A stretch of DNA of 64,000 bases, from positions 6,738,753-6,802,752 of the forward strand of contig NZ_CP034072.1 of NCBI RefSeq assembly GCF_003855255.1. Direction: 5' to 3'. Below the pieces are notes generated by a model. It saw nothing but the letters and a program-made list of their open reading frames with translations. It was not told where the DNA came from and searched no databases. Made by a program: the position numbers and the translations under genes. This DNA is from Mycolicibacterium nivoides (GTDB taxonomy: Bacteria; Actinomycetota; Actinomycetes; Mycobacteriales; Mycobacteriaceae). Below, in pieces: positions 1 to 64,000 of the stretch. Every line of letters starts with the position of its first letter. Positions within the stretch are counted from its first letter, which is position 1.

Positions 1-2295
1 CTGGTCGATGAATTCGATGCTCTGGATGCACAATTGGCGCGAATCACGGTGCTCACGGTCGCGATGATCGCCGCACTTCTGCTCTTCGTGTACCGATCGC
101 TGATCGCGGCCGCCGTCCCGCTGGCCTCGGTGGGGCTGTCCCTGGCGGTCGCGCGTCCGTTGGTCGCGCTGCTCGGCGAGCACGGCGTGATCGAGGTGTC
201 GGTGTTCTCGGTCGCATTGATGTCGGCGATGGTGCTGGGCGCCGGGACCGACTACGGCATCTTCCTGCTCGGCCGCTACCACGAGAACCGGCGGGCGGGC
301 ATGGCGCCGCCGGATGCCTTGGCCGACGCCTACCGCCGGGTTGCGCCGGTGATCGCCGGGTCGTCCGCGACCATCGCCACCGCGCTGTTCTGCCTGACCT
401 TCGCCAAGGTGAATTTCCTGCGCAGTGCCGGAATACCCAGTGGGATAGGTGTTCTCGCGGCGATGCTGGGTGCACTGACATTGACGCCGGCTCTGATCGG
501 CTTGTTCAGCAGGCGCGGTTGGGTCGAGCCGCGGGCGGCACGGATCAGCCGCCGGTGGCGCAAGATCGGCACGGCGGTTGCCCGCTGGCCGGGGCCGATC
601 CTGGTGGTGGCCGCGGGCGCACTGATCGTCTGCACGGTGCCGCTGCTCGGCGCCAAGATCAGCTTCGCGGAGTTGTCCGCACAGCCGGCGAGCACCGACT
701 CCAGCCGCGGATACCAGGCCGTCCACGGCCGGTTCCCGGACAACCGGCTGTTGCCGGAGATCGTCTCGATCCAGGCGGACCGGGACCTGCGGACGCCGGC
801 CGGCCTGATCACAATCGAACGCGTCACCAGGAAGGTCCTTGAGGTGCGCGGGGTGCGCACCGTGCAATCGGCCAGCCGCCCCGCCGGAACCCCGGTGCGC
901 CAGGGCACGCTGACCTACCAGGCCGGCCAGATCGGTGAACAACTCGACGGCACAGCGCAATCCGCGCTCAACGGGATGAACTCCGTGGACACCGTCACGG
1001 CAACCATCGGTCAACTCGATGCCGCTCTCGACGGTATGCAACGCGGGTTGACCGGTGCCGTCGACGGCCTGAACCGGGTCGGGGCCGGCTCGCAGGACAT
1101 CGGTGCGGGCATGACCGGGTTGCAGGGCAACCTGCAGTCGGTGTCCGGCTATGCCGATCCGTTGCGCCAATTCGTCAACAGCAACCCCGACTGTGCGGCC
1201 AACCCGATCTGCGCGGCAGTACAGAAAATCGTCACACCCCTCGATGACGCGGTCAGCGCGACGGGCACCCTCGCCGGCGGGGCGGGCGCGCTCGAGGAGG
1301 GCGCGGCCAGCGCCACCAGCTCACTCGGCGGGGCGGCCAAGGGTGTGGCGACGATGCGCACGGCGCTGACCCAGCTACGCGGTCTCACCTCCACCTTGCG
1401 CTCCAGCCTGGGCAGTGTCGGGCCGCAGATGCAGCAGATGACCGGTTACCTGTCGCAGCTGAGCACCGATTTCGACGGCAGCTCCGAAGGGGGGTTCTAC
1501 CTGCCTCCACGGACTTTCGACGATCCGGAGTACCGCCGGGTGATGGACATGATGTTCTCGCCCGACGGCCACGCCACCCGGCTTCTGGTCTACGGCGACG
1601 GCGAATCCTGGGGGCGTGACGGTGCGGACCGGTCTGCCGAGATCCGCGTTGCCGCCGCCGAGGCACTCAAGGACACCCCGCTGGCGGTCAGCGGCGTCAT
1701 CGACCTCACGGGAGTCGGAACGGCGACCGCGGAACTCATCGAGTATGTGCAACACGACTTCGCCCTGCTCGTGATCGTCACGCTCATCTTGATTTTCGTG
1801 ATCGTGGCCGGCATGCTGCGCAGCCCGGTCGCCGGGATCGTGGTGCTGGCCACCGTCACGATCTCCTACGCATCGGCGCTCGGGGCCAGCGCCGCCATCT
1901 GGCAGTTTCTGGTCGGCCAACCGCTGCACTGGGCGGTGCCCGCACTGGCGTTCATCGCCCTGGTCGCCGTCGGCGCGGATTACAACCTGCTGCTGGCGAT
2001 GCGATTGCGCGACGAGGCCCGGGCCGGAGTGCGCACCGCGACTATCCGGGCATTCGCCGGAACCGGCAGCGTCGTCACCGTCGCGGGGATCGTGTTCGGA
2101 CTGACCATGTTCGCGATGCTCGGTGCCAGTGTGGTGACGATCGCCCAGGTGGGTTCCACGATCGGCATCGGATTGCTGATCGACACCATGGTGGTGCGGA
2201 CCTTCGTGGTGCCGCCCATCGCGGTGCTGCTCGGCCGCTGGTTCTGGTGGCCGCGTCGGGTGCCGGCGACGCCGGGCCCAGACAGCGGGGCATGA
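1..2295 (+). CDS. MmpL/RND-family transporter, C-terminal part (5' end outside window)
   Basis: The reading frame is open from the first base, so the N-terminus lies upstream of the window. It shows two clusters of membrane segments around a large soluble domain (about 690-1750). Each cluster holds the Asp-Tyr pair typical of mycobacterial MmpL proton-relay helices, at 250-255 (GTDYG) and 1978-1983 (GADYN). The soluble domain contains a long helical stretch rich in Gly, Ala and Ser. MmpL proteins export lipids or siderophores across the inner membrane using proton motive force. The substrate cannot be told from this fragment. The next gene begins 65 bases downstream with its own Shine-Dalgarno sequence. 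Confidence 0.9.
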   Translation: MVDEFDALDAQLARITVLTVAMIAALLLFVYRSLIAAAVPLASVGLSLAVARPLVALLGEHGVIEVSVFSVALMSAMVLGAGTDYGIFLLGRYHENRRAGMAPPDALADAYRRVAPVIAGSSATIATALFCLTFAKVNFLRSAGIPSGIGVLAAMLGALTLTPALIGLFSRRGWVEPRAARISRRWRKIGTAVARWPGPILVVAAGALIVCTVPLLGAKISFAELSAQPASTDSSRGYQAVHGRFPDNRLLPEIVSIQADRDLRTPAGLITIERVTRKVLEVRGVRTVQSASRPAGTPVRQGTLTYQAGQIGEQLDGTAQSALNGMNSVDTVTATIGQLDAALDGMQRGLTGAVDGLNRVGAGSQDIGAGMTGLQGNLQSVSGYADPLRQFVNSNPDCAANPICAAVQKIVTPLDDAVSATGTLAGGAGALEEGAASATSSLGGAAKGVATMRTALTQLRGLTSTLRSSLGSVGPQMQQMTGYLSQLSTDFDGSSEGGFYLPPRTFDDPEYRRVMDMMFSPDGHATRLLVYGDGESWGRDGADRSAEIRVAAAEALKDTPLAVSGVIDLTGVGTATAELIEYVQHDFALLVIVTLILIFVIVAGMLRSPVAGIVVLATVTISYASALGASAAIWQFLVGQPLHWAVPALAFIALVAVGADYNLLLAMRLRDEARAGVRTATIRAFAGTGSVVTVAGIVFGLTMFAMLGASVVTIAQVGSTIGIGLLIDTMVVRTFVVPPIAVLLGRWFWWPRRVPATPGPDSGA

Positions 2296-2360
2296 GATCG
2301 GCGAAGTCTGGGTACATCGTCTGGGTCTGGGGAAGGGGGACGACCGACCGGAGAGGATCC

Positions 2361-3362
2361 ATGACGGCACCGCGATTGCAGGTTGACCAGCGCGACGCCG
2401 CCGAAGCCCAGCGCATCGCGGCCGCGGTGAGCTCGGCATTCGCCACCCGGGTGGTCGGCCAGGACCATCTGCGCGAATCGATGTTGGTCGCGCTCCTCGC
2501 CGGCGGGCACCTGCTCCTCGAGAGCGTCCCCGGGCTGGCCAAGACCACGGCGGCACGGGTGGTCGCCGAGTCCATCGACGGCAGCTTCCGGCGTATCCAA
2601 TGCACGCCCGACCTGCTGCCCAGCGACATCATCGGCACCCAGATCTACGAGGCGGCCCGCAACACGTTCGCCACCCAGCTGGGCCCCGTGCATGCCAATA
2701 TCGTGCTGCTCGACGAGATCAACCGCTCCAGCGCCAAGACCCAGAGCGCGATGCTGGAGGCGATGGAGGAACGGCAGACCACGATCGCCGGCGTCGAATA
2801 TCCCATCCCCGAACCGTTTCTCGTCATCGCCACCCAGAACCCCGTCGATCAGGAAGGCACCTATCCGCTGTCGGAGGCCCAGACCGACCGGTTCATGCTC
2901 AAGGAGATCGTGGGTTATCCGTCGATCGAGGACGAGGTCGAGATCGCCGCCCGGATGGACGCCGGCCTCTATGACCGGGGCCACCGTGCCGCCCCGGTCG
3001 TCACCATCGACGACGTGCATCGCGCCCAGGACATCGTGCGCGCGGTGTATCTGGACCGCGCACTGGTCGAGTACGCCAGCCGGCTCGTCGCCGTCACCCG
3101 CGAACCCGGGCACCACCTGCCGGCCAATCTGGCCCGGGTGATCGAGTACGGGGCCAGCCCGCGGGCCACCCTCGCGTTCTGCCGGACGGCGCGCGCCCTG
3201 GCGGTGCTGCGTGGCCGCGACCATGTGGTGCCCGACGACATCGCCCGGCTCGCCCATCGCGTGCTGCGACACCGGTTGATCCTCGGCTTCGAAGCTGCCA
3301 CCGCCCGAATCACCCCCGACGTCGTCGTCGATGCGGTGCTGCGCGCGGTGCAGGTCCCGTGA
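2361..3362 (+). CDS. MoxR-family AAA+ ATPase
   Basis: A 333-residue MoxR ATPase. The Walker A region is at residues 54-62 (ESVPGLAKT, with Ser where MoxR proteins usually have Gly). Walker B is at 114-119 (IVLLDE), followed by the NRxxAKxQxAxLEAMEE stretch typical of the family, the sensor segment IATQNP and the arginine-rich lid. I chose the ATG at 2361 because a GGAGAGG sequence precedes it; an in-frame start at 2247 would overlap the MmpL gene. MoxR ATPases work with VWA proteins as chaperones that assemble or mature envelope complexes. It heads a run of seven-base-or-less spacings or overlaps with the DUF58 and VWA-like genes, so the partners are probably encoded next to it. Confidence 0.93.
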   Translation: MTAPRLQVDQRDAAEAQRIAAAVSSAFATRVVGQDHLRESMLVALLAGGHLLLESVPGLAKTTAARVVAESIDGSFRRIQCTPDLLPSDIIGTQIYEAARNTFATQLGPVHANIVLLDEINRSSAKTQSAMLEAMEERQTTIAGVEYPIPEPFLVIATQNPVDQEGTYPLSEAQTDRFMLKEIVGYPSIEDEVEIAARMDAGLYDRGHRAAPVVTIDDVHRAQDIVRAVYLDRALVEYASRLVAVTREPGHHLPANLARVIEYGASPRATLAFCRTARALAVLRGRDHVVPDDIARLAHRVLRHRLILGFEAATARITPDVVVDAVLRAVQVP

Positions 3363-3369
3363 GGCCGGG

Positions 3370-4236
3370 ATGGGTAGATACCTGGACTCCGCCAAGGCGT
3401 ATGCCGGCCGCGACGTCGGCGGGCTACTCGAAGGTGGCCGCTACGCCCTGGTGCACACCCGCAGCCTGGAATTCGACGAACTGCGCCCCTACGTCCCCGG
3501 AGACGACGTCGGCGACATCGACTGGAAGGCCACCGCGCGCTCCGGGCACACCCTGGCCAAGCGGTTCGTCTCCGAAAAACACCACAAGGTCCTGGTAGTC
3601 GCCGACGCCGGACGCAACAGCTGCGCGCTCGCACCGTCGGGCGAGTTCAAAAGAACTGTGGCACTGCACACCATCGGCGCGATCGGCTTGATGACGCTGC
3701 CCCGGTCCGACGAGATCGCCATGGTGCTCGGCGATCGCCGCGGCAATGTCGACGTCCGGCTGCGCCGCGGCGAGACCCACATCGAAAGCATGCTGCACCG
3801 GTACGACCACCACACCACCGACCGCCCCGGCCCGAGTGACATCCGGGTTCAGCTCGAGTGGGTCGCCCGGCACTACCGGCACCGGCTGCTGATCTTCGTG
3901 GTCTCCGACGAACCGGAGGTCAGCGACGAGTTGGCCGAGGTGCTCGGCTCCCTGACGGCCCGCCACGACGTGTTGTGGGCCCTGCTCAGCGATATGCCCG
4001 CGGTGAGCGCGCGCCGGAACAGCGGTCGCAGCTACGAGGTCGCCGACGGCCGGCAGATCCTGACCGGGCTGGACCCTGACGTCGTCGAGGCCTACCGGCG
4101 CGCGGAAGCGGAACGGCGCGAACAACTTTCCGAATTCCTGACCCTGCAGCGGATACCGCACGCGCGGGTCACCGGGAGCGTTCGGATCAGGGCGGCATTG
4201 ACCGCGATGACCGGGGTGTACGCCCGTGCCGGATGA
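3370..4236 (+). CDS. DUF58 domain-containing protein (MoxR partner)
   Basis: A 288-residue protein with the DUF58 hallmark RPYVPGDDVGDIDWKATAR at about residues 37-55, followed by a divergent VWA-like fold (VVADAGRN). DUF58 proteins are regularly encoded directly after MoxR ATPases and are thought to act with them. The ATG at 3370 lies 7 bases after the moxR stop; the frame is open further upstream, but that would overlap moxR by 32 bases. The 3' end overlaps the next gene by 11 bases, so translation is probably coupled. No membrane segment is visible. The client of the MoxR complex is unknown. Confidence 0.9.
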   Translation: MGRYLDSAKAYAGRDVGGLLEGGRYALVHTRSLEFDELRPYVPGDDVGDIDWKATARSGHTLAKRFVSEKHHKVLVVADAGRNSCALAPSGEFKRTVALHTIGAIGLMTLPRSDEIAMVLGDRRGNVDVRLRRGETHIESMLHRYDHHTTDRPGPSDIRVQLEWVARHYRHRLLIFVVSDEPEVSDELAEVLGSLTARHDVLWALLSDMPAVSARRNSGRSYEVADGRQILTGLDPDVVEAYRRAEAERREQLSEFLTLQRIPHARVTGSVRIRAALTAMTGVYARAG

Positions 4237-4699
4237 TCTGCTGCACCACGTGATCGGCCCGACGCCCTACTCGCCGCTGTGGCTGTGGACCGCGATCGGC
4301 CTGATCGCGGTCCTGTGTGCCTGGTATGCGGCCGTGTTCGTGCTGACCTCCCGGCGACGTCCGGTGCGGGAGCTGCCCGTCCTCGGCGCCGCACGGGCCG
4401 AACTGTTGCGGCGGCGGTCTGCCCGTGCCGTCCGCGCCATCGGAAACCGTTATCGGGCCGGCGATCTCACGGCGGCGGGGGCAGGTGCGGCACTGAGCGG
4501 CGAACTTCGCACCTTCCTGCACGCCGCGACCGGGGTGCAGGCCCAGTACATGCAGGTCGATGCCATCGCGGACAGTGCGGCCGCGCGGGCCGCACCGATC
4601 CTGGCCGAGCTCACCGATATTCAGTTCAATCACCGCTCGGCACTCGACGCCGCCACGGCCAGCGCCACCGCGGAGGAGTTGATCCGCGGATGGACCTGA
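4226..4699 (+). CDS. small membrane protein of the MoxR/VWA operon
   Basis: A 157-residue protein starting at GTG 4226 inside the end of the DUF58 gene. One strong transmembrane helix lies at about residues 17-40, followed by a basic stretch (RRRPVRELP) and an Ala-rich helical cytosolic part. No catalytic motif is visible. Proteins of this size with one N-terminal span sit at the same position in many actinobacterial MoxR-DUF58-VWA operons, so a structural role in the same envelope complex is likely. I do not recognise a named family with certainty. It overlaps the next gene by 10 bases. Confidence 0.75.
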   Translation: MPDDLLHHVIGPTPYSPLWLWTAIGLIAVLCAWYAAVFVLTSRRRPVRELPVLGAARAELLRRRSARAVRAIGNRYRAGDLTAAGAGAALSGELRTFLHAATGVQAQYMQVDAIADSAAARAAPILAELTDIQFNHRSALDAATASATAEELIRGWT

Positions 4700-5652
4700 T
4701 CTGGTGGGCGGTGGCGATCGCCGGCTGCCTCGCACTCGCCGGGTGCGTGGCGTCGGCCCTGCTCCTGAAGCCGTCGGCCGCCCCGGACGAATTCACGCCG
4801 CTGGCCAATACCGGCAGGCTCACCCGGCTGCCCGAGTATGCCAGGGCCGCGCGACGACGGACCATGGCGGCCGTGGTCGCCATGGTCACACTGACGGTCG
4901 CGTTCGTGGCGTCGGCTCTGGTCGCGGCACGCCCCACCGGCCTTCCGTCGTGGAATCGCGCCACCCACGTCGCGACCCCGGAGGACATCATGGTGTGCGT
5001 CGGCGGCCCGCTGACCGATCCCGCGGTCAGCGCCACACTGCAGTACTTCGCAGATCGGGTCGGCTCGTTCGGCACCGAACGGGTCGGGCTGACCTCGGCC
5101 AACCGCCGGGTCATCCCGCTCACCCGTGACTACCAGTACACCGCAGCGCAATTCGCCGCATTCGGTCGGCAGGAAGGTGCCCGGCCGTTCGTCGCGCCGG
5201 TGTCCTACGTCGATTACGCAGCCAGCGTCGAAGACGTGCTGGCCCTGTGTCTGACCGGATTCCCGTCGTTCTTGGAGCGGTCCGCACAACGACGGTCGGT
5301 GATCTACGTCGGACCTGAATCCCTGCCCCGCCCCGGTGAAGTCACACCGTTGTTCGGTCCGGACCGGCTGCGCGACCTGGCGATGACGGCAGGTGTCCAG
5401 GTCAACGCCATCACGCCCGGGCCCGGTGACGGGATTGCGGCGGACCTGACCCGAAGCACCGGCGGGCGGTGGTTTCCTGATTCGGCCGACGTGGCCGCGC
5501 ATCTGGCGGAGATCCGGGATAACCCACCGCAGGCGGGGTCGACCGGCGAGACCGCCGACGTCCGATCCGCCGAAGCTCCAGGGGTTCCCGTGTTGCTGGC
5601 ATTGCTGGCGGTGGCAGTGCTGTGGTGGTGGCCGGTGGTGATGCGGCGATGA
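4690..5652 (+). CDS. membrane-anchored VWA-like protein, MIDAS not conserved
   Basis: A 320-residue protein. Transmembrane helices are predicted at about residues 3-27, 58-80 and 303-318. Between the last two lies a soluble domain with the length and alternating pattern of a von Willebrand A fold, reminiscent of BatA. The first strand reads DIMVCVGGPLTDP where a metal-binding DxSxS would be expected, so the metal site appears lost. It starts at ATG 4690, overlapping the previous stop, and its own stop overlaps the next start (ATGA). It is inferred to be a scaffold in a MoxR-assisted membrane complex. Family assignment rests on topology and neighbours. Confidence 0.7.
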   Translation: MDLIWWAVAIAGCLALAGCVASALLLKPSAAPDEFTPLANTGRLTRLPEYARAARRRTMAAVVAMVTLTVAFVASALVAARPTGLPSWNRATHVATPEDIMVCVGGPLTDPAVSATLQYFADRVGSFGTERVGLTSANRRVIPLTRDYQYTAAQFAAFGRQEGARPFVAPVSYVDYAASVEDVLALCLTGFPSFLERSAQRRSVIYVGPESLPRPGEVTPLFGPDRLRDLAMTAGVQVNAITPGPGDGIAADLTRSTGGRWFPDSADVAAHLAEIRDNPPQAGSTGETADVRSAEAPGVPVLLALLAVAVLWWWPVVMRR

Positions 5653-6575
5653 GGCTCGAACCGGTACTTCCGCCATTGCTCGTCGCAGTGCTCGCGGTGG
5701 CGCTCGTCGTGGCTCGTGCGATCACCTTCGGGCGGGTTCGGGCGCAAGGCGGCGGCTGGTCGGTGGTCTGGCGGTGGTCGTCACTCACCACGGCGGGATT
5801 CCTGCTGCTCGTGGCCGCCCTCGGTCCCGTCGCCGGCGGGACCGATGACCTCGTGCCCCGGCCGGCCGGCGATCGCGACCCCAACATCTTTGTGATCCTT
5901 GACCGTTCGCCGGACATGTCGGGGCCGGATCCCGACGGCCGTTCCCGGATCTCGGCGGCGCGGGGCGACATCGCGGCCCTGATCGAACGCCATCCACAGG
6001 CCCGCTTCGCGCTGATCGGCTTCGCCGACCGGCCGTCCGTGGACTGGCCGCTGTCCGCCGATACCTGGAGCCTGCGCCCGGTGGTGGCTGCGACGAATGC
6101 GCGCCCCGCGACGGCGGATGCCCCGGATCCCAACGTCGGCGCAGCCGCCAGCATCCTGCGCTACCAGCTGATCAGCGCGGTGCAGCAGTTTCCGAGGGCA
6201 CAGAACCTCGTCTTCTATCTCGGGGCTGGCGCCCCGGAATCGCAAGCACCGCAACGCGAATTCCAGCTGCCCGAGAATGCCGTGGACGGTGGCGCGGTAC
6301 TGGGGTACGACGACGCCGGGGCGCAGGCACTTCGCGGGGTCGCCGAACAGATCGGGGTGCCGTTCGTCCCGCGCACCGACGCGACACCGTTGGATGAGGC
6401 ACTCCCCGATGACGACACGCGAAGTCAGGCACCTGCGGCCGTAGCGGTGGCCGCCGCCGTCGAGCTGTACTGGGTCTTCGCCGGGGTGGCGGCCCTGCTC
6501 ATCCTGGTCGAGCTCTATCTGGTGCTGCGCGAATTCCGCCGCACCCAGCCGATCGACGTGGAGCCGCGGTCATGA
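5649..6575 (+). CDS. membrane-anchored VWA-domain protein (BatA/BatB-like)
   Basis: A 308-residue protein with helices near residues 8-25 and 42-62 and a C-terminal helix at about 276-295, enclosing a VWA domain. The metal-site strand reads VILDRSPDMSG, close to the canonical DxSxS with Asp in place of the second Ser, and is followed by a helix and strands as in VWA folds (ARFALIGFADRP). The start codon overlaps the preceding stop as ATGA, and the stop overlaps the next start as ATGA. VWA proteins of this kind are partners of MoxR ATPases. It probably forms a pair with the degenerate VWA protein just upstream. Confidence 0.8.
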   Translation: MRLEPVLPPLLVAVLAVALVVARAITFGRVRAQGGGWSVVWRWSSLTTAGFLLLVAALGPVAGGTDDLVPRPAGDRDPNIFVILDRSPDMSGPDPDGRSRISAARGDIAALIERHPQARFALIGFADRPSVDWPLSADTWSLRPVVAATNARPATADAPDPNVGAAASILRYQLISAVQQFPRAQNLVFYLGAGAPESQAPQREFQLPENAVDGGAVLGYDDAGAQALRGVAEQIGVPFVPRTDATPLDEALPDDDTRSQAPAAVAVAAAVELYWVFAGVAALLILVELYLVLREFRRTQPIDVEPRS

Positions 6576-7258
6576 GCACGGTCCGTCGTCGGCTTCTGGT
6601 GTACTCGGCCCCGGTGGCGCTGGTGCTGGTCATCGCGGTCGTCAAACTGCTGTCGGTCGTGGTGATCGGTAACTCGGCAGCCGCCAGTTTCGCCGACCGT
6701 GACACCGAGGCACTGGCGGGCGAGGTCGCGCGACTTCAGGTGCTCAACGTCGTCCAACCCGGCAAGGCGAACTTCGCCGCGGGCGCGCTGGCAGTTCTGG
6801 AGGACCGGCTGGCCGATGCCGATCAGGACTTCGCCGTGGCGGTCGAGCGGCTCGACACAGCTGAATCATGTTCGGCCAGGGTGAATCTGGAATTGGTCCG
6901 GGAGACCCTCGGCGACCGTGCGGCCGCGGCGTCCAACAGCCGGATGGCACTGACCCATTACCTCGCCGCACGAGATGTGGTGGACCGGGCGCCCGTCGGG
7001 TGCTTTGTCGGCAATGCCGACCCCGATCCGGATCGGCGCACCGTGCGCAACGATGCGCCGGCGCGGTTGAGCAGCAAGATCGATGGGGCCGGCGTCATCC
7101 TGCCGCCGAACTCGCCACCGCCACCACCGGCAGCACAGGCCCCGCCGCCGGGGCCGGCCGGCGCGGCGACCACGCCGCCGGGCAACCGGCTCGACCCCAA
7201 GGCCGGCGATCCGCTGGACCGGCTGCAACAGATCCTGCGGGATGCGGCCAGAGGCTAG
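6572..7258 (+). CDS. membrane-anchored helical-repeat protein with Pro-rich tail
   Basis: A 228-residue last member of the MoxR/VWA operon, coupled by ATGA overlap. One N-terminal transmembrane helix lies at about residues 8-32. The middle part (about 45-140) is helical and resembles TPR-type pairs (NFAAGALAVLEDRLADADQDF). A Pro/Ala-rich stretch follows at about 178-208, then a short conserved-looking end. TPR-containing proteins also occur at the end of classical Bat operons, which supports this reading. No enzymatic motif is present. Exact function unknown. Confidence 0.7.
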   Translation: MSTVRRRLLVYSAPVALVLVIAVVKLLSVVVIGNSAAASFADRDTEALAGEVARLQVLNVVQPGKANFAAGALAVLEDRLADADQDFAVAVERLDTAESCSARVNLELVRETLGDRAAAASNSRMALTHYLAARDVVDRAPVGCFVGNADPDPDRRTVRNDAPARLSSKIDGAGVILPPNSPPPPPAAQAPPPGPAGAATTPPGNRLDPKAGDPLDRLQQILRDAARG

Positions 7259-7291
7259 ATTCGGGGAGTCGGATCCGAGCGAAGGAACGGA

Positions 7292-7891
7292 ATGGCTGTG
7301 GCAGACGGGTTGTCTGCGCGTGAGGCGAAGCGCCTGCAGACGCGTGAGCGGTTGATGGGTGCGGCGATCGCGGAGTTCAAGCGTGCGGGGATGGCCGAAG
7401 CGGACGTGGGCGCGATCGTGACCGCCGCCGGCGTCGCACACGGCACGTTCTTCTTCCATTTCCCCACCAAGGAGCACGTGCTCCTGGAACTGGAACAGCG
7501 CGAGGAGCAGCGGATCGCCAAGCAGTACACCCAGTTCCTCAAGAAGCCGCACAGCCTGGAGGAAGGGCTGCGCGAGGCCATGCGGCTGGTGGTCGGCCTG
7601 GAGCGCAGACTCGGTGGGGTGTTGTTCAAAGACTTTCTGGCCCTGCACTTCTCACAGACCCGGCCACCTGCCCAGGACAGCCAGGAGCACCCGGTGATCT
7701 CCGGGGTGGCCCGCGAGATCGAGCTGGCCCAGCAGCAGGGTGAGGTCGCCGCCGACGTCAACTCGTGGAACAGCGCGGTGTTCTTCCTGCTCGGTTTCTA
7801 TGCGCTGCTGATCACCACCAACGATTGGCCGACCCGCGACGCCCTGCTGGAGGACTACGTGGTCAGAACCATGCGGAGCCTGTCCCCCTAG
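7292..7891 (+). CDS. TetR-family transcriptional regulator
   Basis: A 199-residue TetR protein. The N-terminal helix-turn-helix runs from about residue 14 to 60 (TRERLMGAAIAEFKRAG, then DVGAIVTAAGVAHGTFFFHF). The C-terminal ligand domain is all-helical. It lies immediately upstream of, and in the same direction as, the AveC-like/NorQD/P450 operon. Two related palindromes (7924-7943 and 8705-8716) lie downstream in front of operon genes and none in front of tetR itself, so it is the obvious candidate local regulator. Ligand unknown; by context it may sense the P450 substrate. Confidence 0.9.
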   Translation: MAVADGLSAREAKRLQTRERLMGAAIAEFKRAGMAEADVGAIVTAAGVAHGTFFFHFPTKEHVLLELEQREEQRIAKQYTQFLKKPHSLEEGLREAMRLVVGLERRLGGVLFKDFLALHFSQTRPPAQDSQEHPVISGVAREIELAQQQGEVAADVNSWNSAVFFLLGFYALLITTNDWPTRDALLEDYVVRTMRSLSP

Positions 7892-7923
7892 ACCCACCGG
7901 GGTCCCTGTCCAGCCGGCGAATC

Positions 7924-7943
7924 GTTGACTATAGTCAGTCAAC
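7924..7943. promoter_or_regulatory. palindromic operator, probable TetR site 1
   Basis: GTTGACTATAGTCAGTCAAC reads as 7-base inverted arms (GTTGACT and AGTCAAC) around 6 bases. It also contains the perfect 12-base palindrome TGACTATAGTCA at 7926-7937. It lies between the tetR stop and the first operon gene (TTG at 7972), where it would cover the promoter. Confidence 0.65.
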
Positions 7944-7971
7944 AGTTCGGGACCGGCTAGCAGGAGGACCC

Positions 7972-8691
7972 TTGAATCTGCCGACCATCAGACCGCGCCG
8001 CACGGTCGCGGCAGGTGTGCGCGCGCCGTCGATCGATGACCACGACGAGCAGTCCCGGCTGGCTCAGCGCCAGGCGGACAAGTGGCTGATCGCCGGATCG
8101 CTACTGATCGGCAGCGCCGTCCTCGGCATCTTCGGGCTGCCCGTCTTCCTGCGCGGCGTGTGGTTGCTCCGGCAGGCCCAGCGGGACGGTTTATCGGTGC
8201 GGCCGATGATGGTCACGCTGCTCGGCTATCTCGTCATCATCGATGCGGCGATCAACGCGATGGGTTGGTCGCTGGACCTGATCGGCAACCACTCCTTGCT
8301 GGCCAGGGTCCTTTTGACCGGCTGGGGCAACATGTTTGACGCCGGCTACTTCTGGCATTTCAACGAGCTCTGGGTGGGCGGTGCGGGTGGTCCGGGGGAG
8401 AAGGCCTGGGAGGTCGCCCTCATCCTCACGGTGTTCACCATGCGCATCGCCGCCGGCATCGGGTTCCTGCAGATGAAGCGCTGGGGACAGCAGTGGATGA
8501 TCGTCACCTGCTGGATGGGCGTGGTGATCTGGTGCGGCTACGTCTTCAACATGACGATGTTCGCCGACGTCCGCTACGCCGGGGTGATCTTCCCGGTGAT
8601 CGGCTGGTGGCTCTACGACATCTTCTACATCACCCCGTTCCTGGCGATCCCGTACCTGCACACGGTCAACCGGGAGATCTTCACCGATTAA
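7972..8691 (+). CDS. polytopic membrane protein, AveC-like (copy 1)
   Basis: A 239-residue integral membrane protein starting at TTG 7972, chosen because AGGAGG lies at 7962-7967 and because the start context (MNLP) matches its paralogue at 11320. About six transmembrane segments are visible. The most conserved stretch between the copies is [21 protein letters not shown], about residues 117-137, with Asp123, His129 and Glu132 as possible metal or catalytic residues. The architecture resembles proteins annotated in actinobacteria as spirocyclase AveC-like, but I could not verify this. It shares a 135-base identical block with copy 2. The neighbouring NorQ/NorD-like chaperones and P450 suggest it is an enzyme or client that needs maturation. 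Confidence 0.6.
   Translation: MNLPTIRPRRTVAAGVRAPSIDDHDEQSRLAQRQADKWLIAGSLLIGSAVLGIFGLPVFLRGVWLLRQAQRDGLSVRPMMVTLLGYLVIIDAAINAMGWSLDLIGNHSLLARVLLTGWGNMFDAGYFWHFNELWVGGAGGPGEKAWEVALILTVFTMRIAAGIGFLQMKRWGQQWMIVTCWMGVVIWCGYVFNMTMFADVRYAGVIFPVIGWWLYDIFYITPFLAIPYLHTVNREIFTD
8538..8672 (+). repeat. 135-base block identical to 11862-11996 (copy 1)
   Basis: The 3' part of the first AveC-like gene is base-for-base identical to the second copy over this interval, including every third codon position. It encodes the last two membrane helices. Flanking parts of the two genes are clearly diverged. Confidence 0.9.
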
Positions 8692-8704
8692 GGCTCTCAA
8701 ATAT

Positions 8705-8716
8705 TGACTTAAGTCA
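8705..8716. promoter_or_regulatory. palindromic operator, probable TetR site 2
   Basis: TGACTTAAGTCA is a perfect 12-base palindrome of the same form (TGACT-NN-AGTCA) as the core of the site at 7926-7937. It lies just after the first AveC-like gene and 26 bases before the tiny ORF at 8742, suggesting a second regulated promoter inside the operon. Confidence 0.6.
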
Positions 8717-8741
8717 GAAATGTGACCATGAAGGAGAACGC

Positions 8742-8840
8742 ATGTTCTGGGAAATCTGCCGCTACATCGGCGCGTGGGGCGGCACCGCCCTGATCATCTG
8801 GTTCTGGTACTGGATGTTCTCCAACATCGGAACCTTCTGA
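8742..8840 (+). CDS. tiny single-span membrane protein (32 aa)
   Basis: A 32-residue ORF with AAGGAG at 8730-8735, six bases before its ATG. Almost the whole peptide is one hydrophobic, aromatic-rich helix (IGAWGGTALIIWFWYWMF). It lies between a probable operator and the NorD-like gene, whose ATG follows after 5 bases. Tiny transmembrane proteins often stabilise or regulate larger membrane complexes; by position it may belong with the AveC-like proteins. Too short for family assignment. The ribosome binding site and operon position are the main support for it being real. Confidence 0.6.
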   Translation: MFWEICRYIGAWGGTALIIWFWYWMFSNIGTF

Positions 8841-8845
8841 CTTCG

Positions 8846-10369
8846 ATGGCCGATCACGACGCGATCGCCGTCGAACGCAGCTGTGCCCTGACCGCCGTCG
8901 CGCTGAGCGGCGGGCGGCGCGACGGGGCGCGGCTGGTCACCGGCGAGCAGCGTGGTTTCGGGTTGACCGCGGCGCTCGACCTCGTGCTCGTGCCTTACCC
9001 GGCCGGGGTTCCCGGCTGGACCCGGCGCTCGTTGACCTGCGGGGTGGCGCTGCAGTGCGCACCGTCGAAGGAGCGGCTCCTGGAGTACCGGCTGGGCGAG
9101 CTGTCCGGCCGGGAGCTGCGTGCCCTCAGCGTGGTGGAGGCCGGGGTGGCGCTGGGCTGGATCACTGCCCGGTGGCCCGGCCTGGTCGGCGAAATCCGAA
9201 GACTCCTACCGGAACTGGTGCATGCCGATGGCGATACGCCGGCCACCGAGATGCTGCGCCAGGCGGTTGAACTGGCGCGCAGCAACAGGTCCCTCGATGT
9301 CGATCCGCTGCTGGGCCGGCTGCCCGTGGCCCACACCGCCCCGGCCGGCCTGGCCGACGGGCTGCGCCGCAGATTCGGCCGGATGCCGTGGACCAGTACC
9401 CAAAAGCGCATGCCCAGGCCCTATTCCGTACCGGTCGGCGGGGACGGCGGAGTACGCAACCCCAACCTCCCGCCGCCGAGCCGGCCACAGGACAACGACC
9501 TCGACGTCACCCCGCAGCACCGCCCCGGGATTCCCTACCCGGAATGGAACACGTGGACCGACAGCTTCCTGCGCGATCACGTCGCCGTCGTCGAGCATCC
9601 GAAGCCGCCGCGCGGCCGCCAGTCGGTGCCGGTGTCGGCCGATCTGCGCGCCTGGTTCGCCGAACACACCCACCGCGCGATGACCGACGGCCTGGAGGAC
9701 GGATCCGATCTGGACGTGGATTCCTATGTGCGCCATCACATCGACCTGGCCACGGGCGAGGCGGGCGAACCCCGGGTGTTCCGGGAGCTCTTGCCCGGCA
9801 ACCGGGACGTGTCCACGGCGCTGCTGCTCGACGGCAGCTCGTCGCTGGGGGTGCACGGCGGCCGGATCTTCCGGCTTGAGCTGGCCTGCGCCGATGCGCT
9901 GTCGCGGGCGATGACCCAGGCTCGTGAACGCCACGGCATCTTCGTGTTCACCGGGAACACCCGTCACCGGGTGGAAGTCCAGTGCCTCAAGGACTTCGAG
10001 GACCGGCGGTTCGTCCCGCCGAGTGCGGCCGGCCTGGTCACCGGGGGATACACCCGCCTGGGCGCGCCGCTGCGACATCTGACCAGTCGCCTGCTGGCCC
10101 AACCCTCGGAGCGGCGGCTGCTCATCGTCATCGGCGACGGCCTGATCTCCGATGAGGGCTATGAGGGCCGCTACGCCTGGGCGGACACCGCGCATGCGGT
10201 CGAGGAGGCCAATGACGCCGGGGTCGCCGTGTACTACGTCGGCGTCGGGCCGACCCGCGTCGACCCGTTGCCCGAGGTGTTCGGACCACGGCGGTCCCAG
10301 CGGATCCGCCGGGTGGAGGAGCTGCCGCGCGTGCTGGCGCACGTGCACCGCGAGCTGGTTTCGGCCTGA
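8846..10369 (+). CDS. NorD/CbbO-like VWA-domain protein
   Basis: A 507-residue soluble protein. The C-terminal VWA domain has a full metal site, with DGSSS at residues 329-333, a Thr in GGYTRLG and Asp in IGDGLISD at about 431. The following segment YEGRYAWADTAHAVEEA matches the end of NorD/CbbO proteins, where an Asp-Thr and a helix follow the metal site. NorD and CbbO act with the AAA+ proteins NorQ and CbbQ to insert iron into nitric oxide reductase or to remodel Rubisco. The ATPase partner is encoded 16 bases downstream. No nitric oxide reductase or Rubisco is present, so the client should be different. ATG 8846 is chosen over upstream starts that overlap the tiny gene. Confidence 0.82.
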   Translation: MADHDAIAVERSCALTAVALSGGRRDGARLVTGEQRGFGLTAALDLVLVPYPAGVPGWTRRSLTCGVALQCAPSKERLLEYRLGELSGRELRALSVVEAGVALGWITARWPGLVGEIRRLLPELVHADGDTPATEMLRQAVELARSNRSLDVDPLLGRLPVAHTAPAGLADGLRRRFGRMPWTSTQKRMPRPYSVPVGGDGGVRNPNLPPPSRPQDNDLDVTPQHRPGIPYPEWNTWTDSFLRDHVAVVEHPKPPRGRQSVPVSADLRAWFAEHTHRAMTDGLEDGSDLDVDSYVRHHIDLATGEAGEPRVFRELLPGNRDVSTALLLDGSSSLGVHGGRIFRLELACADALSRAMTQARERHGIFVFTGNTRHRVEVQCLKDFEDRRFVPPSAAGLVTGGYTRLGAPLRHLTSRLLAQPSERRLLIVIGDGLISDEGYEGRYAWADTAHAVEEANDAGVAVYYVGVGPTRVDPLPEVFGPRRSQRIRRVEELPRVLAHVHRELVSA

Positions 10370-10385
10370 GGACGGAAGGAACACC

Positions 10386-11195
10386 GTGAACACAGATGTC
10401 TATTACTCCAACGGCAACGAGATTCAGCTGTTCGAGCAGGCGTACGCCCGCCGGATCCCGGTGATGCTGACCGGGCCGACCGGCTGCGGCAAGACCCGGC
10501 TGGTCGAGCACATGGGCTCGTTGTTGCAGCGCCCGGTGGTGACGATCAGCTGCCACGACGACCTCACCAGCTCGGATCTGGTGGGCCGGTTCATGGTCAC
10601 CGGCGGCGACGTGGTGTGGACCGACGGGCCACTGACCCGGGCGGTCAAGGCCGGCGCCATCTGCTATCTCGACGAGGTCGTCGAGGCCCGCCACGATTCG
10701 CTGGCCATCCTGCATTCGCTCACCGACCACCGCCGTGCGCTCTATCTGGACCGGGCCGGCGAGGTGGTGCGGGCACCGGAGACCTTCATGCTGGTGTGCT
10801 CCTACAACCCGGCCTATCGCAGTTCTCTCAAGGAGCTGAAACCGTCCTTCCGGCAACGGTTTGCCACGCTGCCGATGACCTACCTGCCGCCCGATCGCGA
10901 GGCCGAGGTGATCGTCGCGGAGACCGGCGTGGGCCGCGACACCGCGCGGCGCCTGGTGGCCTGCGCGACGGCGATCCGCAGCGCGGACGCCGCCTTCCAT
11001 TTCGAGCCGCCATCGACCCGGGTGCTGGTCACCACGGCGCAGCTGGTTGCCGAAGGCGCCACCGAACTGGATGCCGCACAGGCCTGCGTGCTCGCACCGC
11101 TGAGCACCGACGGCGCGATCAGCGACGGGCTGCGCGAGGTCGCGGCGGCCGGCCTGCTCGACGGCACGACCCGGAACCGAGGAAAGGAAGTCTGA
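10386..11195 (+). CDS. NorQ/CbbQ/MoxR-type AAA+ ATPase
   Basis: A 269-residue ATPase, the length of NorQ/NirQ/CbbQ proteins. Walker A is GPTGCGKT at residues 30-37 and Walker B is ICYLDE at about 92-97. The post-Walker B region EARHDSLAILHSLTDHRR and the segment SYNPAYRSSLKELKPSFRQRF are family hallmarks. GTG 10386 is preceded by GGAAGGA. It forms a pair with the NorD-like VWA protein. Such pairs use ATP hydrolysis to insert metal into or remodel a target protein; here the likely targets are the flanking membrane proteins or the P450. The stop overlaps the next start by one base. Confidence 0.9.
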   Translation: MNTDVYYSNGNEIQLFEQAYARRIPVMLTGPTGCGKTRLVEHMGSLLQRPVVTISCHDDLTSSDLVGRFMVTGGDVVWTDGPLTRAVKAGAICYLDEVVEARHDSLAILHSLTDHRRALYLDRAGEVVRAPETFMLVCSYNPAYRSSLKELKPSFRQRFATLPMTYLPPDREAEVIVAETGVGRDTARRLVACATAIRSADAAFHFEPPSTRVLVTTAQLVAEGATELDAAQACVLAPLSTDGAISDGLREVAAAGLLDGTTRNRGKEV

Positions 11196-11323
11196 TGAAC
11201 GAACAGGAGCGAAAGCGCAAGCGGGCGTTGATCGTTCTGCAGGTGGTCATCTACGGCTACCTGTTCGCGATGTTCTGCATCCAGCTGTACATGTCGTTCG
11301 CCCGAGGCTGGTGGGATCTGTGA
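11195..11323 (+). CDS. tiny single-span membrane protein (42 aa)
   Basis: A 42-residue protein with a strong ribosome binding site (GAGGAAAGGAAG) just before ATG 11195. A basic N-terminus (ERKRKRA) is followed by one transmembrane helix (about residues 11-34) and the end RGWWDL. Its stop overlaps the start of the second AveC-like gene, so translation is coupled. It mirrors the 32-residue protein at 8742, although the sequences are not obviously related. A role as a small subunit of the adjacent membrane protein is inferred from position only. Confidence 0.65.
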   Translation: MNEQERKRKRALIVLQVVIYGYLFAMFCIQLYMSFARGWWDL

Positions 11324-12015
11324 ACCTGCCGTTGGCCCAGCCGGATTCGGTGTCGCTCGAAGATCATCACGAGCAGTCCCGGCTGGCTCAGCGCCGGGCC
11401 GACAAGTGGATGATCGTCGGGGCGCTGCTGATGGGCATGTGGATTCCCGGGCTGATCGGCTTCCCGATCTTCATGCGCGGGGTATGGCTGCAGCGGCAGG
11501 CCCAGCGCGACGGATTGTCGGTGCGGCCGATGATCGTCACGCTGATCGGCTACCTGGTGCTGATCGACGGCGCGCTCAACAGCCTGGGCTGGGCACTGGA
11601 CCTGGTGGCCAACCACACCCTGATCAACCGCGTGCTGATGGTCGGCTGGGGCAACATGTTCGACGCCGGCTACTTCTGGCACTACAACGAACTGTGGGTC
11701 GGCGGTTCGGCCGGGCCGGGTGAGAAGTCGATGGTCTTCGGCATGATCATCACGGTCTTCGCGATGCGCTGCGCCGCCGCCATCGGATTCCTGCAGATGA
11801 AACGCTGGGGCCACCAGTGGATGATCGTCACCTGCTGGATGGGCGTGCTCATCTGGTGCGTCTACGTCTTCAACATGACGATGTTCGCCGACGTCCGCTA
11901 CGCCGGGGTGATCTTCCCGGTGATCGGCTGGTGGCTCTACGACATCTTCTACATCACCCCGTTCCTGGCGATCCCGTACCTGCACACGGTCAACCGCGAA
12001 ATCTTCTCCGACTGA
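11320..12015 (+). CDS. polytopic membrane protein, AveC-like (copy 2)
   Basis: A 231-residue paralogue of the protein at 7972. GTG 11320 is chosen because the start context MNLP matches copy 1 and the start overlaps the preceding stop. About six membrane helices are visible. The conserved block [18 protein letters not shown] has Asp115, His121 and Glu124. The two copies diverge most at the N-terminus and in the helix 1 region but are identical over the last 45 codons at DNA level. Both copies kept in one operon suggests a heterodimer or two related reactions. The AveC-like label is a recollection of actinobacterial annotations and needs confirmation. Confidence 0.6.
11862..11996 (+). repeat. 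135-base block identical to 8538-8672 (copy 2)
   Basis: Identical over 135 bases to the corresponding part of the first AveC-like gene, with no synonymous change. The ORFs lie 3.3 kb apart in direct orientation, so the block could support gene conversion or deletion of the intervening norQD-like genes. Confidence 0.9.
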
Positions 12016-12037
12016 ACAACTTCGAAAGGAGCGCATT

Positions 12038-12466
12038 GTGTCGATCCCCGCAGAAAGTACTGAGACAGAACGAGACCCGGCCCAGGATCTGCCGCCGGGC
12101 ACCACCCCGTACTACGCGAACATGCACAAATGGATCAAGCGGGCCGTGCTGGTGTGCCTGGTCGCCCTGGTCGTCGAAGGCGCGTTCACGTTGCCGTTCA
12201 TGGCCGTCTACTACGGCTACCCGACGCTGAGCATGACCGAGATCTGCAGTGAACTGCTCAAGGTCCGCTACTCCGACGACACGCTCGAGTGCAAGCACCC
12301 GTACCCGATGTTCGGTCCCCCGGAAGGGGCTGAGGGCAAGGACACCGCCCGCGACGAGTGGGGTATCCAGCCCACGCCGAAGTACGACCGGTTGGGCTTT
12401 CGCGAACTGGTGCGCCGTCACGAGGAACGGCTGGCCCGCCAGGCTCAAGAACAGCAGCCAAGGTAG
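12038..12466 (+). CDS. single-span membrane protein of the P450 operon, unknown family
   Basis: A 142-residue protein from GTG 12038 with GAAAGGAG upstream. An N-terminal soluble part of about 30 residues precedes one or two hydrophobic segments (about residues 34-60). The C-terminal region contains two Cys (EICSELL and LECKHPYP) and ends in a charged helix. I do not recognise the family. It lies 22 bases after the second AveC-like gene and 9 bases before the P450, so it is probably part of the same functional unit, perhaps a subunit or electron-transfer adaptor at the membrane. Confidence 0.65.
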
Positions 12467-12475
12467 GGACCGGCC

Positions 12476-13726
12476 GTGCCCAAATCGCCTGAAGAGCATG
12501 CCGACAACTGGGATCTGCGTCACGAGGACTTCAACGATCACGACCTGCTCTACGAGGTGTATTCGGTGATGCGCCGGCGGGCACCGATCGCGCACACCGA
12601 GTCACCGTTCTTCCCGACCGACGACGCCTGGGTCGCGGTGGGTTACGACGAGTGCTACCAGATCGCGCAGGACTGGCAGCACTTCTCCAGCAACCCGACA
12701 CCCGAGGGTGCCCTGCAGGCCGGCGGTGATCTGGTGATCACCCTCGACCCGCCGCGACAGCAGAAGTTCCGAAAGGTGCTCAACCCGTACTTCTCTCCGG
12801 CCCGGATGAAGGCGCTGGCACCGCAGATCCGGGCCGAAACCGACGAGCTGATCGATGCATTCATCGAGCACGGCTCGGGGGACCTGGCTCAGGTCGCCTG
12901 GCAGCAGCCCGGCGTCGTGTTCTTCAAATATCTGCTCGGCATGCCTGTCGGCGATGTCCCGTTGTGCATCGAGCTGGTCGACACCGCGCTCAACGGCGGC
13001 ACCGAGCAGGCCCGCATGCTGGCCTGGGGCGGGTTGTATCAGCATCTGCACGATGCGGTGTCGGCCCGGACCACGGGACCGGCCCGCGACGACATGATCG
13101 ACGTGCTGCTGCACGCCGAGATCGACGGGGAACCGTTGCCGTTCAACGACATCGTCGCCAATGCGATCCTGCTGGTCCAGGCCGGGCTCGAAACCACGGC
13201 CAGTGCAATGTCTTTCGCATTCCACTACCTGGCCACCCACCCCGGCGAGCGTGACCGGCTGATCGCTGAGCCCGAGATCCTGCCCAGGGCGGTCGAGGAG
13301 TTCATCCGCTTCGCCGGGTCGATCCACAGCCTGCCCCGCACCGTGGCCAAGGACGCCGAGCTGGGCGGGCAGCGGTTCTGCCCTGGCGATTCGATTCTGA
13401 TCAACTACGCGGCGGCCAACCGGGATGCCAACCAGTTCCCCGACCCGGATCGCTGTGTGCTGGACCGCTCGGCGAACCGGCACCTCGGCTTCGGGGCCGG
13501 TGTGCACCGGTGCCTCGGCTCCAATCTGGCGCGCCTGGAGTTCGCCGTCGGACTCGAGCAGGTGCTCGCCCGGATGCCCGATCTCGCCTTGGATCCCGGG
13601 GCCACGGCGGTGTTCCACGGCAACTCCGTGACGCGTGGCTACCGACGGATTCCGGTCGTGTTCACCGCGGGCGAGCGGTCGACTGTATTGCGGGGACCTA
13701 ACGATTCGGTGGTCTCTCGGGGTTGA
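12476..13726 (+). CDS. cytochrome P450
   Basis: A 416-residue P450. The I-helix oxygen-activation motif AGLETT is at residues 236-241, the ExxR helix reads EEFIRFA, and the haem loop FGAGVHRCLG has the ligand Cys346. GTG 12476 starts 9 bases after the preceding stop. Bacterial P450s of this class insert oxygen into lipophilic substrates and need a ferredoxin and reductase, which are not encoded next to it. Its position at the end of the TetR/AveC-like/NorQD operon suggests it oxidises the product or substrate of the membrane proteins. Subfamily not assigned. Confidence 0.93.
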   Translation: MPKSPEEHADNWDLRHEDFNDHDLLYEVYSVMRRRAPIAHTESPFFPTDDAWVAVGYDECYQIAQDWQHFSSNPTPEGALQAGGDLVITLDPPRQQKFRKVLNPYFSPARMKALAPQIRAETDELIDAFIEHGSGDLAQVAWQQPGVVFFKYLLGMPVGDVPLCIELVDTALNGGTEQARMLAWGGLYQHLHDAVSARTTGPARDDMIDVLLHAEIDGEPLPFNDIVANAILLVQAGLETTASAMSFAFHYLATHPGERDRLIAEPEILPRAVEEFIRFAGSIHSLPRTVAKDAELGGQRFCPGDSILINYAAANRDANQFPDPDRCVLDRSANRHLGFGAGVHRCLGSNLARLEFAVGLEQVLARMPDLALDPGATAVFHGNSVTRGYRRIPVVFTAGERSTVLRGPNDSVVSRG

Positions 13727-13766
13727 CGCTCGTGTAGGCAGCAAAGCCGTGGTTCAGTGGTAACCG

Positions 13767-14306
13767 ATGTCTGGTACCTGGTCCCCGCGTCGCCTTATCA
13801 CCGCTGCGGTGACGGCGGGTATTACGTTGCTCGCGGTGGGGATTCCATCGGCCACGGCCGCCCCGGCCAATGATGCGCGGGGATATGTGGATTCGACGGC
13901 GCGGTGCGACAGTGCGGACGCGACCGTGTTGTTCGGCAGCACCGACGCCTCCCGGGTGGCGATCTGTTCGGTGCCGGGCGGCAAGTACGAGTACCGCGGT
14001 GTGCGGTTGCGCGACGGTGCCAAGCTGATCGTGCCGGCGACGCGCAACGACGACGGTGCGTTCCGCGTGGAGAACGCCGGGATCGAATACCTGGTGACCT
14101 CGAAGTCGCTGGTGCTCAGCGTGGGGGAGAAGGTGATCCGCGAGGAGGCGATGACCGACTTCCACCGTCCGGGGGCACCCGCCGCTGCGGACTCGCCGAA
14201 GTCTCCGGGCGCGGCCCCGGCTCCGGCGACGGCGGCGCCCACGCCGACGACCCCGCTGCCGCCGCCGCTGGCGGCCGAAGTCGGTGGCGGCGGCGCCCGT
14301 CGCTGA
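13767..14306 (+). CDS. conserved secreted protein with Pro/Ala-rich tail
   Basis: A 179-residue protein with a signal peptide (RRLITAAVTAGITLLAVG) and probable cleavage after ATA near residue 31. The mature part has two Cys (about 47 and 67) that could form a disulfide and a compact beta-rich region. It ends in a low-complexity tail rich in Ala and Pro (about 137-172). It is likely exported to the periplasm or cell wall. No catalytic motif or named family recognised. It stands alone, 40 bases after the P450. Confidence 0.7.
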   Translation: MSGTWSPRRLITAAVTAGITLLAVGIPSATAAPANDARGYVDSTARCDSADATVLFGSTDASRVAICSVPGGKYEYRGVRLRDGAKLIVPATRNDDGAFRVENAGIEYLVTSKSLVLSVGEKVIREEAMTDFHRPGAPAAADSPKSPGAAPAPATAAPTPTTPLPPPLAAEVGGGGARR

Positions 14307-14356
14307 CCATTTAGCTCGCTGACCTGCGCCATTGCTCGTGCCGTTGAACGGGGGCA

Positions 14357-14803
14357 ATGAAAATGATAATCATTAACGGTATGCGTGAGTGCTCGTCGTA
14401 CCTGCAGGCACCGGATCTGGACCACCTCCGACCCGGAACGATCTGTCTGACGGTTCCGCTCGTCGACGACGTCATCCAGGTGGGTATCGGCGGCGACTAT
14501 CCGACCACCGTCGTCGCCGTCTCGGTGACCGCATCATCGGTGCGGGTGCGCCGGCTCGATGGCCGGCGTCTGCAGGTGCACATCGTCGAGGACTGGCGGG
14601 GTGCGAACCACCCGGGGACGGCGACCCCGGTATTCGGCGAGCCGGTCGAGGCGCTGGTGCTCGAGCGCCGCGGCGAGCGCTGGGTTCCCGGCCCGGCCCT
14701 GTGCCGTCGGGTCGTCGACCTCGATCGGTTTGTCGGCACGCTCGCCCGATTCGCCCTGGCGAAGCAGGAACGGACCGCCGATCAGGCGGTGGGCGCGGCG
14801 TAG
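14357..14803 (+). CDS. unknown protein preceded by or overlapping a Fur/Zur-like box
   Basis: A protein of up to 148 residues with no recognised family. It is rich in beta-branched residues, with a pattern suggesting a small beta barrel (TVVAVSVTASSVRVRRLDGRRLQVHIVEDW). Possible starts are ATG 14357, 14363 or 14381. A 13-base palindrome matching the centre of the Fur consensus overlaps the first two, so 14381 (start MRECSSYLQ, 140 residues), possibly leaderless, is quite possible. The 3' end overlaps the convergent TetR gene by 22 bases. A role in metal-responsive physiology is suggested only by the box. Confidence 0.6.
   Translation: MKMIIINGMRECSSYLQAPDLDHLRPGTICLTVPLVDDVIQVGIGGDYPTTVVAVSVTASSVRVRRLDGRRLQVHIVEDWRGANHPGTATPVFGEPVEALVLERRGERWVPGPALCRRVVDLDRFVGTLARFALAKQERTADQAVGAA
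14362..14374. promoter_or_regulatory. Fur/Zur-like box
   Basis: AATGATAATCATT is a perfect palindrome around a central A and equals the central 13 bases of the classical Fur consensus (GATAATGATAATCATTATC). The stretch is strikingly A/T-rich for this genome. It could bind FurA or Zur (FurB). Confidence 0.55.
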
Positions 14804-15402
14804 GCCTGCAGATACTGGGTCAGTGCCCGTTCACCCTCGGTGAGGATCGCGCGGTCCTGTCCCGGGCCGGCGTGGAAGGCCATCTCCAGCAGGCGATCAC
14901 CCATCTCCACCGCGACCATCGTCACCAGGGGGTCGGTGCCCTCGCGCAGCAGACCCCAGTGCATCAGTCCGGCGTGCAGGGCGTTGGCGAACTGGGCCCG
15001 GCGCGCACGCGGATCGGCCAGCAGCCCGCTGGCCAGGCTGGTGTAGTGCAGGTTGACCAGGTGCGGGTGGTTGCGAAGGTGCTCGTAGTGGAATTCGAAG
15101 ATGCCGTGGGCAACCTCGGCCAGGCTGGTGGGGGCCAGGGCTGCCAGGATGGCCGCGCCTTCGGCGTCGCGCCGGTCGAGGTGGTCGGCGACGATCTCCT
15201 GCAGGATCGCGTCGCGGTTGGGGAAGAACTGATAGACGGTCGCGACCGGGACTTCGGCCCGATGGGCGATGGCGCGGGTGGTGACGGCGTCTACGCCTTG
15301 GGTTTCGAGGAGTTCGAGTGCGGCAGCCCGGATTCGTTCGACCCGTCGTCTGCTGCGCTCCTGCACCGGCTGTCGTCGCCGTAGTGGCTTGTGGGTGACC
15401 AC
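14782..15402 (-). CDS. TetR-family transcriptional regulator
   Basis: A 206-residue TetR protein. The DNA-binding domain covers about residues 18-66 (RVERIRAAALELLETQG and AEVPVATVYQFFPNRDAI). The C-terminal domain is all-helical, with His/Met-rich stretches such as HYTSLASG and LMHWGLLREG. It starts at GTG 15402; a perfect inverted repeat 20 bases upstream is probably its own operator. Divergently transcribed from a decayed PPE gene and convergent with the Fur-box gene. Target genes other than itself are not evident. Confidence 0.88.
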   Translation of the reverse strand: MVTHKPLRRRQPVQERSRRRVERIRAAALELLETQGVDAVTTRAIAHRAEVPVATVYQFFPNRDAILQEIVADHLDRRDAEGAAILAALAPTSLAEVAHGIFEFHYEHLRNHPHLVNLHYTSLASGLLADPRARRAQFANALHAGLMHWGLLREGTDPLVTMVAVEMGDRLLEMAFHAGPGQDRAILTEGERALTQYLQAYAAPTA

Positions 15403-15421
15403 CTACAAATCGTCGCACATA

Positions 15422-15448
15422 GTTAACATGAACCCGATTCATGTTAAC
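15422..15448. promoter_or_regulatory. perfect inverted repeat, probable TetR operator
   Basis: GTTAACATGAA (15422-15432) and TTCATGTTAAC (15438-15448) are exact reverse complements separated by 5 bases. The repeat lies between the divergent tetR gene and the PPE remnant and would control both promoters. Confidence 0.7.
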
Positions 15449-15477
15449 GATTGTCCGAATGGCCCAGGAGTGGCCAG

Positions 15478-16012
15478 ATGACCGCACCGACCTGGTTCGC
15501 CGCGCCGCCCGAGGTGCACTCCGCGCTGCCGGCCAGTGGTCCAGGGCCTGGATCGCCGCTGGTCACCGCGGGCGCCTGGCATGACCTGGCCACCGAGCAC
15601 GCATCGGCGGCGTCCGAGCCGACCGCAGTGCTCGGTGTCGTGCGGGCCGGCGCATGGGCGGGGCCCAGCGCCGAGCGCTATGCCGCGGCACACGGTCGCC
15701 ACCTCGCGTGGTTGAACTCACAGAGCGCGAGCAGTGTCGGCGACCGACTTCTTCGGCATCAACGCCATCCCGATCGCCCTCAACGAAGCGGACTACGTCT
15801 GGACCCGGCGACACCGGGCCTGCCGTCACCGTGCCGCAGCTCGTCGAGGCATCTGACGGTGGCTTCGGAAAGCGGGGTGCGGCAGGGGGATTCGCCGGGA
15901 CGCGGCACCCCGCCGGGGTTGCCGACGCCGAGGGCTGGTGACGCTGGTGTGCGACCCACTTCGCGGCGGCCCGACCAACCCGCTGCTGCCCGGAAGCCGG
16001 CGCGAGGGATGA
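15478..16012 (+). pseudogene. PPE-family gene, decayed (frameshifts and internal deletion)
   Basis: The N-terminus reads MTAPTWFAAPPEVHSALPAS and continues in frame to about 15730, including the WxG-like AGAWAGPSAERYAAAH. This is the start of a PPE domain. After an evident deletion the PPE signature continues in another frame at 15740-15802 (FFGINAIPIALNEADYVW). Further remnants follow: GGFAGT in a third frame before 15941, then LVTLVCDPLRGGPTNPLLPG in a second frame ending at 16012, like a PPE C-terminus. PPE proteins are secreted by type VII systems with PE partners; no PE or esx gene is nearby. The ATG at 15478 still has CAGGAG in front. Confidence 0.8.
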
Positions 16013-16027
16013 CTGGGCATTGGTAGC

Positions 16028-16954
16028 GTGGAGGCGGTGTCGATACTGTCCACGCCGATTTTGGCGGATGCCCTGGCCCGTCTGTTCTCGGTCGGGGTGA
16101 GACCGGGGCCCATGCGTGGCGTCCGCTTCCCCGAAATCCCCGGTCGCACAACGCTTGTGCAGATCCCGACCCGTCACGGTGAGGTTGCCGCGACGGTGTA
16201 TCACCCGCCCTCGGGTGAGGAAGAGCCCGCGGTATATGTGAACGTGCACGGTGGGGGTTTCGTCGTCGGGCACCGCGAACAGGACGATCCGTGGTGCCGG
16301 TTCCTGGCCCAACACGCGAATGTCGTTGTGGTCAACGTCGATTACCTGTTGGCCCCGGGGCACCGGTTCCCCACGCCGGTCGAGCAGATCTATGACGTGC
16401 TCGGCTGGGCCGCGGCGCCCGAGCGGGATTGGGACGGCACCCGGCTGTGCGTCGGAGGCCAGAGTGCGGGTGGCAGCCTGTCCGCGGGGGCCGCCCGGCT
16501 TGCGTTGGAGAACGGCACAGCGAACGGCGGGCCGAAGATCGCATTGCAGGTTCTGCACTACCCACCGCTGGACCTGGTCACCACAACCAAGGACAAGCAT
16601 TCCCCGATCGGCGCCAAGGCGGTGTTGAAGCCGTGGATGGGCGAGGTGTTCGACACCGCGTACGTCCCCGATCGCGCGCAGCGCACCGACCGTTTGGTCT
16701 CCCCGGTCTGGGGGACCAACGCCGACGGCCTCGACGGGATCGCCCCGGCGCTGATCGTCACCGCCGAGTACGACCGGCTGCGCGACGAGGCGTGGCGGTA
16801 CGCGCAGAAGCTCGATGCGGTGGGTGCCCTGGCCGAGTATCACGAGGTGCCCGATGTCGATCACGGCTACAACATCATGAGCAGTGCGGCCGAGGTCACC
16901 CGGCGCGTCTACGAGCGGATCGCCGGGCACGTCCGCCGCGCCACCGCACCGTGA
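16028..16954 (+). CDS. alpha/beta hydrolase, hormone-sensitive-lipase (HSL) family esterase
   Basis: A 308-residue esterase. The oxyanion motif HGGGF is at about residues 75-79, the nucleophile motif is GQSAGG (about 143-148), and Asp and His (DVDHGYN) lie near the end. The HGGG plus GxSAG pair defines the HSL/Lip family that is abundant in mycobacteria and hydrolyses short acyl esters. Start GTG 16028; GTG 16037 with GGAGG just in front is an alternative giving a protein three residues shorter. No signal peptide is visible. The gene stands between the PPE remnant and fprA. Confidence 0.88.
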   Translation: MEAVSILSTPILADALARLFSVGVRPGPMRGVRFPEIPGRTTLVQIPTRHGEVAATVYHPPSGEEEPAVYVNVHGGGFVVGHREQDDPWCRFLAQHANVVVVNVDYLLAPGHRFPTPVEQIYDVLGWAAAPERDWDGTRLCVGGQSAGGSLSAGAARLALENGTANGGPKIALQVLHYPPLDLVTTTKDKHSPIGAKAVLKPWMGEVFDTAYVPDRAQRTDRLVSPVWGTNADGLDGIAPALIVTAEYDRLRDEAWRYAQKLDAVGALAEYHEVPDVDHGYNIMSSAAEVTRRVYERIAGHVRRATAP

Positions 16955-16997
16955 CGCGGATCTCGTTGGGGAGGTCTTGCGGGAAACCGCCCTGTAT

Positions 16998-17016
16998 TTA
17001 GGCTTGCCTTACCTAA
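16998..17016 (+). promoter_or_regulatory. IdeR (iron) box upstream of fprA
   Basis: TTAGGCTTGCCTTACCTAA follows the 19-base IdeR/DtxR consensus TTAGGTTAGGCTAACCTAA at the outer TTAGG and CCTAA arms and most inner positions. It ends 16 bases before the fprA start, where it would overlap the promoter and repress under high iron. Confidence 0.8.
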
Positions 17017-17032
17017 ATATGTAAGGGCGGTC

Positions 17033-18394
17033 ATGAGGAAGATCCAGGTAGCAGTCATCGGCGCGGGCCCGGCAGGCATCTACGCCGCCGACATTCTGAC
17101 CAAGGAGTACGAGCACGCGCGCGTCGACGTATTCGACCGGCTGCCTGCGCCTTACGGGCTCGTGCGCTACGGCGTGGCCCCGGATCATCCGCGGATCAAG
17201 GAGATCATCAAGGCGTTGCGCCGGGTGCTCTCCCGTGACGAGAACGCCGTGCGATTCATCGGCAACGTCCACTACGGGACCGATCTGACCCTGGCCGATC
17301 TGCGCCGTCACTACGACGCGGTGATCTTCTCCACCGGGGCGCGAGCGGACCGGGCCCTCGACATCCCCGGCATCGACCTACCGGGCAGCTACGGCGCGGC
17401 CGACTTCGTGTCCTGGTACGACGGACATCCCGACGTGCCGCGCACCTGGCCGCTCACCGCGAAGCACGTCGCGGTACTCGGTGCGGGAAACGTCGCACTC
17501 GACGTCGCCCGGATGCTCGCCAAGCCGGCCGACGAGCAACTCGGCACCGAGATCCCCGGCAACGTCTACCAGGGCCTTGCCGCCAATCAGGCCACCGACG
17601 TCCACGTGTTCGCCCGCCGCGGGCCGGCGCAGATCAAGTTCAGCCCCATGGAGTTCCGTGAGCTGTCACACTCGCCGAGCGTCGACGTCATCGTGCATCC
17701 CGAGGGTTTCGAGATCGACGAGGCCAGCCAGCACGCCATCAACACGAGCAAGTCGACCCGACTCGTGGTGGACACGATGATGAAGTATCTGCAGCGTGAG
17801 CCGACTGGCGCGCCGCACCGGATCCATCTCCACCTGTGCCAGGCGCCCGTGGCGGTGCTGGGCACCGACCGGGTCGAGGGGCTCCGTACCGAACGAACAG
17901 AGCTCTGCGGGGACGGAAATGTCCGGGGGACCGGCGAATTCACCGATTGGCCGGTCGAAGCCGTGTACCGAGCCGTCGGTTACCTGTCCACCCATCTGGC
18001 GAACCTGCCGTTCGATCACCATGCCGGGGTGGTGCCGAACGACGCGGGCCGGGTGCTCGACATCGACGGCGGGTTGATCGATGCGGCCTACGTGACGGGA
18101 TGGATCAAACGTGGACCGATCGGCTTGATCGGGCACACCAAGTCCGACGCGGCCGAAACCGTCACGAGTCTGCTCAATGACCTACCGGGCCTGCGGGCCC
18201 CCGAAACCGCCGACCCCGACGCGATACTCGCGCATCTGGCAGCCGGCGGTGTCGACTACACCACCTGGGCCGAGTGGGAGCGCCTCGACGCCCACGAGGT
18301 GTCGCTGGGCGAGGTGCAGGGCCGTGAACGCGTGAAGGTGGTGCCGCGCGAGGACATGGTCCAGGCGGGCCGCGACGCACTCGTGCGCGACTAG
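17033..18394 (+). CDS. fprA: NADPH-ferredoxin reductase FprA
   Basis: A 453-residue flavoprotein of the adrenodoxin-reductase type. The FAD-binding motif is VIGAGPAGIYAADIL near residue 9, followed by the family stretch LPAPYGLVRYGVAPDHP. The NADPH motif is VLGAGNVALDVARML (about 145), and GWIKRGPIGLIGHTK lies near residue 357. It transfers electrons from NADPH to ferredoxins that feed P450s and other oxidases, and the window holds two complete P450s without their own reductase. It is close in length to M. tuberculosis FprA (456). The IdeR box implies iron-dependent expression. Its last four bases overlap the convergent lumazine synthase gene. Confidence 0.92.
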   Translation: MRKIQVAVIGAGPAGIYAADILTKEYEHARVDVFDRLPAPYGLVRYGVAPDHPRIKEIIKALRRVLSRDENAVRFIGNVHYGTDLTLADLRRHYDAVIFSTGARADRALDIPGIDLPGSYGAADFVSWYDGHPDVPRTWPLTAKHVAVLGAGNVALDVARMLAKPADEQLGTEIPGNVYQGLAANQATDVHVFARRGPAQIKFSPMEFRELSHSPSVDVIVHPEGFEIDEASQHAINTSKSTRLVVDTMMKYLQREPTGAPHRIHLHLCQAPVAVLGTDRVEGLRTERTELCGDGNVRGTGEFTDWPVEAVYRAVGYLSTHLANLPFDHHAGVVPNDAGRVLDIDGGLIDAAYVTGWIKRGPIGLIGHTKSDAAETVTSLLNDLPGLRAPETADPDAILAHLAAGGVDYTTWAEWERLDAHEVSLGEVQGRERVKVVPREDMVQAGRDALVRD

Positions 18395-18843
18395 TTCAGT
18401 GAGCTGTGCAGGGCCAGGGTGGCCGCGACGGCGTTGGCCGCCTCGGCGCCCTTCTTGACGAAGTGCTTCGTGAAGTAGTCGACGTGCTCGTCGTGCTCGT
18501 GGAAATGGTGCGGGGTGAGCACGACCGAGAACACCGGCACGTCGGTGTCGAGTTGTACGCGCATCAGCCCGTCGATCACCGCGGTGGCCACGAAATCGTG
18601 GCGGTAGATGCCGCCGTCGACCACGAGTCCGGCCGCGACGACCGCCCGGTAACGCCCGGTGAGCGCCAGACGCTTTGCGGTGAGCGGAATCTCGAAGGCG
18701 CCGGGAACCTCGAAGAACTCGAGGGCCGCGGCGTCGAAACCGTGGGTGCCGATCTGCTCGGTGAATCCCTCGCGGGCCTTGTCGACGATGTTGCGATGCC
18801 AGGTGGCTTGCACGAACGCGATCTGAGTGGCTGCGTCAGACAT
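18391..18843 (-). CDS. 6,7-dimethyl-8-ribityllumazine synthase, type 2 (RibH2-like)
   Basis: A 150-residue lumazine synthase. The FxPGAxExP motif appears as FEVPGAFEIPLTAKRLA. The GGIYRHDFVATAVIDGLM and VPVFSVVLTPHHFHEHDEH segments are characteristic of the RibH2 type rather than the RibH of the main riboflavin operon. The enzyme condenses a pyrimidine with dihydroxybutanone phosphate in riboflavin synthesis. RibH2 proteins are usually second copies encoded away from ribABDE, as here. Facing fprA tail to tail may be coincidence, although both concern flavin. ATG start at 18843. Confidence 0.85.
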   Translation of the reverse strand: MSDAATQIAFVQATWHRNIVDKAREGFTEQIGTHGFDAAALEFFEVPGAFEIPLTAKRLALTGRYRAVVAAGLVVDGGIYRHDFVATAVIDGLMRVQLDTDVPVFSVVLTPHHFHEHDEHVDYFTKHFVKKGAEAANAVAATLALHSSLN

Positions 18844-18852
18844 GTAGCGACG

Positions 18853-19614
18853 CTATCGCACGCCGAGGTAGGCGTCCGCCCAGGCGCCGATGATCCGGCC
18901 GGCGCGTTTGGCCTGCCCGGGCCCGGTCAGCAGGTGCTCGGAACCTTCCAGGGAGACGAAGCTGCGCGGATGGCGGGCGGCCCAGAAGATGTCGCTGGCG
19001 TTCTGGATGCTGACGGTGTTGTCGGTCGGGGAGTGCAGGATGAGCAACGGCATCTTGAGGGCCTCGATCTTGTCGCGCAGTTCGGCGGCCCGGACATCTT
19101 CGACGAACGACCGCTTGAGGGTCAGCGTCTTGCCTCCGACCATCCACTGGCCGCTGCCCTCGGCGAACACCTGCTCCAGGCACGCGTCGTATTGGTGTTC
19201 GACGTGCCCGACGTCGAACGGCGCGCCAACGGTCACTACGGCCCGCACGCCGGGGGATTGCCGGGCCGCGGCGATCACCGCTGAACCGCCCCACGAATGC
19301 CCGATCAAGATCTCTGCGGGCGTACCGCGTTCGGCCATGAACGTGCAGGCCTTGATCACGTCGTTGACTTTCACGGTGAACGAACCGTCGCCCCAGTCGC
19401 CCCCGGAGTCACCCAGGCCCAGCGCGTCGAAGCGCAACATCCCGATGCCGTCGGCGGCCAGCTGCTTGCAGATGCGCGAGGAGGCCGGAGAGTCCTTGCC
19501 GAGCGTGAAACCGTGCGAGAACACCCCCCATCCCCGCACCGGCCCGTCGGGCCGATCGATCACACCGGCCAGCGTCGGGCCGGTCGAACCCGCGAACGTG
19601 ACGCGCTCACCCAT
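18853..19614 (-). CDS. alpha/beta hydrolase
   Basis: A 253-residue alpha/beta hydrolase. The motif GHSWGG places the nucleophile at Ser107; HGF near residue 34 contributes the oxyanion hole and GSEHLL near the C-terminus the catalytic His. The family resembles dienelactone hydrolase-like or serine aminopeptidase-like proteins whose substrates are unknown. It starts 9 bases after the truncated P450 gene on the same strand and is probably cotranscribed with it. Confidence 0.82.
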   Translation of the reverse strand: MGERVTFAGSTGPTLAGVIDRPDGPVRGWGVFSHGFTLGKDSPASSRICKQLAADGIGMLRFDALGLGDSGGDWGDGSFTVKVNDVIKACTFMAERGTPAEILIGHSWGGSAVIAAARQSPGVRAVVTVGAPFDVGHVEHQYDACLEQVFAEGSGQWMVGGKTLTLKRSFVEDVRAAELRDKIEALKMPLLILHSPTDNTVSIQNASDIFWAARHPRSFVSLEGSEHLLTGPGQAKRAGRIIGAWADAYLGVR

Positions 19615-19623
19615 GACGGTGGT

Positions 19624-19893
19624 CTACCACGGGGCGAGCAGCGCCGCGACAACGCCACGGAGCTCGTCGGCATCCAGTTCGGTGCCGCCCAGTCCGTGCA
19701 GGATCAACCGAGACAGCAGATCGTCACCGATGCGCCGGCACCGGTCGGCGATCATCACATCGATGTAGGTGTCGAGCGCGTCGCGCACGTGGGGGTCCCG
19801 CGGAGCGTCTGCCCAGCGGGTCATCTGGGGCCAGTCGTGGCGCGGTATCCCGAGTGCGGCGTAGATATCGGGCTGAGTCGCTGAAGTCGTCAT
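19624..19893 (-). pseudogene. truncated cytochrome P450 (central fragment only)
   Basis: An 89-residue ORF that matches only the middle of a P450. The stretch GIPRHDWPQMTRWAD is the typical post-C-helix segment, and the part from RCRRIGDDLLSRLI to LDADELRGVVAALL is the G-H region. The stop falls just before the I-helix motif. It lacks the substrate-recognition N-terminus, the ExxR helix and the haem Cys loop, so it cannot be an active P450. It has an ordinary ATG (19893) and no internal frameshift, so it may still be translated. A regulatory or scaffolding role is possible but unsupported; a remnant is simpler. Confidence 0.65.
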
Positions 19894-20113
19894 GTCCGGA
19901 CCATTCTCCCGGCCCGGTGCGGCGACCACCCGCCTGGCACGTAGTTAGCCTGGCACCGTATGTAGCCCGAAATGCGGCGTTGAGTGGAGGTACCCGCGCG
20001 GTTGCCAGCCCGGCTCCGTAATGTGGAGTCTCCGGCGGAATGCGGGCATCGGTCCGTGACGGGCAATGTGGCCCGCCCGCCGGGTAGGTATGTCGTCAGA
20101 TGTGGAGCAATAG

Positions 20114-21007
20114 GTGCCCCTGAACACCATCGCGCTGGAACTCGTCCCGCCGAACCTGGAACGCGGCGTGCAGTACCCGGTCGACGAGGCGCGGAAAGTG
20201 CTCGCCCTGGCTGCCGAAACCGGCATCGAAGGCCGGATACAGCACGTCATGATCCCCGGGATGATCGACGAGGACGACGACCGTCCGATCGAGATGAAGC
20301 CGCGGATGGATGTCCTGGACTACTGGAACATCCTGCGCCCCGAGCTGCCGGGCCTGCGCGGCCTGTGCACGCAGGTCACCTCGTTCCTGGATCAGGAGTC
20401 GCTGGGCAAGCGCCTGACCGACCTCAGCGGGGCCGGTTTCGACGGCATCGCCTTCGTCGGCGTGCCCCGCACCATGAAGGACGGCGAAGGTGAGGGCGTC
20501 GCCCCTACCGATGCCCTGTCGATCTATGAGGAGCTGGTGCCCAACCGTGGCGCCATCCTGATCCCGACCCGTGACGGCGAGCAGGGCCGGTTCAACTTCA
20601 AGTGCGAGCAGGGCGCCACGTACGGCATGACCCAGCTGCTGTACTCCGACGCGATCGTCGGATACCTGACCGAGTTCGCCAAGGCCACCGATCACCGGCC
20701 CGAGATCCTGCTGTCGTTCGGTTTCGTGCCGAAGATGGAGACCAAGGTCGGTCTGATCAACTGGCTCATCCAGGACCCCGGCAATCAGGCGGTGGCCGCC
20801 GAGCAGGAGTTCGTCAGCCGGTTGGCCGAACTCGACCCGGCCGACAAGCGCACGGCGATGGTCGACCTCTACAAGCGGGTGATCGACGGGGTGGCCGAGC
20901 TCGGCTTCCCGCTGAGCATCCACTTCGAGGCGGCCTACGGGGTGTCGAAGCCGGCCTTCGAGACCTTCGCCGAGATGCTCGCGTACTGGGCCCCGGACCG
21001 GGTTTAG
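20114..21007 (+). CDS. mycobacterial-type methylenetetrahydrofolate reductase
   Basis: A 297-residue protein resembling the Rv2172c family, which replaces classical MetF in mycobacteria. Visible features are the N-terminal ALELVPPNLERG (a MetF-type first strand), a TIM-barrel alternation, and SFGFVPKMETKVGLINWLIQDPGN in the second half. It reduces methylene-THF to methyl-THF for methionine synthesis. It starts at GTG 20114 and is monocistronic. The 220-base leader (19894-20113) is GC-rich with several short inverted repeats, but I could not match it to a riboswitch class. Confidence 0.8.
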   Translation: MPLNTIALELVPPNLERGVQYPVDEARKVLALAAETGIEGRIQHVMIPGMIDEDDDRPIEMKPRMDVLDYWNILRPELPGLRGLCTQVTSFLDQESLGKRLTDLSGAGFDGIAFVGVPRTMKDGEGEGVAPTDALSIYEELVPNRGAILIPTRDGEQGRFNFKCEQGATYGMTQLLYSDAIVGYLTEFAKATDHRPEILLSFGFVPKMETKVGLINWLIQDPGNQAVAAEQEFVSRLAELDPADKRTAMVDLYKRVIDGVAELGFPLSIHFEAAYGVSKPAFETFAEMLAYWAPDRV

Positions 21008-21149
21008 TTCTCGGTTGGCGGCCGGCTATGCCAGCCGCTCTCAACACACAGCGGAGCTATTACTTCGCGATGGTGGCGGCCTTGTGTGGGGCAGGTCCGA
21101 GAATCTCGCCTTGAGGTACATCGCTCGGCGACTGTCTTGTGGGGCGCGC

Positions 21150-21299
21150 ATGATCCAACAAACCGCGACAAGCGAGAACGCTATCCACGCTGGGACGTGC
21201 AGATTGTGTCTTGCGTGTCGGCGTGGCGTCAGCGAGATCATCTACGTTGGGGTAAATATCGATCACCTGATCCCCAAGCGCATTGAGGTGCTGATTTGA
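21150..21299 (+). CDS. possible small ORF coupled to the defence ATPase
   Basis: A 49-residue ORF from ATG 21150 (the frame is open back to 21015, 94 residues). Its stop overlaps the TTG start of the ATPase as TTGA. The peptide contains CRLCLACRRG and ends IDHLIPKRIEVLI, a C-x2-C plus DHLIP pattern faintly like the end of an HNH nuclease motif but too short to be one. Lower GC than the flanking metF-like gene fits the same imported segment. No ribosome binding site stands out. It may be only the leader of the ATPase transcript; 21008-21149 shows nothing else recognisable. Confidence 0.3.
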   Translation: MIQQTATSENAIHAGTCRLCLACRRGVSEIIYVGVNIDHLIPKRIEVLI

Positions 21300-23866
21300 A
21301 TCAACCCGGTGGTGGCACGTCGTCGGTAGTTACCGATCCACGGGTGCTCTTGGCCGAGTGGGCGAACCAGAACGATGAATGGGTACGATTTCTGGTCGCC
21401 GAAGTGATCAGCACCGGTCGAGCTATAAGCGACTCAACGATCGAAATGGCCTACCAACTGTTTCGTCAGGAAAAGTCGATCGACAGGCGGGAATTGCCCC
21501 CTGTTGGGCTTCTGAGCACCGAAGCTCGACGCGATGAGGCCGTCCCTCCGCTGCTCTTGAAGAAGCTCGGCAATGTGCGTGGCGTGAATGCGCTCGTTGC
21601 TGGTGCGGTGATTGAGCCGCATGAAGGACTGACGATCCTGTACGGAGAGAACGGAACTGGCAAGACTGGTTACTCGCGCATTTTTAAGGCGCTGGCAGAC
21701 AGTCGGACTGCGGACGCAATTCTCGGAAATATCGAGGCAGAGGCCGAGGAAGATCGATCGGCAACGCTCGAGTACACCCTAGGCTCTGCTGCGGAGGTGC
21801 TGCAGTGGACTGGTGAACAGGGAGTATCTCCGTTCACTCGGATGTCAATCTTCGACACGCCAGCAGTAAGCACACACGTTGATGAGGACTTGGCTTACGT
21901 CTACGTGCCGGCGTCACTCGCCATCTTCAACCACATGGTTGCTGCTATCCAAGCTGTCGTTGCGCGCCTTGATGCTGCGGCGAAATTGCTTCAACCGGGT
22001 AACTCCGGTCTGCTAAACCGATTTCAGCGTGGCTCGGCGATATATCCACTCATCGAAACCCTTGGTGCATCGACCGACCTGTCAGATTTGAGGTCTCGGG
22101 CCGCCAGTGACGATAGCGTCGAAGGGCGGATTGAAAGCCTGACGCAAGCCGTTGCAGCTCTGAGCGCCAATACAATCAGCGTGCAGATCAACTTGAAGAA
22201 ACGGGATCGACGGGTCCTTGAAGAAGCTCTGCGGGCAGCAGAATCGCTGCTGCTCTTCGACACAACGGTTTTCAACAATGAGCTGTCCAAGCGGGCGCGG
22301 CTTATTGCCGACTACGAGACATTCCGAAGCCAGTTGTTTGCTGCAGCAGATTTGCCGGCGGAGCCGGACGACACGTGGAGCCGGTTTGTAGACGCAGGGG
22401 AGGCATATCGGCAGCACCTCGTGGGGCTCGGCGTCCATGACGCCAGCCGTTGTCTGTATTGCCGCCAGCCGATGGGCACGGCGGCGCAGGAGCTGATTTC
22501 CCGGTATGCGAGCTACCTCGAGGACAAGATTTCGGCAGACATCCGTGATTCGGATGGCGTGCTGGGCCGACTGGCAAACGCCGTCACGTCGATCCAATCC
22601 AATGAGATTGTCAGCTTCATAAAGGAATTCGAGGATCGTGACGACAAGCCCGCGTTCTTCACCTCAATAACGGTGCTGGACGAGCTCAGACGCGCCCTCT
22701 TGTCAGCCACTAGTGCAGGCCATCCGGTTGACGCCGATGTTCGGCAGGTAGCGACTGCTGCGAAGACTGTGGTCGTTGCCGCACTCGGAGCGTGTGTTGA
22801 TGACATCGAGGCGCTCGAGCTTCAGTCTCAGAACCGCGTGCAGGCCCTATCCGACAAGCAGCGGGAATTGCTTGAGTTGAAGGACAGCGCGGAGCTGGCC
22901 AAATCATGGCCCCTGATTGAGACGGCCGTGAACAACGCCAAGGAAGTCGATCGGCTTGGCGCACTAAAACGTCCGCTACCGGCGCTTGCGCGAGCTGTCA
23001 CAGCATTGGCTAAGACGGCCAGCGACGAGTTGATCAACCAGAGCTTCGACACACTTTTTCTGGAAGAGTGTGAGGCGCTGCGCGCCCCAACACTCAAGGT
23101 CCAGTTCGTCGGGCGTGAGGGAAAGGCCCAGCGACGCAAGGTGCTAAGCGGCCGTCATAAGCCGTCAAAGGTCCTGTCGGAGGGCGAACAGAAAGTACTT
23201 GCGATTGCGGACTTTCTAGCTGAAGCGCGGCTCGCGGGCATCACTGCGCCGATCATCTTCGATGATCCCGTGTCAAGTCTGGACCACCGGCGAGTAAATG
23301 AAGTTGCGCAGCGTATAGCGCGCCTTGCTGAGAACAATCAGGTCATCGTATTCACGCACGACGTACTCTTCGCTACTACGTTGCTAGCGCTGTTCGAGAC
23401 TACGAAACGTTGCGTGTACTACCAAATCACCGATGAGGATGGTAAAGGGAAGGTTACCCACGCGACGGGCCCGCGTTGGGACACGCTGAGCGGGATCAGA
23501 GGGAAGATCAATTCAATTATTCAAGCGGCCAAGGGGCAAGATGGCGAGGCGCGTGACGCGCTTGTTAGGGCTGGTTACGGCTGGCTCCGATCATGGTGCG
23601 AGGTGTTTACCGAGACTGAGCTTCTGCAGGGTGTCACGCAGCGATACCAGCCTAATGTCGGGATGACCCGCCTGCCGAAGATCAACACCAGCAAGCTCGG
23701 CACGATCGTCCCTGTGCTGACTGAAGTTTTCGAGGAAGCGTGTCGCTATATCGACGGCCACTCGCAACCTTTGCCAACGCTAGGTGTCAGTCCGACCGTC
23801 GGAGGGCTGGAGCAACATTGGGCGCAGCTTCAAGATTTGAAGAAACAAAACGACGGACGAACGTGA
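21296..23866 (+). CDS. ABC-type ATPase with zinc hook (AAA_13/RloC-PrrC-like), putative phage defence
   Basis: An 856-residue protein. Walker A is GENGTGKT at residues 117-124, the ABC signature LSEGEQ at 627-632, Walker B IIFDDP at 653-658, and the switch His688 lies in VFTHD. A long coiled-coil insertion (about 270-600) carries C386-L-Y-C389, a Rad50-type zinc hook. A C-terminal helical region follows the ATPase. Here Arg765-x3-Glu769 and His822 recall the Arg-x3-Glu...His set of PrrC/RloC anticodon nucleases, although the spacing to His is longer. Such proteins sense phage DNA events and cut tRNA. Lower GC and mixed codon use indicate horizontal transfer. No restriction genes flank it. Start TTG 21296 has no clear ribosome binding site. 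Confidence 0.75.
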   Translation: MNQPGGGTSSVVTDPRVLLAEWANQNDEWVRFLVAEVISTGRAISDSTIEMAYQLFRQEKSIDRRELPPVGLLSTEARRDEAVPPLLLKKLGNVRGVNALVAGAVIEPHEGLTILYGENGTGKTGYSRIFKALADSRTADAILGNIEAEAEEDRSATLEYTLGSAAEVLQWTGEQGVSPFTRMSIFDTPAVSTHVDEDLAYVYVPASLAIFNHMVAAIQAVVARLDAAAKLLQPGNSGLLNRFQRGSAIYPLIETLGASTDLSDLRSRAASDDSVEGRIESLTQAVAALSANTISVQINLKKRDRRVLEEALRAAESLLLFDTTVFNNELSKRARLIADYETFRSQLFAAADLPAEPDDTWSRFVDAGEAYRQHLVGLGVHDASRCLYCRQPMGTAAQELISRYASYLEDKISADIRDSDGVLGRLANAVTSIQSNEIVSFIKEFEDRDDKPAFFTSITVLDELRRALLSATSAGHPVDADVRQVATAAKTVVVAALGACVDDIEALELQSQNRVQALSDKQRELLELKDSAELAKSWPLIETAVNNAKEVDRLGALKRPLPALARAVTALAKTASDELINQSFDTLFLEECEALRAPTLKVQFVGREGKAQRRKVLSGRHKPSKVLSEGEQKVLAIADFLAEARLAGITAPIIFDDPVSSLDHRRVNEVAQRIARLAENNQVIVFTHDVLFATTLLALFETTKRCVYYQITDEDGKGKVTHATGPRWDTLSGIRGKINSIIQAAKGQDGEARDALVRAGYGWLRSWCEVFTETELLQGVTQRYQPNVGMTRLPKINTSKLGTIVPVLTEVFEEACRYIDGHSQPLPTLGVSPTVGGLEQHWAQLQDLKKQNDGRT

Positions 23867-23924
23867 GAGAAAGTCGAGCGCAGTTGTCGGGTTTCTGACG
23901 GCATCAATACAGAAAGGTCATTCG

Positions 23925-24740
23925 TTAGTTCTCACCCATCGCCGCGGTGACCGCCTGTGCGATGAACCGCACGGCGTCGTTGCGACTGACCGAGGCCATC
24001 AGTTGTGCGGCGGCCTGGGTCTCGGGGCCGACCAGACACGTCGGTCCCTCAGCGAGGTTGGCGAACGCGGCCGCCACCACGTCGTCGGCGGCGGCTGCCC
24101 CTGATGGGGTGCGGTCCGTGGATTCGATCCGGCCTCGTTCGTGCTCGAGCCTGCGCAGTGCGGGGGTGTCGGTCTTGCCGAGGATCAGCCCGAGCACATC
24201 GACGCCCTCGTCGTGCAGTTCGGTCCACAACGCCTCGGCGAACACCATGTCGAAGGCCTTGCTCGCACCGTAGGCCACCATGTTCGGGCCGCCGGCGAAT
24301 CCGGCGCCCGACCCGAAGATGATGATGCCGCCGCGGCCCCGGTCCACCATCGGCTGTGCGTAGTGGTGGCACAGCTGCATCGGCACCATGCAGTTGCGCT
24401 GCACCAGTGATTTGGCGTCCGAGAGCGGCCCGGACAAGAACGGTGCGAACTTGGGATCGGCGCCCGCGCAGTACACCAGGAAGCCGATGTCCAGATCCGC
24501 GGTCGCCGAGATCACCTCGTCGGAGGCCCCGGGTGCGGCCAGATCGATTGCCAGCGTGCGGGTTCGCACCCCGGTGCGGGCCGCGATGCCTGCCGCGACG
24601 TCATCGAGGACGGCCTGGCGCCGGGCCAGCAGTGCCACGTTGAGGCCGCGCCGGGCCAGCTCCTCGGCCATCGCCGAGCCTACCCCGTCGGAGGCCCCGG
24701 CCACGAGTGCCCACGGCCCGTACTTGTCCGCGAACTGCAT
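23925..24740 (-). CDS. short-chain dehydrogenase/reductase (SDR)
   Basis: A 271-residue classical SDR. The cofactor motif is VAGASDGVGSAMAEELARRG near residue 15, the active-site strand GGIIIFGSGAGFAGG, and the catalytic YGASK follows (about residue 160). ATG 24740 is preferred over ATG 24746 because a GGGAG sequence sits at proper distance. It oxidises or reduces an unidentified alcohol or ketone with NAD(P). It follows the SnoaL-like gene by a few bases on the same strand and probably forms an operon with it. Its 3' end borders the imported ATPase segment. Confidence 0.88.
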   Translation of the reverse strand: MQFADKYGPWALVAGASDGVGSAMAEELARRGLNVALLARRQAVLDDVAAGIAARTGVRTRTLAIDLAAPGASDEVISATADLDIGFLVYCAGADPKFAPFLSGPLSDAKSLVQRNCMVPMQLCHHYAQPMVDRGRGGIIIFGSGAGFAGGPNMVAYGASKAFDMVFAEALWTELHDEGVDVLGLILGKTDTPALRRLEHERGRIESTDRTPSGAAAADDVVAAAFANLAEGPTCLVGPETQAAAQLMASVSRNDAVRFIAQAVTAAMGEN

Positions 24741-24750
24741 TGACATCTCC

Positions 24751-25155
24751 CTAGACAGCTGTGACTCGGACCGGGGTGAACTGCCGTCGTGCGATGCGCC
24801 AACCGTCGGCGGTGCGCACCAGTTCGTCATCGTAGAAACCGACTGCGTTGACGCCGGAGTTGTTGTCGGCAGCCATGATCAGTCCATCGACATAGGTCCG
24901 CGCCGTGGCCGCATCGCCATCGACGGCGACGGTGTGGTTGCTCAGCCGGTGCATGGTGTGCCCGGCGATCGCGTGGGATCGATCCATGAATTCGGTGACC
25001 GCGTCCACTCCGTTCCATGCGCCGATCTGGCCGTAGTCCAGCACGCAGTCATCGGTGAACACGGTCCGGAACAACGGCCAGTCCCGCCGGTCGATACCGG
25101 TCGCGTAGCGGATCAGCACGTCGACGATGTCCAGGCGGTCTTCGTGGTTGGTCAT
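24751..25155 (-). CDS. SnoaL-like / NTF2-fold polyketide-cyclase-type protein
   Basis: A 134-residue protein with the SnoaL_4 pattern: an N-terminal helix (DRLDIVDVLIRYATGIDRRDWPLF), then FTDDCVLDYG, and later AGHTMHRLSNHTVAVDGDAATART. Members are small cone-shaped enzymes or binding proteins such as scytalone dehydratase-like or ring-hydroxylating dioxygenase beta-like folds. The Asp/His residues in DRRDW and TMHRLSN could form an active site. It lies directly before the SDR gene. Substrate unknown. Confidence 0.8.
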   Translation of the reverse strand: MTNHEDRLDIVDVLIRYATGIDRRDWPLFRTVFTDDCVLDYGQIGAWNGVDAVTEFMDRSHAIAGHTMHRLSNHTVAVDGDAATARTYVDGLIMAADNNSGVNAVGFYDDELVRTADGWRIARRQFTPVRVTAV

Positions 25156-25341
25156 GCGTGATCTCCGTTCGGATGCGCAATGATTCGGGCCAGACGCCGA
25201 CCGTAGAAGTGTTCAGGCTGCCGACGGTCCGCGGCAGCGGCGTGCGTACCGTGGTCGGCGAGAGCGACCAGTGCACGCAGGTGGCGCACACTCGACCTCC
25301 ATACCTGGAGCGTATCGGGCTTCGCCGGTGCAAACGGTGGG

Positions 25342-26049
25342 TCAGGCGTGCCGCCGATCGGCTGAGCCGACCGTGAAGCTGAACTCCGCAACCCCGTCGA
25401 CGCCACCGGACACCACATCGCCGGGTTGCATCGGACCGACCCCGGCCGGGGTTCCGCTGTAGATCAGGTCTCCGGGAGCCAGGTCGACGGCAGCCGAGAT
25501 CGCGCTGATGACCTCCGGCACCGACCAGATCAGGTCCTTGAGGTCACCGTGCTGCTTGAGCTCGCCGTTGACCCGCAGCCAGATCTCGCCGCTGTCGGGG
25601 TGACCGACTTCGCCGACCGGATGGATCGGGGTGCACGGGGCCGATGCGTCGAACCCCTTGGCCCAATCCCAGGGCCGGCTGAGTTTCTTGGCCTCGTCCT
25701 GCAGATCGCGCCGGGTCAGGTCGACGCCGACACCGTAACCCCAGACCAGGCCCAGCGCGTCGTCCGGTGCCACGTCGCGGCCACCGGCACCCAGCGCCAC
25801 CACGAGTTCGATCTCGTGGTGAAACGACGAGGTCAGCGACGGATAGGGGACCGTGCCCTCCGCATCGATCACGGCGTCGGCCGGCTTCATGAAGAAGAAC
25901 GGCCGGCGGCCGGGGTCCTTGCCCATCTCACGCGCGTGGGCCGCGTAATTGCGTCCGACACAGAACACCCGTCGCACCGGGAAGCGTTCAGGCCCGGTGC
26001 TCACCGGGAGCGAAGCCTGCGGTGGGAGTGGGATCACGAAGTCGGCCAT
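25342..26049 (-). CDS. fumarylacetoacetate hydrolase (FAH) family protein
   Basis: A 235-residue FAH-fold enzyme. CVGRNYAAHAREMG and the metal-site segments HHEIELVVALG and GYGVGVDLTRRDLQ are hallmarks of maleylpyruvate- or fumarylpyruvate-hydrolase-like members; SGTPAGVGPMQPGDVV closes the fold. Members cleave or isomerise beta-keto acids from aromatic degradation using a divalent metal. ATG 26049 is chosen because GGGGAAG lies 9 bases upstream. Together with the SDR, SnoaL-like and FadE genes it could belong to a gentisate-like or other catabolic set. Confidence 0.87.
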   Translation of the reverse strand: MADFVIPLPPQASLPVSTGPERFPVRRVFCVGRNYAAHAREMGKDPGRRPFFFMKPADAVIDAEGTVPYPSLTSSFHHEIELVVALGAGGRDVAPDDALGLVWGYGVGVDLTRRDLQDEAKKLSRPWDWAKGFDASAPCTPIHPVGEVGHPDSGEIWLRVNGELKQHGDLKDLIWSVPEVISAISAAVDLAPGDLIYSGTPAGVGPMQPGDVVSGGVDGVAEFSFTVGSADRRHA

Positions 26050-26073
26050 GGGAACCATCTTCCCCGGCCGGTG

Positions 26074-27903
26074 TCAGAACGCGTCGTTGTCCAGTCGCAT
26101 GACCTCGTCGTCGACCGACTCGACAACCTCGCGAACAGCTGTCAGCAGCGGCAACATGTTGTGCGCGAAGAACTTCGCCACCGCGATCTTGCCTTCGTAG
26201 AACGGCCGGTCGCGGTCGGTCGCGGTCGCCAGCGCGGTCTGGGCGACCTGCGCGCCGACCAGCAGGCGCCAGCCGATGAGCAGATCGCCCACCGCCAGCA
26301 GGAACCGCACCGAGCCGAGGCCGACCTTGTACAGCTGCTCGGGCTGTTCCTGAGCGGCCATCAGGTAGCCGGTGAGCGTGGCCGCCATCGACTGCACATC
26401 GGCCAGCGCAGTGGCCAGCCGCGCGATCTCGGGTTGAAGCCCATCAGTGTTGGCCTCGATCGTCCCCGAGATCTGGGCCGCGAGGTGAGCCAGCGCTCCG
26501 CCCTGGTCGCGGACGATCTTGCGGAAGAAGAAGTCCAGCGCCTGGATCGCGGTGGTGCCTTCGTAGAGCGAATCGATCTTGGCGTCGCGGATGTACTGCT
26601 CGACCGGGTAGTCCTGCAGGTACCCGGACCCGCCGAGGGTCTGCAGCGATTCGGTCAGGATCTCGTAGGCCCGCTCGGAGCCGACACCCTTCACGATCGG
26701 CAGCAGCAGATCGTTGACGCGGTGCTCCAGGCCGGCATCGGCGCCCGAGACATGTTGCGCCACCACGGAATCCTGGTGCGCGGCGGTGTAGAGGTACACC
26801 GACCGCAGGCCCTCGGCGTAGGCCTTTTGCGTAAGCAGGCTGCGTCGCACATCGGGGTGCTCGATGATCGCGACCCGCGGTGCGGTCTTGTCGGTCATCT
26901 GGAGCATGTCCGAACCCTGGATGCGGTCCTTGGCGTACGCCAGCGCGTTGAGGTAGCCCGTGGACAGGGTGCCCGCGGACTTCACGCCCACGGTCATGCG
27001 GGCGTTCTCGATCACGCGGAACATCTGCGCGATGCCGTTGTGCACGTCGCCGACGAGATAGCCGACGGCCGGGGTGCCGTGCGCGCCGAAGGTGACCTCG
27101 CACGTCGGCGACGACTTGATACCCATCTTGTGCTCGACCCCGGTGACGAACACGCCGTTGCGCTCCCCGAGTTCGAGGGTCTCCGGGTCGAAGTGGAACT
27201 TCGGGACGTAGAACAGGCTCAGCCCCTTGGTGCCCGGCCCGGCGCCCTCGGGGCGGGCCAGCACGAGGTGGAAGACGTTCTCGGCGGTGTCGCCGACCTC
27301 GCCGCCCGAGATGAAGCGCTTCACCCCGTGGATGTGCCAGGTGCCGTCGGGCTGCGAGATGGCCTTCGTGCGCCCGGCGCCGACATCGGATCCGGCATCG
27401 GGCTCGGTCAGCACCATGGTGCCGGCCCAGCCCTTGTCCATGCTCATGCGCGCCCAGCGCTGCTGCTGTTCGGTGCCGACCTCGGCCAGGGTGTGCGCCA
27501 TTGCCGGGCCCAGACCGTAGAAGAACATCGCCGACGGGTTGGCGCACATGATCATTTCCTGGATGGCCCACACCAACGACGCGGGCGCCGCTGTGCCGCC
27601 TGCGTTCTCGGCGAGGCCGATGCGCCACCACTCGGCGTCCTTGACGGCCTGCACGGTCTTGGCGAGCGGTCCGGGCACCGTGATCTCGTGGGTGGCGGGA
27701 TCGAACTCGGGCGGGTTGCGGTCGCCGTCGGCGAACGATTCTGCGACGACACCTTCGGCAAAGCGGGCGACCTCGTCGAGCATGGTCTGTGCGGTCTCGG
27801 TGTCGAGGTCACCGAAGGCGCCCGAGTCGAGGACCGGACCCAAGCCGAGAACCTGGAAGAGATTGAATTCGATATCGCGGACATTGGCGATGTAGTGAGC
27901 CAC
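26074..27903 (-). CDS. acyl-CoA dehydrogenase, FadE5-like
   Basis: A 609-residue acyl-CoA dehydrogenase resembling M. tuberculosis FadE5 (611 residues) from end to end. It starts [19 protein letters not shown], has the FAD-binding [20 protein letters not shown] and the C-terminal catalytic-Glu segment [20 protein letters not shown]. FadE5-type enzymes oxidise acyl-CoAs of varied chain length. GTG 27903 matches the family N-terminus; the frame is open a little further upstream. It is divergent from hrpA over a 138-base promoter region. Whether it is the FadE5 orthologue or a paralogue cannot be decided here. Confidence 0.88.
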
Positions 27904-28041
27904 GATGGGCAAGCGTCGACGAGGCCCGATGGGGTACGCAAGCGTAGGTTGCAGCAACCTACGGCTACGGAACCGGAGGTTGCCAGCTCCGCGCGGGATG
28001 TGAGCTACATCACATTTGCTCGTGCACCTATCCTTGACCGA

Positions 28042-31000
28042 GTGTCCGAACCGTCAGTCGCCGAGCTGCGCTCCCGTCTCGACGACCTGACCATCCGCGA
28101 CGCGGACCGGCTGCGCCGGCGCCTGCGCAATCTCCGCGGCACCGAGCCGGCCCAGATCGAGAAGATCGCCGAGCAGGTCGCGGCAGCGGAAGGCCTCGTG
28201 CTCACCCGTCAGGCCGCCGTCCCGGTCATCACCTATCCGGACCTCCCGGTCAGCCAGCACCGCGATGAGCTGGCCAAAGCCATCAGCGAGAACCAGGTGG
28301 TCGTGGTCGCCGGTGCGACGGGCTCGGGCAAGACCACGCAGCTGCCCAAGATCTGCCTGGACCTCGGTCGCGGGATCCGCGGCACCATCGGCCACACCCA
28401 GCCCCGCCGGCTCGCGGCGCGCACGGTCGCGCAGCGCATCGCCGACGAACTCGGCACCCCGCTCGGCGACGCAGTCGGCTACACCGTGCGCTTCACCGAT
28501 CAGGCCAGCGATTCGACCCTGATCAAGCTGATGACCGACGGCATTCTGCTCGCCGAGATTCAAAGAGACCGCCGGCTGCTGCGCTACGACACATTGATCC
28601 TCGACGAGGCGCACGAGCGCAGCCTCAACATCGACTTCCTGCTCGGCTACCTGCGCGAGTTGTTGCCCCGCCGTCCCGACCTCAAGGTCATCGTCACCTC
28701 GGCCACCATCGAGCCGGAACGGTTCGCGGCACACTTCGGCGGTGCCGAAAATGGGCTCAGGGGCGATGCTCCGATCGTCGAGGTGTCGGGGCGGACCTAT
28801 CCCGTCGAGATCCGGTACCGGCCCCTGGAAGTCACGGTCAGCAGTGAGGACGACGCCGAGGATCCCGACGACCCCGACCACGAGATCGTCCGCACCGAGG
28901 TCCGCGACCCGACCGAGGCCATCGTCGACGCGGTCCGTGAACTGGAAGCCGAACCGCCCGGTGACGTGCTGGTGTTCCTGTCCGGTGAACGCGAAATCCG
29001 GGACACCGCAGAGGCATTGAAGGACCTGCGGAACACCGAGGTGCTGCCGCTGTATGCCCGACTGCCCACCGCCGAACAGCAGAAGGTCTTCCAGCCGAGT
29101 CGCAACGGCCGGCGAATCGTGCTGGCCACCAACGTGGCCGAGACCTCACTCACCGTGCCGGGCATCCGCTATGTCGTCGACCCGGGCACCGCGCGGATCT
29201 CCCGCTACAGCCGTCGCACCAAGGTGCAGCGCCTGCCGATCGAGCCGATCTCGCAGGCCTCAGCCGCCCAGCGGGCGGGCCGCTCCGGGCGTACCGCGCC
29301 CGGCGTCTGCATCCGGCTGTACTCGGAGCAGGATTTCGAATCCCGGCCCCGCTACACCGATCCGGAGATCCTGCGGACCAACCTGGCCGCCGTCATCCTG
29401 CAGATGGCTGCCCTGCAACTCGGTGACATCGCCGAGTTTCCGTTCCTCGACCCGCCGGATGCCCGCAGCGTCCGCGACGGTGTGCAGTTGCTGCAGGAAC
29501 TCGGCGCGTTCGACAACGCCGGCGCACTGACCGACGTCGGACGACGGCTGGCCCGGCTGCCGCTCGACCCGCGGGTCGGGCGGATGATCCTGCAGGCCGA
29601 CACCGAGGGCTGCGTGCGTGAGGTGCTGGTGCTGGCGGCCGCGCTGTCGATCCCCGATCCGCGCGAGCGCCCGGCTGACCGGGAGGACGCGGCGCGGCAG
29701 AAGCACGCGCGGTTCGCCGATGCGCATTCGGATTTCATCTCATACCTCAACCTGTGGAACTACCTGCGGGAGCAGCGAAACCAGCGTTCCGGCAGTGCTT
29801 TCCGGCGGATGTGCCGAGAGGAGTTCCTGCACTACCTGCGGATCCGGGAGTGGCAGGACCTGACCGGCCAGCTGCGCAGCATCGCCCGCGACATCGGGAT
29901 CCGCGAGGGTGACGAGCCTGCCGAGCCGGCCAGCATCCACGCCGCGCTGACCGCGGGCCTGCTGTCCCACGTCGGGCTGCGTGAAGGGGAGTCCCGTGAC
30001 TACGCGGGCGCGCGCAACTCCAAGTTCGTGCTCGCGCCGGGCTCGGTGCTGACGAAGAAGCCGCCGCGCTGGATCGTGGTGGCCGACCTGGTCGAGACCA
30101 GCCGGCTGTTCGGCCGCATCGCCGCAAAGGTCGAACCCGAGGCGATCGAGCGGGTGGCCGGACATCTGGTGCAACGCAACTACAGCGAGCCGCACTGGGA
30201 GGCCAAGCGGGGCGCCGTGGTGGCGCTCGAGCGGGTCACGCTCTACGGGCTGCCTCTGGTTCCGCGCCGGAAGATCGGATACACCGAGATCGATCCAGAG
30301 CTGTGCCGGGAGTTGTTCATCCGGCATGCGCTGGTGGAGGGGGACTGGCAGACCCGGCACCACTTCTTCCGCGACAATGCCCGGCTGCGGGCCGAACTCG
30401 AGGAGATCGAGGAACGGGCCCGTCGGCGTGACCTGCTGGTCGGCGACGACGACATCTACGCCCTCTATGACGCCCGCATCCCGGCCGGCATCGTGTCCGC
30501 CCGTCACTTCGACGCGTGGTGGAAGAAGCAGCGGCACAAGACACCTGACCTGCTCACCTTCACCCGTGACGACCTGCTGCGATCCGAGGACGGTGCGGAC
30601 AATCCCGACACCTGGCAGACCGGCGATCTCGAACTGCCGCTGACCTACCGGTTCGAGCCGGGGGCCGCCGACGACGGCGTCACCGTGCACGTGCCCGTCG
30701 GCGTGCTGGCCCGGCTCGGCGGTGACGGCTTCGCCTGGCAGGTACCGGCTTTGCGGGAGGAACTGGTCACCGCCCTGATCAAGTCACTGCCCAAGGATCT
30801 ACGGCGCAACTTCGTCCCGGCTCCCGACACCGCGCGCGCCATCCTGGGTGACATCGATCCGTCCGCGGGGTCCCTGCTGGACGAGATCCAGCGAGAACTG
30901 CGCAGGCGCAGCGGCATTCTGGTGCCGATCGACGCGTTCGATCTCAGCAAGGTCCCTGACCATCTGAGGATGACGTTCGCCGTGGAGTCGGCCGACGGCA

Positions 31001-31959
31001 AAGAGGTGGCCCGCGGCAAGAACATCGACGCGCTGCGCGAGCAGCTGGCCGTGCCCGTTGCCCAGGCCGTGGCCGAGGCGCTGGGCGGCGACCTGGAACG
31101 CACCGGTTTGCGGGCTTGGCCCGAGGACCTCGACGAGCTGCCGCGCACAGTGGAGAACGTCAGCGGCGGGCACACCGTGCGCGGATACCCGGCCTTCGTG
31201 GATACCGGAAAGGCCGTCGACATCAAGGTGTTCGCGAACCCGGCCGATCAAGCCGCGGCGATGCGCCCCGGTCTTCGCCGGTTGTTGCGGCTGACCGCGC
31301 CGTCCCCGGTCAAGGCGATCGAACGGGGACTGAGCACCCGGACCCGCCTGGCGCTCAACGCCAATCCCGACGGCACTCTGGCGGCGCTGCTCGATGATTG
31401 CGCCGATGCGGCCGCTGATGTGCTGGTTCCCAAACCGGTGTGGACGAAGGCCGAGTTCGCCGGCGTCCTGGCCAGGGCCGGCAAGGAACTCGGCCCCACC
31501 ACGCAAGCCGGGGTGAGCCGGGTCGAGAAGGTGCTGGCCGCCGCGCACGAAGTGCAGGTCGCGCTGCCTGACAAGCCGTCACCCGCCCAGGCCGATGCGG
31601 TCGCCGATATCCGGTCGCAACTGGACCGCCTGTTGCCCAAGGGTTTTGTCACAGCGACCGGCATCGCGCGACTGAACGACCTGACCAGATACGTCACCGC
31701 GATCACCCGCCGGTTGGAACGGTTGCCGCAGGCACTCGGTGCCGATCGGGAGCGGATGTCGCGTGTGCACGCCGTCGAGGATGCCTATGACGAACTGGTG
31801 CAGGCGCTTTCGCCGGGCCGCGCGGCGGCTGCTGACATCCGGGACATCGCGTGGCAGATCGAGGAGCTACGGGTCAGCCTGTGGGCCCAGCAGCTCGGCA
31901 CGCCACGGCCGGTCAGCGAGCAGCGCATCTACAAGGTGATCGACGCTGTCGTCAAGTAG
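28042..31959 (+). CDS. hrpA: ATP-dependent RNA helicase HrpA
   Basis: A 1305-residue DEAH-box helicase, the length of E. coli HrpA (1300). Walker A is GATGSGKT at residues 91-98 and the DEAH box at 188-191. [24 protein letters not shown] and [18 protein letters not shown] (motif VI) follow. After the helicase core come the winged-helix, ratchet and OB parts and the long HrpA-specific C-terminal region. GTG 28042 is chosen; the frame stays open far upstream, opposite the FadE and FAH genes, but that part is antisense shadow. HrpA resolves stalled, colliding ribosomes. It is monocistronic and ends next to a convergent gene. Confidence 0.93.
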
Positions 31960-32865
31960 TCAGGCGATGGTGTGTTCGATGCGGCCGATGTCGTCCAGGG
32001 TCAGAGTGAGGGTGTCCCCGGGGCGCAGCCAGTGCCCCGTCTCCATACCGCTTCCACCGGGGAGTGTCCCGGTGCCGAAAAGTTCACCGGGATAGAGCGG
32101 TTCGCTGCGTGACGCGTGCGCCAGCACCTCACCCAGGCTGTGCTGCATCCCGGCGCTGTCGACCGTGCTGACCACCGCCCCGTTGAGCGCGACGGAACCG
32201 GTGAGGGAATTGATCCGGAGCAGGATCTCATCGGCGGTGACCGCGGTGTCCGACATCGAGCTCGCGAAATGCTTGGACTTCTGCGGCCCGAAGCCGCTGA
32301 GCATCTCCGGGCGCTGCACGTCGCGGGCGCTGAAGTCATTGAGTACCACGAATGCGCCGATGGCCCCGGCCGCTTCCTCAGGTGTCGCGTTGAACAACGG
32401 TGCGGCGAGGACGAATCCGATCTCCAGCTCGAAGTCGAGTGCCTGCGAATAGTCCGGTATCGCAACCGGCGTGCCGGTCGGGACGAAGGTCTGAGCGTTG
32501 GACATGTAGTAGATCGGCTGCTGGTAGAACAGCGGCTTGGGCTTGAACTGCGGCACCGGGCGGCCGGTCACGCGCTCGTACAGCGACTTCACCCGGTACA
32601 GGCCGGGATGGAAGCGCCTGACCAGCCCGCGGGCGGCGTCGACGTTGTGCTGTTCGTACAGCATGAAGTCGCGGAACGACAGCGGCTGGAACGGCAGCAG
32701 ATGGTCGCTGTGCTGCAGTTGACGGTCGGCCGAGGCAGCGAGCCACGCGTCGTCGAATACCCGGCCGCCGAGCGGTGTGAGGTCGGAATGCGCAGTCCAA
32801 TTGCCATCGGAATCAAGCGTTTCCACGCTCAGTCCGGTGGCCGTGCGGACACGACGCAGCTTCAC
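31960..32865 (-). CDS. fumarylacetoacetase-family hydrolase
   Basis: A 301-residue FAH-family enzyme with LDFELEIGFVLAAPL (metal-binding Glu pair), VVLNDFSARDVQ and a C-terminal part with ELFGTGTLPGGSG. The N-terminal extension FRDFMLYEQHNVDAARGLVRRFHP is typical of the group that includes bacterial fumarylacetoacetase-like proteins. GTG 32865 overlaps the preceding stop as GTGA and is preferred over ATG 32874. It probably cleaves a diketo acid. It is the last gene of an operon with an alpha/beta hydrolase and two acyl-CoA dehydrogenases. It abuts convergent hrpA with no spacer. Confidence 0.88.
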   Translation of the reverse strand: MKLRRVRTATGLSVETLDSDGNWTAHSDLTPLGGRVFDDAWLAASADRQLQHSDHLLPFQPLSFRDFMLYEQHNVDAARGLVRRFHPGLYRVKSLYERVTGRPVPQFKPKPLFYQQPIYYMSNAQTFVPTGTPVAIPDYSQALDFELEIGFVLAAPLFNATPEEAAGAIGAFVVLNDFSARDVQRPEMLSGFGPQKSKHFASSMSDTAVTADEILLRINSLTGSVALNGAVVSTVDSAGMQHSLGEVLAHASRSEPLYPGELFGTGTLPGGSGMETGHWLRPGDTLTLTLDDIGRIEHTIA

Positions 32866-33710
32866 TGGGCACATCCGAGTTGCCTGCGCAGGAACGCGGT
32901 GAGGTACCGTGCCACCACGTCGGGTTGCTCGAGCCAGGGCCAATGGCCGGTCCCGGGAATCGGCTGCACCTCACAGTTCCGGAAGATCCGGCGGTAGTCG
33001 TCGGTTTGTGCGAACGGCACGTAGCGGTCATCGGCACCCCACACCACCAGGACGTCGCCTGAGTATTCGGCGAGCCGATCGACATAGGGCGCGAGGGCAT
33101 TCGGGCCAGTGGACCGGTACAGCTTCAAGACCGCATCGGGTGTACCACGGGCGAACATGTGCTCGGCGATCGATTCCAGCGCATCGGCCGGCAGCCCCGG
33201 GTCCCGCATGGCGAGCACGCGACGTAGGACGGCCGGGTTGCCGATCCGCGACAGGGCCTCGGCCAGCACGGGTGTCCGCCACAGCTTGGCGGCGAAGTGG
33301 TTGATCACCACCGGGGCGTTGATCAACGTGATGCTGGCGACCGAGTCGAGATGGTCGGCGGCCCACGCGAGTGCCCAGGGCCCGCCGAAGTCATGCGCGA
33401 CCAGATGCACGCGTTCGACGCCGAGCTGGTCGAGGATCGCGTCGAGGTGCGCCGCGTAGGCAGCCACGGTGTACGGCCACTGGGCCGGCTTGTCGGCCGC
33501 GCCGAATCCCGGCATCTCCGGAGCGATCACCCGCGCGAAACCGGCGACCGGCGTCAGCAACCGGTCCCACTTGGCCCCGGCATTGTTGCCGTGCACGAAC
33601 ACCACTGCTTCTGGTGCTTGTTGCTGGTCGGGGCCTGATGGACCGGCAACAAGCACCGGCGACCGCACCCCGTCGACAGCCAGCGTGCGGAGTTCGGCAG
33701 CGCTGTCCAT
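32862..33710 (-). CDS. alpha/beta hydrolase, epoxide hydrolase/haloalkane dehalogenase-like (Asp nucleophile)
   Basis: A 282-residue hydrolase with HGN as oxyanion motif near residue 40. The nucleophile elbow is AHDFGGPW, giving Asp107, and the catalytic His is His256 in GTGHWPWLEQP. The Asp nucleophile and HDFGG context are those of epoxide hydrolases and haloalkane dehalogenases rather than Ser esterases. Start ATG 33710 (MDSAAEL) is chosen; the frame is open to 33734. Its stop overlaps the FAH gene start, and it follows the acyl-CoA dehydrogenase gene by 48 bases, so it is part of one catabolic operon. Confidence 0.85.
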   Translation of the reverse strand: MDSAAELRTLAVDGVRSPVLVAGPSGPDQQQAPEAVVFVHGNNAGAKWDRLLTPVAGFARVIAPEMPGFGAADKPAQWPYTVAAYAAHLDAILDQLGVERVHLVAHDFGGPWALAWAADHLDSVASITLINAPVVINHFAAKLWRTPVLAEALSRIGNPAVLRRVLAMRDPGLPADALESIAEHMFARGTPDAVLKLYRSTGPNALAPYVDRLAEYSGDVLVVWGADDRYVPFAQTDDYRRIFRNCEVQPIPGTGHWPWLEQPDVVARYLTAFLRRQLGCAQ

Positions 33711-33758
33711 CAGCGGGATTTTACGGTCGCGCAACGCTTGCCGCGCGTTTTCAACCGA

Positions 33759-34952
33759 TCATGGCGTACCCGTGGCCACCCACGGCACGCGCTCGGCCTC
33801 CACGTCGTCGAGCACCAGTTCGGCCACCCGCGACCGGTGGGCCTCCGCACTGCCCAACAGTGCGGCATCGGTGGTGGCCCGCTTGAAGTACAGATGCGCC
33901 TGGTGCTCCCAGGTGAATCCGATCCCGCCGTGCACCTGGATGGTGTCGGCAGCAATCTTCGCGAACGCCGCCGATGCGGTGGCCTGGGCGATGCTGGCCG
34001 CCAGCGCCGGGTCGTCGGTGCCGTCGGTCAGTGCCCACGCCGCGTGATAGGTCGCCGAGCGGGCGTGCTCGAGATCCACCAGGCAGTCCGCCAGCCGGTG
34101 TTTGACGGCCTGGAAGGAGCCGATCTGCCTGCCGAACTGCAGCCTCGATTTCGCGTATTCCACCGACAGATCCAGCAGATGCTGTGCGGCGCCGACCTGT
34201 TCGGCGGCCAGCAGTGCCGAGGCCACCTGGAATGCGTGGGCGATGACGCGATCGGCCTCGTCCGTGCCGGCCACCAGTTGGGCGGGCGCAGCGGTCAAGA
34301 CGATGGTGGCCTGCGGCCGGGTGAGGTCGAGCGTGGTCAGCGGGTTGCGCTGCACGCCAGGGCCCGTCGCCTCGACGGTGTACAGAGCCACGCCGTCGGG
34401 TCCCGTGGCCGCCACCAGCAACACGTCGGCGGCATCGCCGTCCACGACGCGCTCGACCGTGCCGGTGAGTGTCCCGTCCTCGGCGACAGTGACATTCACC
34501 GCCGCGGGATCGAATGCGCCGGCCCGATCCGGGACCGCGAACGCCGCGGTGCGGGTGCCTTCGGCGAGTGAGCCGAGGAGTTCGCCGCGCACCGGACCGG
34601 CCGAGGAGGCGACCAGCGCCGGGATCGAGAGCAACACGGTGCCGAACACCGGGCCGCACGCCAATGCCGCGCCGAGTTCCTCGACCGCGATGGCCTGGTC
34701 GACGAGCGTGCCGCCGGCTCCGCCGTCGGCCTCGGGAACCGCCAGACCGAGCACGCCGAGCTCGGCGCCCAACCGCGCCCACACCGACGGATCGAACCGG
34801 GGTTCGGACTCCATCAGGGTCCGCACGGTCTGCTCGTCGAAGTTCTCGGCACAGAACTTGCGGACCGCCGTCCGCAGCTGGGCCTGTTCGTCGGTGAACC
34901 TGAACTCAGAATCAGCCACATCTCTGGGTTGATCCGCAAGCTTCTCAACCAC
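33759..34952 (-). CDS. acyl-CoA dehydrogenase, small-type subunit
   Basis: A 397-residue acyl-CoA dehydrogenase. The FRFTDEQAQLRTAVRKFCAEN start and C-terminal IQVHGGIGFTWEHQAHLYFKRA are typical of the partner subunit in mycobacterial alpha2beta2 enzymes. In these the usual catalytic Glu loop is replaced by the GFTWEH stretch. GTG 34952, with AAGGAG eight bases upstream, overlaps the end of the other dehydrogenase gene by 8 bases. The pair probably forms one heterotetramer, like the sterol side-chain dehydrogenases. Substrate unknown. Confidence 0.88.
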   Translation of the reverse strand: MVEKLADQPRDVADSEFRFTDEQAQLRTAVRKFCAENFDEQTVRTLMESEPRFDPSVWARLGAELGVLGLAVPEADGGAGGTLVDQAIAVEELGAALACGPVFGTVLLSIPALVASSAGPVRGELLGSLAEGTRTAAFAVPDRAGAFDPAAVNVTVAEDGTLTGTVERVVDGDAADVLLVAATGPDGVALYTVEATGPGVQRNPLTTLDLTRPQATIVLTAAPAQLVAGTDEADRVIAHAFQVASALLAAEQVGAAQHLLDLSVEYAKSRLQFGRQIGSFQAVKHRLADCLVDLEHARSATYHAAWALTDGTDDPALAASIAQATASAAFAKIAADTIQVHGGIGFTWEHQAHLYFKRATTDAALLGSAEAHRSRVAELVLDDVEAERVPWVATGTP

Positions 34953-36147
34953 GCGGGATCTCCTTCCACGGCATACCGGCATCGGCCCGCAGATCGCCGG
35001 GCAGCCCGAGGATCCGTTCGCCGAGAATGTTGCGCATCACCTCTGAGGTGCCGCCTTCGATGGTGTTGGCCTTGCTCCGCAGGAAGCGCTGCTGGATGGG
35101 GCCGCGCCAATCGGTGCTTTTCTCGTCGTCATCTCGATCGCCCGTCCCGTACCCGTGATACAGGATCCCTTCGGGCCCAAGAAGATCCATGCACCACTGG
35201 TAGATGTGCTGGTTGAGCTCGGCGCCGACGAGCTTTCCGATCGACCCTTCGGGACCCGGCCCACCGACGGTGGCGGCCGCACGCGAACGCTCTGCGGTCA
35301 GGCGCTGAGCCTCGGAGCGCAGCCATAGCCGGGTCAGCCGATCCCGCAGCACCGGGGTGCGCAGATCCGGGCGTGATGCCCACAGTGCCACGGCATCCGA
35401 GATGGTCCCGGCGCCGCGACGGTTGCCGCTGCCGCCGAGCGCGCTGCGCTCGTTCATCAGCGTTGTCATCGCGACGTTCCAGCCGTTGCCGACCTCCCCG
35501 AGCCGATGAGCATCGGGGATACGGGCGTCGGTGATGTACACCTCGTTGAACTCGGCCTGGCCGGTCATCTGCCGCAGCGGCCTGGTCTCGACGCCCGGCC
35601 CGTGCATGTCCAGCACGAAGTACGTGAGGCCTTTGTGTTTGGGCACATCGGGATTCGAGCGGGCCAGCAGCAGACCCCAGCGCGCCCGGTGCGCCAGGCT
35701 GGTCCACACCTTCTGACCGTTCAGCACCCACTCGTCACCGTCGCGAACCGCGGACGTGGCCAGCCCGGCCAGGTCCGATCCCGCACCCGGCTCGGAGAAC
35801 AGCTGGCACCAGATGTGCTCGGTACTCGCCAGCGGGCGCAGCCACGACTTCTTGAGCTCGTCGGACTGAGCGTGTTCACGCACCGTCGGTGCGGCCATGC
35901 CGTAGCCCATCGGATTGAGGCCCAACGGTATGGGGCCGCCGGCGCCCTGCAGGATGCGGTCGGCCACGACCTGCAGACCGCGCGACACCCCGAGACCGCC
36001 GAGGCCCTCGGGGAAGTGGACCCAGGACAGGCCCGCGTCGTAACAGGCGGCCAGGTACTCGGGGATCGGGACTTTCTTGGGGTCGTGGTCGGCCACGACC
36101 CGGCGGGCGAGGTCGGAGACCCGGTCCGCATCAGCGACGCTGCTCAT
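34945..36147 (-). CDS. acyl-CoA dehydrogenase, catalytic subunit
   Basis: A 400-residue acyl-CoA dehydrogenase. CQLFSEPGAGSDLAGLATSAVRDGDEW binds FAD and substrate, and the C-terminal NTIEGGTSEVMRNILGERILGLP carries the catalytic Glu and the loop that binds FAD. ATG 36147 starts MSSVADADR. It overlaps the small-type subunit gene by 8 bases, and both share the operon with the epoxide-hydrolase-like and FAH genes. Divergent from the NDH-like oxidoreductase gene over about 60 bases. In mycobacteria such pairs act on CoA thioesters of steroid or other bulky side chains. Confidence 0.9.
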   Translation of the reverse strand: MSSVADADRVSDLARRVVADHDPKKVPIPEYLAACYDAGLSWVHFPEGLGGLGVSRGLQVVADRILQGAGGPIPLGLNPMGYGMAAPTVREHAQSDELKKSWLRPLASTEHIWCQLFSEPGAGSDLAGLATSAVRDGDEWVLNGQKVWTSLAHRARWGLLLARSNPDVPKHKGLTYFVLDMHGPGVETRPLRQMTGQAEFNEVYITDARIPDAHRLGEVGNGWNVAMTTLMNERSALGGSGNRRGAGTISDAVALWASRPDLRTPVLRDRLTRLWLRSEAQRLTAERSRAAATVGGPGPEGSIGKLVGAELNQHIYQWCMDLLGPEGILYHGYGTGDRDDDEKSTDWRGPIQQRFLRSKANTIEGGTSEVMRNILGERILGLPGDLRADAGMPWKEIPRG

Positions 36148-36206
36148 CCAGCCACGATAGGGAAAGGGATTCAGCGGCCCGCGCGCGGGCGGTAGCGTCA
36201 CCGGAC

Positions 36207-37343
36207 ATGGACCGAAAGCGCGTGGTGATCGCCGGCCTCGGTGACACCGGCGTGCTCACCGCGATCCGGTTGGCACGCCGGTTCGACGTCGTCGGTATCT
36301 CGGTGAACCCCGGACTGGTCAGCGGTCAGGAGCTCGGCACGCGGCTGGCCCGGCCCGATGACTGGGCACGCGATTACTGGATCGGCTTCGACCGGTTCCG
36401 CGAACTCGATCGCGTCCGCACCGTGCACGGCGCGCTCACCGGCGCCGACTTCTCGGCCCGCACGGTCAGTGTCCGTGAGGCCGACGGCAACGAGCGGGTG
36501 GAACCCTACGACGCGCTGGTCATCTCCACCGGTGTGACCAACGGCTTCTGGCGACGAGCCGTGCTGCAGTCCGTGGGGGATGTCGATACCGGGCTGCGGA
36601 CCGCGCACGAGCGGTTGGGCTCGGCAGGGTCGGTCGCCGTCATCGGCGGCGGCGCGGCGGCGGCCAGCAGCGCGGCCAACATCGCCCTCCGGTGGCCGGC
36701 CACCCGGGTAGGCCTTTACTATCCGGGCGAACACCTTCTGCCACAGCATCATTGGCGGGCCCGCAAGCGGGTCGAAGACAGGTTGGCCGCGGCGGGCGTG
36801 ACACTGCACCCCGGACATCGAGCGGTGGTGCCCGAGGGCTTCGACTGCGCGGCCATCACCTCCGAACCCGTTCACTTCAGCGGCGGCCAGGCTCCGGTGC
36901 AGGCGGATGCCGTGCTGTGGGCCATCGGCCGGGTACGGCCCAACACGGCCTGGCTGCCCGCGGACATCCTCGATGAGCGCGGGTTCGTGCGGGTGACACC
37001 GGAACTGCGGGTGCCGGGGCACGACAGTGTCTTCGCCGTCGGCGACGTGGCTGCGACCGACCCGCTGCGCTCCTCGGCCCGCAACCGGGCCGACGGGCTG
37101 TTGGCCCGGAACGTGAGCGCCTACTTCACCGGCGGCCGCATGCGCGGTTACCGTCCGCCGGCCAGCCGGTGGGGATCGGTACTGGGTGTGCTGCCCGACG
37201 GGCTGGAAGTGTTCGCACCCAACGGGTTTGCGTTCCGATTCCCGTCCTGGTCGATCGACCGGGTGCTGCAGCCATGGATCGTCCGCCGCGGCATCTACCG
37301 TGGCGTGCGGTCCGACGATCAGTACATCGTCACCAACGGCTGA
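36207..37343 (+). CDS. FAD-dependent pyridine nucleotide-disulfide oxidoreductase (NDH-2-like)
   Basis: A 378-residue flavoprotein. The FAD motif VVIAGLGDTGVLTAIRLARR is at the N-terminus, the NAD(P) motif VAVIGGGAAAASSAANIAL near residue 146, and the second FAD motif HDSVFAVGDVAATD near residue 271. No redox-active CxxC pair is present, so it belongs with type II NADH dehydrogenase- or apoptosis-inducing-factor-like enzymes. Some hydrophobic character at the C-terminus could mediate membrane contact. The 3' end overlaps the convergent cupin gene by 25 bases. Electron acceptor unknown. Confidence 0.82.
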   Translation: MDRKRVVIAGLGDTGVLTAIRLARRFDVVGISVNPGLVSGQELGTRLARPDDWARDYWIGFDRFRELDRVRTVHGALTGADFSARTVSVREADGNERVEPYDALVISTGVTNGFWRRAVLQSVGDVDTGLRTAHERLGSAGSVAVIGGGAAAASSAANIALRWPATRVGLYYPGEHLLPQHHWRARKRVEDRLAAAGVTLHPGHRAVVPEGFDCAAITSEPVHFSGGQAPVQADAVLWAIGRVRPNTAWLPADILDERGFVRVTPELRVPGHDSVFAVGDVAATDPLRSSARNRADGLLARNVSAYFTGGRMRGYRPPASRWGSVLGVLPDGLEVFAPNGFAFRFPSWSIDRVLQPWIVRRGIYRGVRSDDQYIVTNG

Positions 37344-37735
37344 TCGACGGGCACCACGTAGGTGGACAGCATCAGGGTCCGCACGGTGCCGACGTTGTGT
37401 GCGTTGTGGACGACGCCGGGCGGGATGAGGAACGGGTCTCCCGAATGCAGGTGCTGGGTCGGCCGATCGTCGAACACCATGTCCACGTCTCCCTGGACGA
37501 TATAGCCCACTTCCGGCCCCGGATGACTGTGGCGGCCGGACTCCTTGCCGACCGGGATCTCGAACCTGGTCTGGACGATCTCGAATCCCGGCGTGGGAGC
37601 GGCGGAACGCTGGAGCTCGGTGCGCGATACGCCCGCGGTCGGGTCATCGGCGAGCGCGGCCGGGGCGGTGATCAGAGCTCCGGTCGCGGCGGTGCTCACG
37701 GCGAAGGCGGCCAGGACGAGACGTGTGCGTGTCAT
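37319..37735 (-). CDS. secreted cupin-domain protein
   Basis: A 138-residue protein with a signal peptide (LVLAAFAVSTAATGALITA, cleavage near ALA-DD at about residue 29) and a single cupin domain. The metal-site motif GRHSHPGPEVGYIVQGDVDM and the second motif PFLIPPGVVHNAHNVG give three His and one Glu. It therefore likely binds a metal outside the cytoplasm. Exported small cupins of this kind are common in actinobacteria, but their function is unclear. It may bind a ligand or act as a dioxygenase or isomerase. Confidence 0.85.
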   Translation of the reverse strand: MTRTRLVLAAFAVSTAATGALITAPAALADDPTAGVSRTELQRSAAPTPGFEIVQTRFEIPVGKESGRHSHPGPEVGYIVQGDVDMVFDDRPTQHLHSGDPFLIPPGVVHNAHNVGTVRTLMLSTYVVPVDQPLVTMY

Positions 37736-37836
37736 GCCTCCATGGCACCCGTCTCAGCTCATCGAGTCCAACGATGCTTTTCGATGACAGTCATCTGTAT
37801 CGGTGATGACTCCCGCACGTGTTAATACGCGATCCG

Positions 37837-39141
<1,305 letters not shown>

Positions 39142-39197
39142 CTAACAACGCCTGAGCAGCGCCTACTGGGGCCGCGCCTGGCGTAACCCCTCCGTTA

Positions 39198-40076
39198 TCA
39201 AGGTGATTCGGTTCCGATGCCGGAGGGGCCGGATCGGCGCCACTCGCGCGGTGACCGGCCGTGCGTCCGCCGGAACTGGCGGCTGAAGTACCCAGGGTCG
39301 AGCATCCCCACCCGTGCGGCGACCTCGGCCACTGAGAGGTCGGTATCGCCGAGCAGGGCACGAGCCCGACTCATCCGGCGCTCGTTGATCCACTCGCCGA
39401 CCGTGCGCCCGGTCCGTCGGCGCACCAACGTGGTGAGATGACCCGCTGTCATTCCGACCTCGTCGGCGACGTCGCGCAACGACAGCGGCTCCGACAACCT
39501 GCGGTCGATCGCCGAGAACACCTCGGCCAGTAGCGGCTCTCCACTGCGCCGTAGGCCGCTGACCACATCGTCGGCGAGACGCGCCAGGTCGATGAGCAAC
39601 AGGGTCAGATGGGCCAGCGTGGCTTGGCGATAGCCCTCGCACCGGCCGGTCAGCTCCGCCTCGATCGATCGGATCGTGCTGTCCCAGAGCGGCTGCCGAT
39701 CGGCGGGTATGTGCAATTGCAGTAATCCGCCGGACTTCCCGTGGATGAACGGGAACAGCAGGGGGTGGGCCTGCCAGGTGGGCCATGGCGCGCCGGTGTC
39801 GTCGCCCAGCGCGGTGGGGTCGAAGTACACGCCGATCCCGTCGGACTCGGTGGTCAGTGGACGGGGGTCGATCACCTCGCCCGCTGACACCACGTAGACC
39901 ACCCCTTCGGTCGCCACGTACCAGAGCACCGGGAAGTCGTGGATGTGCGGACGGTGCTCGGGGATGTCGGCGCGGCGGCCCCGGGTCACCGAAACCGGCG
40001 GCGCGTCGCGGTCCGTCCAGTACCGGTAGACGGGGACGCCATCGCGGTGGCGGACCAGTCGAGACACGTCGGACAT
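39198..40076 (-). CDS. AraC-family transcriptional regulator
   Basis: A 292-residue regulator. An N-terminal cupin-like sensing domain (HIHDFPVLWYVATEGVVYVVSAGEV) is followed by two C-terminal helix-turn-helix units: SLRDVADEVGMTAGHLTTLVRRRTG and SVAEVAARVGMLDPGYFSRQFRRTHGRSPREWRR. The ligand is unknown. It is divergent from a methyltransferase gene across about 65 bases of relatively AT-rich DNA, so either of the neighbouring genes could be its target. The other long reading frame opposite it is Arg-rich noise. Confidence 0.9.
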   Translation of the reverse strand: MSDVSRLVRHRDGVPVYRYWTDRDAPPVSVTRGRRADIPEHRPHIHDFPVLWYVATEGVVYVVSAGEVIDPRPLTTESDGIGVYFDPTALGDDTGAPWPTWQAHPLLFPFIHGKSGGLLQLHIPADRQPLWDSTIRSIEAELTGRCEGYRQATLAHLTLLLIDLARLADDVVSGLRRSGEPLLAEVFSAIDRRLSEPLSLRDVADEVGMTAGHLTTLVRRRTGRTVGEWINERRMSRARALLGDTDLSVAEVAARVGMLDPGYFSRQFRRTHGRSPREWRRSGPSGIGTESP

Positions 40077-40141
40077 GAAACCAAAGATAATCCTGATTTG
40101 CCCAATCTTCGCCCAACTATCCTTGCGACAACCGATGGATC

Positions 40142-40744
40142 ATGGAATTCATGACCGAACATCGTCCACATCGTCTGAAGAACCGGCACGACTACGTGCC
40201 TGCCGCGGGTCATGACGCGTTCCTGCCCGGCTACGACCTCCTGACGCGGGTCCTGGGGATGAATCCCGCCTACCGCGACCTGGTCGCGCAGGCCGGACTC
40301 GCAGACGGCCAGCGGATCGTCGAAATAGGTTGTGGAACAGGAAACCTCACTGTCCGCGCCAAGAAGGCATGTCCCGGCGCCGACATCGTCGGGACAGACC
40401 CTGATCCCCGGGCGCTGCAGCGGGCAGAACGAAAAGCCAAGGGCATGACCGGTATCGGATTCACAAGGGCCTACGCCCAGGAACTGCCGTTCGGCGGCGG
40501 CGAATTCGACCGGGCGCTGTCGTCGATGATGCTGCACCACCTCGACGAAGCGACCAAGCTCGCGGCCGCCCGCGAGCTGTTCCGGGTGCTGCGGCCGGGC
40601 GGCAGCTTGCACGTCGTCGACGTGCGCGGCGACGCCCTCTACGGGCTGTTCGAGGACGCCGGATTCGATTGCGCGGTGGTGGGATCCGGGCACATCCGGC
40701 TGGCCGGAAGGCTTACGTACCTCCGCGCGACTCGTCCGGCGTGA
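40142..40744 (+). CDS. class I SAM-dependent methyltransferase
   Basis: A 200-residue methyltransferase. SAM motif I is VEIGCGTGNLTVRAKK (about residue 59); later motifs are DIVGTDPDPRAL, FDRALSSMMLHHLDE and RVLRPGGSLHVVDV. ATG 40142 or ATG 40151 could be the start. The family resembles ubiquinone/menaquinone-type and phospholipid methyltransferases, but the substrate is unknown. The 3' end overlaps the convergent peptidase gene by 32 bases. Confidence 0.87.
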   Translation: MEFMTEHRPHRLKNRHDYVPAAGHDAFLPGYDLLTRVLGMNPAYRDLVAQAGLADGQRIVEIGCGTGNLTVRAKKACPGADIVGTDPDPRALQRAERKAKGMTGIGFTRAYAQELPFGGGEFDRALSSMMLHHLDEATKLAAARELFRVLRPGGSLHVVDVRGDALYGLFEDAGFDCAVVGSGHIRLAGRLTYLRATRPA

Positions 40745-42662
40745 ACGCCGCGGGATCGGCCAGCGGGATGAGCAGACTCGACGGCGCGTCTCCGCCCTGA
40801 CGGATCCGGTAGGTGCCGCCGGCCAGCGCCTGCCGGGCCGGCTCGGTGGGCACCAGGTGGGGGAAGTCGTAGGTGGTCAGGGTCAGCCGTAGCCGATGGC
40901 CCGGTTCGATCAGCGCCGCGGTGGGGAAGACCTCCAGGTCGTAGCGGGTCAGCTCACCGGGCACCACCGGCTCGGCGGCGGCGCGGGTGCTGACGTGATG
41001 CGGCCGTAGCACTGTTCCGTCCGGCTGATACCAGGTCTTCTCCGGATCCAGCGCCCGGTGCGATCCGAGCAGCGCACCCTGGGTCAGCGGTCGGCTGGCC
41101 CCGTCCGGCGCCACGTCGTCGAGGTGTGCCACCCACAGGGTCTCGGAGCTGTCGGCCGTCGCCTGCACGGTCAAAACGACTGGGCCGGCGATCAGTTGGG
41201 CCTCGGTGAACTCGGCCGTGGTGTAGGTCAGGGCCTCTCGCTGAAGCCGGCGGTTGTCCAGGTCGTAGCGGATGCGCCGGCCCGCCTGAGCGGCCATGAA
41301 GCTGCCCATCCCCAGGGTCCACTGTTCGAGGCTGCGACCGGATATCGGACCACGCACCGCGTAGCGCAGGATGGCCTCGGTCTGCTCAGCGGCTGGTTCG
41401 GCGGCGAGGTGCCCGCCCGCGGCCAGATACAGCCGCGTCGGCATGGCCTCGGGGAACGGATAGTCCTGCGCCTGGAACCACGACTGGCTGCCGATGGCCT
41501 GGAAGCGGATCGGAGCACCGGTCACCTCGGCATCGGTGTCGTCCTTGAGCCACCGGTCGAACCAGCGAAGCTGCAAGGCATGGACATGCAGCCCGTCCAT
41601 GTCCGAGACGTGATACCAGGGGCCCATGATCAACTGCACCCGGTCCGAGAGCGGCTGGCCGGGCGCCATCGGAGCATTGGGTGGCCGGCCGGTGTAGGCG
41701 TTCTGAAGCGCGGCGTAATTCAGTGGCGCGCCGCGCTGGAAGGCGTCGTGCCAGCCGCCGATCAGAAACACGGCGACCTTGTTCTTCGCGATCTCCGGCA
41801 GTACGTCCGAGGCCCGCATGGTGTCCCAGAACGGCCCGTCGAAGGCGGTGTCCCCGCCGGCTGTGGCGTCGCCGATCATGGTGCGGAAGTACTGGCGCTG
41901 GGCACGCCCGCGTTGGCGGACCGCAGCCAGGCCACCGGCCCGGGGCCGCTCATGAGCGCCGCGCTTGGCGAACTCCAGCGCCGGGTTGACCACGTTGAGC
42001 AGCGAGTAGACCGCGCCGTAGGCGCGCACCGTACGCATGTGCGGTACCCCGCCCATGGTGACCACGTCGCGGTAGAAATCGTTGGCGGCCATCACCGGGA
42101 AGATCGCCTTCAGTGGTGAGTCGGGGCCGACCGCGGCGGCGGTGAGAAGCTGGTTGATGGCCAGGTAGGAGATCCCGAACATCCCGACCCGGCCGTTGGA
42201 ATTCGGCAGCCGCGCAGCCCAATTCACCAAGTCGACGCCGTCTTGGACCTGTACGGCGCTCAGCATCTCGAACGATCCGCCCGAGACGCCGGTACCCCGT
42301 ACGTCCGCCATCACCTCGATGTAACCCCGCCGGATCAGGTACGGGGTGGCTCCGCCGCCGATCTGGGCGGCCGGCGGCGGTGCCTTCTTGCCGTAGGGCG
42401 TGATGGACAGCAGCACCGGGAACGGTCCGACCGCCGGCGCGCCCGTCTCGGGGACCGTCGGATAGTGGATGTCGGCACGGAGGACGGTGCCGTCGGACGC
42501 GCGGACCGCCACGTTGTGGTGGACTCCGACACCGTAGCGCGCAGGCGGGGGAGTCCAGACCGGTTCGAGCGGCGACGGGTTGCGCTTACGGACGCGCGTC
42601 GCCGATCGTCCGGCCACCTTGTTGCCGCGGTTGCCTCGGACCGTCTGCCACTGGTTCGCCAT
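40713..42662 (-). CDS. CocE/NonD-family hydrolase (X-Pro dipeptidyl-peptidase S15 type)
   Basis: A 649-residue enzyme. The N-terminal alpha/beta hydrolase part has SITPYGKKAPPP, DVRGTGVSGG and the nucleophile motif GISYLA, with Ala in place of the usual final Gly. GGWHDAF, with its Asp, and a C-terminal jelly-roll domain (LTLTTYDFPHLVP) follow. AGGAGGACGG immediately precedes ATG 42662. The basic N-terminus (residues 1-45) has no clear signal peptide. Such proteins hydrolyse esters or release X-Pro dipeptides. Substrate unknown. Confidence 0.88.
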   Translation of the reverse strand: MANQWQTVRGNRGNKVAGRSATRVRKRNPSPLEPVWTPPPARYGVGVHHNVAVRASDGTVLRADIHYPTVPETGAPAVGPFPVLLSITPYGKKAPPPAAQIGGGATPYLIRRGYIEVMADVRGTGVSGGSFEMLSAVQVQDGVDLVNWAARLPNSNGRVGMFGISYLAINQLLTAAAVGPDSPLKAIFPVMAANDFYRDVVTMGGVPHMRTVRAYGAVYSLLNVVNPALEFAKRGAHERPRAGGLAAVRQRGRAQRQYFRTMIGDATAGGDTAFDGPFWDTMRASDVLPEIAKNKVAVFLIGGWHDAFQRGAPLNYAALQNAYTGRPPNAPMAPGQPLSDRVQLIMGPWYHVSDMDGLHVHALQLRWFDRWLKDDTDAEVTGAPIRFQAIGSQSWFQAQDYPFPEAMPTRLYLAAGGHLAAEPAAEQTEAILRYAVRGPISGRSLEQWTLGMGSFMAAQAGRRIRYDLDNRRLQREALTYTTAEFTEAQLIAGPVVLTVQATADSSETLWVAHLDDVAPDGASRPLTQGALLGSHRALDPEKTWYQPDGTVLRPHHVSTRAAAEPVVPGELTRYDLEVFPTAALIEPGHRLRLTLTTYDFPHLVPTEPARQALAGGTYRIRQGGDAPSSLLIPLADPAAFTPDESRGGT

Positions 42663-42727
42663 CCGTCCTCCTTGACGTGTCGGCCTGGCTCCACGGTATC
42701 CAGTGGGCCGAACATCGTGCCGACGGA

Positions 42728-43126
42728 CTACCCGGCCATGAACTCCGAGTAGGCCGATGCCAGTTCGGGTGACAGTCCCGTCACGTTGCACGCGCGCTGG
42801 GTGTCCCCGATGGGTGCCAGGATGCCGCGCAGGTCGTAGTACTCCTGCGGGTTGGCGGTGAAGTAACCGCGCAGCGTGGCCGCGGCCTGCGGACGCGGTT
42901 GGGCGAATGCGGCGGTCACGGCCTGGTTGGCGCCCGGGTGGCTGTCCAGATAGGCGCGCGCGGCGCCGGTGGTGCTGCTGACCGTGCCGGCCACCCCGCT
43001 GGCGCTGCAGTCGGGTGCGGCGGACGCCGCCGGCGCGCCGATCATCGCGGCGGCCACCCCGCCGAGCAGGCCGGCGGCGCAAGCGCCGGCAATTCCACGG
43101 CGCGCGGTGATATCAGTGAACTTCAT
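42728..43126 (-). CDS. secreted haem-binding protein, Rv0203-like hemophore
   Basis: A 132-residue exported protein. A signal peptide (GIAGACAAGLLGGVAAAMIG) is cleaved near ASA-AP at residue 36. The mature all-helical domain has two Cys for a disulfide (near 40 and 113) and the stretch AYLDSHPGANQAVTAAF, which closely resembles M. tuberculosis Rv0203. Rv0203 is an extracellular hemophore handing haem to MmpL3/MmpL11. GAAGGAAA precedes ATG 43126. No uptake genes are adjacent, and I see no IdeR box in its 300-base upstream region. Confidence 0.78.
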   Translation of the reverse strand: MKFTDITARRGIAGACAAGLLGGVAAAMIGAPAASAAPDCSASGVAGTVSSTTGAARAYLDSHPGANQAVTAAFAQPRPQAAATLRGYFTANPQEYYDLRGILAPIGDTQRACNVTGLSPELASAYSEFMAG

Positions 43127-43429
43127 GATCAATTTCCTTCGGGATTGTGGGATTCTCATTGGTTCGCGATTCGTGATCGCTGATGTCCCCGGCCCGAACT
43201 CGAAAGTAACCGCGACGCGGTCGAGCAAACATCTGCGCTGTGAAACGGCTGTGACGGGTGTGGTGGTGTTACCGCTGCCACCGTGAATTACGCCTCAATG
43301 TCGTCGAATTGCGGCCATTGATCTTGAAATGTCTCAGAGACCGGTCGCCATTCTTAATTGATCGTGATCTGTGGCGCCCGATGTAGTGACCGAATTGTTA
43401 TCCGGAAGACGTCCAGCTAACCGATCCGT
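43127..43429. other. 303-base intergenic region, no gene seen
   Basis: AT-richer than its surroundings, with no convincing ORF on either strand. It must hold the promoter of the hemophore gene (left) and the end of the DUF4383 transcript (right). No IdeR box or strong hairpin was found by eye. Confidence 0.6.
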
Positions 43430-43894
43430 TCATCGCTTGAGAGTTAGCCCGGACAAGGAGTTGCGCAGCCCGCCATCGCGGTAGATCTGCACACCTGCCA
43501 CGGCCAGCATCACCGCGGCGGTTGCCATGTGCACGACGGCGTCGGTGATGTTGTTGGGAAAGGCGAATACGTAGGCCACCTGGTTGGAGAAGAACGCCCA
43601 GATTCCCGGCAGGGCCCCGGCCACCGCGGCCAGGAGGAGATAGAGCACGGCCCAGGATTTCCGCCAGCACAACACCAGGCCGGGGCCGAACAAAGCCAGG
43701 CCGGCCACTGCATGCCAGCCGTTGTAGTCCATGCCCAGAATCGGGGCGGTCGGTGCATCAGGGCCGATCGCGAAACTCGGCTCGGCAATGAAACCGATGA
43801 TTGCCTGCACCACATGGAACAGCGAGATGATCAGCAGTCCCCACTGGGCGAAACTCCACCTCTGCACCCGCACGCGAGGAGGACGAGTAGGCAC
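43430..43894 (-). CDS. DUF4383-type four-helix membrane protein
   Basis: A 154-residue integral membrane protein with four predicted helices, near residues 18-38 (GLLIISLFHVVQAIIGFI), 62-80, 82-105 and 118-140. Between helices 1 and 2 is the extracytoplasmic segment MDYNGWHAVAGLALF, typical of DUF4383 proteins. No enzymatic motif is visible; function unknown. A short palindrome (43912-43926) lies 18 bases before its ATG and also in front of the divergent acetyltransferase. Confidence 0.75.
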   Translation of the reverse strand: MPTRPPRVRVQRWSFAQWGLLIISLFHVVQAIIGFIAEPSFAIGPDAPTAPILGMDYNGWHAVAGLALFGPGLVLCWRKSWAVLYLLLAAVAGALPGIWAFFSNQVAYVFAFPNNITDAVVHMATAAVMLAVAGVQIYRDGGLRNSLSGLTLKR

Positions 43895-43911
43895 AGTCGG
43901 ACGTTACGTCT

Positions 43912-43926
43912 ACTACAGCGTGTAGT
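43912..43926. promoter_or_regulatory. short inverted repeat between divergent genes
   Basis: ACTACA (43912-43917) and TGTAGT (43921-43926) are reverse complements separated by GCG. Located between the divergent DUF4383 and GNAT genes, the repeat could be an operator for a regulator encoded elsewhere. Confidence 0.4.
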
Positions 43927-43952
43927 CAACGGTCCGGCCGTATGGTCGGGAC

Positions 43953-44438
43953 GTGGAGATCCGTACCGCCAGGGCCGATGACATAGCCGACATCGCGCCG
44001 TTCTTCCGGGCCATCGTCGCCGACGGCGAAAGCTACACGTACCCCGATGACCTGACCGACGGGCAGATCCAAGAACTCTGGCCGGCTCCCGCACCCGGTC
44101 ACACCATCGTCGCCGTGGTCGACGGGGCCATCGTCGGCACCGCGCGGATGGGGCCCAACAAGCCCGGCCGCGGTGATCATGTCGGCACCGCGAGTTTCAT
44201 GGTCGATCCGGCGTCGTCGGCGCGCGGCACCGGGCGGGCCATGGCGCGGTGGGTGATCGATTGGCACCGGGAAAACGGTTACCGGGCAATCCAGTTCAAT
44301 GCGGTGGTGGAGACGAACGTACGGGCCGTGGCGCTCTGGCAGGACCTGGGCTTCCGGATCATCGGCACCGTGCCGAAGGCCTACCGGTCCCGGACCCAGG
44401 GCCTGGTCGGGTTGCACATCATGTACCTGGAGCTGTGA
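43953..44438 (+). CDS. GNAT-family N-acetyltransferase
   Basis: A 161-residue GNAT protein. The acetyl-CoA loop region is FMVDPASSARGTGRAMARWVIDW (about residues 83-105), followed by FNAVVETNVRAVALWQDLGFRIIGTVPKAY, the typical motif B and Tyr. It transfers acetyl groups to an unknown amine. It starts at GTG 43953, divergent from DUF4383. Only a few bases separate its end from the convergent carboxyltransferase gene. Confidence 0.9.
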   Translation: MEIRTARADDIADIAPFFRAIVADGESYTYPDDLTDGQIQELWPAPAPGHTIVAVVDGAIVGTARMGPNKPGRGDHVGTASFMVDPASSARGTGRAMARWVIDWHRENGYRAIQFNAVVETNVRAVALWQDLGFRIIGTVPKAYRSRTQGLVGLHIMYLEL

Positions 44439-44441
44439 ACG

Positions 44442-45989
44442 TCACCAGGTGTCGACGAACCGTGACCGGGCCGCGGGACGCTCGTGCACCGCGGCCGCGG
44501 CCAGCGTGGCGGCGATCAACCCCCGGGTCTCCGCCGGGTCGATGACGTCGTCGATCTCGAACAGCGAGGCGGAGTTGAGTGCCCGCGCGTTCTGCTCGGC
44601 CGCCGCGGTGGCGGCCCGCACGGCCTGCTCGCGTTCGTCGTCGTCGGCGATGGCCTCCAATTCCTTCCGCAGGCCCAGGCGGACCGCTCCCTCCAGGCCC
44701 ATCGGGCCCAGGTGAGCACCGGGCCAGGCCACCGTGAGCAGGGGCTCGTGCAGGCTGCCCCCGCACATCGCCTGTGCCCCAAGGCCGTAACCCCGCCGCA
44801 GGATCACCGCGACCAGTGGCACCGTGAGCGCCGCTCCGGCGACCAGCAGCCGTGAACCGCGCCGCACCAGGGCTTCGGCCTCTGCCGCCGGGCCGACCAT
44901 GTAGCCGGGGCAGTCGACCAGGGAGACGACCGGCAGGCCGAAGGCGTTGCACAGCTGCAGGAACCGGGCGGCCTTGTCGGACGCCGCGGCCGTGATGGCA
45001 CCGGCCATCACCATCGTGTTGTTGGCGATGATGCCCACCGGCCTGCCGTCGATGCGGGCCAGGGCCGTCACCATCTCCGGGGCGAACTTCTCCCGCAGGA
45101 CGGTGACCGAGCCGGTGTCGGCGAGCGTCTCGATGATCGGCGCGACCGGGTAGGCGCGCCGGGCGCGTTCGGGAACCATTGTGCGCAGGACGGTTTGGCC
45201 GGCAACGGGGCCGGGTTCGGTCGGCCCGGTGAAGTAGCCCATCAAGGTCCGGGTGGTCGCGACCGCCTCCGCCTCGTCGGCCACCACGACATCGACCACA
45301 CCGTTGGGCGCCTGCACCGAGATCGGGCCGACGTCGTCGGGCGCGACATCCCCGAGGCCGCCGCCGGCGATCATCGCGGGCCCACCCATCCCGATGGAGC
45401 TGTCCTGGGTGGCGACGATCAGGTCGGCCGCACCGGCGATCACCGCATTGCCCGCGAAACACCTGCCCTTGACCACGGCGATCCGTGGCACCACGCCAGA
45501 CAACCCAGCCCACAACGCGAATGCGCGGATCTCCAGGGACGAGACCGTCGGAATGTCGGTGTCGCCGGGGCGTCCGCCACCACCCTCGGCGAAGAACACC
45601 GTCGGTAGTTTCAGCCGTTCGATGATCTCGAACAGCCGGTCCTTCTTGCGGTGGCCCAGAGCGCCCTGGGTGCCGGCCAGCACGGTGTAGTCGTAGGACA
45701 GCACCGCACACGCCGCGCCGCCGATCCGTGCGGTTCCGGCCAGCAGACCGTCGGCGGGCGTGCGTTCGATGAGATCGTCGAGGGCGCGACGTTGCCGCTG
45801 AGCCGCGATCGCGAACCGCCCGTACTCGACGAACGATCCATCGTCGACCAGGTCTGCGATGTTCTCCCGGGCGGTGCGGCCCCCTGCCGCGTGCCGGCGC
45901 GCGACCGCGTCGGGCCGGCCCGCATCCTGCGTCAACGCCCTTCGGCGCAGCAGTTCGGCGAGATCGTCGCGGAGCGGTTCGTCGGGCAT
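44442..45989 (-). CDS. acyl-CoA carboxylase carboxyltransferase (AccD/MmdA-like)
   Basis: A 515-residue carboxyltransferase with two crotonase-like halves. The first has GTQGALGHRKKDRLFEI, FFAEGGGGRPGD and the second oxyanion region ends in SLVDCPGYMVGPAAEAE. PLVAVILRRGYGLGAQAMCGG and LGPMGLEGAVRLG are typical of the biotin-dependent carboxyltransferase fold. The AGGAG before ATG 45989 fixes the start. No biotin carboxylase or BCCP gene is adjacent, so it must use subunits encoded elsewhere. Acyl-CoA substrate unknown. Confidence 0.85.
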   Translation of the reverse strand: MPDEPLRDDLAELLRRRALTQDAGRPDAVARRHAAGGRTARENIADLVDDGSFVEYGRFAIAAQRQRRALDDLIERTPADGLLAGTARIGGAACAVLSYDYTVLAGTQGALGHRKKDRLFEIIERLKLPTVFFAEGGGGRPGDTDIPTVSSLEIRAFALWAGLSGVVPRIAVVKGRCFAGNAVIAGAADLIVATQDSSIGMGGPAMIAGGGLGDVAPDDVGPISVQAPNGVVDVVVADEAEAVATTRTLMGYFTGPTEPGPVAGQTVLRTMVPERARRAYPVAPIIETLADTGSVTVLREKFAPEMVTALARIDGRPVGIIANNTMVMAGAITAAASDKAARFLQLCNAFGLPVVSLVDCPGYMVGPAAEAEALVRRGSRLLVAGAALTVPLVAVILRRGYGLGAQAMCGGSLHEPLLTVAWPGAHLGPMGLEGAVRLGLRKELEAIADDDEREQAVRAATAAAEQNARALNSASLFEIDDVIDPAETRGLIAATLAAAAVHERPAARSRFVDTW

Positions 45990-46038
45990 CGGCAGGCTCC
46001 TGGAATAGCGGGCGTGCGGTCGGAGGTTGCGCACACAT

Positions 46039-46479
46039 GTGACCGCCACCTCATCTAACCCGTTCGATCCGCACGAACTCTTGGCCGAGGCCCGGTTGGG
46101 CGTGTTGGCCACCATCAAGGCCTCCGGGATCCCGCAACTGTCACCGGTGACACCGTTCTACGACCGGGCCGCCGGCGTCATCTACGTCTCGATGACCGAA
46201 GGCCGCGCCAAGACGGTCAACCTGCGCCGCGATCCCCGCGCGGCGCTGGAGGTGACCAGCGCCGACGGCTGGGCCTGGGCCACCGCCGAAGGGCCGGTGA
46301 CGTTGACCGGCCCGGGTACCGATCCGCATGGCCCCGAGGTCGAGGCGCTGGTCGACTACTACCGCCGCGCAGCGGGTGAGCACCCGGATTGGGATGAGTA
46401 CCGGTCGGTGATGGTGTCCGATCGCCGGGTGCTGATGCGGCTGACCGTCGAACGGGCGTACGGGGAGAAGCTGCGCTGA
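46039..46479 (+). CDS. PPOX-class F420-dependent enzyme, Rv1155-like
   Basis: A 146-residue split-barrel flavin/F420 protein. GVLATIKASGIPQLSPVTPFYD, GRAKTVNLRRDPRAALEVTSADGWAWATAEGPV and HPDWDEYRSVMVSDRRVLMRL closely follow the Rv1155 pattern. The family binds coenzyme F420 and reduces small molecules, a mycobacterial hallmark. GTG 46039 gives the family length; a TTG at 46027 in the same frame is an alternative. It is divergent from the carboxyltransferase gene with about 50 bases between the starts. Confidence 0.87.
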   Translation: MTATSSNPFDPHELLAEARLGVLATIKASGIPQLSPVTPFYDRAAGVIYVSMTEGRAKTVNLRRDPRAALEVTSADGWAWATAEGPVTLTGPGTDPHGPEVEALVDYYRRAAGEHPDWDEYRSVMVSDRRVLMRLTVERAYGEKLR

Positions 46480-46480
46480 C

Positions 46481-47725
46481 TCAGCCGACCGGAATCTCGG
46501 CCGCGATCCGGTCCAGCACCGCGGGATAGCGGTTGGCCTCCCGGTGTGCCCCGGGCTTGCCACTGCTGACGATCGCCGCCGACAGGCTGCGTTGCGGGTC
46601 GGCCCACACCGCGATGTCGACCAACCCGGTGTGCCCGAATGCCGAAGGGGTGTTGCGGCCGAACGGCCCGAAACGCTTCCCGCCGAGCATGTAGCCGGTG
46701 CCCCAGCGCATCGGCTTGAGGCCGGTCGCCACGTCCGGGCGCATGCGCCGGCACGGCGCCGTCGCGGCCTGCAACGTCTCCGGTTTCATGATCCGGACTC
46801 CGTCGAGTTCTCCTCCGCGGCGCAGGATTTCGGCGAACCGCGACAGCTCGTCGGCGTTGGATACGGTGGTCGACGACGGGATGACACTGGTCAGGAACAA
46901 TGGGGTGTTGCTGAGCGGGATGATGCGGTCCAGCGTCCCGCCCACTGCGGCCCGGAACGCCGCGGCGATCGGCGCGGGCAACGGCTTGCCCGTGACGTGG
47001 CTGGGTGCCACCAGCGGAACCTCTTCTGCGGCAACGCCGTAATTGGTCCACCGGAACCCCAGCGGGTCGAGAATCTCGTCGGCCAGGATGTCGCGGATGT
47101 TGCGGCCCGTGGCTGCCGAGACGATCTCACGGACCAGCGGACCCCAGGTCAGGCCGTGATAGATGTGCACGAGGCCGGGCCGGTAGACCGGTTTGAGCAG
47201 GGCGAGTTGCTCACGGGTGTACTCGCTGTCGTCCACGCGGGTGACGTCAGGTCGCGGTCCGGTGTGGATCGGCACGCCGGCGCTGTGGGTGATCACGTGC
47301 CGGATCGTGGTGCGGTCCTTGCCGTGGCTGGTGTAGCTGGGCAGGTAGTCGCAGACCCGGTCGTCGAGGGAAAAGTGTCCCTGCTCGACGAGCATGTGGA
47401 CCACGGTCGTACTGATCGCCTTGGCCGCCGAGTAGACGCAGAACGGGGTCGCGGTCGTGACGGGGATCTTTTCGGCGTCCGGCGCATCGTCAGGGCCGTT
47501 GCCCCAGCCGTGCCCGATCGCGCGGTTCAGCACGGTTTTTCCGTTGCGCCGCAAGCACACCTGGATGGCCGGGTGCAGGCCGGATCCGTACCAGTACCGG
47601 ACGGATTCCCAGATCCGCTCGACGGCCGCCGGGTCGATCTCCGAATGGTCCTCGTCGCCGATGTCGGTGACGGCGTCCAGGTCGGAGGGGAGGGCGATCT
47701 TGCCGGTCGGCGCTTGTTGGCTCAT
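46481..47725 (-). CDS. beta-lactamase-family serine hydrolase/esterase
   Basis: A 414-residue penicillin-binding-protein-like hydrolase. The S-x-x-K motif is SAAK at residues 99-102, a YxN-type Tyr is likely in VHIYHGLTWG, and the HTG motif appears as GHTGLVDIAVW near the C-terminus. No signal peptide is seen, so it is probably a cytosolic esterase of the EstB/LipL type rather than a resistance beta-lactamase. Its ATG overlaps the nitrobindin stop as ATGA, so the two are translationally coupled. It ends one base after the convergent F420 gene. Confidence 0.87.
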   Translation of the reverse strand: MSQQAPTGKIALPSDLDAVTDIGDEDHSEIDPAAVERIWESVRYWYGSGLHPAIQVCLRRNGKTVLNRAIGHGWGNGPDDAPDAEKIPVTTATPFCVYSAAKAISTTVVHMLVEQGHFSLDDRVCDYLPSYTSHGKDRTTIRHVITHSAGVPIHTGPRPDVTRVDDSEYTREQLALLKPVYRPGLVHIYHGLTWGPLVREIVSAATGRNIRDILADEILDPLGFRWTNYGVAAEEVPLVAPSHVTGKPLPAPIAAAFRAAVGGTLDRIIPLSNTPLFLTSVIPSSTTVSNADELSRFAEILRRGGELDGVRIMKPETLQAATAPCRRMRPDVATGLKPMRWGTGYMLGGKRFGPFGRNTPSAFGHTGLVDIAVWADPQRSLSAAIVSSGKPGAHREANRYPAVLDRIAAEIPVG

Positions 47726-48231
47726 TCGCTCTTCCTGGTCAGGGTCGCGGAAAGGTGGTGCTGGAGTGGCTGTCCGACGGCGCCCATCCGCAGGTTGTAC
47801 GTCAGTTGGTCTCCGACGACCTGGACGGAACGCGACAGTGCCGCAACATTTTTGGCTGACGCGGTCAGCCCGATGGTGGTCGCGGCCAGCTCCAGGTCGA
47901 TGCGTCCGTCGACGGCGCGCACCGTGCCCTCCTGGATCTCGGTGATGCCGGTGGGATGCGCGAGAACCCACTCGACCCGGCCGGGTGCCGGGACCCGGAG
48001 GTATCCGGTCTCGGCGTGCAGCGGCCGGCCGTCGTCACGTGCCCTGGTGCGCTGGCTGTAGGTCAGGAACGGTTTGCCGACGTGGCCGAAGGTGATCTCT
48101 TCGAGGTACTCGAACGATTCGATCGTCGGATACTCACCGGCGCCGGGACCGGCCCAGGTACCGAGCAGCGGAGCCAGCACGGTCAGGTTCGGATGGAGGT
48201 CGGGCACAACGACAGGGTACGGCGGCGGCAT
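47722..48231 (-). CDS. nitrobindin-like haem protein (peroxynitrite isomerase family)
   Basis: A 169-residue protein of the FABP-like nitrobindin group. The N-terminal motif GTWAGPGAGEYPTIESFEYLEE and TYSQRTRARDDGRPLHAETGYLRV match the Rv2717c type. The C-terminal VGQPLQHHLSATL supplies the His that ligates ferric haem in the family. Nitrobindins convert peroxynitrite to nitrate and bind NO. It overlaps the serine hydrolase gene by 4 bases. ATG 48231 gives a short Pro-rich lead-in. Confidence 0.85.
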   Translation of the reverse strand: MPPPYPVVVPDLHPNLTVLAPLLGTWAGPGAGEYPTIESFEYLEEITFGHVGKPFLTYSQRTRARDDGRPLHAETGYLRVPAPGRVEWVLAHPTGITEIQEGTVRAVDGRIDLELAATTIGLTASAKNVAALSRSVQVVGDQLTYNLRMGAVGQPLQHHLSATLTRKSE

Positions 48232-48263
48232 GGTGGGGCCCCATCGCGTCGCGTCGGCCCAGG

Positions 48264-48899
48264 TCAGCTCGCGGTGTAGGCCTCGGCGGTGCGATCTGCC
48301 GCAGCGCGGGCCTGTGCCGGATCCTCGCCGGCCGCCAGGTCCGCCTGGTACCAGAGTTCACTCGCCGTGGTCATGAAGCCGCGGCCCTCCTCGCCGGCCG
48401 CCCAGGCCGCGCCCTCCTCCGGCGTGATGCGCTCACCGCCACTGAGGTATCCGGCCAGACCGAGAAGTGCCGAGTCCCAACCGACTCCGACCGCTCCCGG
48501 TCCGAACTGCAGCCAGAACTCGTCGTCGTCACCGGAGTGCATGATGTGGTCCAGCGTGAAGGTGGCCCGGTCCTCACCCGCGGCCGTGATGGTGACCTCC
48601 ACCCAGCTGGTCGCCCCCATGGCCTCCCATGTGGTGGTGAACGACCGCGGCGGATCGCAGCTCAGCACCTCGCCGGACGCGTTCCCTTCCAGCTGGAAAC
48701 GGCCTCCCAGCTGCAGGTCGCCCGTGACCGGCAGGAACCAGCGGGGGATCCGTTCGATGCTGGTGCAGGCATCCCACAGATCGGCGGCGTCGGTGTCGTA
48801 GGTCTGGCTGACGCTCACGACGCGCGCTTCACGGGCCTCGAACGTCTTGCGGCCCACGCTGCGCCGGACTGCGTTGAGCTGGTGTTGGACGTCGATCAC
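48264..48899 (-). CDS. SRPBCC (AHSA1/START-like) domain protein
   Basis: A 211-residue protein with an AHSA1-type SRPBCC fold: SVSQTYDTDAADLWDACTSIERIPRWFLPVTGDLQLGGRFQLEGN, then EVLSCDPPRSFTTTWE. Such proteins in ArsR-SRPBCC pairs are small-molecule binding proteins of unknown role. Its GTG start overlaps the ArsR stop as GTGA, so it belongs to the ArsR-controlled operon. An additional C-terminal helical part (about residues 150-211) follows the SRPBCC domain. Confidence 0.85.
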   Translation of the reverse strand: MIDVQHQLNAVRRSVGRKTFEAREARVVSVSQTYDTDAADLWDACTSIERIPRWFLPVTGDLQLGGRFQLEGNASGEVLSCDPPRSFTTTWEAMGATSWVEVTITAAGEDRATFTLDHIMHSGDDDEFWLQFGPGAVGVGWDSALLGLAGYLSGGERITPEEGAAWAAGEEGRGFMTTASELWYQADLAAGEDPAQARAAADRTAEAYTAS

Positions 48900-49249
48900 G
48901 GGGAAGCCTCCTTGTTCGTCGTTCTTCTTCGTTCACGTTTGCCGCGCGCGATCTCGGTTGCCAGGGCATCCAGATGCGGTGTCCAGTTGTGCCGGAACCG
49001 CTCCAGCCACTGGTCGACCTCGCGCAGCGGCGCGGTGTCGACGCTGTACAGCCGGCGGGTGCCTTCTGCCCGCACGCTGGCGAAACCGTTGTCCCGCAAC
49101 ACCTTGAGGTGTTGTGAGACCGCGGGCTGGCTGATCTCGAACTCGGCTCGGATCACGTCGGTGATGGCACCGGATGACATCTCACCCGTCTGGATGAGCT
49201 CGAGGATCCGCCTGCGCACCGGGTCTCCGAGGATGTCGAAGGCGTGCAC
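48896..49249 (-). CDS. ArsR-family transcriptional regulator
   Basis: A 117-residue winged-helix repressor. The recognition region is AEFEISQPAVSQHLKVLRDNGFASVRAEGTRRLYSVD, with the N-terminal helix FDILGDPVRRRILELIQTG. No Cys-rich metal site is visible, which fits the non-metal ArsR subgroup paired with SRPBCC proteins. GTG 49249 lies 20 bases downstream of a perfect palindrome, its likely autoregulatory operator. It shares an operon with the SRPBCC gene. Confidence 0.9.
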   Translation of the reverse strand: MHAFDILGDPVRRRILELIQTGEMSSGAITDVIRAEFEISQPAVSQHLKVLRDNGFASVRAEGTRRLYSVDTAPLREVDQWLERFRHNWTPHLDALATEIARGKRERRRTTNKEASP

Positions 49250-49269
49250 GTGACCCAGAGTAAAAGCTG

Positions 49270-49285
49270 TGACTTATATAAGTCA
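49270..49285. promoter_or_regulatory. perfect palindrome, probable ArsR operator
   Basis: TGACTTATATAAGTCA is a 16-base perfect palindrome, very AT-rich for this genome, 20 bases upstream of the arsR start. Size and position fit an ArsR-type autoregulatory operator. Confidence 0.7.
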
Positions 49286-49389
49286 AGACTGAACCTTGCA
49301 CCGCGACCGACCGTGTCTGTACGCAACACGCCGCGAAACAGCGACATTTTGGGGTCGCTCGCGGTGCAACCGACTGCGCACCGGCCTGG

Positions 49390-50025
49390 TTACGACGTGT
49401 GCGCGATGACCATGGCCTGGGCCGTGGGTTCATCCAGTTGCGCCTGACGCGCCCGCTTGGTCGTCGCGTACACGGTGAAGCCCGATGCCTCCAGCGCCGC
49501 GGATACCGCGGTGACGTCGTGTCGCAGGAACGTCAGCGCCACGTCCCGGCCGAACGCGTGGTCGTAGACCGCCGTCTCGCCGTCGGTCTGGAATCCCAAC
49601 AGCAACCAGCCCGGATCGGTCAGGACCCGGCGGAACGCGGAGAACAGCTCGGGCAGTGCCTCGGCGGGGGTGTGGATGATCGAGTACCAGGCGCACACCG
49701 CATCGAAGGTCCCCGCCTCATACGGGAGGTCGAACATGTCGGCGGTGTGAAACCGCACCTCCGGCCACTGTTGCCTGGCGAGGGCGATCATCGCGGCCGA
49801 GCCGTCGACCCCCTCGGTCCGCAGACCGCAGTCGGCAAGCTCGGCGGCGGCCTCCCCGGGCCCGCATCCCGCATCGAGGGCTCTCGTGCCGCCGGACCGC
49901 ACTGCCAGGTCTGCGAAGGACCGCAGGACAGCGCGATCGAAGGGGCGGGATTCGAACTCGCCGGCGAACGTCCGGGCGTACTCGTCTGCGATCACGTCGT
50001 ACTGCTCATATGCCCGGCCACCCAC
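49390..50025 (-). CDS. class I SAM-dependent methyltransferase
   Basis: A 211-residue methyltransferase. SAM motif I is ALDAGCGPGEAAAELADCG (about residue 49), followed by TEGVDGSAAMIALARQQWP, FDAVCAWYSIIHTP and RRVLTDPGWLLLGFQ. The start GTG 50025 lies 63 bases from the divergent membrane protein gene. Substrate unknown; generic methyltransferase_11 type. Confidence 0.87.
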   Translation of the reverse strand: MGGRAYEQYDVIADEYARTFAGEFESRPFDRAVLRSFADLAVRSGGTRALDAGCGPGEAAAELADCGLRTEGVDGSAAMIALARQQWPEVRFHTADMFDLPYEAGTFDAVCAWYSIIHTPAEALPELFSAFRRVLTDPGWLLLGFQTDGETAVYDHAFGRDVALTFLRHDVTAVSAALEASGFTVYATTKRARQAQLDEPTAQAMVIAHTS

Positions 50026-50087
50026 TGCGCCAACTCTAGGGCCCGACGCCGGAAGCCCAGCTCAGGCCGCACGGTAAGGTTCCGCAG

Positions 50088-50630
50088 GTGAGCACCTCAG
50101 CCAAGCATGCCGCGCGTCTGCGCGGTGGTCTGGTCGGCGCGTGCTCGGCACTCACCGCAACGGTCGCGCACACCGCGGCCGGCGGGATGACCCCGACGAG
50201 CAGCCCGCTGATCGTGCTGTTGCTGCTGTGCGCGGCGCTCGGTGCCGCCGTCGGTGGCCTGAACCCGCAGACGCGCCCGGTCAAGACCGGCCTGCTCATC
50301 GCGGGCCTGGGCGCCGGACAGCTACTCGGTCACTTCGCACTGGCGATGTCCGGTGGGCACCATCACGCGGCATCGCTTCTCACCGCACCCATGATCGGGA
50401 TGCACGCCGCGGCCGCGGTGGGTCTCGGGCTGGTGATCGGCATGGCCGAGTACCTGTTCGTGGTCGGCGCCTCGGTGCTGTCCTGGTTGCGGATCTTCGC
50501 CACCGCCCGGATCCGCCCGTTGGTGCGTGAGCTCTGGTGGCCTTCGAATGTGGTTGTGGCGCGGCCTGTTCTGCTGCACGCCGGCCTGGGGATGCGAGCG
50601 CCGCCAGCGGTGTCCGGCATGGGCGGCTGA
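50088..50630 (+). CDS. His-rich four-helix membrane protein of the copper/haem locus
   Basis: A 180-residue integral membrane protein with hydrophobic helices near residues 13-32, 40-57, 68-86 and 100-130. The loop after helix 3 contains SGGHHHAAS, and a further His lies in GMHAAA, suggesting metal binding. Such proteins accompany PepSY, PCuAC and DyP genes in actinobacteria, as here (all same strand, next gene about 110 bases on). A role in copper handling is inferred from context; no family name assigned. Confidence 0.7.
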   Translation: MSTSAKHAARLRGGLVGACSALTATVAHTAAGGMTPTSSPLIVLLLLCAALGAAVGGLNPQTRPVKTGLLIAGLGAGQLLGHFALAMSGGHHHAASLLTAPMIGMHAAAAVGLGLVIGMAEYLFVVGASVLSWLRIFATARIRPLVRELWWPSNVVVARPVLLHAGLGMRAPPAVSGMGG

Positions 50631-50738
50631 CGCCCACCCCTTCATTCTGAGCCCGTCGAACTGACGGGCTGTTACCCGTTTGTGCGCCCGCGCGCACTGT
50701 TCCGGTGTTCTCAAGATCTTTTCCGCGAAGGCATTTCC

Positions 50739-52139
50739 ATGACCATCACCCCTGACGATCAACTACGGGACGCATCCCCTCCTCCCGTCAAGTCCAACTC
50801 CGTCCGTCCCCTTCTGGTGCGGCTGCACTTCTACGCCGGCGTATTCGTCGGTCCGTTCATCCTGATCGCGGCCGTCACCGGTCTGCTCTACGCGCTGATC
50901 CCGCAGATCGACACCTTCGTCTACCGACACGAGCTGACGGTCGCGCAGGTCGGGACCGAACGGCTGCCGCTGGCCGATCAGCTGGCCGCGGCGCGCCATG
51001 CCCATCCCGAAGGCACGGTGGAGAGCATCCGCCCGCCCGCAGCCCCCGACGAGACCACCCAGATCAGCCTGCTGGTGGGGCCGGAATTCAAGGACGTTCC
51101 GCCGGACTACTCGCGCACGGTGTTCGTCGACCCCTACACCGGCGAGGTGCGCGGGGCGCTGACCACCTACGGGCAGTGGATGCCGATGCGGGCCTGGTTC
51201 GACGAGCTGCACCGCAACCTGCATCTCGGGGCGTTCGGCCGCAACTACAGCGAGCTGGCCGCCAGCTGGATGTGGGTGATCGCACTGGCCGGGCTGGCCC
51301 TGTGGGTCATGCGGCGCCGGGAGAACCGAACGGTGCGCGATCTGGTTCTGCCCGACCGGACGGCCTCGGGCCGTCGACGCACGCTGTCCTGGCACGGCGC
51401 GGTGGGCGTGTGGATCGTGGCGGTCCTGTTGGCGCTGTCGGTGTCGGGCATCACCTGGTCGCGTTACGCGGGGGAGACGGTCAACGGCATTCAGGCACGG
51501 CTGAACACCACGGCGCCTGCCGTGGACACCTCGTTGTCCGGGGCCCCGGTGCCTGAGGCGGCACACCACGGGCAGCACGGCGGCCAGGCCGAGTTGCGCG
51601 GCGCCGATACCGTGCTGCGGGCCGCCGAGCAGGCCGGACTGCGTGGCCCGATGTGGCTGTACCCGCCTGCCGAAGCCGGTGAGGCCTGGAAAGTTGCCGA
51701 GCGCAAACGTGATTGGCCCACCCGTGCCGACGCGATCGCGGTCGACCCTGAAACCGGGGCGGTGACCGATCGGGTGAACCTGGCGCAGTGGCCCTTGCTG
51801 GCCAAGCTCACGGACTGGACGATCGATGCCCATATGGGCCTGCTGTTCGGCATTGCCAACCAGATCGTGCTGGCGATCGCCATGGTTGGACTGATCACCG
51901 TCATCGTGCGCGGCTACCGAATGTGGTGGCAGCGCAGGCCCACGCGCGGTTCGGCCTGGGCCGTGGGCCGCGCGCCGCTGCGCGGGGCGCTGCGGCAGTT
52001 GCCGCCTTGGGGCAGCGTGGCGATCGTCGCCGTCGCGGCCGTCATCGGGTGGTCCCTCCCGCTGTTCGGGTTGAGTCTGGTGGCTTTTCTGCTGGTCGAT
52101 GTCGCTGTGGCGTGGTGGAAGGAAAGATCAAATGTCTAA
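50739..52139 (+). CDS. PepSY-associated transmembrane protein
   Basis: A 466-residue membrane protein of the PepSY_TM family. It starts RLHFYAGVFVGPFILIAAVTGLLYAL, the typical first helix with His, followed by a periplasmic domain with DPYTGEVRG and the second helix pair (MWVIALAGLALWVMRRR). LHRNLHLG and IDAHMGLLFG carry conserved His. A His-rich loop (AAHHGQHGG) is near residue 270. ATG 50739 is chosen; the ORF is open from 50682. Related proteins act in iron/siderophore or copper uptake. Its stop overlaps the PCuAC start by 8 bases. Confidence 0.87.
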   Translation: MTITPDDQLRDASPPPVKSNSVRPLLVRLHFYAGVFVGPFILIAAVTGLLYALIPQIDTFVYRHELTVAQVGTERLPLADQLAAARHAHPEGTVESIRPPAAPDETTQISLLVGPEFKDVPPDYSRTVFVDPYTGEVRGALTTYGQWMPMRAWFDELHRNLHLGAFGRNYSELAASWMWVIALAGLALWVMRRRENRTVRDLVLPDRTASGRRRTLSWHGAVGVWIVAVLLALSVSGITWSRYAGETVNGIQARLNTTAPAVDTSLSGAPVPEAAHHGQHGGQAELRGADTVLRAAEQAGLRGPMWLYPPAEAGEAWKVAERKRDWPTRADAIAVDPETGAVTDRVNLAQWPLLAKLTDWTIDAHMGLLFGIANQIVLAIAMVGLITVIVRGYRMWWQRRPTRGSAWAVGRAPLRGALRQLPPWGSVAIVAVAAVIGWSLPLFGLSLVAFLLVDVAVAWWKERSNV

Positions 52140-52638
52140 GGTCGCAGCTGTTCTGACGGGGACCGCGCTGGCGTTGGCGGTAGGACTGGGCGCCTGCACC
52201 GAGCAACATCACGACGAGAAGATGGCCGAGACGGTGCAGGTCAGTGAGCAATGGGCCAGCGCCGCTGATACCGGGATGACCGCTGTCTTCGGCACGCTCA
52301 AGAACACCGGCCACCATGATGTGCGCATCGTGTCGGCGACCTCCCCGGCTGCAGGCATGGTGGAAGTGCACGAGGTGGTCAGCGATGGCGGCGGGTCGAA
52401 AACCATGCGGCCCAAGGAAGGTGGTCTCACCATCGCGGCCGGTGGCACCCATGAACTGGTCCCCGGCGGGGATCACCTGATGTTGATGGACCTGAAGGCG
52501 CCACTGCAGCCCGGCGCCGACGTTCCGGTCTCGCTGATGTTCGACGACGGGTCGTCATTGCCGGTCACGGCCCAGGTGCGGGATTTCGCCGGCGGTAACG
52601 AGAACTATCAGCCCCCATCCCCGCGCGGACATGGCTGA
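52132..52638 (+). CDS. PCuAC-type copper chaperone lipoprotein
   Basis: A 168-residue lipoprotein with lipobox VGLGAC (Cys22) followed by EQHHDEK. The PCuAC copper-binding pattern, a His (VEVHEVV), a Met (KTMRP) and the His-x-Met end (DHLML), is present with slightly longer spacings than the consensus. PCuAC proteins deliver Cu(I) to cytochrome oxidase or other targets on the outer face of the membrane. It is translationally coupled to the PepSY gene before it and the DyP gene after it (8-base overlaps each side). Confidence 0.85.
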   Translation: MSKVAAVLTGTALALAVGLGACTEQHHDEKMAETVQVSEQWASAADTGMTAVFGTLKNTGHHDVRIVSATSPAAGMVEVHEVVSDGGGSKTMRPKEGGLTIAAGGTHELVPGGDHLMLMDLKAPLQPGADVPVSLMFDDGSSLPVTAQVRDFAGGNENYQPPSPRGHG

Positions 52639-53851
52639 GCCGTCCCGCCTCGCGGTCAGCCGGAGGCGTCTCCTCACCGGGGGCGCTGCCGCGCTGGCCG
52701 GCGGCGCGGTGCTGAATCAGTCCGGCGCGGCCCATTCCGCCACTGTGCAAAGCGGTTTCGGTGTCGATGTAGAGCCGTTCCACGGACCGCACCAGGGCGG
52801 GATCGCCACCGCGCCGCAGTCGCACGGGCTGTTCGTGGCATTCGATCTGAACGAAGGCGCAAAGGCCGACGCACGCCGCACGGAACGGGAAACCGTCGCC
52901 GCGATCCTGCGATTGTGGACGGCCGACGCCGCCCGCCTGACCCGCGGCGCTCCTGCGCTGGCCGACACCGAACCCGAACTCGCCACCCGCCCAGCCAGGT
53001 TGACGATCACCGTCGGCCTGGGAGTCGAGTTGTTCGACCGGATCGGACCGGCGGGATCCCGGCCGCGGTCGGCCCGTGAGCTGCCGGTGTTCGACGTGGA
53101 CCGGCTCGAAGACAGATGGTCCGGCGGTGATCTGGTGCTGCAGATCTGTGCCGACGATCCGGTGACGGTGGCCCACGCCAACCGCGTGCTGACCAAGAAC
53201 GTCCGGTCCATGGCGACCCCGCGCTGGCGGCAGGCCGGGTTCCGCAATGCCCGCGGCGCCGACGCGAGCGGCACCACCATGCGCAATCTGATGGGACAGG
53301 TCGACGGCACCGCGAACCTCACCGCCGCCGACTTCGATGATCTGGTCTGGATGTCCGGCCCGGTGCACCCGGGTCTGGCCGGCGGCACGCTGATGGTCAT
53401 CCGGCGGATCGCCATGCACCTGGACACCTGGGACGAGCTGGACCGTCAGAGCAAGGAGTTCACCGTCGGCCGGACCCTGGATTCCGGGGCGCCACTGACC
53501 GGTAGCCGTGAGGCGGACGAACCGGACTTCTCCTTGATGCACAACGGAATTCCGGTCATTCCGCAGAACTCGCACGTCGCGCTGGCGCACCATCGCGGCA
53601 CGCGGGAACGCTTTCTGCGCAGGCCCTACAACTACGACGATCCGCCGGGACCTGGTCAGGCCTCGAACACCGGGTTGATCTTCGCGACCTTCCAACGCGA
53701 TATCGACGAGCAGTTCCTGCCGGTGCAGCGCCGCCTCGCCAAGTTCGATGCGCTCAACCAGTGGACCACGGCCATCGGGTCGTCGGTGTTCGTGGTGCCC
53801 GGCGGGGTGCGGACACCCGACGGTTATCTGGGGCAGGAGTTGATCGGCTGA
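52631..53851 (+). CDS. Dyp-type (EfeB-like) haem peroxidase, Tat-exported
   Basis: A 406-residue peroxidase with a twin-arginine signal (SRRRLLTGGAAALAGGAVL). The GxxDG motif is GQVDGT near residue 222, and the haem-ligand region QNSHVALAHHRGTRERFLRRPYNYDD follows. Dyp-type peroxidases oxidise dyes, phenols or, in EfeB-type members, take part in iron or haem handling. It overlaps the copper lipoprotein gene by 8 bases, so the PepSY-PCuAC-DyP genes form one unit, pointing to metal-dependent maturation or oxidation outside the cytoplasm. Confidence 0.9.
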   Translation: MAEPSRLAVSRRRLLTGGAAALAGGAVLNQSGAAHSATVQSGFGVDVEPFHGPHQGGIATAPQSHGLFVAFDLNEGAKADARRTERETVAAILRLWTADAARLTRGAPALADTEPELATRPARLTITVGLGVELFDRIGPAGSRPRSARELPVFDVDRLEDRWSGGDLVLQICADDPVTVAHANRVLTKNVRSMATPRWRQAGFRNARGADASGTTMRNLMGQVDGTANLTAADFDDLVWMSGPVHPGLAGGTLMVIRRIAMHLDTWDELDRQSKEFTVGRTLDSGAPLTGSREADEPDFSLMHNGIPVIPQNSHVALAHHRGTRERFLRRPYNYDDPPGPGQASNTGLIFATFQRDIDEQFLPVQRRLAKFDALNQWTTAIGSSVFVVPGGVRTPDGYLGQELIG

Positions 53852-53863
53852 ACTCAGGCCACC

Positions 53864-54040
53864 GTCGGCGACGTGTTTGGGGCCGGCGCCGTGGGCGACG
53901 CGCAGTGCGATGTCGGCCTCGGTACGGGTCAGGTGGTACAGGCGTTGCGGGAGTGCCGTGCTGGGTTCGGGCTCATGGGCAGGGTCGACCAGTATCACCA
54001 GCGCCCGCCGCCGGTCCGGCTCCTGGCGGCCATCCCCTTG
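53864..54040 (-). pseudogene. LuxR-family regulator remnant (linker/HTH start only)
   Basis: The minus strand encodes RRRALVILVDPAHEPEP and YHLTRTEADIALRVAHGAG, which are the linker and first helix typical of LuxR-type regulators (compare VDPEREPEP and LYGLTRAEAEVALR patterns). The sequence stops before the recognition helix. It has no start codon or sensor domain of its own. The surrounding 53852-54155 interval has no other gene, so this is what remains in a 300-base gap. Confidence 0.55.
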
Positions 54041-54155
54041 AGTGCGGATCGAGGTTGGTCTATTTCGAGTGGTCGGAGATGGCGTGCGAAATGGACCGAC
54101 GCTGAGCTGACGATTGCTCTGCACAGACCGCACACTGCTGATCTACTCTCGCGGT

Positions 54156-54824
54156 ATGACCGATCACGACAAAGCCGCGGCCCGGCGCGAAATTGCCGAC
54201 GCTCTGCTCAACGCCCTCAACCGGCGCCACGAAGTGCTCGACGTGATCGTGGACGCCGACGATCGCCCGGCGGCCATCGAAGCGGTTGCTGGTCTGCTCG
54301 GCACCTCGCACGCCGCCGCCGAAGCCGTGGTGGGGTTGTCGTTCGCGCAGATCACCAAGGACTCGCGGCGCGCCATCGCGGCCGAGCTCGACGACCTCAA
54401 CTCCCAGCTCAGCTTCACGGTGTTGGAGCGTCCGGCGGCCTCGGGTGAATCCCTGGATCTGCGGCCGTTCGCCGCCGAAACCGACCGCGACATCTTCGTC
54501 GCCCGGACCACCGACGTCGGTGCTTCCGGCGACGGGTCGGGTGCGCCCGCGGCCGATGTCGACGACGAGATCCGCGCGGCGCTGGGCCGGGTGGACGCCG
54601 AAGAGGCTGCCTGGTTCGTGGCGTTGGAGGGCGACCAGAAGGTCGGCATGGTGTTCGGCGAACTGAGCCACGGCGAGGTCAACGTCCGGATCTGGATCCA
54701 CCCGGACTTCCGTAAGCGCGGCTACGGCACCGCCGCCCTGCGTAAGTGTCGCTCCGAGATGGCGACGTACTTTCCCGCCGTGCCGATGGTGGTGCGTGCC
54801 CCGGGGGCCCTTCCCCGGTCGTAA
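54156..54824 (+). CDS. GNAT acetyltransferase with GyrA-like helical N-terminal segment
   Basis: A 222-residue protein. The C-terminal part (about 85-222) is a GNAT domain with VRIWIHPDFRKRGYGTAALRKC as acetyl-CoA binding loop. The N-terminal part (about 15-75) reads LLNALNRRHEVLDVIVDADD, then AVVGLSFAQITKDSRRAI. It closely resembles the helical segment near the end of the GyrA/ParC breakage-reunion domain, where AxAIL-type and LRRLTxxE-type stretches occur. Start ATG 54156 lies within the ORF; the frame is open from 54114. The gyrase-like segment might target the enzyme to topoisomerase or simply be a reused helical hairpin. Confidence 0.7.
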   Translation: MTDHDKAAARREIADALLNALNRRHEVLDVIVDADDRPAAIEAVAGLLGTSHAAAEAVVGLSFAQITKDSRRAIAAELDDLNSQLSFTVLERPAASGESLDLRPFAAETDRDIFVARTTDVGASGDGSGAPAADVDDEIRAALGRVDAEEAAWFVALEGDQKVGMVFGELSHGEVNVRIWIHPDFRKRGYGTAALRKCRSEMATYFPAVPMVVRAPGALPRS

Positions 54825-54835
54825 CGCGCCTGCGT

Positions 54836-55426
54836 TCAGCCGGTCTGGCTGTGCAGGCTCGCGACGATGATGCGGGCCAGACCTTCGGCGCGTTGCCGGG
54901 AGTAGTTCCGCCCCTCCGACAGGACCGGATAGACCACACCGCCGAGCAGGGCGTCGGCCGCGGCTGATGCCAGGTCGGCGTCGATGTGATCGGCCAGCAG
55001 CCGGTCGCGCACGGAATCGACCAGCGGGCGGCTGAAGCCCGCACGCAATCGTGCGGCGGTGTCCTCGTGCTCGAGTGAGGCCGCCGTCAGAATGCGCAGC
55101 ATGGCATTGCCGCGCTTCGTGGTCAGGGCCGAGGCCAGGGTTCCGGCCCAGGAGGCCAGGTCCGCGGTGACATCGTCGGTGTGCGGCATGGTGGCCAGAA
55201 TCTTGTCGGCGTCCTCCAAGAGGACATCGGCGACCAGTGCGGGCCGGCTCGGCCACCAGCGGTAGATGGTCTGCTTGCCGACCCCGGCTCGTGCGGCGAC
55301 GGCCTCGATGCTCAGCCCGTCGAAGCCCCGCTCCAGCAGTAGTGCGCGGGTGGCCTCGATGATGGCCACTCGCGACTTCTCGCTGCGTCGCCGCGGAGGC
55401 GTCACCTCATCGGTAGTGGGGATCAT
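54836..55426 (-). CDS. TetR-family transcriptional regulator
   Basis: A 196-residue TetR protein. The DNA-binding domain is [52 protein letters not shown] (given by its ends, about residues 19-70). The ligand domain belongs to the TetR_C_16-like type with [10 protein letters not shown] and [14 protein letters not shown]. It is divergent from the epimerase-FadE-thiolase operon, with a perfect palindrome in between, so it is the likely regulator of that operon. Confidence 0.9.
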
Positions 55427-55495
55427 CGGTACGTCCTCGTCGGTCCTCTGAACGGATCTTTACACGGCAAGCTACCCACCGTAGTCTCCCACAAG

Positions 55496-55514
55496 ACGAG
55501 ACGTAGCGTCTCGT
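55496..55514. promoter_or_regulatory. perfect inverted repeat, probable TetR operator
   Basis: ACGAGACG (55496-55503) and CGTCTCGT (55507-55514) are exact reverse complements with a 3-base spacer TAG. The site lies in the divergent tetR/epimerase promoter region, and a GTG at 55513 in the epimerase frame overlaps it, which argues for the downstream ATG as start. Confidence 0.7.
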
Positions 55515-55545
55515 GAATACCGGAGAACGACGGACGCAAGGGCGC

Positions 55546-56553
55546 ATGGCAACAAAGAAACTGGTCATCGGGGCCAGCGGATTCCTCGGTTCGCATGTCG
55601 CCAGGCGGCTGGTGGAGCGTGGAGAGGACGTACGGGTGCTCATCCGCAGCACCAGTTCCACCCGTGGGATAGACGACCTCGACGTGGAGCGGGTCTACGG
55701 CGACATCTTCGACGCCGACTCCGTGCGTGCCGCGATGGACGACTGTGACGTCGTGTACTACTGCGTCGTCGACGCCCGGGCGTGGCTGAGCGACCCGGCC
55801 CCGCTGTGGAGGACCAACATCGAAGGGCTGCAAGAGGTCCTGGATGTCGCGGTCGAGGCGGGGCTGAGCAAGTTCGTCTTCACCAGCTCGATCGCCACCA
55901 TCGGCATCGCCGAATCCGGCCTTGCCACTGAGGATCTGCCACACAACTGGCTCGACGTGGGCGGTGACTACGTGCACACCAGGGTGCTCGCCGAACAGAT
56001 GGTGCTGCGGTACGCGCGTGAGCACGGATTGCCCGCGGTGGCGATGTGTGTGTCCAACACCTACGGCCCCGGCGACTGGCTGCCGACACCGCACGGGGGC
56101 CTGGTCGCTGCCGCGGTGCGCGGCAGGATGCCGTTCTACGTCGACGGCGCGGCCGCCGAGACCGTCGGCATCGCCGATGCCGCCGAGGCGTTGATCCTGG
56201 CCGGCGAGCGAGGCCGGGTCGGTGAGCGCTACATCGTGTCCGAGCGTTTCATGACCGCCCGGGAGATCTACCGAACCGCCTGTGCGGCTGTCGGTGTCGA
56301 GGCGCCTCGGCGCGGGGTCCCGATCCGGCTGCTGGCAGCGGCCGGCGCGGTGGTCGATCCCTTGGCCCGGCTGCGCAAGAAGGAGAACCAGCTCAGCCCG
56401 CTGACCGTGCGGCTGATGCATGTGATGTCGCCGATGGATCACGGCAAGGCGGTCCGCGAACTCGGATGGCAACCGGGACCGACGACCGAGGCCATCGCCG
56501 AGGGCGCACGATTCTTCACCTCCAGTCCCTTCGCATCCAGGCGGCGCGCATGA
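55546..56553 (+). CDS. NAD-dependent epimerase/dehydratase (extended SDR)
   Basis: A 335-residue extended SDR. The NAD motif is VIGASGFLGSHVARRLVERG at residues 6-25. The catalytic region has FTSSIATIG and the active-site Tyr as YVHTRVLAEQ, the Y-x3-K position showing Tyr with a non-Lys residue, so the usual pattern is altered. The architecture resembles 3-beta-hydroxysteroid dehydrogenase-like SDRs. ATG 55546 chosen over GTG 55513 because the latter overlaps the operator. Its stop overlaps the next start as ATGA. Likely acts on a sterol or related intermediate degraded by the following enzymes. Confidence 0.82.
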   Translation: MATKKLVIGASGFLGSHVARRLVERGEDVRVLIRSTSSTRGIDDLDVERVYGDIFDADSVRAAMDDCDVVYYCVVDARAWLSDPAPLWRTNIEGLQEVLDVAVEAGLSKFVFTSSIATIGIAESGLATEDLPHNWLDVGGDYVHTRVLAEQMVLRYAREHGLPAVAMCVSNTYGPGDWLPTPHGGLVAAAVRGRMPFYVDGAAAETVGIADAAEALILAGERGRVGERYIVSERFMTAREIYRTACAAVGVEAPRRGVPIRLLAAAGAVVDPLARLRKKENQLSPLTVRLMHVMSPMDHGKAVRELGWQPGPTTEAIAEGARFFTSSPFASRRRA

Positions 56554-58808
56554 CCACCCACATCTCCATCGCACTGACACCCGAACAGCAACAGCTGAGC
56601 CAGGCCGTCGAGCAGTTCGCGGGACGGCACGCACCGATCGACGTGACCCGGGCAGGACTCGACGACCTGGCCGCAGGGCGACTGCCGTCCTGGTGGAGCG
56701 CACTGGTGGACAACGGCTTTCATGCCGTGCACCTGCCCGAAGCGGTGGGTGGGCAGGGCGGCGGGCTGGAAGACATGGCCTGCGTGCTGGAGGCCGCGGG
56801 ATCGACGCTGCTGCCGGGTCCGCTGCTCACCACGGCGGTCGCCGGGGCCGCCCTGGCCTCGCTGCAGGGCTCCGATGCCGAGCTTTTGCTCAAGGAGATC
56901 GCCGCAGGTGCCACCGCCGTCGTGGTGTCCAGCGAGCAGTCCGGCATCGCGGGCCGCCGTGACGGGGATGGCTGGCGCCTCGCCGGTTCGACCGGGCTGA
57001 CCCTGGGCATGTGCTCGGCGCAGCGCGTCGTGGTGCCTTTCGCCGACGAGGGCGGTGCGCTGCGATGGGCGGCGTTGAGTCCTGCTGAGGGGCAGGTCGA
57101 CTCCCGCCGCGGAACCGACCTGACCACGGATCTGGGTCTGCTGCACCTGCACGATCACGCGGTGCCGGCCACTGCGGTGCTGACCGGGTTGGACACCGGT
57201 CTGGTCACCGGGCTGACCGTTGCGTTCACCGCCTCGGTGGCCACCGGCATCACCCAGTGGTGTGTGGACGCCGTCACCGAACATCTACGCACGCGTGAAC
57301 AATTCGGCAAGCCGATCGGGACGTTCCAGGCGTTGCAGCACAAGGCGGCGATGCTGCTGGTGAACAGCGCGTTGGCGACCGCGGCGGCCTGGGATGCGGT
57401 GCGCGCCCTCGGCGGCTCGACGGACACCGACCAGCACCGGCTGACCGTCTGCTCGGCCGCGGTGAGAGCGGTCATGCCGGTTCCCGGCCTGGTGCTCGAG
57501 GCGCTGACCATGCTCGGAGCGATCGGATTCACATGGGAACACGACCTGCACCTCTACTGGCGCCGGGCCATCAGCCTGGCCGCCTCGATCGGCCCGGTGT
57601 CGCGCTGGACCCGCGACCTCGGCGAGCTGTCGGCGACCGCCACGCGGGACGTGACGGTGAACCTCGGCGAGTCCGACGCCGATTTCCGGGCCCGGGTCGG
57701 CGAAATCCTGGACCATGCACTCACTTTGTCCGACAACGGTTTCGGACGACAGGGGGACTATCCGGAGTTCGCGACCGGCGCGCGGCGTGAACTACTGGCC
57801 GATGCCGGGCTGATCGCCCCGCACTGGCCCCCGCCCTGGGGATGCGACGCGACCGTGCGCCAGCAGCTCATCGTGGACGAGGAGTTCGGTAAGCGATCCG
57901 GCCTGGTGCGGCCGTCGGTCGGCATTGCCGAATGGATTCTGCCCAGCGTCATGGCGGCCGGATCCCCGGAACTGCAAGAACGTTTCGTGCCCGCCACGCT
58001 GCGTGGGGAACTGTCCTGGTGCCAGCTGTTCAGTGAACCTGGTGCGGGGTCCGACCTGGCGTCCCTGAGTACCCGGGCCGTGCGCGTCGAGGGTGGATGG
58101 CAGATCAACGGACACAAGATCTGGACGTCGCTGGCGCATCGAGCCGATTTCGGCGCGCTGCTGGCGCGTACCGATCCGGACGCTCCCAAACACCGGGGCA
58201 TCGGTTACTTCATTCTCGACATGCGTTCACCCGGTGTCGAGTTCCGGCAGATCACCCAGTCCAGCGGGCGGGCCGAGTTCAACGAGGTGTTCCTCACCGA
58301 CGTTTTCATTCCCGATGACATGGTGCTGGGCGAACCGGCGTCGGGCTGGCAGTTGGCCATCAGCACCATGGCTCACGAGCGGGTCGCGATCAGCGGCTAC
58401 GTCAACATCGACCGGATGGGCGCACTGCGCGAACTCGTCGCGAATCCGAATTTGCTCCGCACGTGCGCGGCGAGCTCCGACCCCGATCCGGTGTTGCACG
58501 CCATCGGCGAGATCGACGCCTACACAAACGCTCTCAAGGCGCTTGGGGTGCGGGAGACCCTGCGTCTGCTCGACGGGCAGGCCCCGGGGCCGGCGTCCAG
58601 CATCGCCAAGGTGGCCACCAACGTGATGTTGCGCCGGGCGGCAGAGCTCACCCTGGGTCTCACCGGACCACTGGCCCTGGAACAGGACAGCCAACCCGCC
58701 GTGGTGGCGCCGTACCTGGATCTGCCTGCCGAACTGATCGGCGGCGGCACCACCGAGATCCAGCTCAACATCATCGCCCAGATGATTCTGGGTCTGCCCC
58801 GAAAGTAA
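56550..58808 (+). CDS. fused (two-domain) acyl-CoA dehydrogenase, FadE34-like
   Basis: A 752-residue protein of two acyl-CoA dehydrogenase domains in tandem. The first (about 1-350) ends in LGAIGFTWEHDLHLYWRRA, the non-catalytic-type end, and the second (about 380-752) has CQLFSEPGAGSDLASL and the catalytic-Glu end LIGGGTTEIQLNIIAQMILGLP. This is the fused form of the alpha-beta pairs, as in M. tuberculosis FadE34 (711 residues), which acts on sterol side-chain CoA esters. It overlaps the epimerase gene by 4 bases and is followed by the thiolase-like and DUF35 genes. The family comparison is from memory. Confidence 0.85.
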   Translation: MTTHISIALTPEQQQLSQAVEQFAGRHAPIDVTRAGLDDLAAGRLPSWWSALVDNGFHAVHLPEAVGGQGGGLEDMACVLEAAGSTLLPGPLLTTAVAGAALASLQGSDAELLLKEIAAGATAVVVSSEQSGIAGRRDGDGWRLAGSTGLTLGMCSAQRVVVPFADEGGALRWAALSPAEGQVDSRRGTDLTTDLGLLHLHDHAVPATAVLTGLDTGLVTGLTVAFTASVATGITQWCVDAVTEHLRTREQFGKPIGTFQALQHKAAMLLVNSALATAAAWDAVRALGGSTDTDQHRLTVCSAAVRAVMPVPGLVLEALTMLGAIGFTWEHDLHLYWRRAISLAASIGPVSRWTRDLGELSATATRDVTVNLGESDADFRARVGEILDHALTLSDNGFGRQGDYPEFATGARRELLADAGLIAPHWPPPWGCDATVRQQLIVDEEFGKRSGLVRPSVGIAEWILPSVMAAGSPELQERFVPATLRGELSWCQLFSEPGAGSDLASLSTRAVRVEGGWQINGHKIWTSLAHRADFGALLARTDPDAPKHRGIGYFILDMRSPGVEFRQITQSSGRAEFNEVFLTDVFIPDDMVLGEPASGWQLAISTMAHERVAISGYVNIDRMGALRELVANPNLLRTCAASSDPDPVLHAIGEIDAYTNALKALGVRETLRLLDGQAPGPASSIAKVATNVMLRRAAELTLGLTGPLALEQDSQPAVVAPYLDLPAELIGGGTTEIQLNIIAQMILGLPRK

Positions 58809-58818
58809 GGAGACGACA

Positions 58819-60039
58819 TTGGGATCGCGCAGGGGACTACGGGGCGAGGCCGCGATCGTCGGCTACGTCGAACTGCCGCCGGAGAAGATGAATAGGGCGG
58901 GTCCGGCACCGTTCACCCTGGAACAGTGGGCCCTGCTGGCCGCCGCCGCTTTGGAGGACGCCGGCCTGTCGGCCGAGCAGGTCGATGGCATCGTCACCTC
59001 GCACCTGGGTGAGTCGGAGATCTTCGTCCCGTCCACAGTGGCCGAATACCTGGGCGTACGAGCTAACTTCGCCGAGTTGCTCGACCTCGGCGGGGCCAGT
59101 GCGGCGGGCATGGTGTGGCGGGCGGCCGCCGCGATCGAACTCGGCCTGTGCGACGTGGTGCTGTGCGCCCTACCTGCCCGTTACATCACCCCGAGCTCGG
59201 AATTGAAGCCGAAGACGCTGACCGACGCGGTGTTCTTCGGTTCGTCGAGCAACCAATTCGGTTCGCCGCAGGCCGAATTCGAGATTCCCTACGGCAACCT
59301 CGGCCAGAACGGCCCCTACGGGCAGGTCGCCCAGCGCTACGCCTACGAGTACGGCTACGACGAGCGGGCGATGGCCAAGATCGTGGTGGACCAGCGGGTC
59401 AACGCCAACCACACCGACGGTGCCATCTGGAAAGACACTCCGCTGAGCGTCGAGGATGTGCTGGCCAGCCCGGTGATCGCCGATCCGCTGCACATGCTGG
59501 AGATCGTGATGCCGTGCGTCGGCGGGGCCGCCGTCGTCGTGGCCAGCGCCGAAGTCGCCGCCCGGGCCCGCAACCGGCCGGTGTGGGTCAAGGGTTTTGG
59601 TGAGCACGTGCCCTTCAAGACACCCACGTACGCCGAGGACTTGCTGGACACCCCGATTCGCAAGGCGGCTGATACCGCGTTCGGAATGACGGGGCTGACC
59701 CGCGATCAGATGGACATGGTGTCGATCTACGACTGCTACACCATCACGGTGCTGCTCAGCCTGGAGGACGCCGGGTTCTGCGAGAAGGGTAAGGGGATGT
59801 CGTTCATCTCCGATCATGACCTCACTTTCCGCGGCGATTTCCCGCTGAACACCGCCGGCGGCCAACTCGGTTTCGGGCAAGCAGGTTTGGCCGGCGGCAT
59901 GCATCACGTTTGCGATGCCACGCGCCAGATCATGGGCCGCGCCGGCGCGGCCCAGGTCGCCGAGTGCAACCGCGCGTTCGTGTCGGGCAACGGGGGCATC
60001 CTGTCCGAGCAAACCACTCTGATCCTGGAAGGCGACTGA
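58819..60039 (+). CDS. thiolase-superfamily (lipid-transfer/SCP2-type) protein, probable aldolase
   Basis: A 406-residue thiolase-fold protein starting at TTG 58819 with AAGGAG eight bases before. At the position of the thiolase nucleophile the motif reads LGGASAAGMV with no Cys, which is the pattern of Ltp2-type retro-aldolases. The later YDCYTITVLLSLEDAGFCEKG supplies conserved Tyr and Cys. Ltp2 aldolases work with DUF35 proteins to cleave the sterol side chain; such a DUF35 gene is next. The substrate here is unknown but probably a CoA thioester made by the FadE34-like enzyme. Confidence 0.85.
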   Translation: MGSRRGLRGEAAIVGYVELPPEKMNRAGPAPFTLEQWALLAAAALEDAGLSAEQVDGIVTSHLGESEIFVPSTVAEYLGVRANFAELLDLGGASAAGMVWRAAAAIELGLCDVVLCALPARYITPSSELKPKTLTDAVFFGSSSNQFGSPQAEFEIPYGNLGQNGPYGQVAQRYAYEYGYDERAMAKIVVDQRVNANHTDGAIWKDTPLSVEDVLASPVIADPLHMLEIVMPCVGGAAVVVASAEVAARARNRPVWVKGFGEHVPFKTPTYAEDLLDTPIRKAADTAFGMTGLTRDQMDMVSIYDCYTITVLLSLEDAGFCEKGKGMSFISDHDLTFRGDFPLNTAGGQLGFGQAGLAGGMHHVCDATRQIMGRAGAAQVAECNRAFVSGNGGILSEQTTLILEGD

Positions 60040-60044
60040 GACCG

Positions 60045-60467
60045 ATGACCGGATTCGCCCGGCCGATGCCGGTGAAAACCCCTACCAGCGCACCGTTCTG
60101 GGATGCGTTGGCACAGCATCGCATCGTCATCCAGTACTCGCCGTCGACGCAGGCCTACGTGTTCTACCCCCGCGTATTGGCGCCCCGGACCCTGGCCGCT
60201 GACCTCGAATGGCGGGAGATCTCGGGAATGGGCACGCTCTACTCGTTCACCGTGGCGCGCCGCCCGGTGGGCCCGCACTTCGCCGACGCGGTTCCGCAAA
60301 TGCCGGCGATCGTGGAATGGGATGAGGGGCCACGGTTCTCCACCGAGATCGTGGACGTCGCACCGGAGGATCTCAGCGTCGGTATGCGGGTGAAACCTGT
60401 GTTCTGCGATTACCCTGCTGCGTCTGCTGGGGCTGGTGTGACAATGCTGCGCTACACGCGGGCTTGA
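60045..60467 (+). CDS. DUF35/OB-fold partner of the aldolase
   Basis: A 140-residue OB-fold nucleic-acid-binding-like (DUF35) protein: FWDALAQHRIVIQYSPSTQAYVFYPRVL, then GMGTLYSFTVARRP and an OB barrel. In the usual N-terminal rubredoxin-like zinc ribbon two CxxC pairs bind zinc; here all four positions are non-Cys, so the ribbon does not bind zinc. DUF35 proteins pair with thiolase-like aldolases and MaoC hydratases. It follows the aldolase gene by 5 bases. ATG 60045 chosen as the start giving the family length. Confidence 0.83.
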   Translation: MTGFARPMPVKTPTSAPFWDALAQHRIVIQYSPSTQAYVFYPRVLAPRTLAADLEWREISGMGTLYSFTVARRPVGPHFADAVPQMPAIVEWDEGPRFSTEIVDVAPEDLSVGMRVKPVFCDYPAASAGAGVTMLRYTRA

Positions 60468-60511
60468 TCACATCACTTGGCAGGAGGCTCACAGGAGAGG
60501 AATATGGAGTC

Positions 60512-60796
60512 ATGCTAACCATACGAAAACTCTTGGGGTCAGTGTTCGTAGCGGGAGCCGCAGCGGTGATTGCAGCAGGACCTGCCGCCGCTCTCATCAC
60601 CGACGCACCTGCTTCGACAACGACAATCAGTGCTCAGCCCAGCGGCGGCGGTGACGCCGGCGGTGGCGGTGGCTGTGACAGCGGGCCCGGCTGGAACGGC
60701 TGTGGCGGCTGGAACCCGGCCCAGGGTGGCTGGGGCCACGGCTGCCTCAACGGCATCTGCGGTGGCTGGGACGGCCAGCGCGGCTGGGGCAACTGA
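60512..60796 (+). CDS. small secreted Gly/Trp/Cys-rich protein
   Basis: A 94-residue protein with a signal peptide (RKLLGSVFVAGAAAVIAAG, cleavage near AAA-LI). The mature part is only about 65 residues, half of it Gly, with four Cys and five Trp in a GGW-repeat pattern (GGWNP, GGWGHG, GGWDG). AGGAGAGG lies upstream of ATG 60512; another ATG at 60504 is out of frame. It looks like a small secreted structural or cell-wall protein of unknown function. Downstream of it is a strong terminator hairpin. Confidence 0.65.
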   Translation: MLTIRKLLGSVFVAGAAAVIAAGPAAALITDAPASTTTISAQPSGGGDAGGGGGCDSGPGWNGCGGWNPAQGGWGHGCLNGICGGWDGQRGWGN

Positions 60797-60805
60797 CCTG
60801 TACCG

Positions 60806-60830
60806 CTGACCCCGTCGGCGACGGGGTCAG
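60806..60830. terminator. strong hairpin between convergent genes
   Basis: CTGACCCCGTC (60806-60816) and GACGGGGTCAG (60820-60830) are exact complements with a 3-base loop. No T-run follows, as usual in mycobacterial terminators. Placed between the convergent secreted-protein gene and the P450 gene, whose stop codon it overlaps, it can terminate from both sides. Confidence 0.75.
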
Positions 60831-62017
60831 GCAGGGGTCAGCTTGACCGGCAGCGATGAATGCCGCCGGATGATGTTGTTGAGCGCCCAGACTGGGGTTG
60901 CCGTCAGTTCGATGCGGTCCACCCGCTCGATGAGTGCGCGCAGCATCGCCTGGGTCTCCAGGCGCGCCAGCCCCTGCCCGGCGCAGGCGTGGGCGCCATT
61001 GCCGAAGCCGAGCTGACGGCCCGCGTCGTTGCGGATGTCGAACGCGTCTGGGTCCGCCCATTCGAGTTCGTCACGGTTCGCGGATGCGTAGATCACCAGC
61101 ACCCTCGCGCCGCCCGGCACGGTGGCACCGCCGATCTCGATGTCGTGGCGTGCCTTTCGGGTGAACGCGCGCAGCGGAGACGAATACCGGATGATCTCGT
61201 TGACCGCATTCGGGAGTAGCTCGGGCTGACTCTTGAGTAGCTCGAACTGTTCGGGGTGGGTGGCCAGCAGGTGTACCGCGTTGGCGATCGCGCTGATGGT
61301 GGTGTCCAGCGACGGGACGATGTAGTCGATCATCAGCGATGCGCAGTCGGCGTCGGAGAGTTCACCGTTGTCGGCAGCGAGCAGGAGGTCGTGTCCGAGG
61401 CTGCCGTCGAGGACGGCGCGGTTGTTGACGACGCGGCGGGCGAAGCGCAGCATCCTCGCGGAGTCCGGGATGGCCCGCGCAGCCCGCCGGTTGAGGGGCC
61501 CGAGCAGGTCAAAAGTGGCTCCGCCCCAGGCCATCAGGTCGGCTCGTTGGTCCCGCGGCCAGCCGACCAGGTCGGGGACGATGGCCAGCGGTAGCGCCGA
61601 TGCGAGGTCGTCGATACCGTCCACCGAACCCTTCGCGACAGCCCGGTCGACGATGTCGGCGGCCCGTCGGTCGATGTCGTCGGCCATCGCGCGCAGCGCC
61701 CGCGGGAGCAGACGGTGGGCGACGAGCTTACGGCGCGCGTCGTGTGTCGCGCCGTCGCTGGTGAGGGTGGTGCCCCTGGACAAGGTATTCGGAATCGGGT
61801 TCAGCCCGACCCCGTCGCCGGAGATGAAGGTCTTGTCGTCGCGCAGGATCGCCTTGCATTCGGCGTAGCGGGGGATCGCATAGACCCGATGCCGGGTGAG
61901 TCGCACCACGGGGCCGAGTGCCCGGAGCCGGGCGTAGTGCGGGTAGGGGTCGATGATTGCCGCGGTGGAGTAGATGTCGGAGCGGTAGGTGGGAATGGCG
62001 GTGCGTGTCAGCGTCAT
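60827..62017 (-). CDS. cytochrome P450
   Basis: A 396-residue P450. The haem loop FGNGAHACAGQGLAR places the ligand at Cys345; the ExxR segment is NEIIRYSSPLRAF. The I-helix reads VPSLDTTISA, so the usual Ala/Gly-Gly is Pro-Ser, a notable substitution next to the oxygen-activating Asp-Thr. Its ATG overlaps the FAD monooxygenase stop as ATGA. It closes an operon of FAH-family hydrolase, MhpA-like monooxygenase and P450, pointing to degradation of an aromatic or terpenoid compound. Redox partners not encoded nearby. Confidence 0.92.
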   Translation of the reverse strand: MTLTRTAIPTYRSDIYSTAAIIDPYPHYARLRALGPVVRLTRHRVYAIPRYAECKAILRDDKTFISGDGVGLNPIPNTLSRGTTLTSDGATHDARRKLVAHRLLPRALRAMADDIDRRAADIVDRAVAKGSVDGIDDLASALPLAIVPDLVGWPRDQRADLMAWGGATFDLLGPLNRRAARAIPDSARMLRFARRVVNNRAVLDGSLGHDLLLAADNGELSDADCASLMIDYIVPSLDTTISAIANAVHLLATHPEQFELLKSQPELLPNAVNEIIRYSSPLRAFTRKARHDIEIGGATVPGGARVLVIYASANRDELEWADPDAFDIRNDAGRQLGFGNGAHACAGQGLARLETQAMLRALIERVDRIELTATPVWALNNIIRRHSSLPVKLTPA

Positions 62018-63564
62018 TGGGGTGGAATCGCTTTCCGGATAGCGCCGCTGCAAGAACTGGGCAGCGAGTCGAACAGAACCGCCAGATCCCGGCCCGCGCG
62101 CATCACGGTGCGGTCGGGCCGGATGATGGCCGCGTCGGCGCGACCACGGCACAGCCAGGTCGCGAGTTCGGAATCTGGTGCGGCGACATGGACGACGGCG
62201 CCCCGCTTCTCGGCGAGGGCGCACTCGGTGGCACTTGGCGCGGTGCGGGTGATGACGGCGAAGCCATCTCCCAGGGCGGCGTCAAGCCGTGTCCCATCCG
62301 CCACCAATGGATTCGGGCAGAGCTTTCCGGCCAGTTGCCGGGGCCTCCTGGGCTTCCGGACGAGCGCCGAACGTTGCAACGCCGGTGTCTCGCTGTCGAC
62401 GAGATTGGTGCTCAGGCCCGGCAACCAGTGCAGTCGTGGTACCACCATTCGACGGATGATGTTCCCGAACTCACCGCCTGCCGTCATCGCCCGGCCGACT
62501 GCGAGGGCCAGCCGGATCATGTGCCGCGCATGTGGCTTCCGTTCCTGCTCATAGGTTTCCAGGACATCGCTGGGCAAGGTCTCACTCAGCACACCGGCGA
62601 GTTTCCAGGCCAGGTTCATCGCGTCGCGCAGTCCGGCGCCCATGCCTTGGCCGATGAACGGCGGGGTGAGATGGGCGGCGTCGCCGAGCAGGAAGATCCT
62701 GCCCCGATGCCAACGGTCGGCAAGCTGGGCGCGGAAGGTGTACTCGGCCACGCGCACCAGGCGCAGCTCGGCACCCGAAACGTGTTGGACCCAGGGGCGA
62801 ATCAGTGGGCCGAGGGCGTCGAGAGTGGCGAAGTCCGCCGCGGTCTCGCCATCCTGGAGTTGGAATTCCCACCGGTAGCGCGTCGCGCCGATCCGCATGT
62901 ACGTACCGGCCCGCTCTGGGTCGCAGACCTGATCGACGCCCTCCCAGTTGGCGAGTTCGGCGGTGGTGGCGACGTCGACGACCAGCCAGCGTTGCTCGAA
63001 TCCGAGATCTTCCATGCGGGAGCCGATCCGGGACCGCACGATGCTGTTGGCTCCGTCGCAGCCCAGCACGTAGTCCGCCTCGACGACATGTTCGCCGCCG
63101 TCGGTACGGTCGGCGTAGGTGACACGGACCCGGCCGCGGGCATCCTCGGCGACGTCGGTGACCTCGACGTCCCCGCGTAATTCTGCGGCATGCGAGTGGC
63201 GGGCCAGGTTGGTCCGTAACACGGCCTCGAATTCGGGCTGGTCGAACATGTTGGCCTGGGGAAAACCGTTGCGGCCCAGCGCGGCATCACGTCTGAACTC
63301 GGCGAGCACATGCATCGAGCTGTCGAGCAACCGAAGCCCCATGGTGGGACGCGAGATCGCGGCGAACTCGTCGGCGATGCCGAGACGGGCCACGATGCGG
63401 AAGATCTCGTCGTCCAGGTGCACAGCCCGCGGTTGCGGATACACCCGCGCCCAGCGGTCCAGGACCAGGCAGTCGATGCCGCACCGCGCGAGCAGGGTGG
63501 CCGCGGTTACCCCGGTGGGCCCCGCCCCGATGACGACGACGGGGACGTGCGGCACCGCTGTCAT
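62014..63564 (-). CDS. FAD-dependent aromatic monooxygenase (MhpA/PheA-like)
   Basis: A 516-residue flavoprotein hydroxylase. FAD motif VVVIGAGPTGVTAATLLARCG is at the N-terminus, VLGCDGANSIVRSRIG is the DG motif, and GRIFLLGDAAHLTPPFIGQGMGAGLRDAMNLAWKLA is the GD motif, here split over its ends. The C-terminal domain is thioredoxin-like. Such enzymes hydroxylate phenolic rings (for example 3-(3-hydroxyphenyl)propionate) with NADH and O2. It overlaps the FAH-family gene upstream by 4 bases and the P450 gene downstream by 4 bases. Confidence 0.9.
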   Translation of the reverse strand: MTAVPHVPVVVIGAGPTGVTAATLLARCGIDCLVLDRWARVYPQPRAVHLDDEIFRIVARLGIADEFAAISRPTMGLRLLDSSMHVLAEFRRDAALGRNGFPQANMFDQPEFEAVLRTNLARHSHAAELRGDVEVTDVAEDARGRVRVTYADRTDGGEHVVEADYVLGCDGANSIVRSRIGSRMEDLGFEQRWLVVDVATTAELANWEGVDQVCDPERAGTYMRIGATRYRWEFQLQDGETAADFATLDALGPLIRPWVQHVSGAELRLVRVAEYTFRAQLADRWHRGRIFLLGDAAHLTPPFIGQGMGAGLRDAMNLAWKLAGVLSETLPSDVLETYEQERKPHARHMIRLALAVGRAMTAGGEFGNIIRRMVVPRLHWLPGLSTNLVDSETPALQRSALVRKPRRPRQLAGKLCPNPLVADGTRLDAALGDGFAVITRTAPSATECALAEKRGAVVHVAAPDSELATWLCRGRADAAIIRPDRTVMRAGRDLAVLFDSLPSSCSGAIRKAIPPQ

Positions 63565-64000
63565 GCGTAGCGAACCACCGCGCGCTGGGTGCCCAGGTCG
63601 ATCGTCTTGTCGTCGGTTGCCACGCTGGTCTCGACGATGTCGCCGTCGCGCAGGTACTTGGTGTTTCTGGCCTGGGCCTTGAAGAAGGCCTTCCACTTGA
63701 GTGCAGGTGGCAATAGCGCGCCGATCATCTCGATCGGCTTGGGCGGTGCACTCAACGCGGTCCCGACAGGCGTGCCGGTCAAGAGCAGATCACCGACGTC
63801 CATCCGCTGGAATCGCGTCAGTTCCTGAAGGGCGCGCAGCGGGAGGTAGATCATGTCGCCGGCCACCCTGGCGTCCTGACGAAGTTCGCCGTTGACCCGC
63901 AATTGGAGGCGCAGCTCGCCGAAGCGCTTGAGCTCATCGGCATCGAGCAGCACCAGCGCCGGTCCGACGGGCGTGAACGTCGGATACGACTTGGCTTCGT
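63561..64000 (-). CDS. fumarylacetoacetate hydrolase family protein (5' part cut by window edge)
   Basis: The 3' part of an FAH-family gene; the frame is open to the window end. The visible 145 or so residues contain LVLLDADEL, LRVNGELRQDARVAGDMIYLPLRALQELTRFQRM and GDLLLTGTPVGTALSAPP, matching the C-terminal half of 2-hydroxyhepta-2,4-diene-1,7-dioate isomerase-like enzymes. These open or isomerise ring-cleavage products. Its stop overlaps the monooxygenase start as ATGA. Probably an early gene of the catabolic operon. Confidence 0.85.
   Translation of the reverse strand, partial: EAKSYPTFTPVGPALVLLDADELKRFGELRLQLRVNGELRQDARVAGDMIYLPLRALQELTRFQRMDVGDLLLTGTPVGTALSAPPKPIEMIGALLPPALKWKAFFKAQARNTKYLRDGDIVETSVATDDKTIDLGTQRAVVRYA

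What the first reader, a model, noticed from the sequence alone, without database searches (positions are those of the whole stretch)
7972..13726. A NorQ/NorD-type chaperone pair embedded with two AveC-like membrane proteins, tiny membrane proteins and a P450
Seen: AAA+ (NorQ/CbbQ length and motifs) plus VWA (NorD-like, intact metal site) sandwiched between two paralogous six-helix membrane proteins, with 32- and 42-residue single-span proteins, one further membrane protein and a P450 in one operon. Known: NorQ/NorD and CbbQ/CbbO insert metal into or remodel a specific client. No known client is present. Inference: the AveC-like proteins, with conserved Asp/His/Glu in [14 protein letters not shown], are the clients, forming a new membrane metalloenzyme or spirocyclase-type activity coupled to the P450.
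Basis: partly seen in the sequence, partly recalled or inferred. Interest (0 to 1): 0.85.

Follow-up and report, generated by a model that had tools for sequence, protein, structure and literature searches.

The report
NorQ/NorD chaperones with new membrane client
In mycobacteria and their relatives, a pair of chaperones known for putting iron into a respiratory enzyme is tied by conserved gene order and a shared DNA switch to a quite different set of membrane proteins, which are probably its real target.

Summary
In detail: every gene named is there, plus two perfect operator palindromes. The conserved core is t32-D-Q-t42-A2-M3. All 26 close D loci of 298 genomes carry t32-D-Q-t42-A; M3 follows in 20 of the 20 fetched wider. 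Of 80 named loci, 79 carry the whole core and the 80th starts inside D. Q and the VWA half of D match solved NorQ and NorD. The genome showed no RuBisCO and no NorB-type client.

The client inference is partly supported. The P450 is not core (39 of 80). His124 and Glu127 of the proposed metal motif are lost in both most divergent homologues. A1/A2 match no AveC profile; weak signals point to the EBP/EXPERA fold. Yet the genome's three other NorQ proteins lie beside true AveC_like (PF17198) proteins, and in 150 Mycobacteriales genomes 29 of 31 strong NorQ hits lie beside one kind or the other.

Best reading: NorQ/D remodels an EXPERA-like membrane complex within a variable oxidative pathway. 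Activity, substrate and any metal are unproven.

The parts
7292..7891 (+). TetR-family regulator, probably of this locus
   Evidence: PF00440 39.5 bits; orthologue upstream of D in 72 of 80 named loci
7926..7937 (.). operator palindrome TGACTATAGTCA upstream of A1
   Evidence: 2 sites in window against 0.02 expected; 3 sites in the whole genome; 177 sites against 8 for a control pattern in 100 loci
7972..8691 (+). A1, polytopic membrane protein, paralogue of A2
   Evidence: 77% to A2; two A copies in 17 of 20 wide loci, one in the other 3
8705..8716 (.). operator palindrome TGACTTAAGTCA upstream of t32
8742..8840 (+). t32, 32-residue membrane peptide
   Evidence: aligned in 100 rows, window included, with C-terminal GTF; codon-position pattern of a gene
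8846..10369 (+). D, NorD-like protein with C-terminal VWA domain and its own N-terminal part
   Evidence: residues 225-507 match solved NorD 9qhd_G, E 1.2e-34; no PDB sequence matches 1-212
10386..11195 (+). Q, NorQ/CbbQ-type MoxR AAA+ ATPase
   Evidence: AAA_5 and CbbQ_C above cut-off; solved NorQ 9qh4_A, E 2.3e-77
11195..11323 (+). t42, 42-residue single-span membrane protein
   Evidence: aligned in 101 rows, window included; codon-position pattern
11311..12015 (+). A2, core polytopic membrane protein, proposed client of Q/D
   Evidence: EBP/EXPERA lead
12038..12466 (+). M3, one-span protein with a Cys-containing tail, core subunit
   Evidence: 20 of 20 wide loci, 80 of 80 named loci
12476..13726 (+). 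cytochrome P450, accessory rather than core
   Evidence: PF00067 99 bits; orthologue in 39 of 80 named loci (38 by the criteria)

Best explanation
The locus encodes a membrane protein complex (A2, M3, t32, t42, with a second A-type subunit A1 in mycobacteria) together with its own NorQ/NorD-type remodelling machine. Q is expected to form an AAA+ hexamer; the VWA domain of D to plug into it and, through its MIDAS metal and its own N-terminal part, to grip the A2-containing complex; ATP hydrolysis would then twist the client open so that it becomes active, either by receiving a cofactor or by releasing a stuck ligand. A2 most likely has an EBP/EXPERA-type fold and works by acid-base chemistry on a hydrophobic polycyclic substrate; by my inspection only, its invariant Asp86/Asn90, Asp118 and Glu138 stand about where EXPERA enzymes keep their key residues. 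The P450 and other neighbours (SDR, DapB-like reductase, other P450s, ERG2/sigma-1-like protein) are interchangeable steps of the surrounding pathway. Shown: gene content, conserved order, NorQ/NorD relatedness, shared operator sequence. Inferred: that the operator binds this TetR, the client, its fold, its chemistry, the mode of remodelling.
Confidence: 0.5

Rival explanations
1. A new membrane metalloenzyme: NorQ/D insert a metal into A2, as they insert FeB into nitric oxide reductase, with Asp118, His124, Glu127 or other polar residues as ligands.
For: NorQ/D's known job is metal insertion into a membrane protein (PMC13036017, passages and Discussion read). Asp86, Asp97, Asp118, Glu138 are 149 of 149, His124 and Glu127 147 of 149. 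The one homologue seen without Q/D nearby (L055) has Asn at position 124 and at the His102 column (with a His one residue before), while L076, which has Q/D, keeps His at 102 and has Asp at 124. The same operator stands before a COX3-type (NorE-like, recalled) module.
Against: His124 and Glu127 are not kept in L076, which still has Q and D. No metalloprotein family matched A1/A2. The motif region is the worst part of the model. The L055 contrast is a single case.
Confidence: 0.25
2. The P450 or another soluble oxygenase of the pathway is the client of Q/D, and the membrane proteins only anchor it.
For: The P450 is the last gene of the run, with 9 bases between it and M3.
Against: An orthologue of this P450 is present in 39 of 80 named loci and 7 of 20 wide loci, while Q/D and the membrane genes are constant; P450s are not known to need NorQ/D (recalled).
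Confidence: 0.06
3. The membrane complex is not an enzyme but a transporter, lipid-binding or sensor module, and Q/D move or open it with ATP.
Against: A set of acidic and amide residues is invariant in 149 of 149, and the neighbourhood is enzymatic: P450s, SDRs, DapB-like reductases, ERG2-like proteins.
Confidence: 0.19

Closest known systems
NorQ/NorD of the nor cluster (norCBQDEF)
   Same: Q residues 5-255 match solved NorQ; D residues 225-507 match the solved NorD VWA region to its C-terminus; MIDAS kept; small membrane proteins in the operon; a COX3-type gene (NorE-like, recalled) behind the same operator elsewhere in the genome
   Different: No norB/norC; D residues 1-212 have no match in the PDB; client genes are A1/A2/M3
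CbbQ/CbbO RuBisCO activase
   Same: Q matches solved CbbQ (6l1q, E 1.2e-65); CbbQ_C domain
   Different: No RuBisCO in the genome
AveC_like family PF17198 (avermectin spirocyclase relatives)
   Same: True members lie near the three other NorQ proteins of this genome; A and the NorQ-linked AveC_like protein of L158 carry an Asp-x-x-x-Asn step in a helix, by eye
   Different: A1/A2 do not hit the profile and hhalign gives prob 9.8%; A2 is 234 aa with M3 separate, the L158 AveC_like protein is 376 aa in one chain
EBP / EXPERA superfamily (sterol isomerase, TMEM97, TM6SF)
   Same: Best structural rows and a weak Pfam hit; invariant acidic residues; an ERG2/sigma-1-like gene nearby in 27 of 80 loci
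   Different: Below cut-off; EXPERA proteins are not known to need AAA+/VWA chaperones (recalled); extra N-terminal helices in the model; separate M3, t32, t42 subunits
MoxR-VWA system RavA/ViaA
   Same: AAA+ plus VWA pair acting on a respiratory enzyme complex (PMC10585395, start of abstract in the listing)
   Different: Q carries CbbQ_C; its placing in another MoxR subfamily than RavA is recalled

Membership tests
NorQ/CbbQ MoxR AAA+ | AAA_5 plus CbbQ_C above curated cut-offs, Walker motifs | tested here: met
   126 and 74 bits; GPTGCGKT and CYLDE in the sequence; solved NorQ E 2.3e-77
NorD | C-terminal VWA domain with MIDAS, alignable to NorD to its C-terminus | tested here: met
   residues 225-507 to 349-646 of 9qhd_G, E 1.2e-34; Pfam VWA itself slightly under cut-off, 23 of 23.8 bits
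NorD | NorD-type N-terminal domain | tested here: inconclusive
   no match to residues 1-212; sequence only
cNOR maturation system | client norB/norC in the operon or genome | tested here: not met
   operon read in full; two COX1 hits in the genome, both 582-586 aa frames with HPEVY; norC was not searched for
CbbQ/CbbO | RuBisCO client | tested here: not met
   no PF00016 match in the genome; 5 of 14 controls rang
AveC_like PF17198 (for A1/A2) | match to the PF17198 profile | tested here: not met
   0 families at E 0.1 for A1 and A2, no PF17198 among 25 members at E 10; profile-profile prob 9.8%
EXPERA/EBP PF05241 (for A1/A2) | match to the PF05241 profile | tested here: inconclusive
   2 of 25 members, best E 9.4e-4 and 19.9 bits against cut-off 25.7, none for A2 itself
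EXPERA/EBP | EBP-like four-helix core | tested here: inconclusive
EXPERA/EBP | sterol-isomerase activity | not testable with these tools
   needs biochemistry
Cytochrome P450 | PF00067 above cut-off | tested here: met
   99.2 bits

The most novel reading that the evidence does not exclude
Mycobacteriales hold a whole class of MoxR-VWA (NorQ/NorD) machines dedicated to membrane enzymes of the AveC-like and EXPERA-like kinds, complete with NorE-like and tiny NorF-like partners: a nor-type assembly apparatus recruited to a non-respiratory, sterol-isomerase-fold enzyme complex. That would be a new client class for this chaperone family and would mean that some spirocyclase or isomerase-type membrane enzymes need ATP-driven activation or cofactor insertion.
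Probability: 0.35. Interest if true: 0.85.

Novelty: new variant of a known kind. Interest (0 to 1): 0.62.

Why it matters
NorQ/NorD-type chaperones have few known clients (recalled). A second membrane client class would show what such machines recognise in common and would make testable a family of genes now called 'hypothetical protein', 'NorD' or 'MorD' in mycobacteria; A-type proteins are also recorded from Nocardia, Rhodococcus and Gordonia. It also offers a handle on AveC-like enzymes, whose structure and catalytic mechanism are still being worked out (PMC13303154, passages read).

Tried and rejected
AveC membership of A1/A2: Pfam scans and two profile comparisons (prob 3.6 and 9.8%) gave nothing significant. 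M3 as a split-off piece of AveC_like: by eye its membrane segment resembles one AveC_like helix, but hhalign gives prob 5%, E 0.008; left as a hint. t42 as CcoQ: E 0.093, far under cut-off. P450 as client: disfavoured by its patchy presence. Naming the D family by 'MorD': the name stands in public records, but paper searches gave no description. Literature on a NorQ/NorD-AveC or EXPERA link: nothing relevant in the listings (open-licence PMC only, listings capped; 'avec' matches French text, so searches are noisy). PMC5819568 only names an AveC family protein as an indel marker (passages). Structure of the AveC_like paralogue: pLDDT 72, no clear match. The first Pfam and NCBIfam scans of Q used a wrong frame (10382) and found nothing; repeated in frame. 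The ORFs read for COX1 were wrong-frame; corrected. The A sequences (148 distinct ORFs plus A2) were picked by a regular expression that itself fixes Met or Val 152, Arg153 and the MK-WG stretch, so only other positions are informative; gap handling makes its His102 count unreliable, so one search is used there. Of the 20 wide loci 5 are also among the 80 named loci, so the sets are not independent; the 80 are the best of 312 relatives. In one search L141 failed all position tests because its contig starts inside D; one search shows Q, t42, A2 and M3 in it.
Full report
What is there. The window lies in a complete 6.9-Mb genome; a 98%-identical D protein is deposited from Mycolicibacterium septicum. 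Reading the stretch gives TetR, A1, t32, D, Q, t42, A2, M3 and a P450, all on the plus strand; from t32 on, gaps are 22 bases or less or genes overlap. A1 and A2 are paralogues (77%) and the only two matches of A2 in the genome.

The core unit. A search of 298 genomes of the order with D found a match in 34; 26 genomes (own included) have a close one (66-100%), the other hits being about 28-35% identical and mostly over the VWA half. All 26 close loci have t32-D-Q-t42-A contiguous. Of these I took 20 as stretches of up to 20 kb: M3 follows in 20 of 20; a second A copy upstream (A1) is present in 17 and missing in three, from two other genera; the window's P450 has an orthologue at 75-88% in 7. 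A single scan of named genomes with an A alignment kept the best 80 of 312 loci: 79 have A, t32, D, Q, t42, A, M3 in place; the 80th (L141) starts inside D and holds Q, t42, A, M3. The P450 orthologue is in 39 of 80, the TetR in 72. These 80 were found through A and are near relatives, so they test A without D/Q only narrowly. In a genome of another class (L076) t32, A, D and Q are still side by side at 50, 41, 38 and 52%, and two short membrane ORFs there resemble t42 and the M3 membrane segment by eye.

The machine. Q matches solved NorQ (E 2.3e-77), CbbQ and midasin rings. D residues 225-507 match solved NorD to its last residue (E 1.2e-34), with MIDAS residues kept; the first 212 residues match nothing in the PDB. 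In the published NorQD model (PMC13036017, passages and Discussion read; PMC9976466, passages read) the VWA finger sits in the ring, and NorD is proposed to grip the membrane client at its N-terminal domain and at the VWA site or linker, twisting it open to let iron in. The nor cluster there also holds norE and norF, small membrane proteins. I infer that the same machine here has a different grip and hence a different client. The genome has no RuBisCO match, and its two COX1 proteins carry HPEVY, recalled as the oxidase motif.

Other NorQ proteins tell the same story. The genome has four CbbQ_C proteins. The three besides Q lie within 3 kb of a PF17198 AveC_like protein (two of those confirmed by hmmscan) and have a D relative beside them. 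In 150 Mycobacteriales genomes, 36 CbbQ_C rows were listed: 31 at 75 bits or more and 5 weak (about 40 bits or less). Of the 31, 19 have PF17198 within 3 kb, 10 are the A-type locus, and 2 have neither: one (L224) looks like a decayed counterpart of the L158 locus, with AveC_like missing and Q cut to its C-terminal part; the other (L225) has different neighbours. Conversely 21 of 34 PF17198 rows lie within 3 kb of a NorQ and 13 do not, four of these 9-14 kb away. At phylum scale (296 genomes) NorQ occurs in 24 genomes outside the family, and 22 of them have no PF17198. So NorQ/D and AveC-type or A-type membrane proteins are linked in this lineage, not everywhere.

AveC. Whether AveC_like and A are distant cousins is open.

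Regulation and wider module. TGACTNNAGTCA occurs at three places in the whole genome, one place for the reversed control: before A1, before t32, and before a second TetR (60% identical to the first) that lies head to head with a membrane protein gene followed by a COX3-family gene (E 1.3e-13); NorE is, as I recall, of that family. That membrane protein/COX3 pair is found in 3 of 101 loci searched: in L127, L130 and L136 it lies within about 4 kb of A1. Over 100 loci the palindrome occurs 177 times against 8 for the reversed control, in 95 loci; 158 of the 177 lie within 260 bases upstream of A1, TetR or t32. Two of the three loci from other genera have none. So one candidate regulon joins A, D/Q and a COX3-type gene.

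Pathway. Neighbours vary: DapB-like reductases in 61 of 80 named loci, an SDR in 48, P450 relatives (three query types) in 27 to 43, an ERG2/sigma-1-like protein in 27 (families). The M. branderi homologue lies among acyl-CoA dehydrogenases, SDRs and a Rieske protein. This looks like breakdown or modification of a hydrophobic polycyclic compound; the substrate is unknown.

Verdict. Observation confirmed; interpretation partly supported. The strongest claim is the client link, resting on conserved order and on the parallel AveC_like cases. Fold and chemistry are leads.

Noticed in passing
window 1923-7258: Just upstream lies a second AAA+/VWA system: MoxR (AAA_3 + AAA_lid_2), DUF58 and a protein with a weak VWA_2 match ending at 6575, so two different MoxR-VWA machines are neighbours here.
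   Followed up: partly
L058 15474-16106 and relatives: An ERG2/sigma-1 receptor-like gene (PF04622, 100 bits) sits in 27 of 80 named loci and 7 of 20 wide loci near an EBP-like protein; ERG2 and EBP are, as I recall, two unrelated sterol C8 isomerases.
   Followed up: partly
L226 6386-9192 (own genome 2.67 Mb): A COX3-family gene and a 263-aa membrane protein behind the same palindromic operator as the window locus, with a TetR paralogue.
   Followed up: partly
L055 14714-15675: Mycobacterium branderi plasmid: an A homologue (34%) after an 83-residue ORF that by eye looks like t32 plus the M3 membrane segment, without D or Q in the 30 kb fetched.
   Followed up: partly
L224 9380-11576: Decayed NorQ/D locus: AveC_like missing and Q reduced to a C-terminal piece while D stays open.
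   Followed up: yes
G414:C1:1260524-1307753: One genome region of another class holds two NorQ, two AveC_like, the A-D-Q locus and, by eye, Mce-type genes within 47 kb.
   Followed up: no
window 13767-14306: Possibly exported, proline-rich protein with no Pfam match right after the P450.
   Followed up: no
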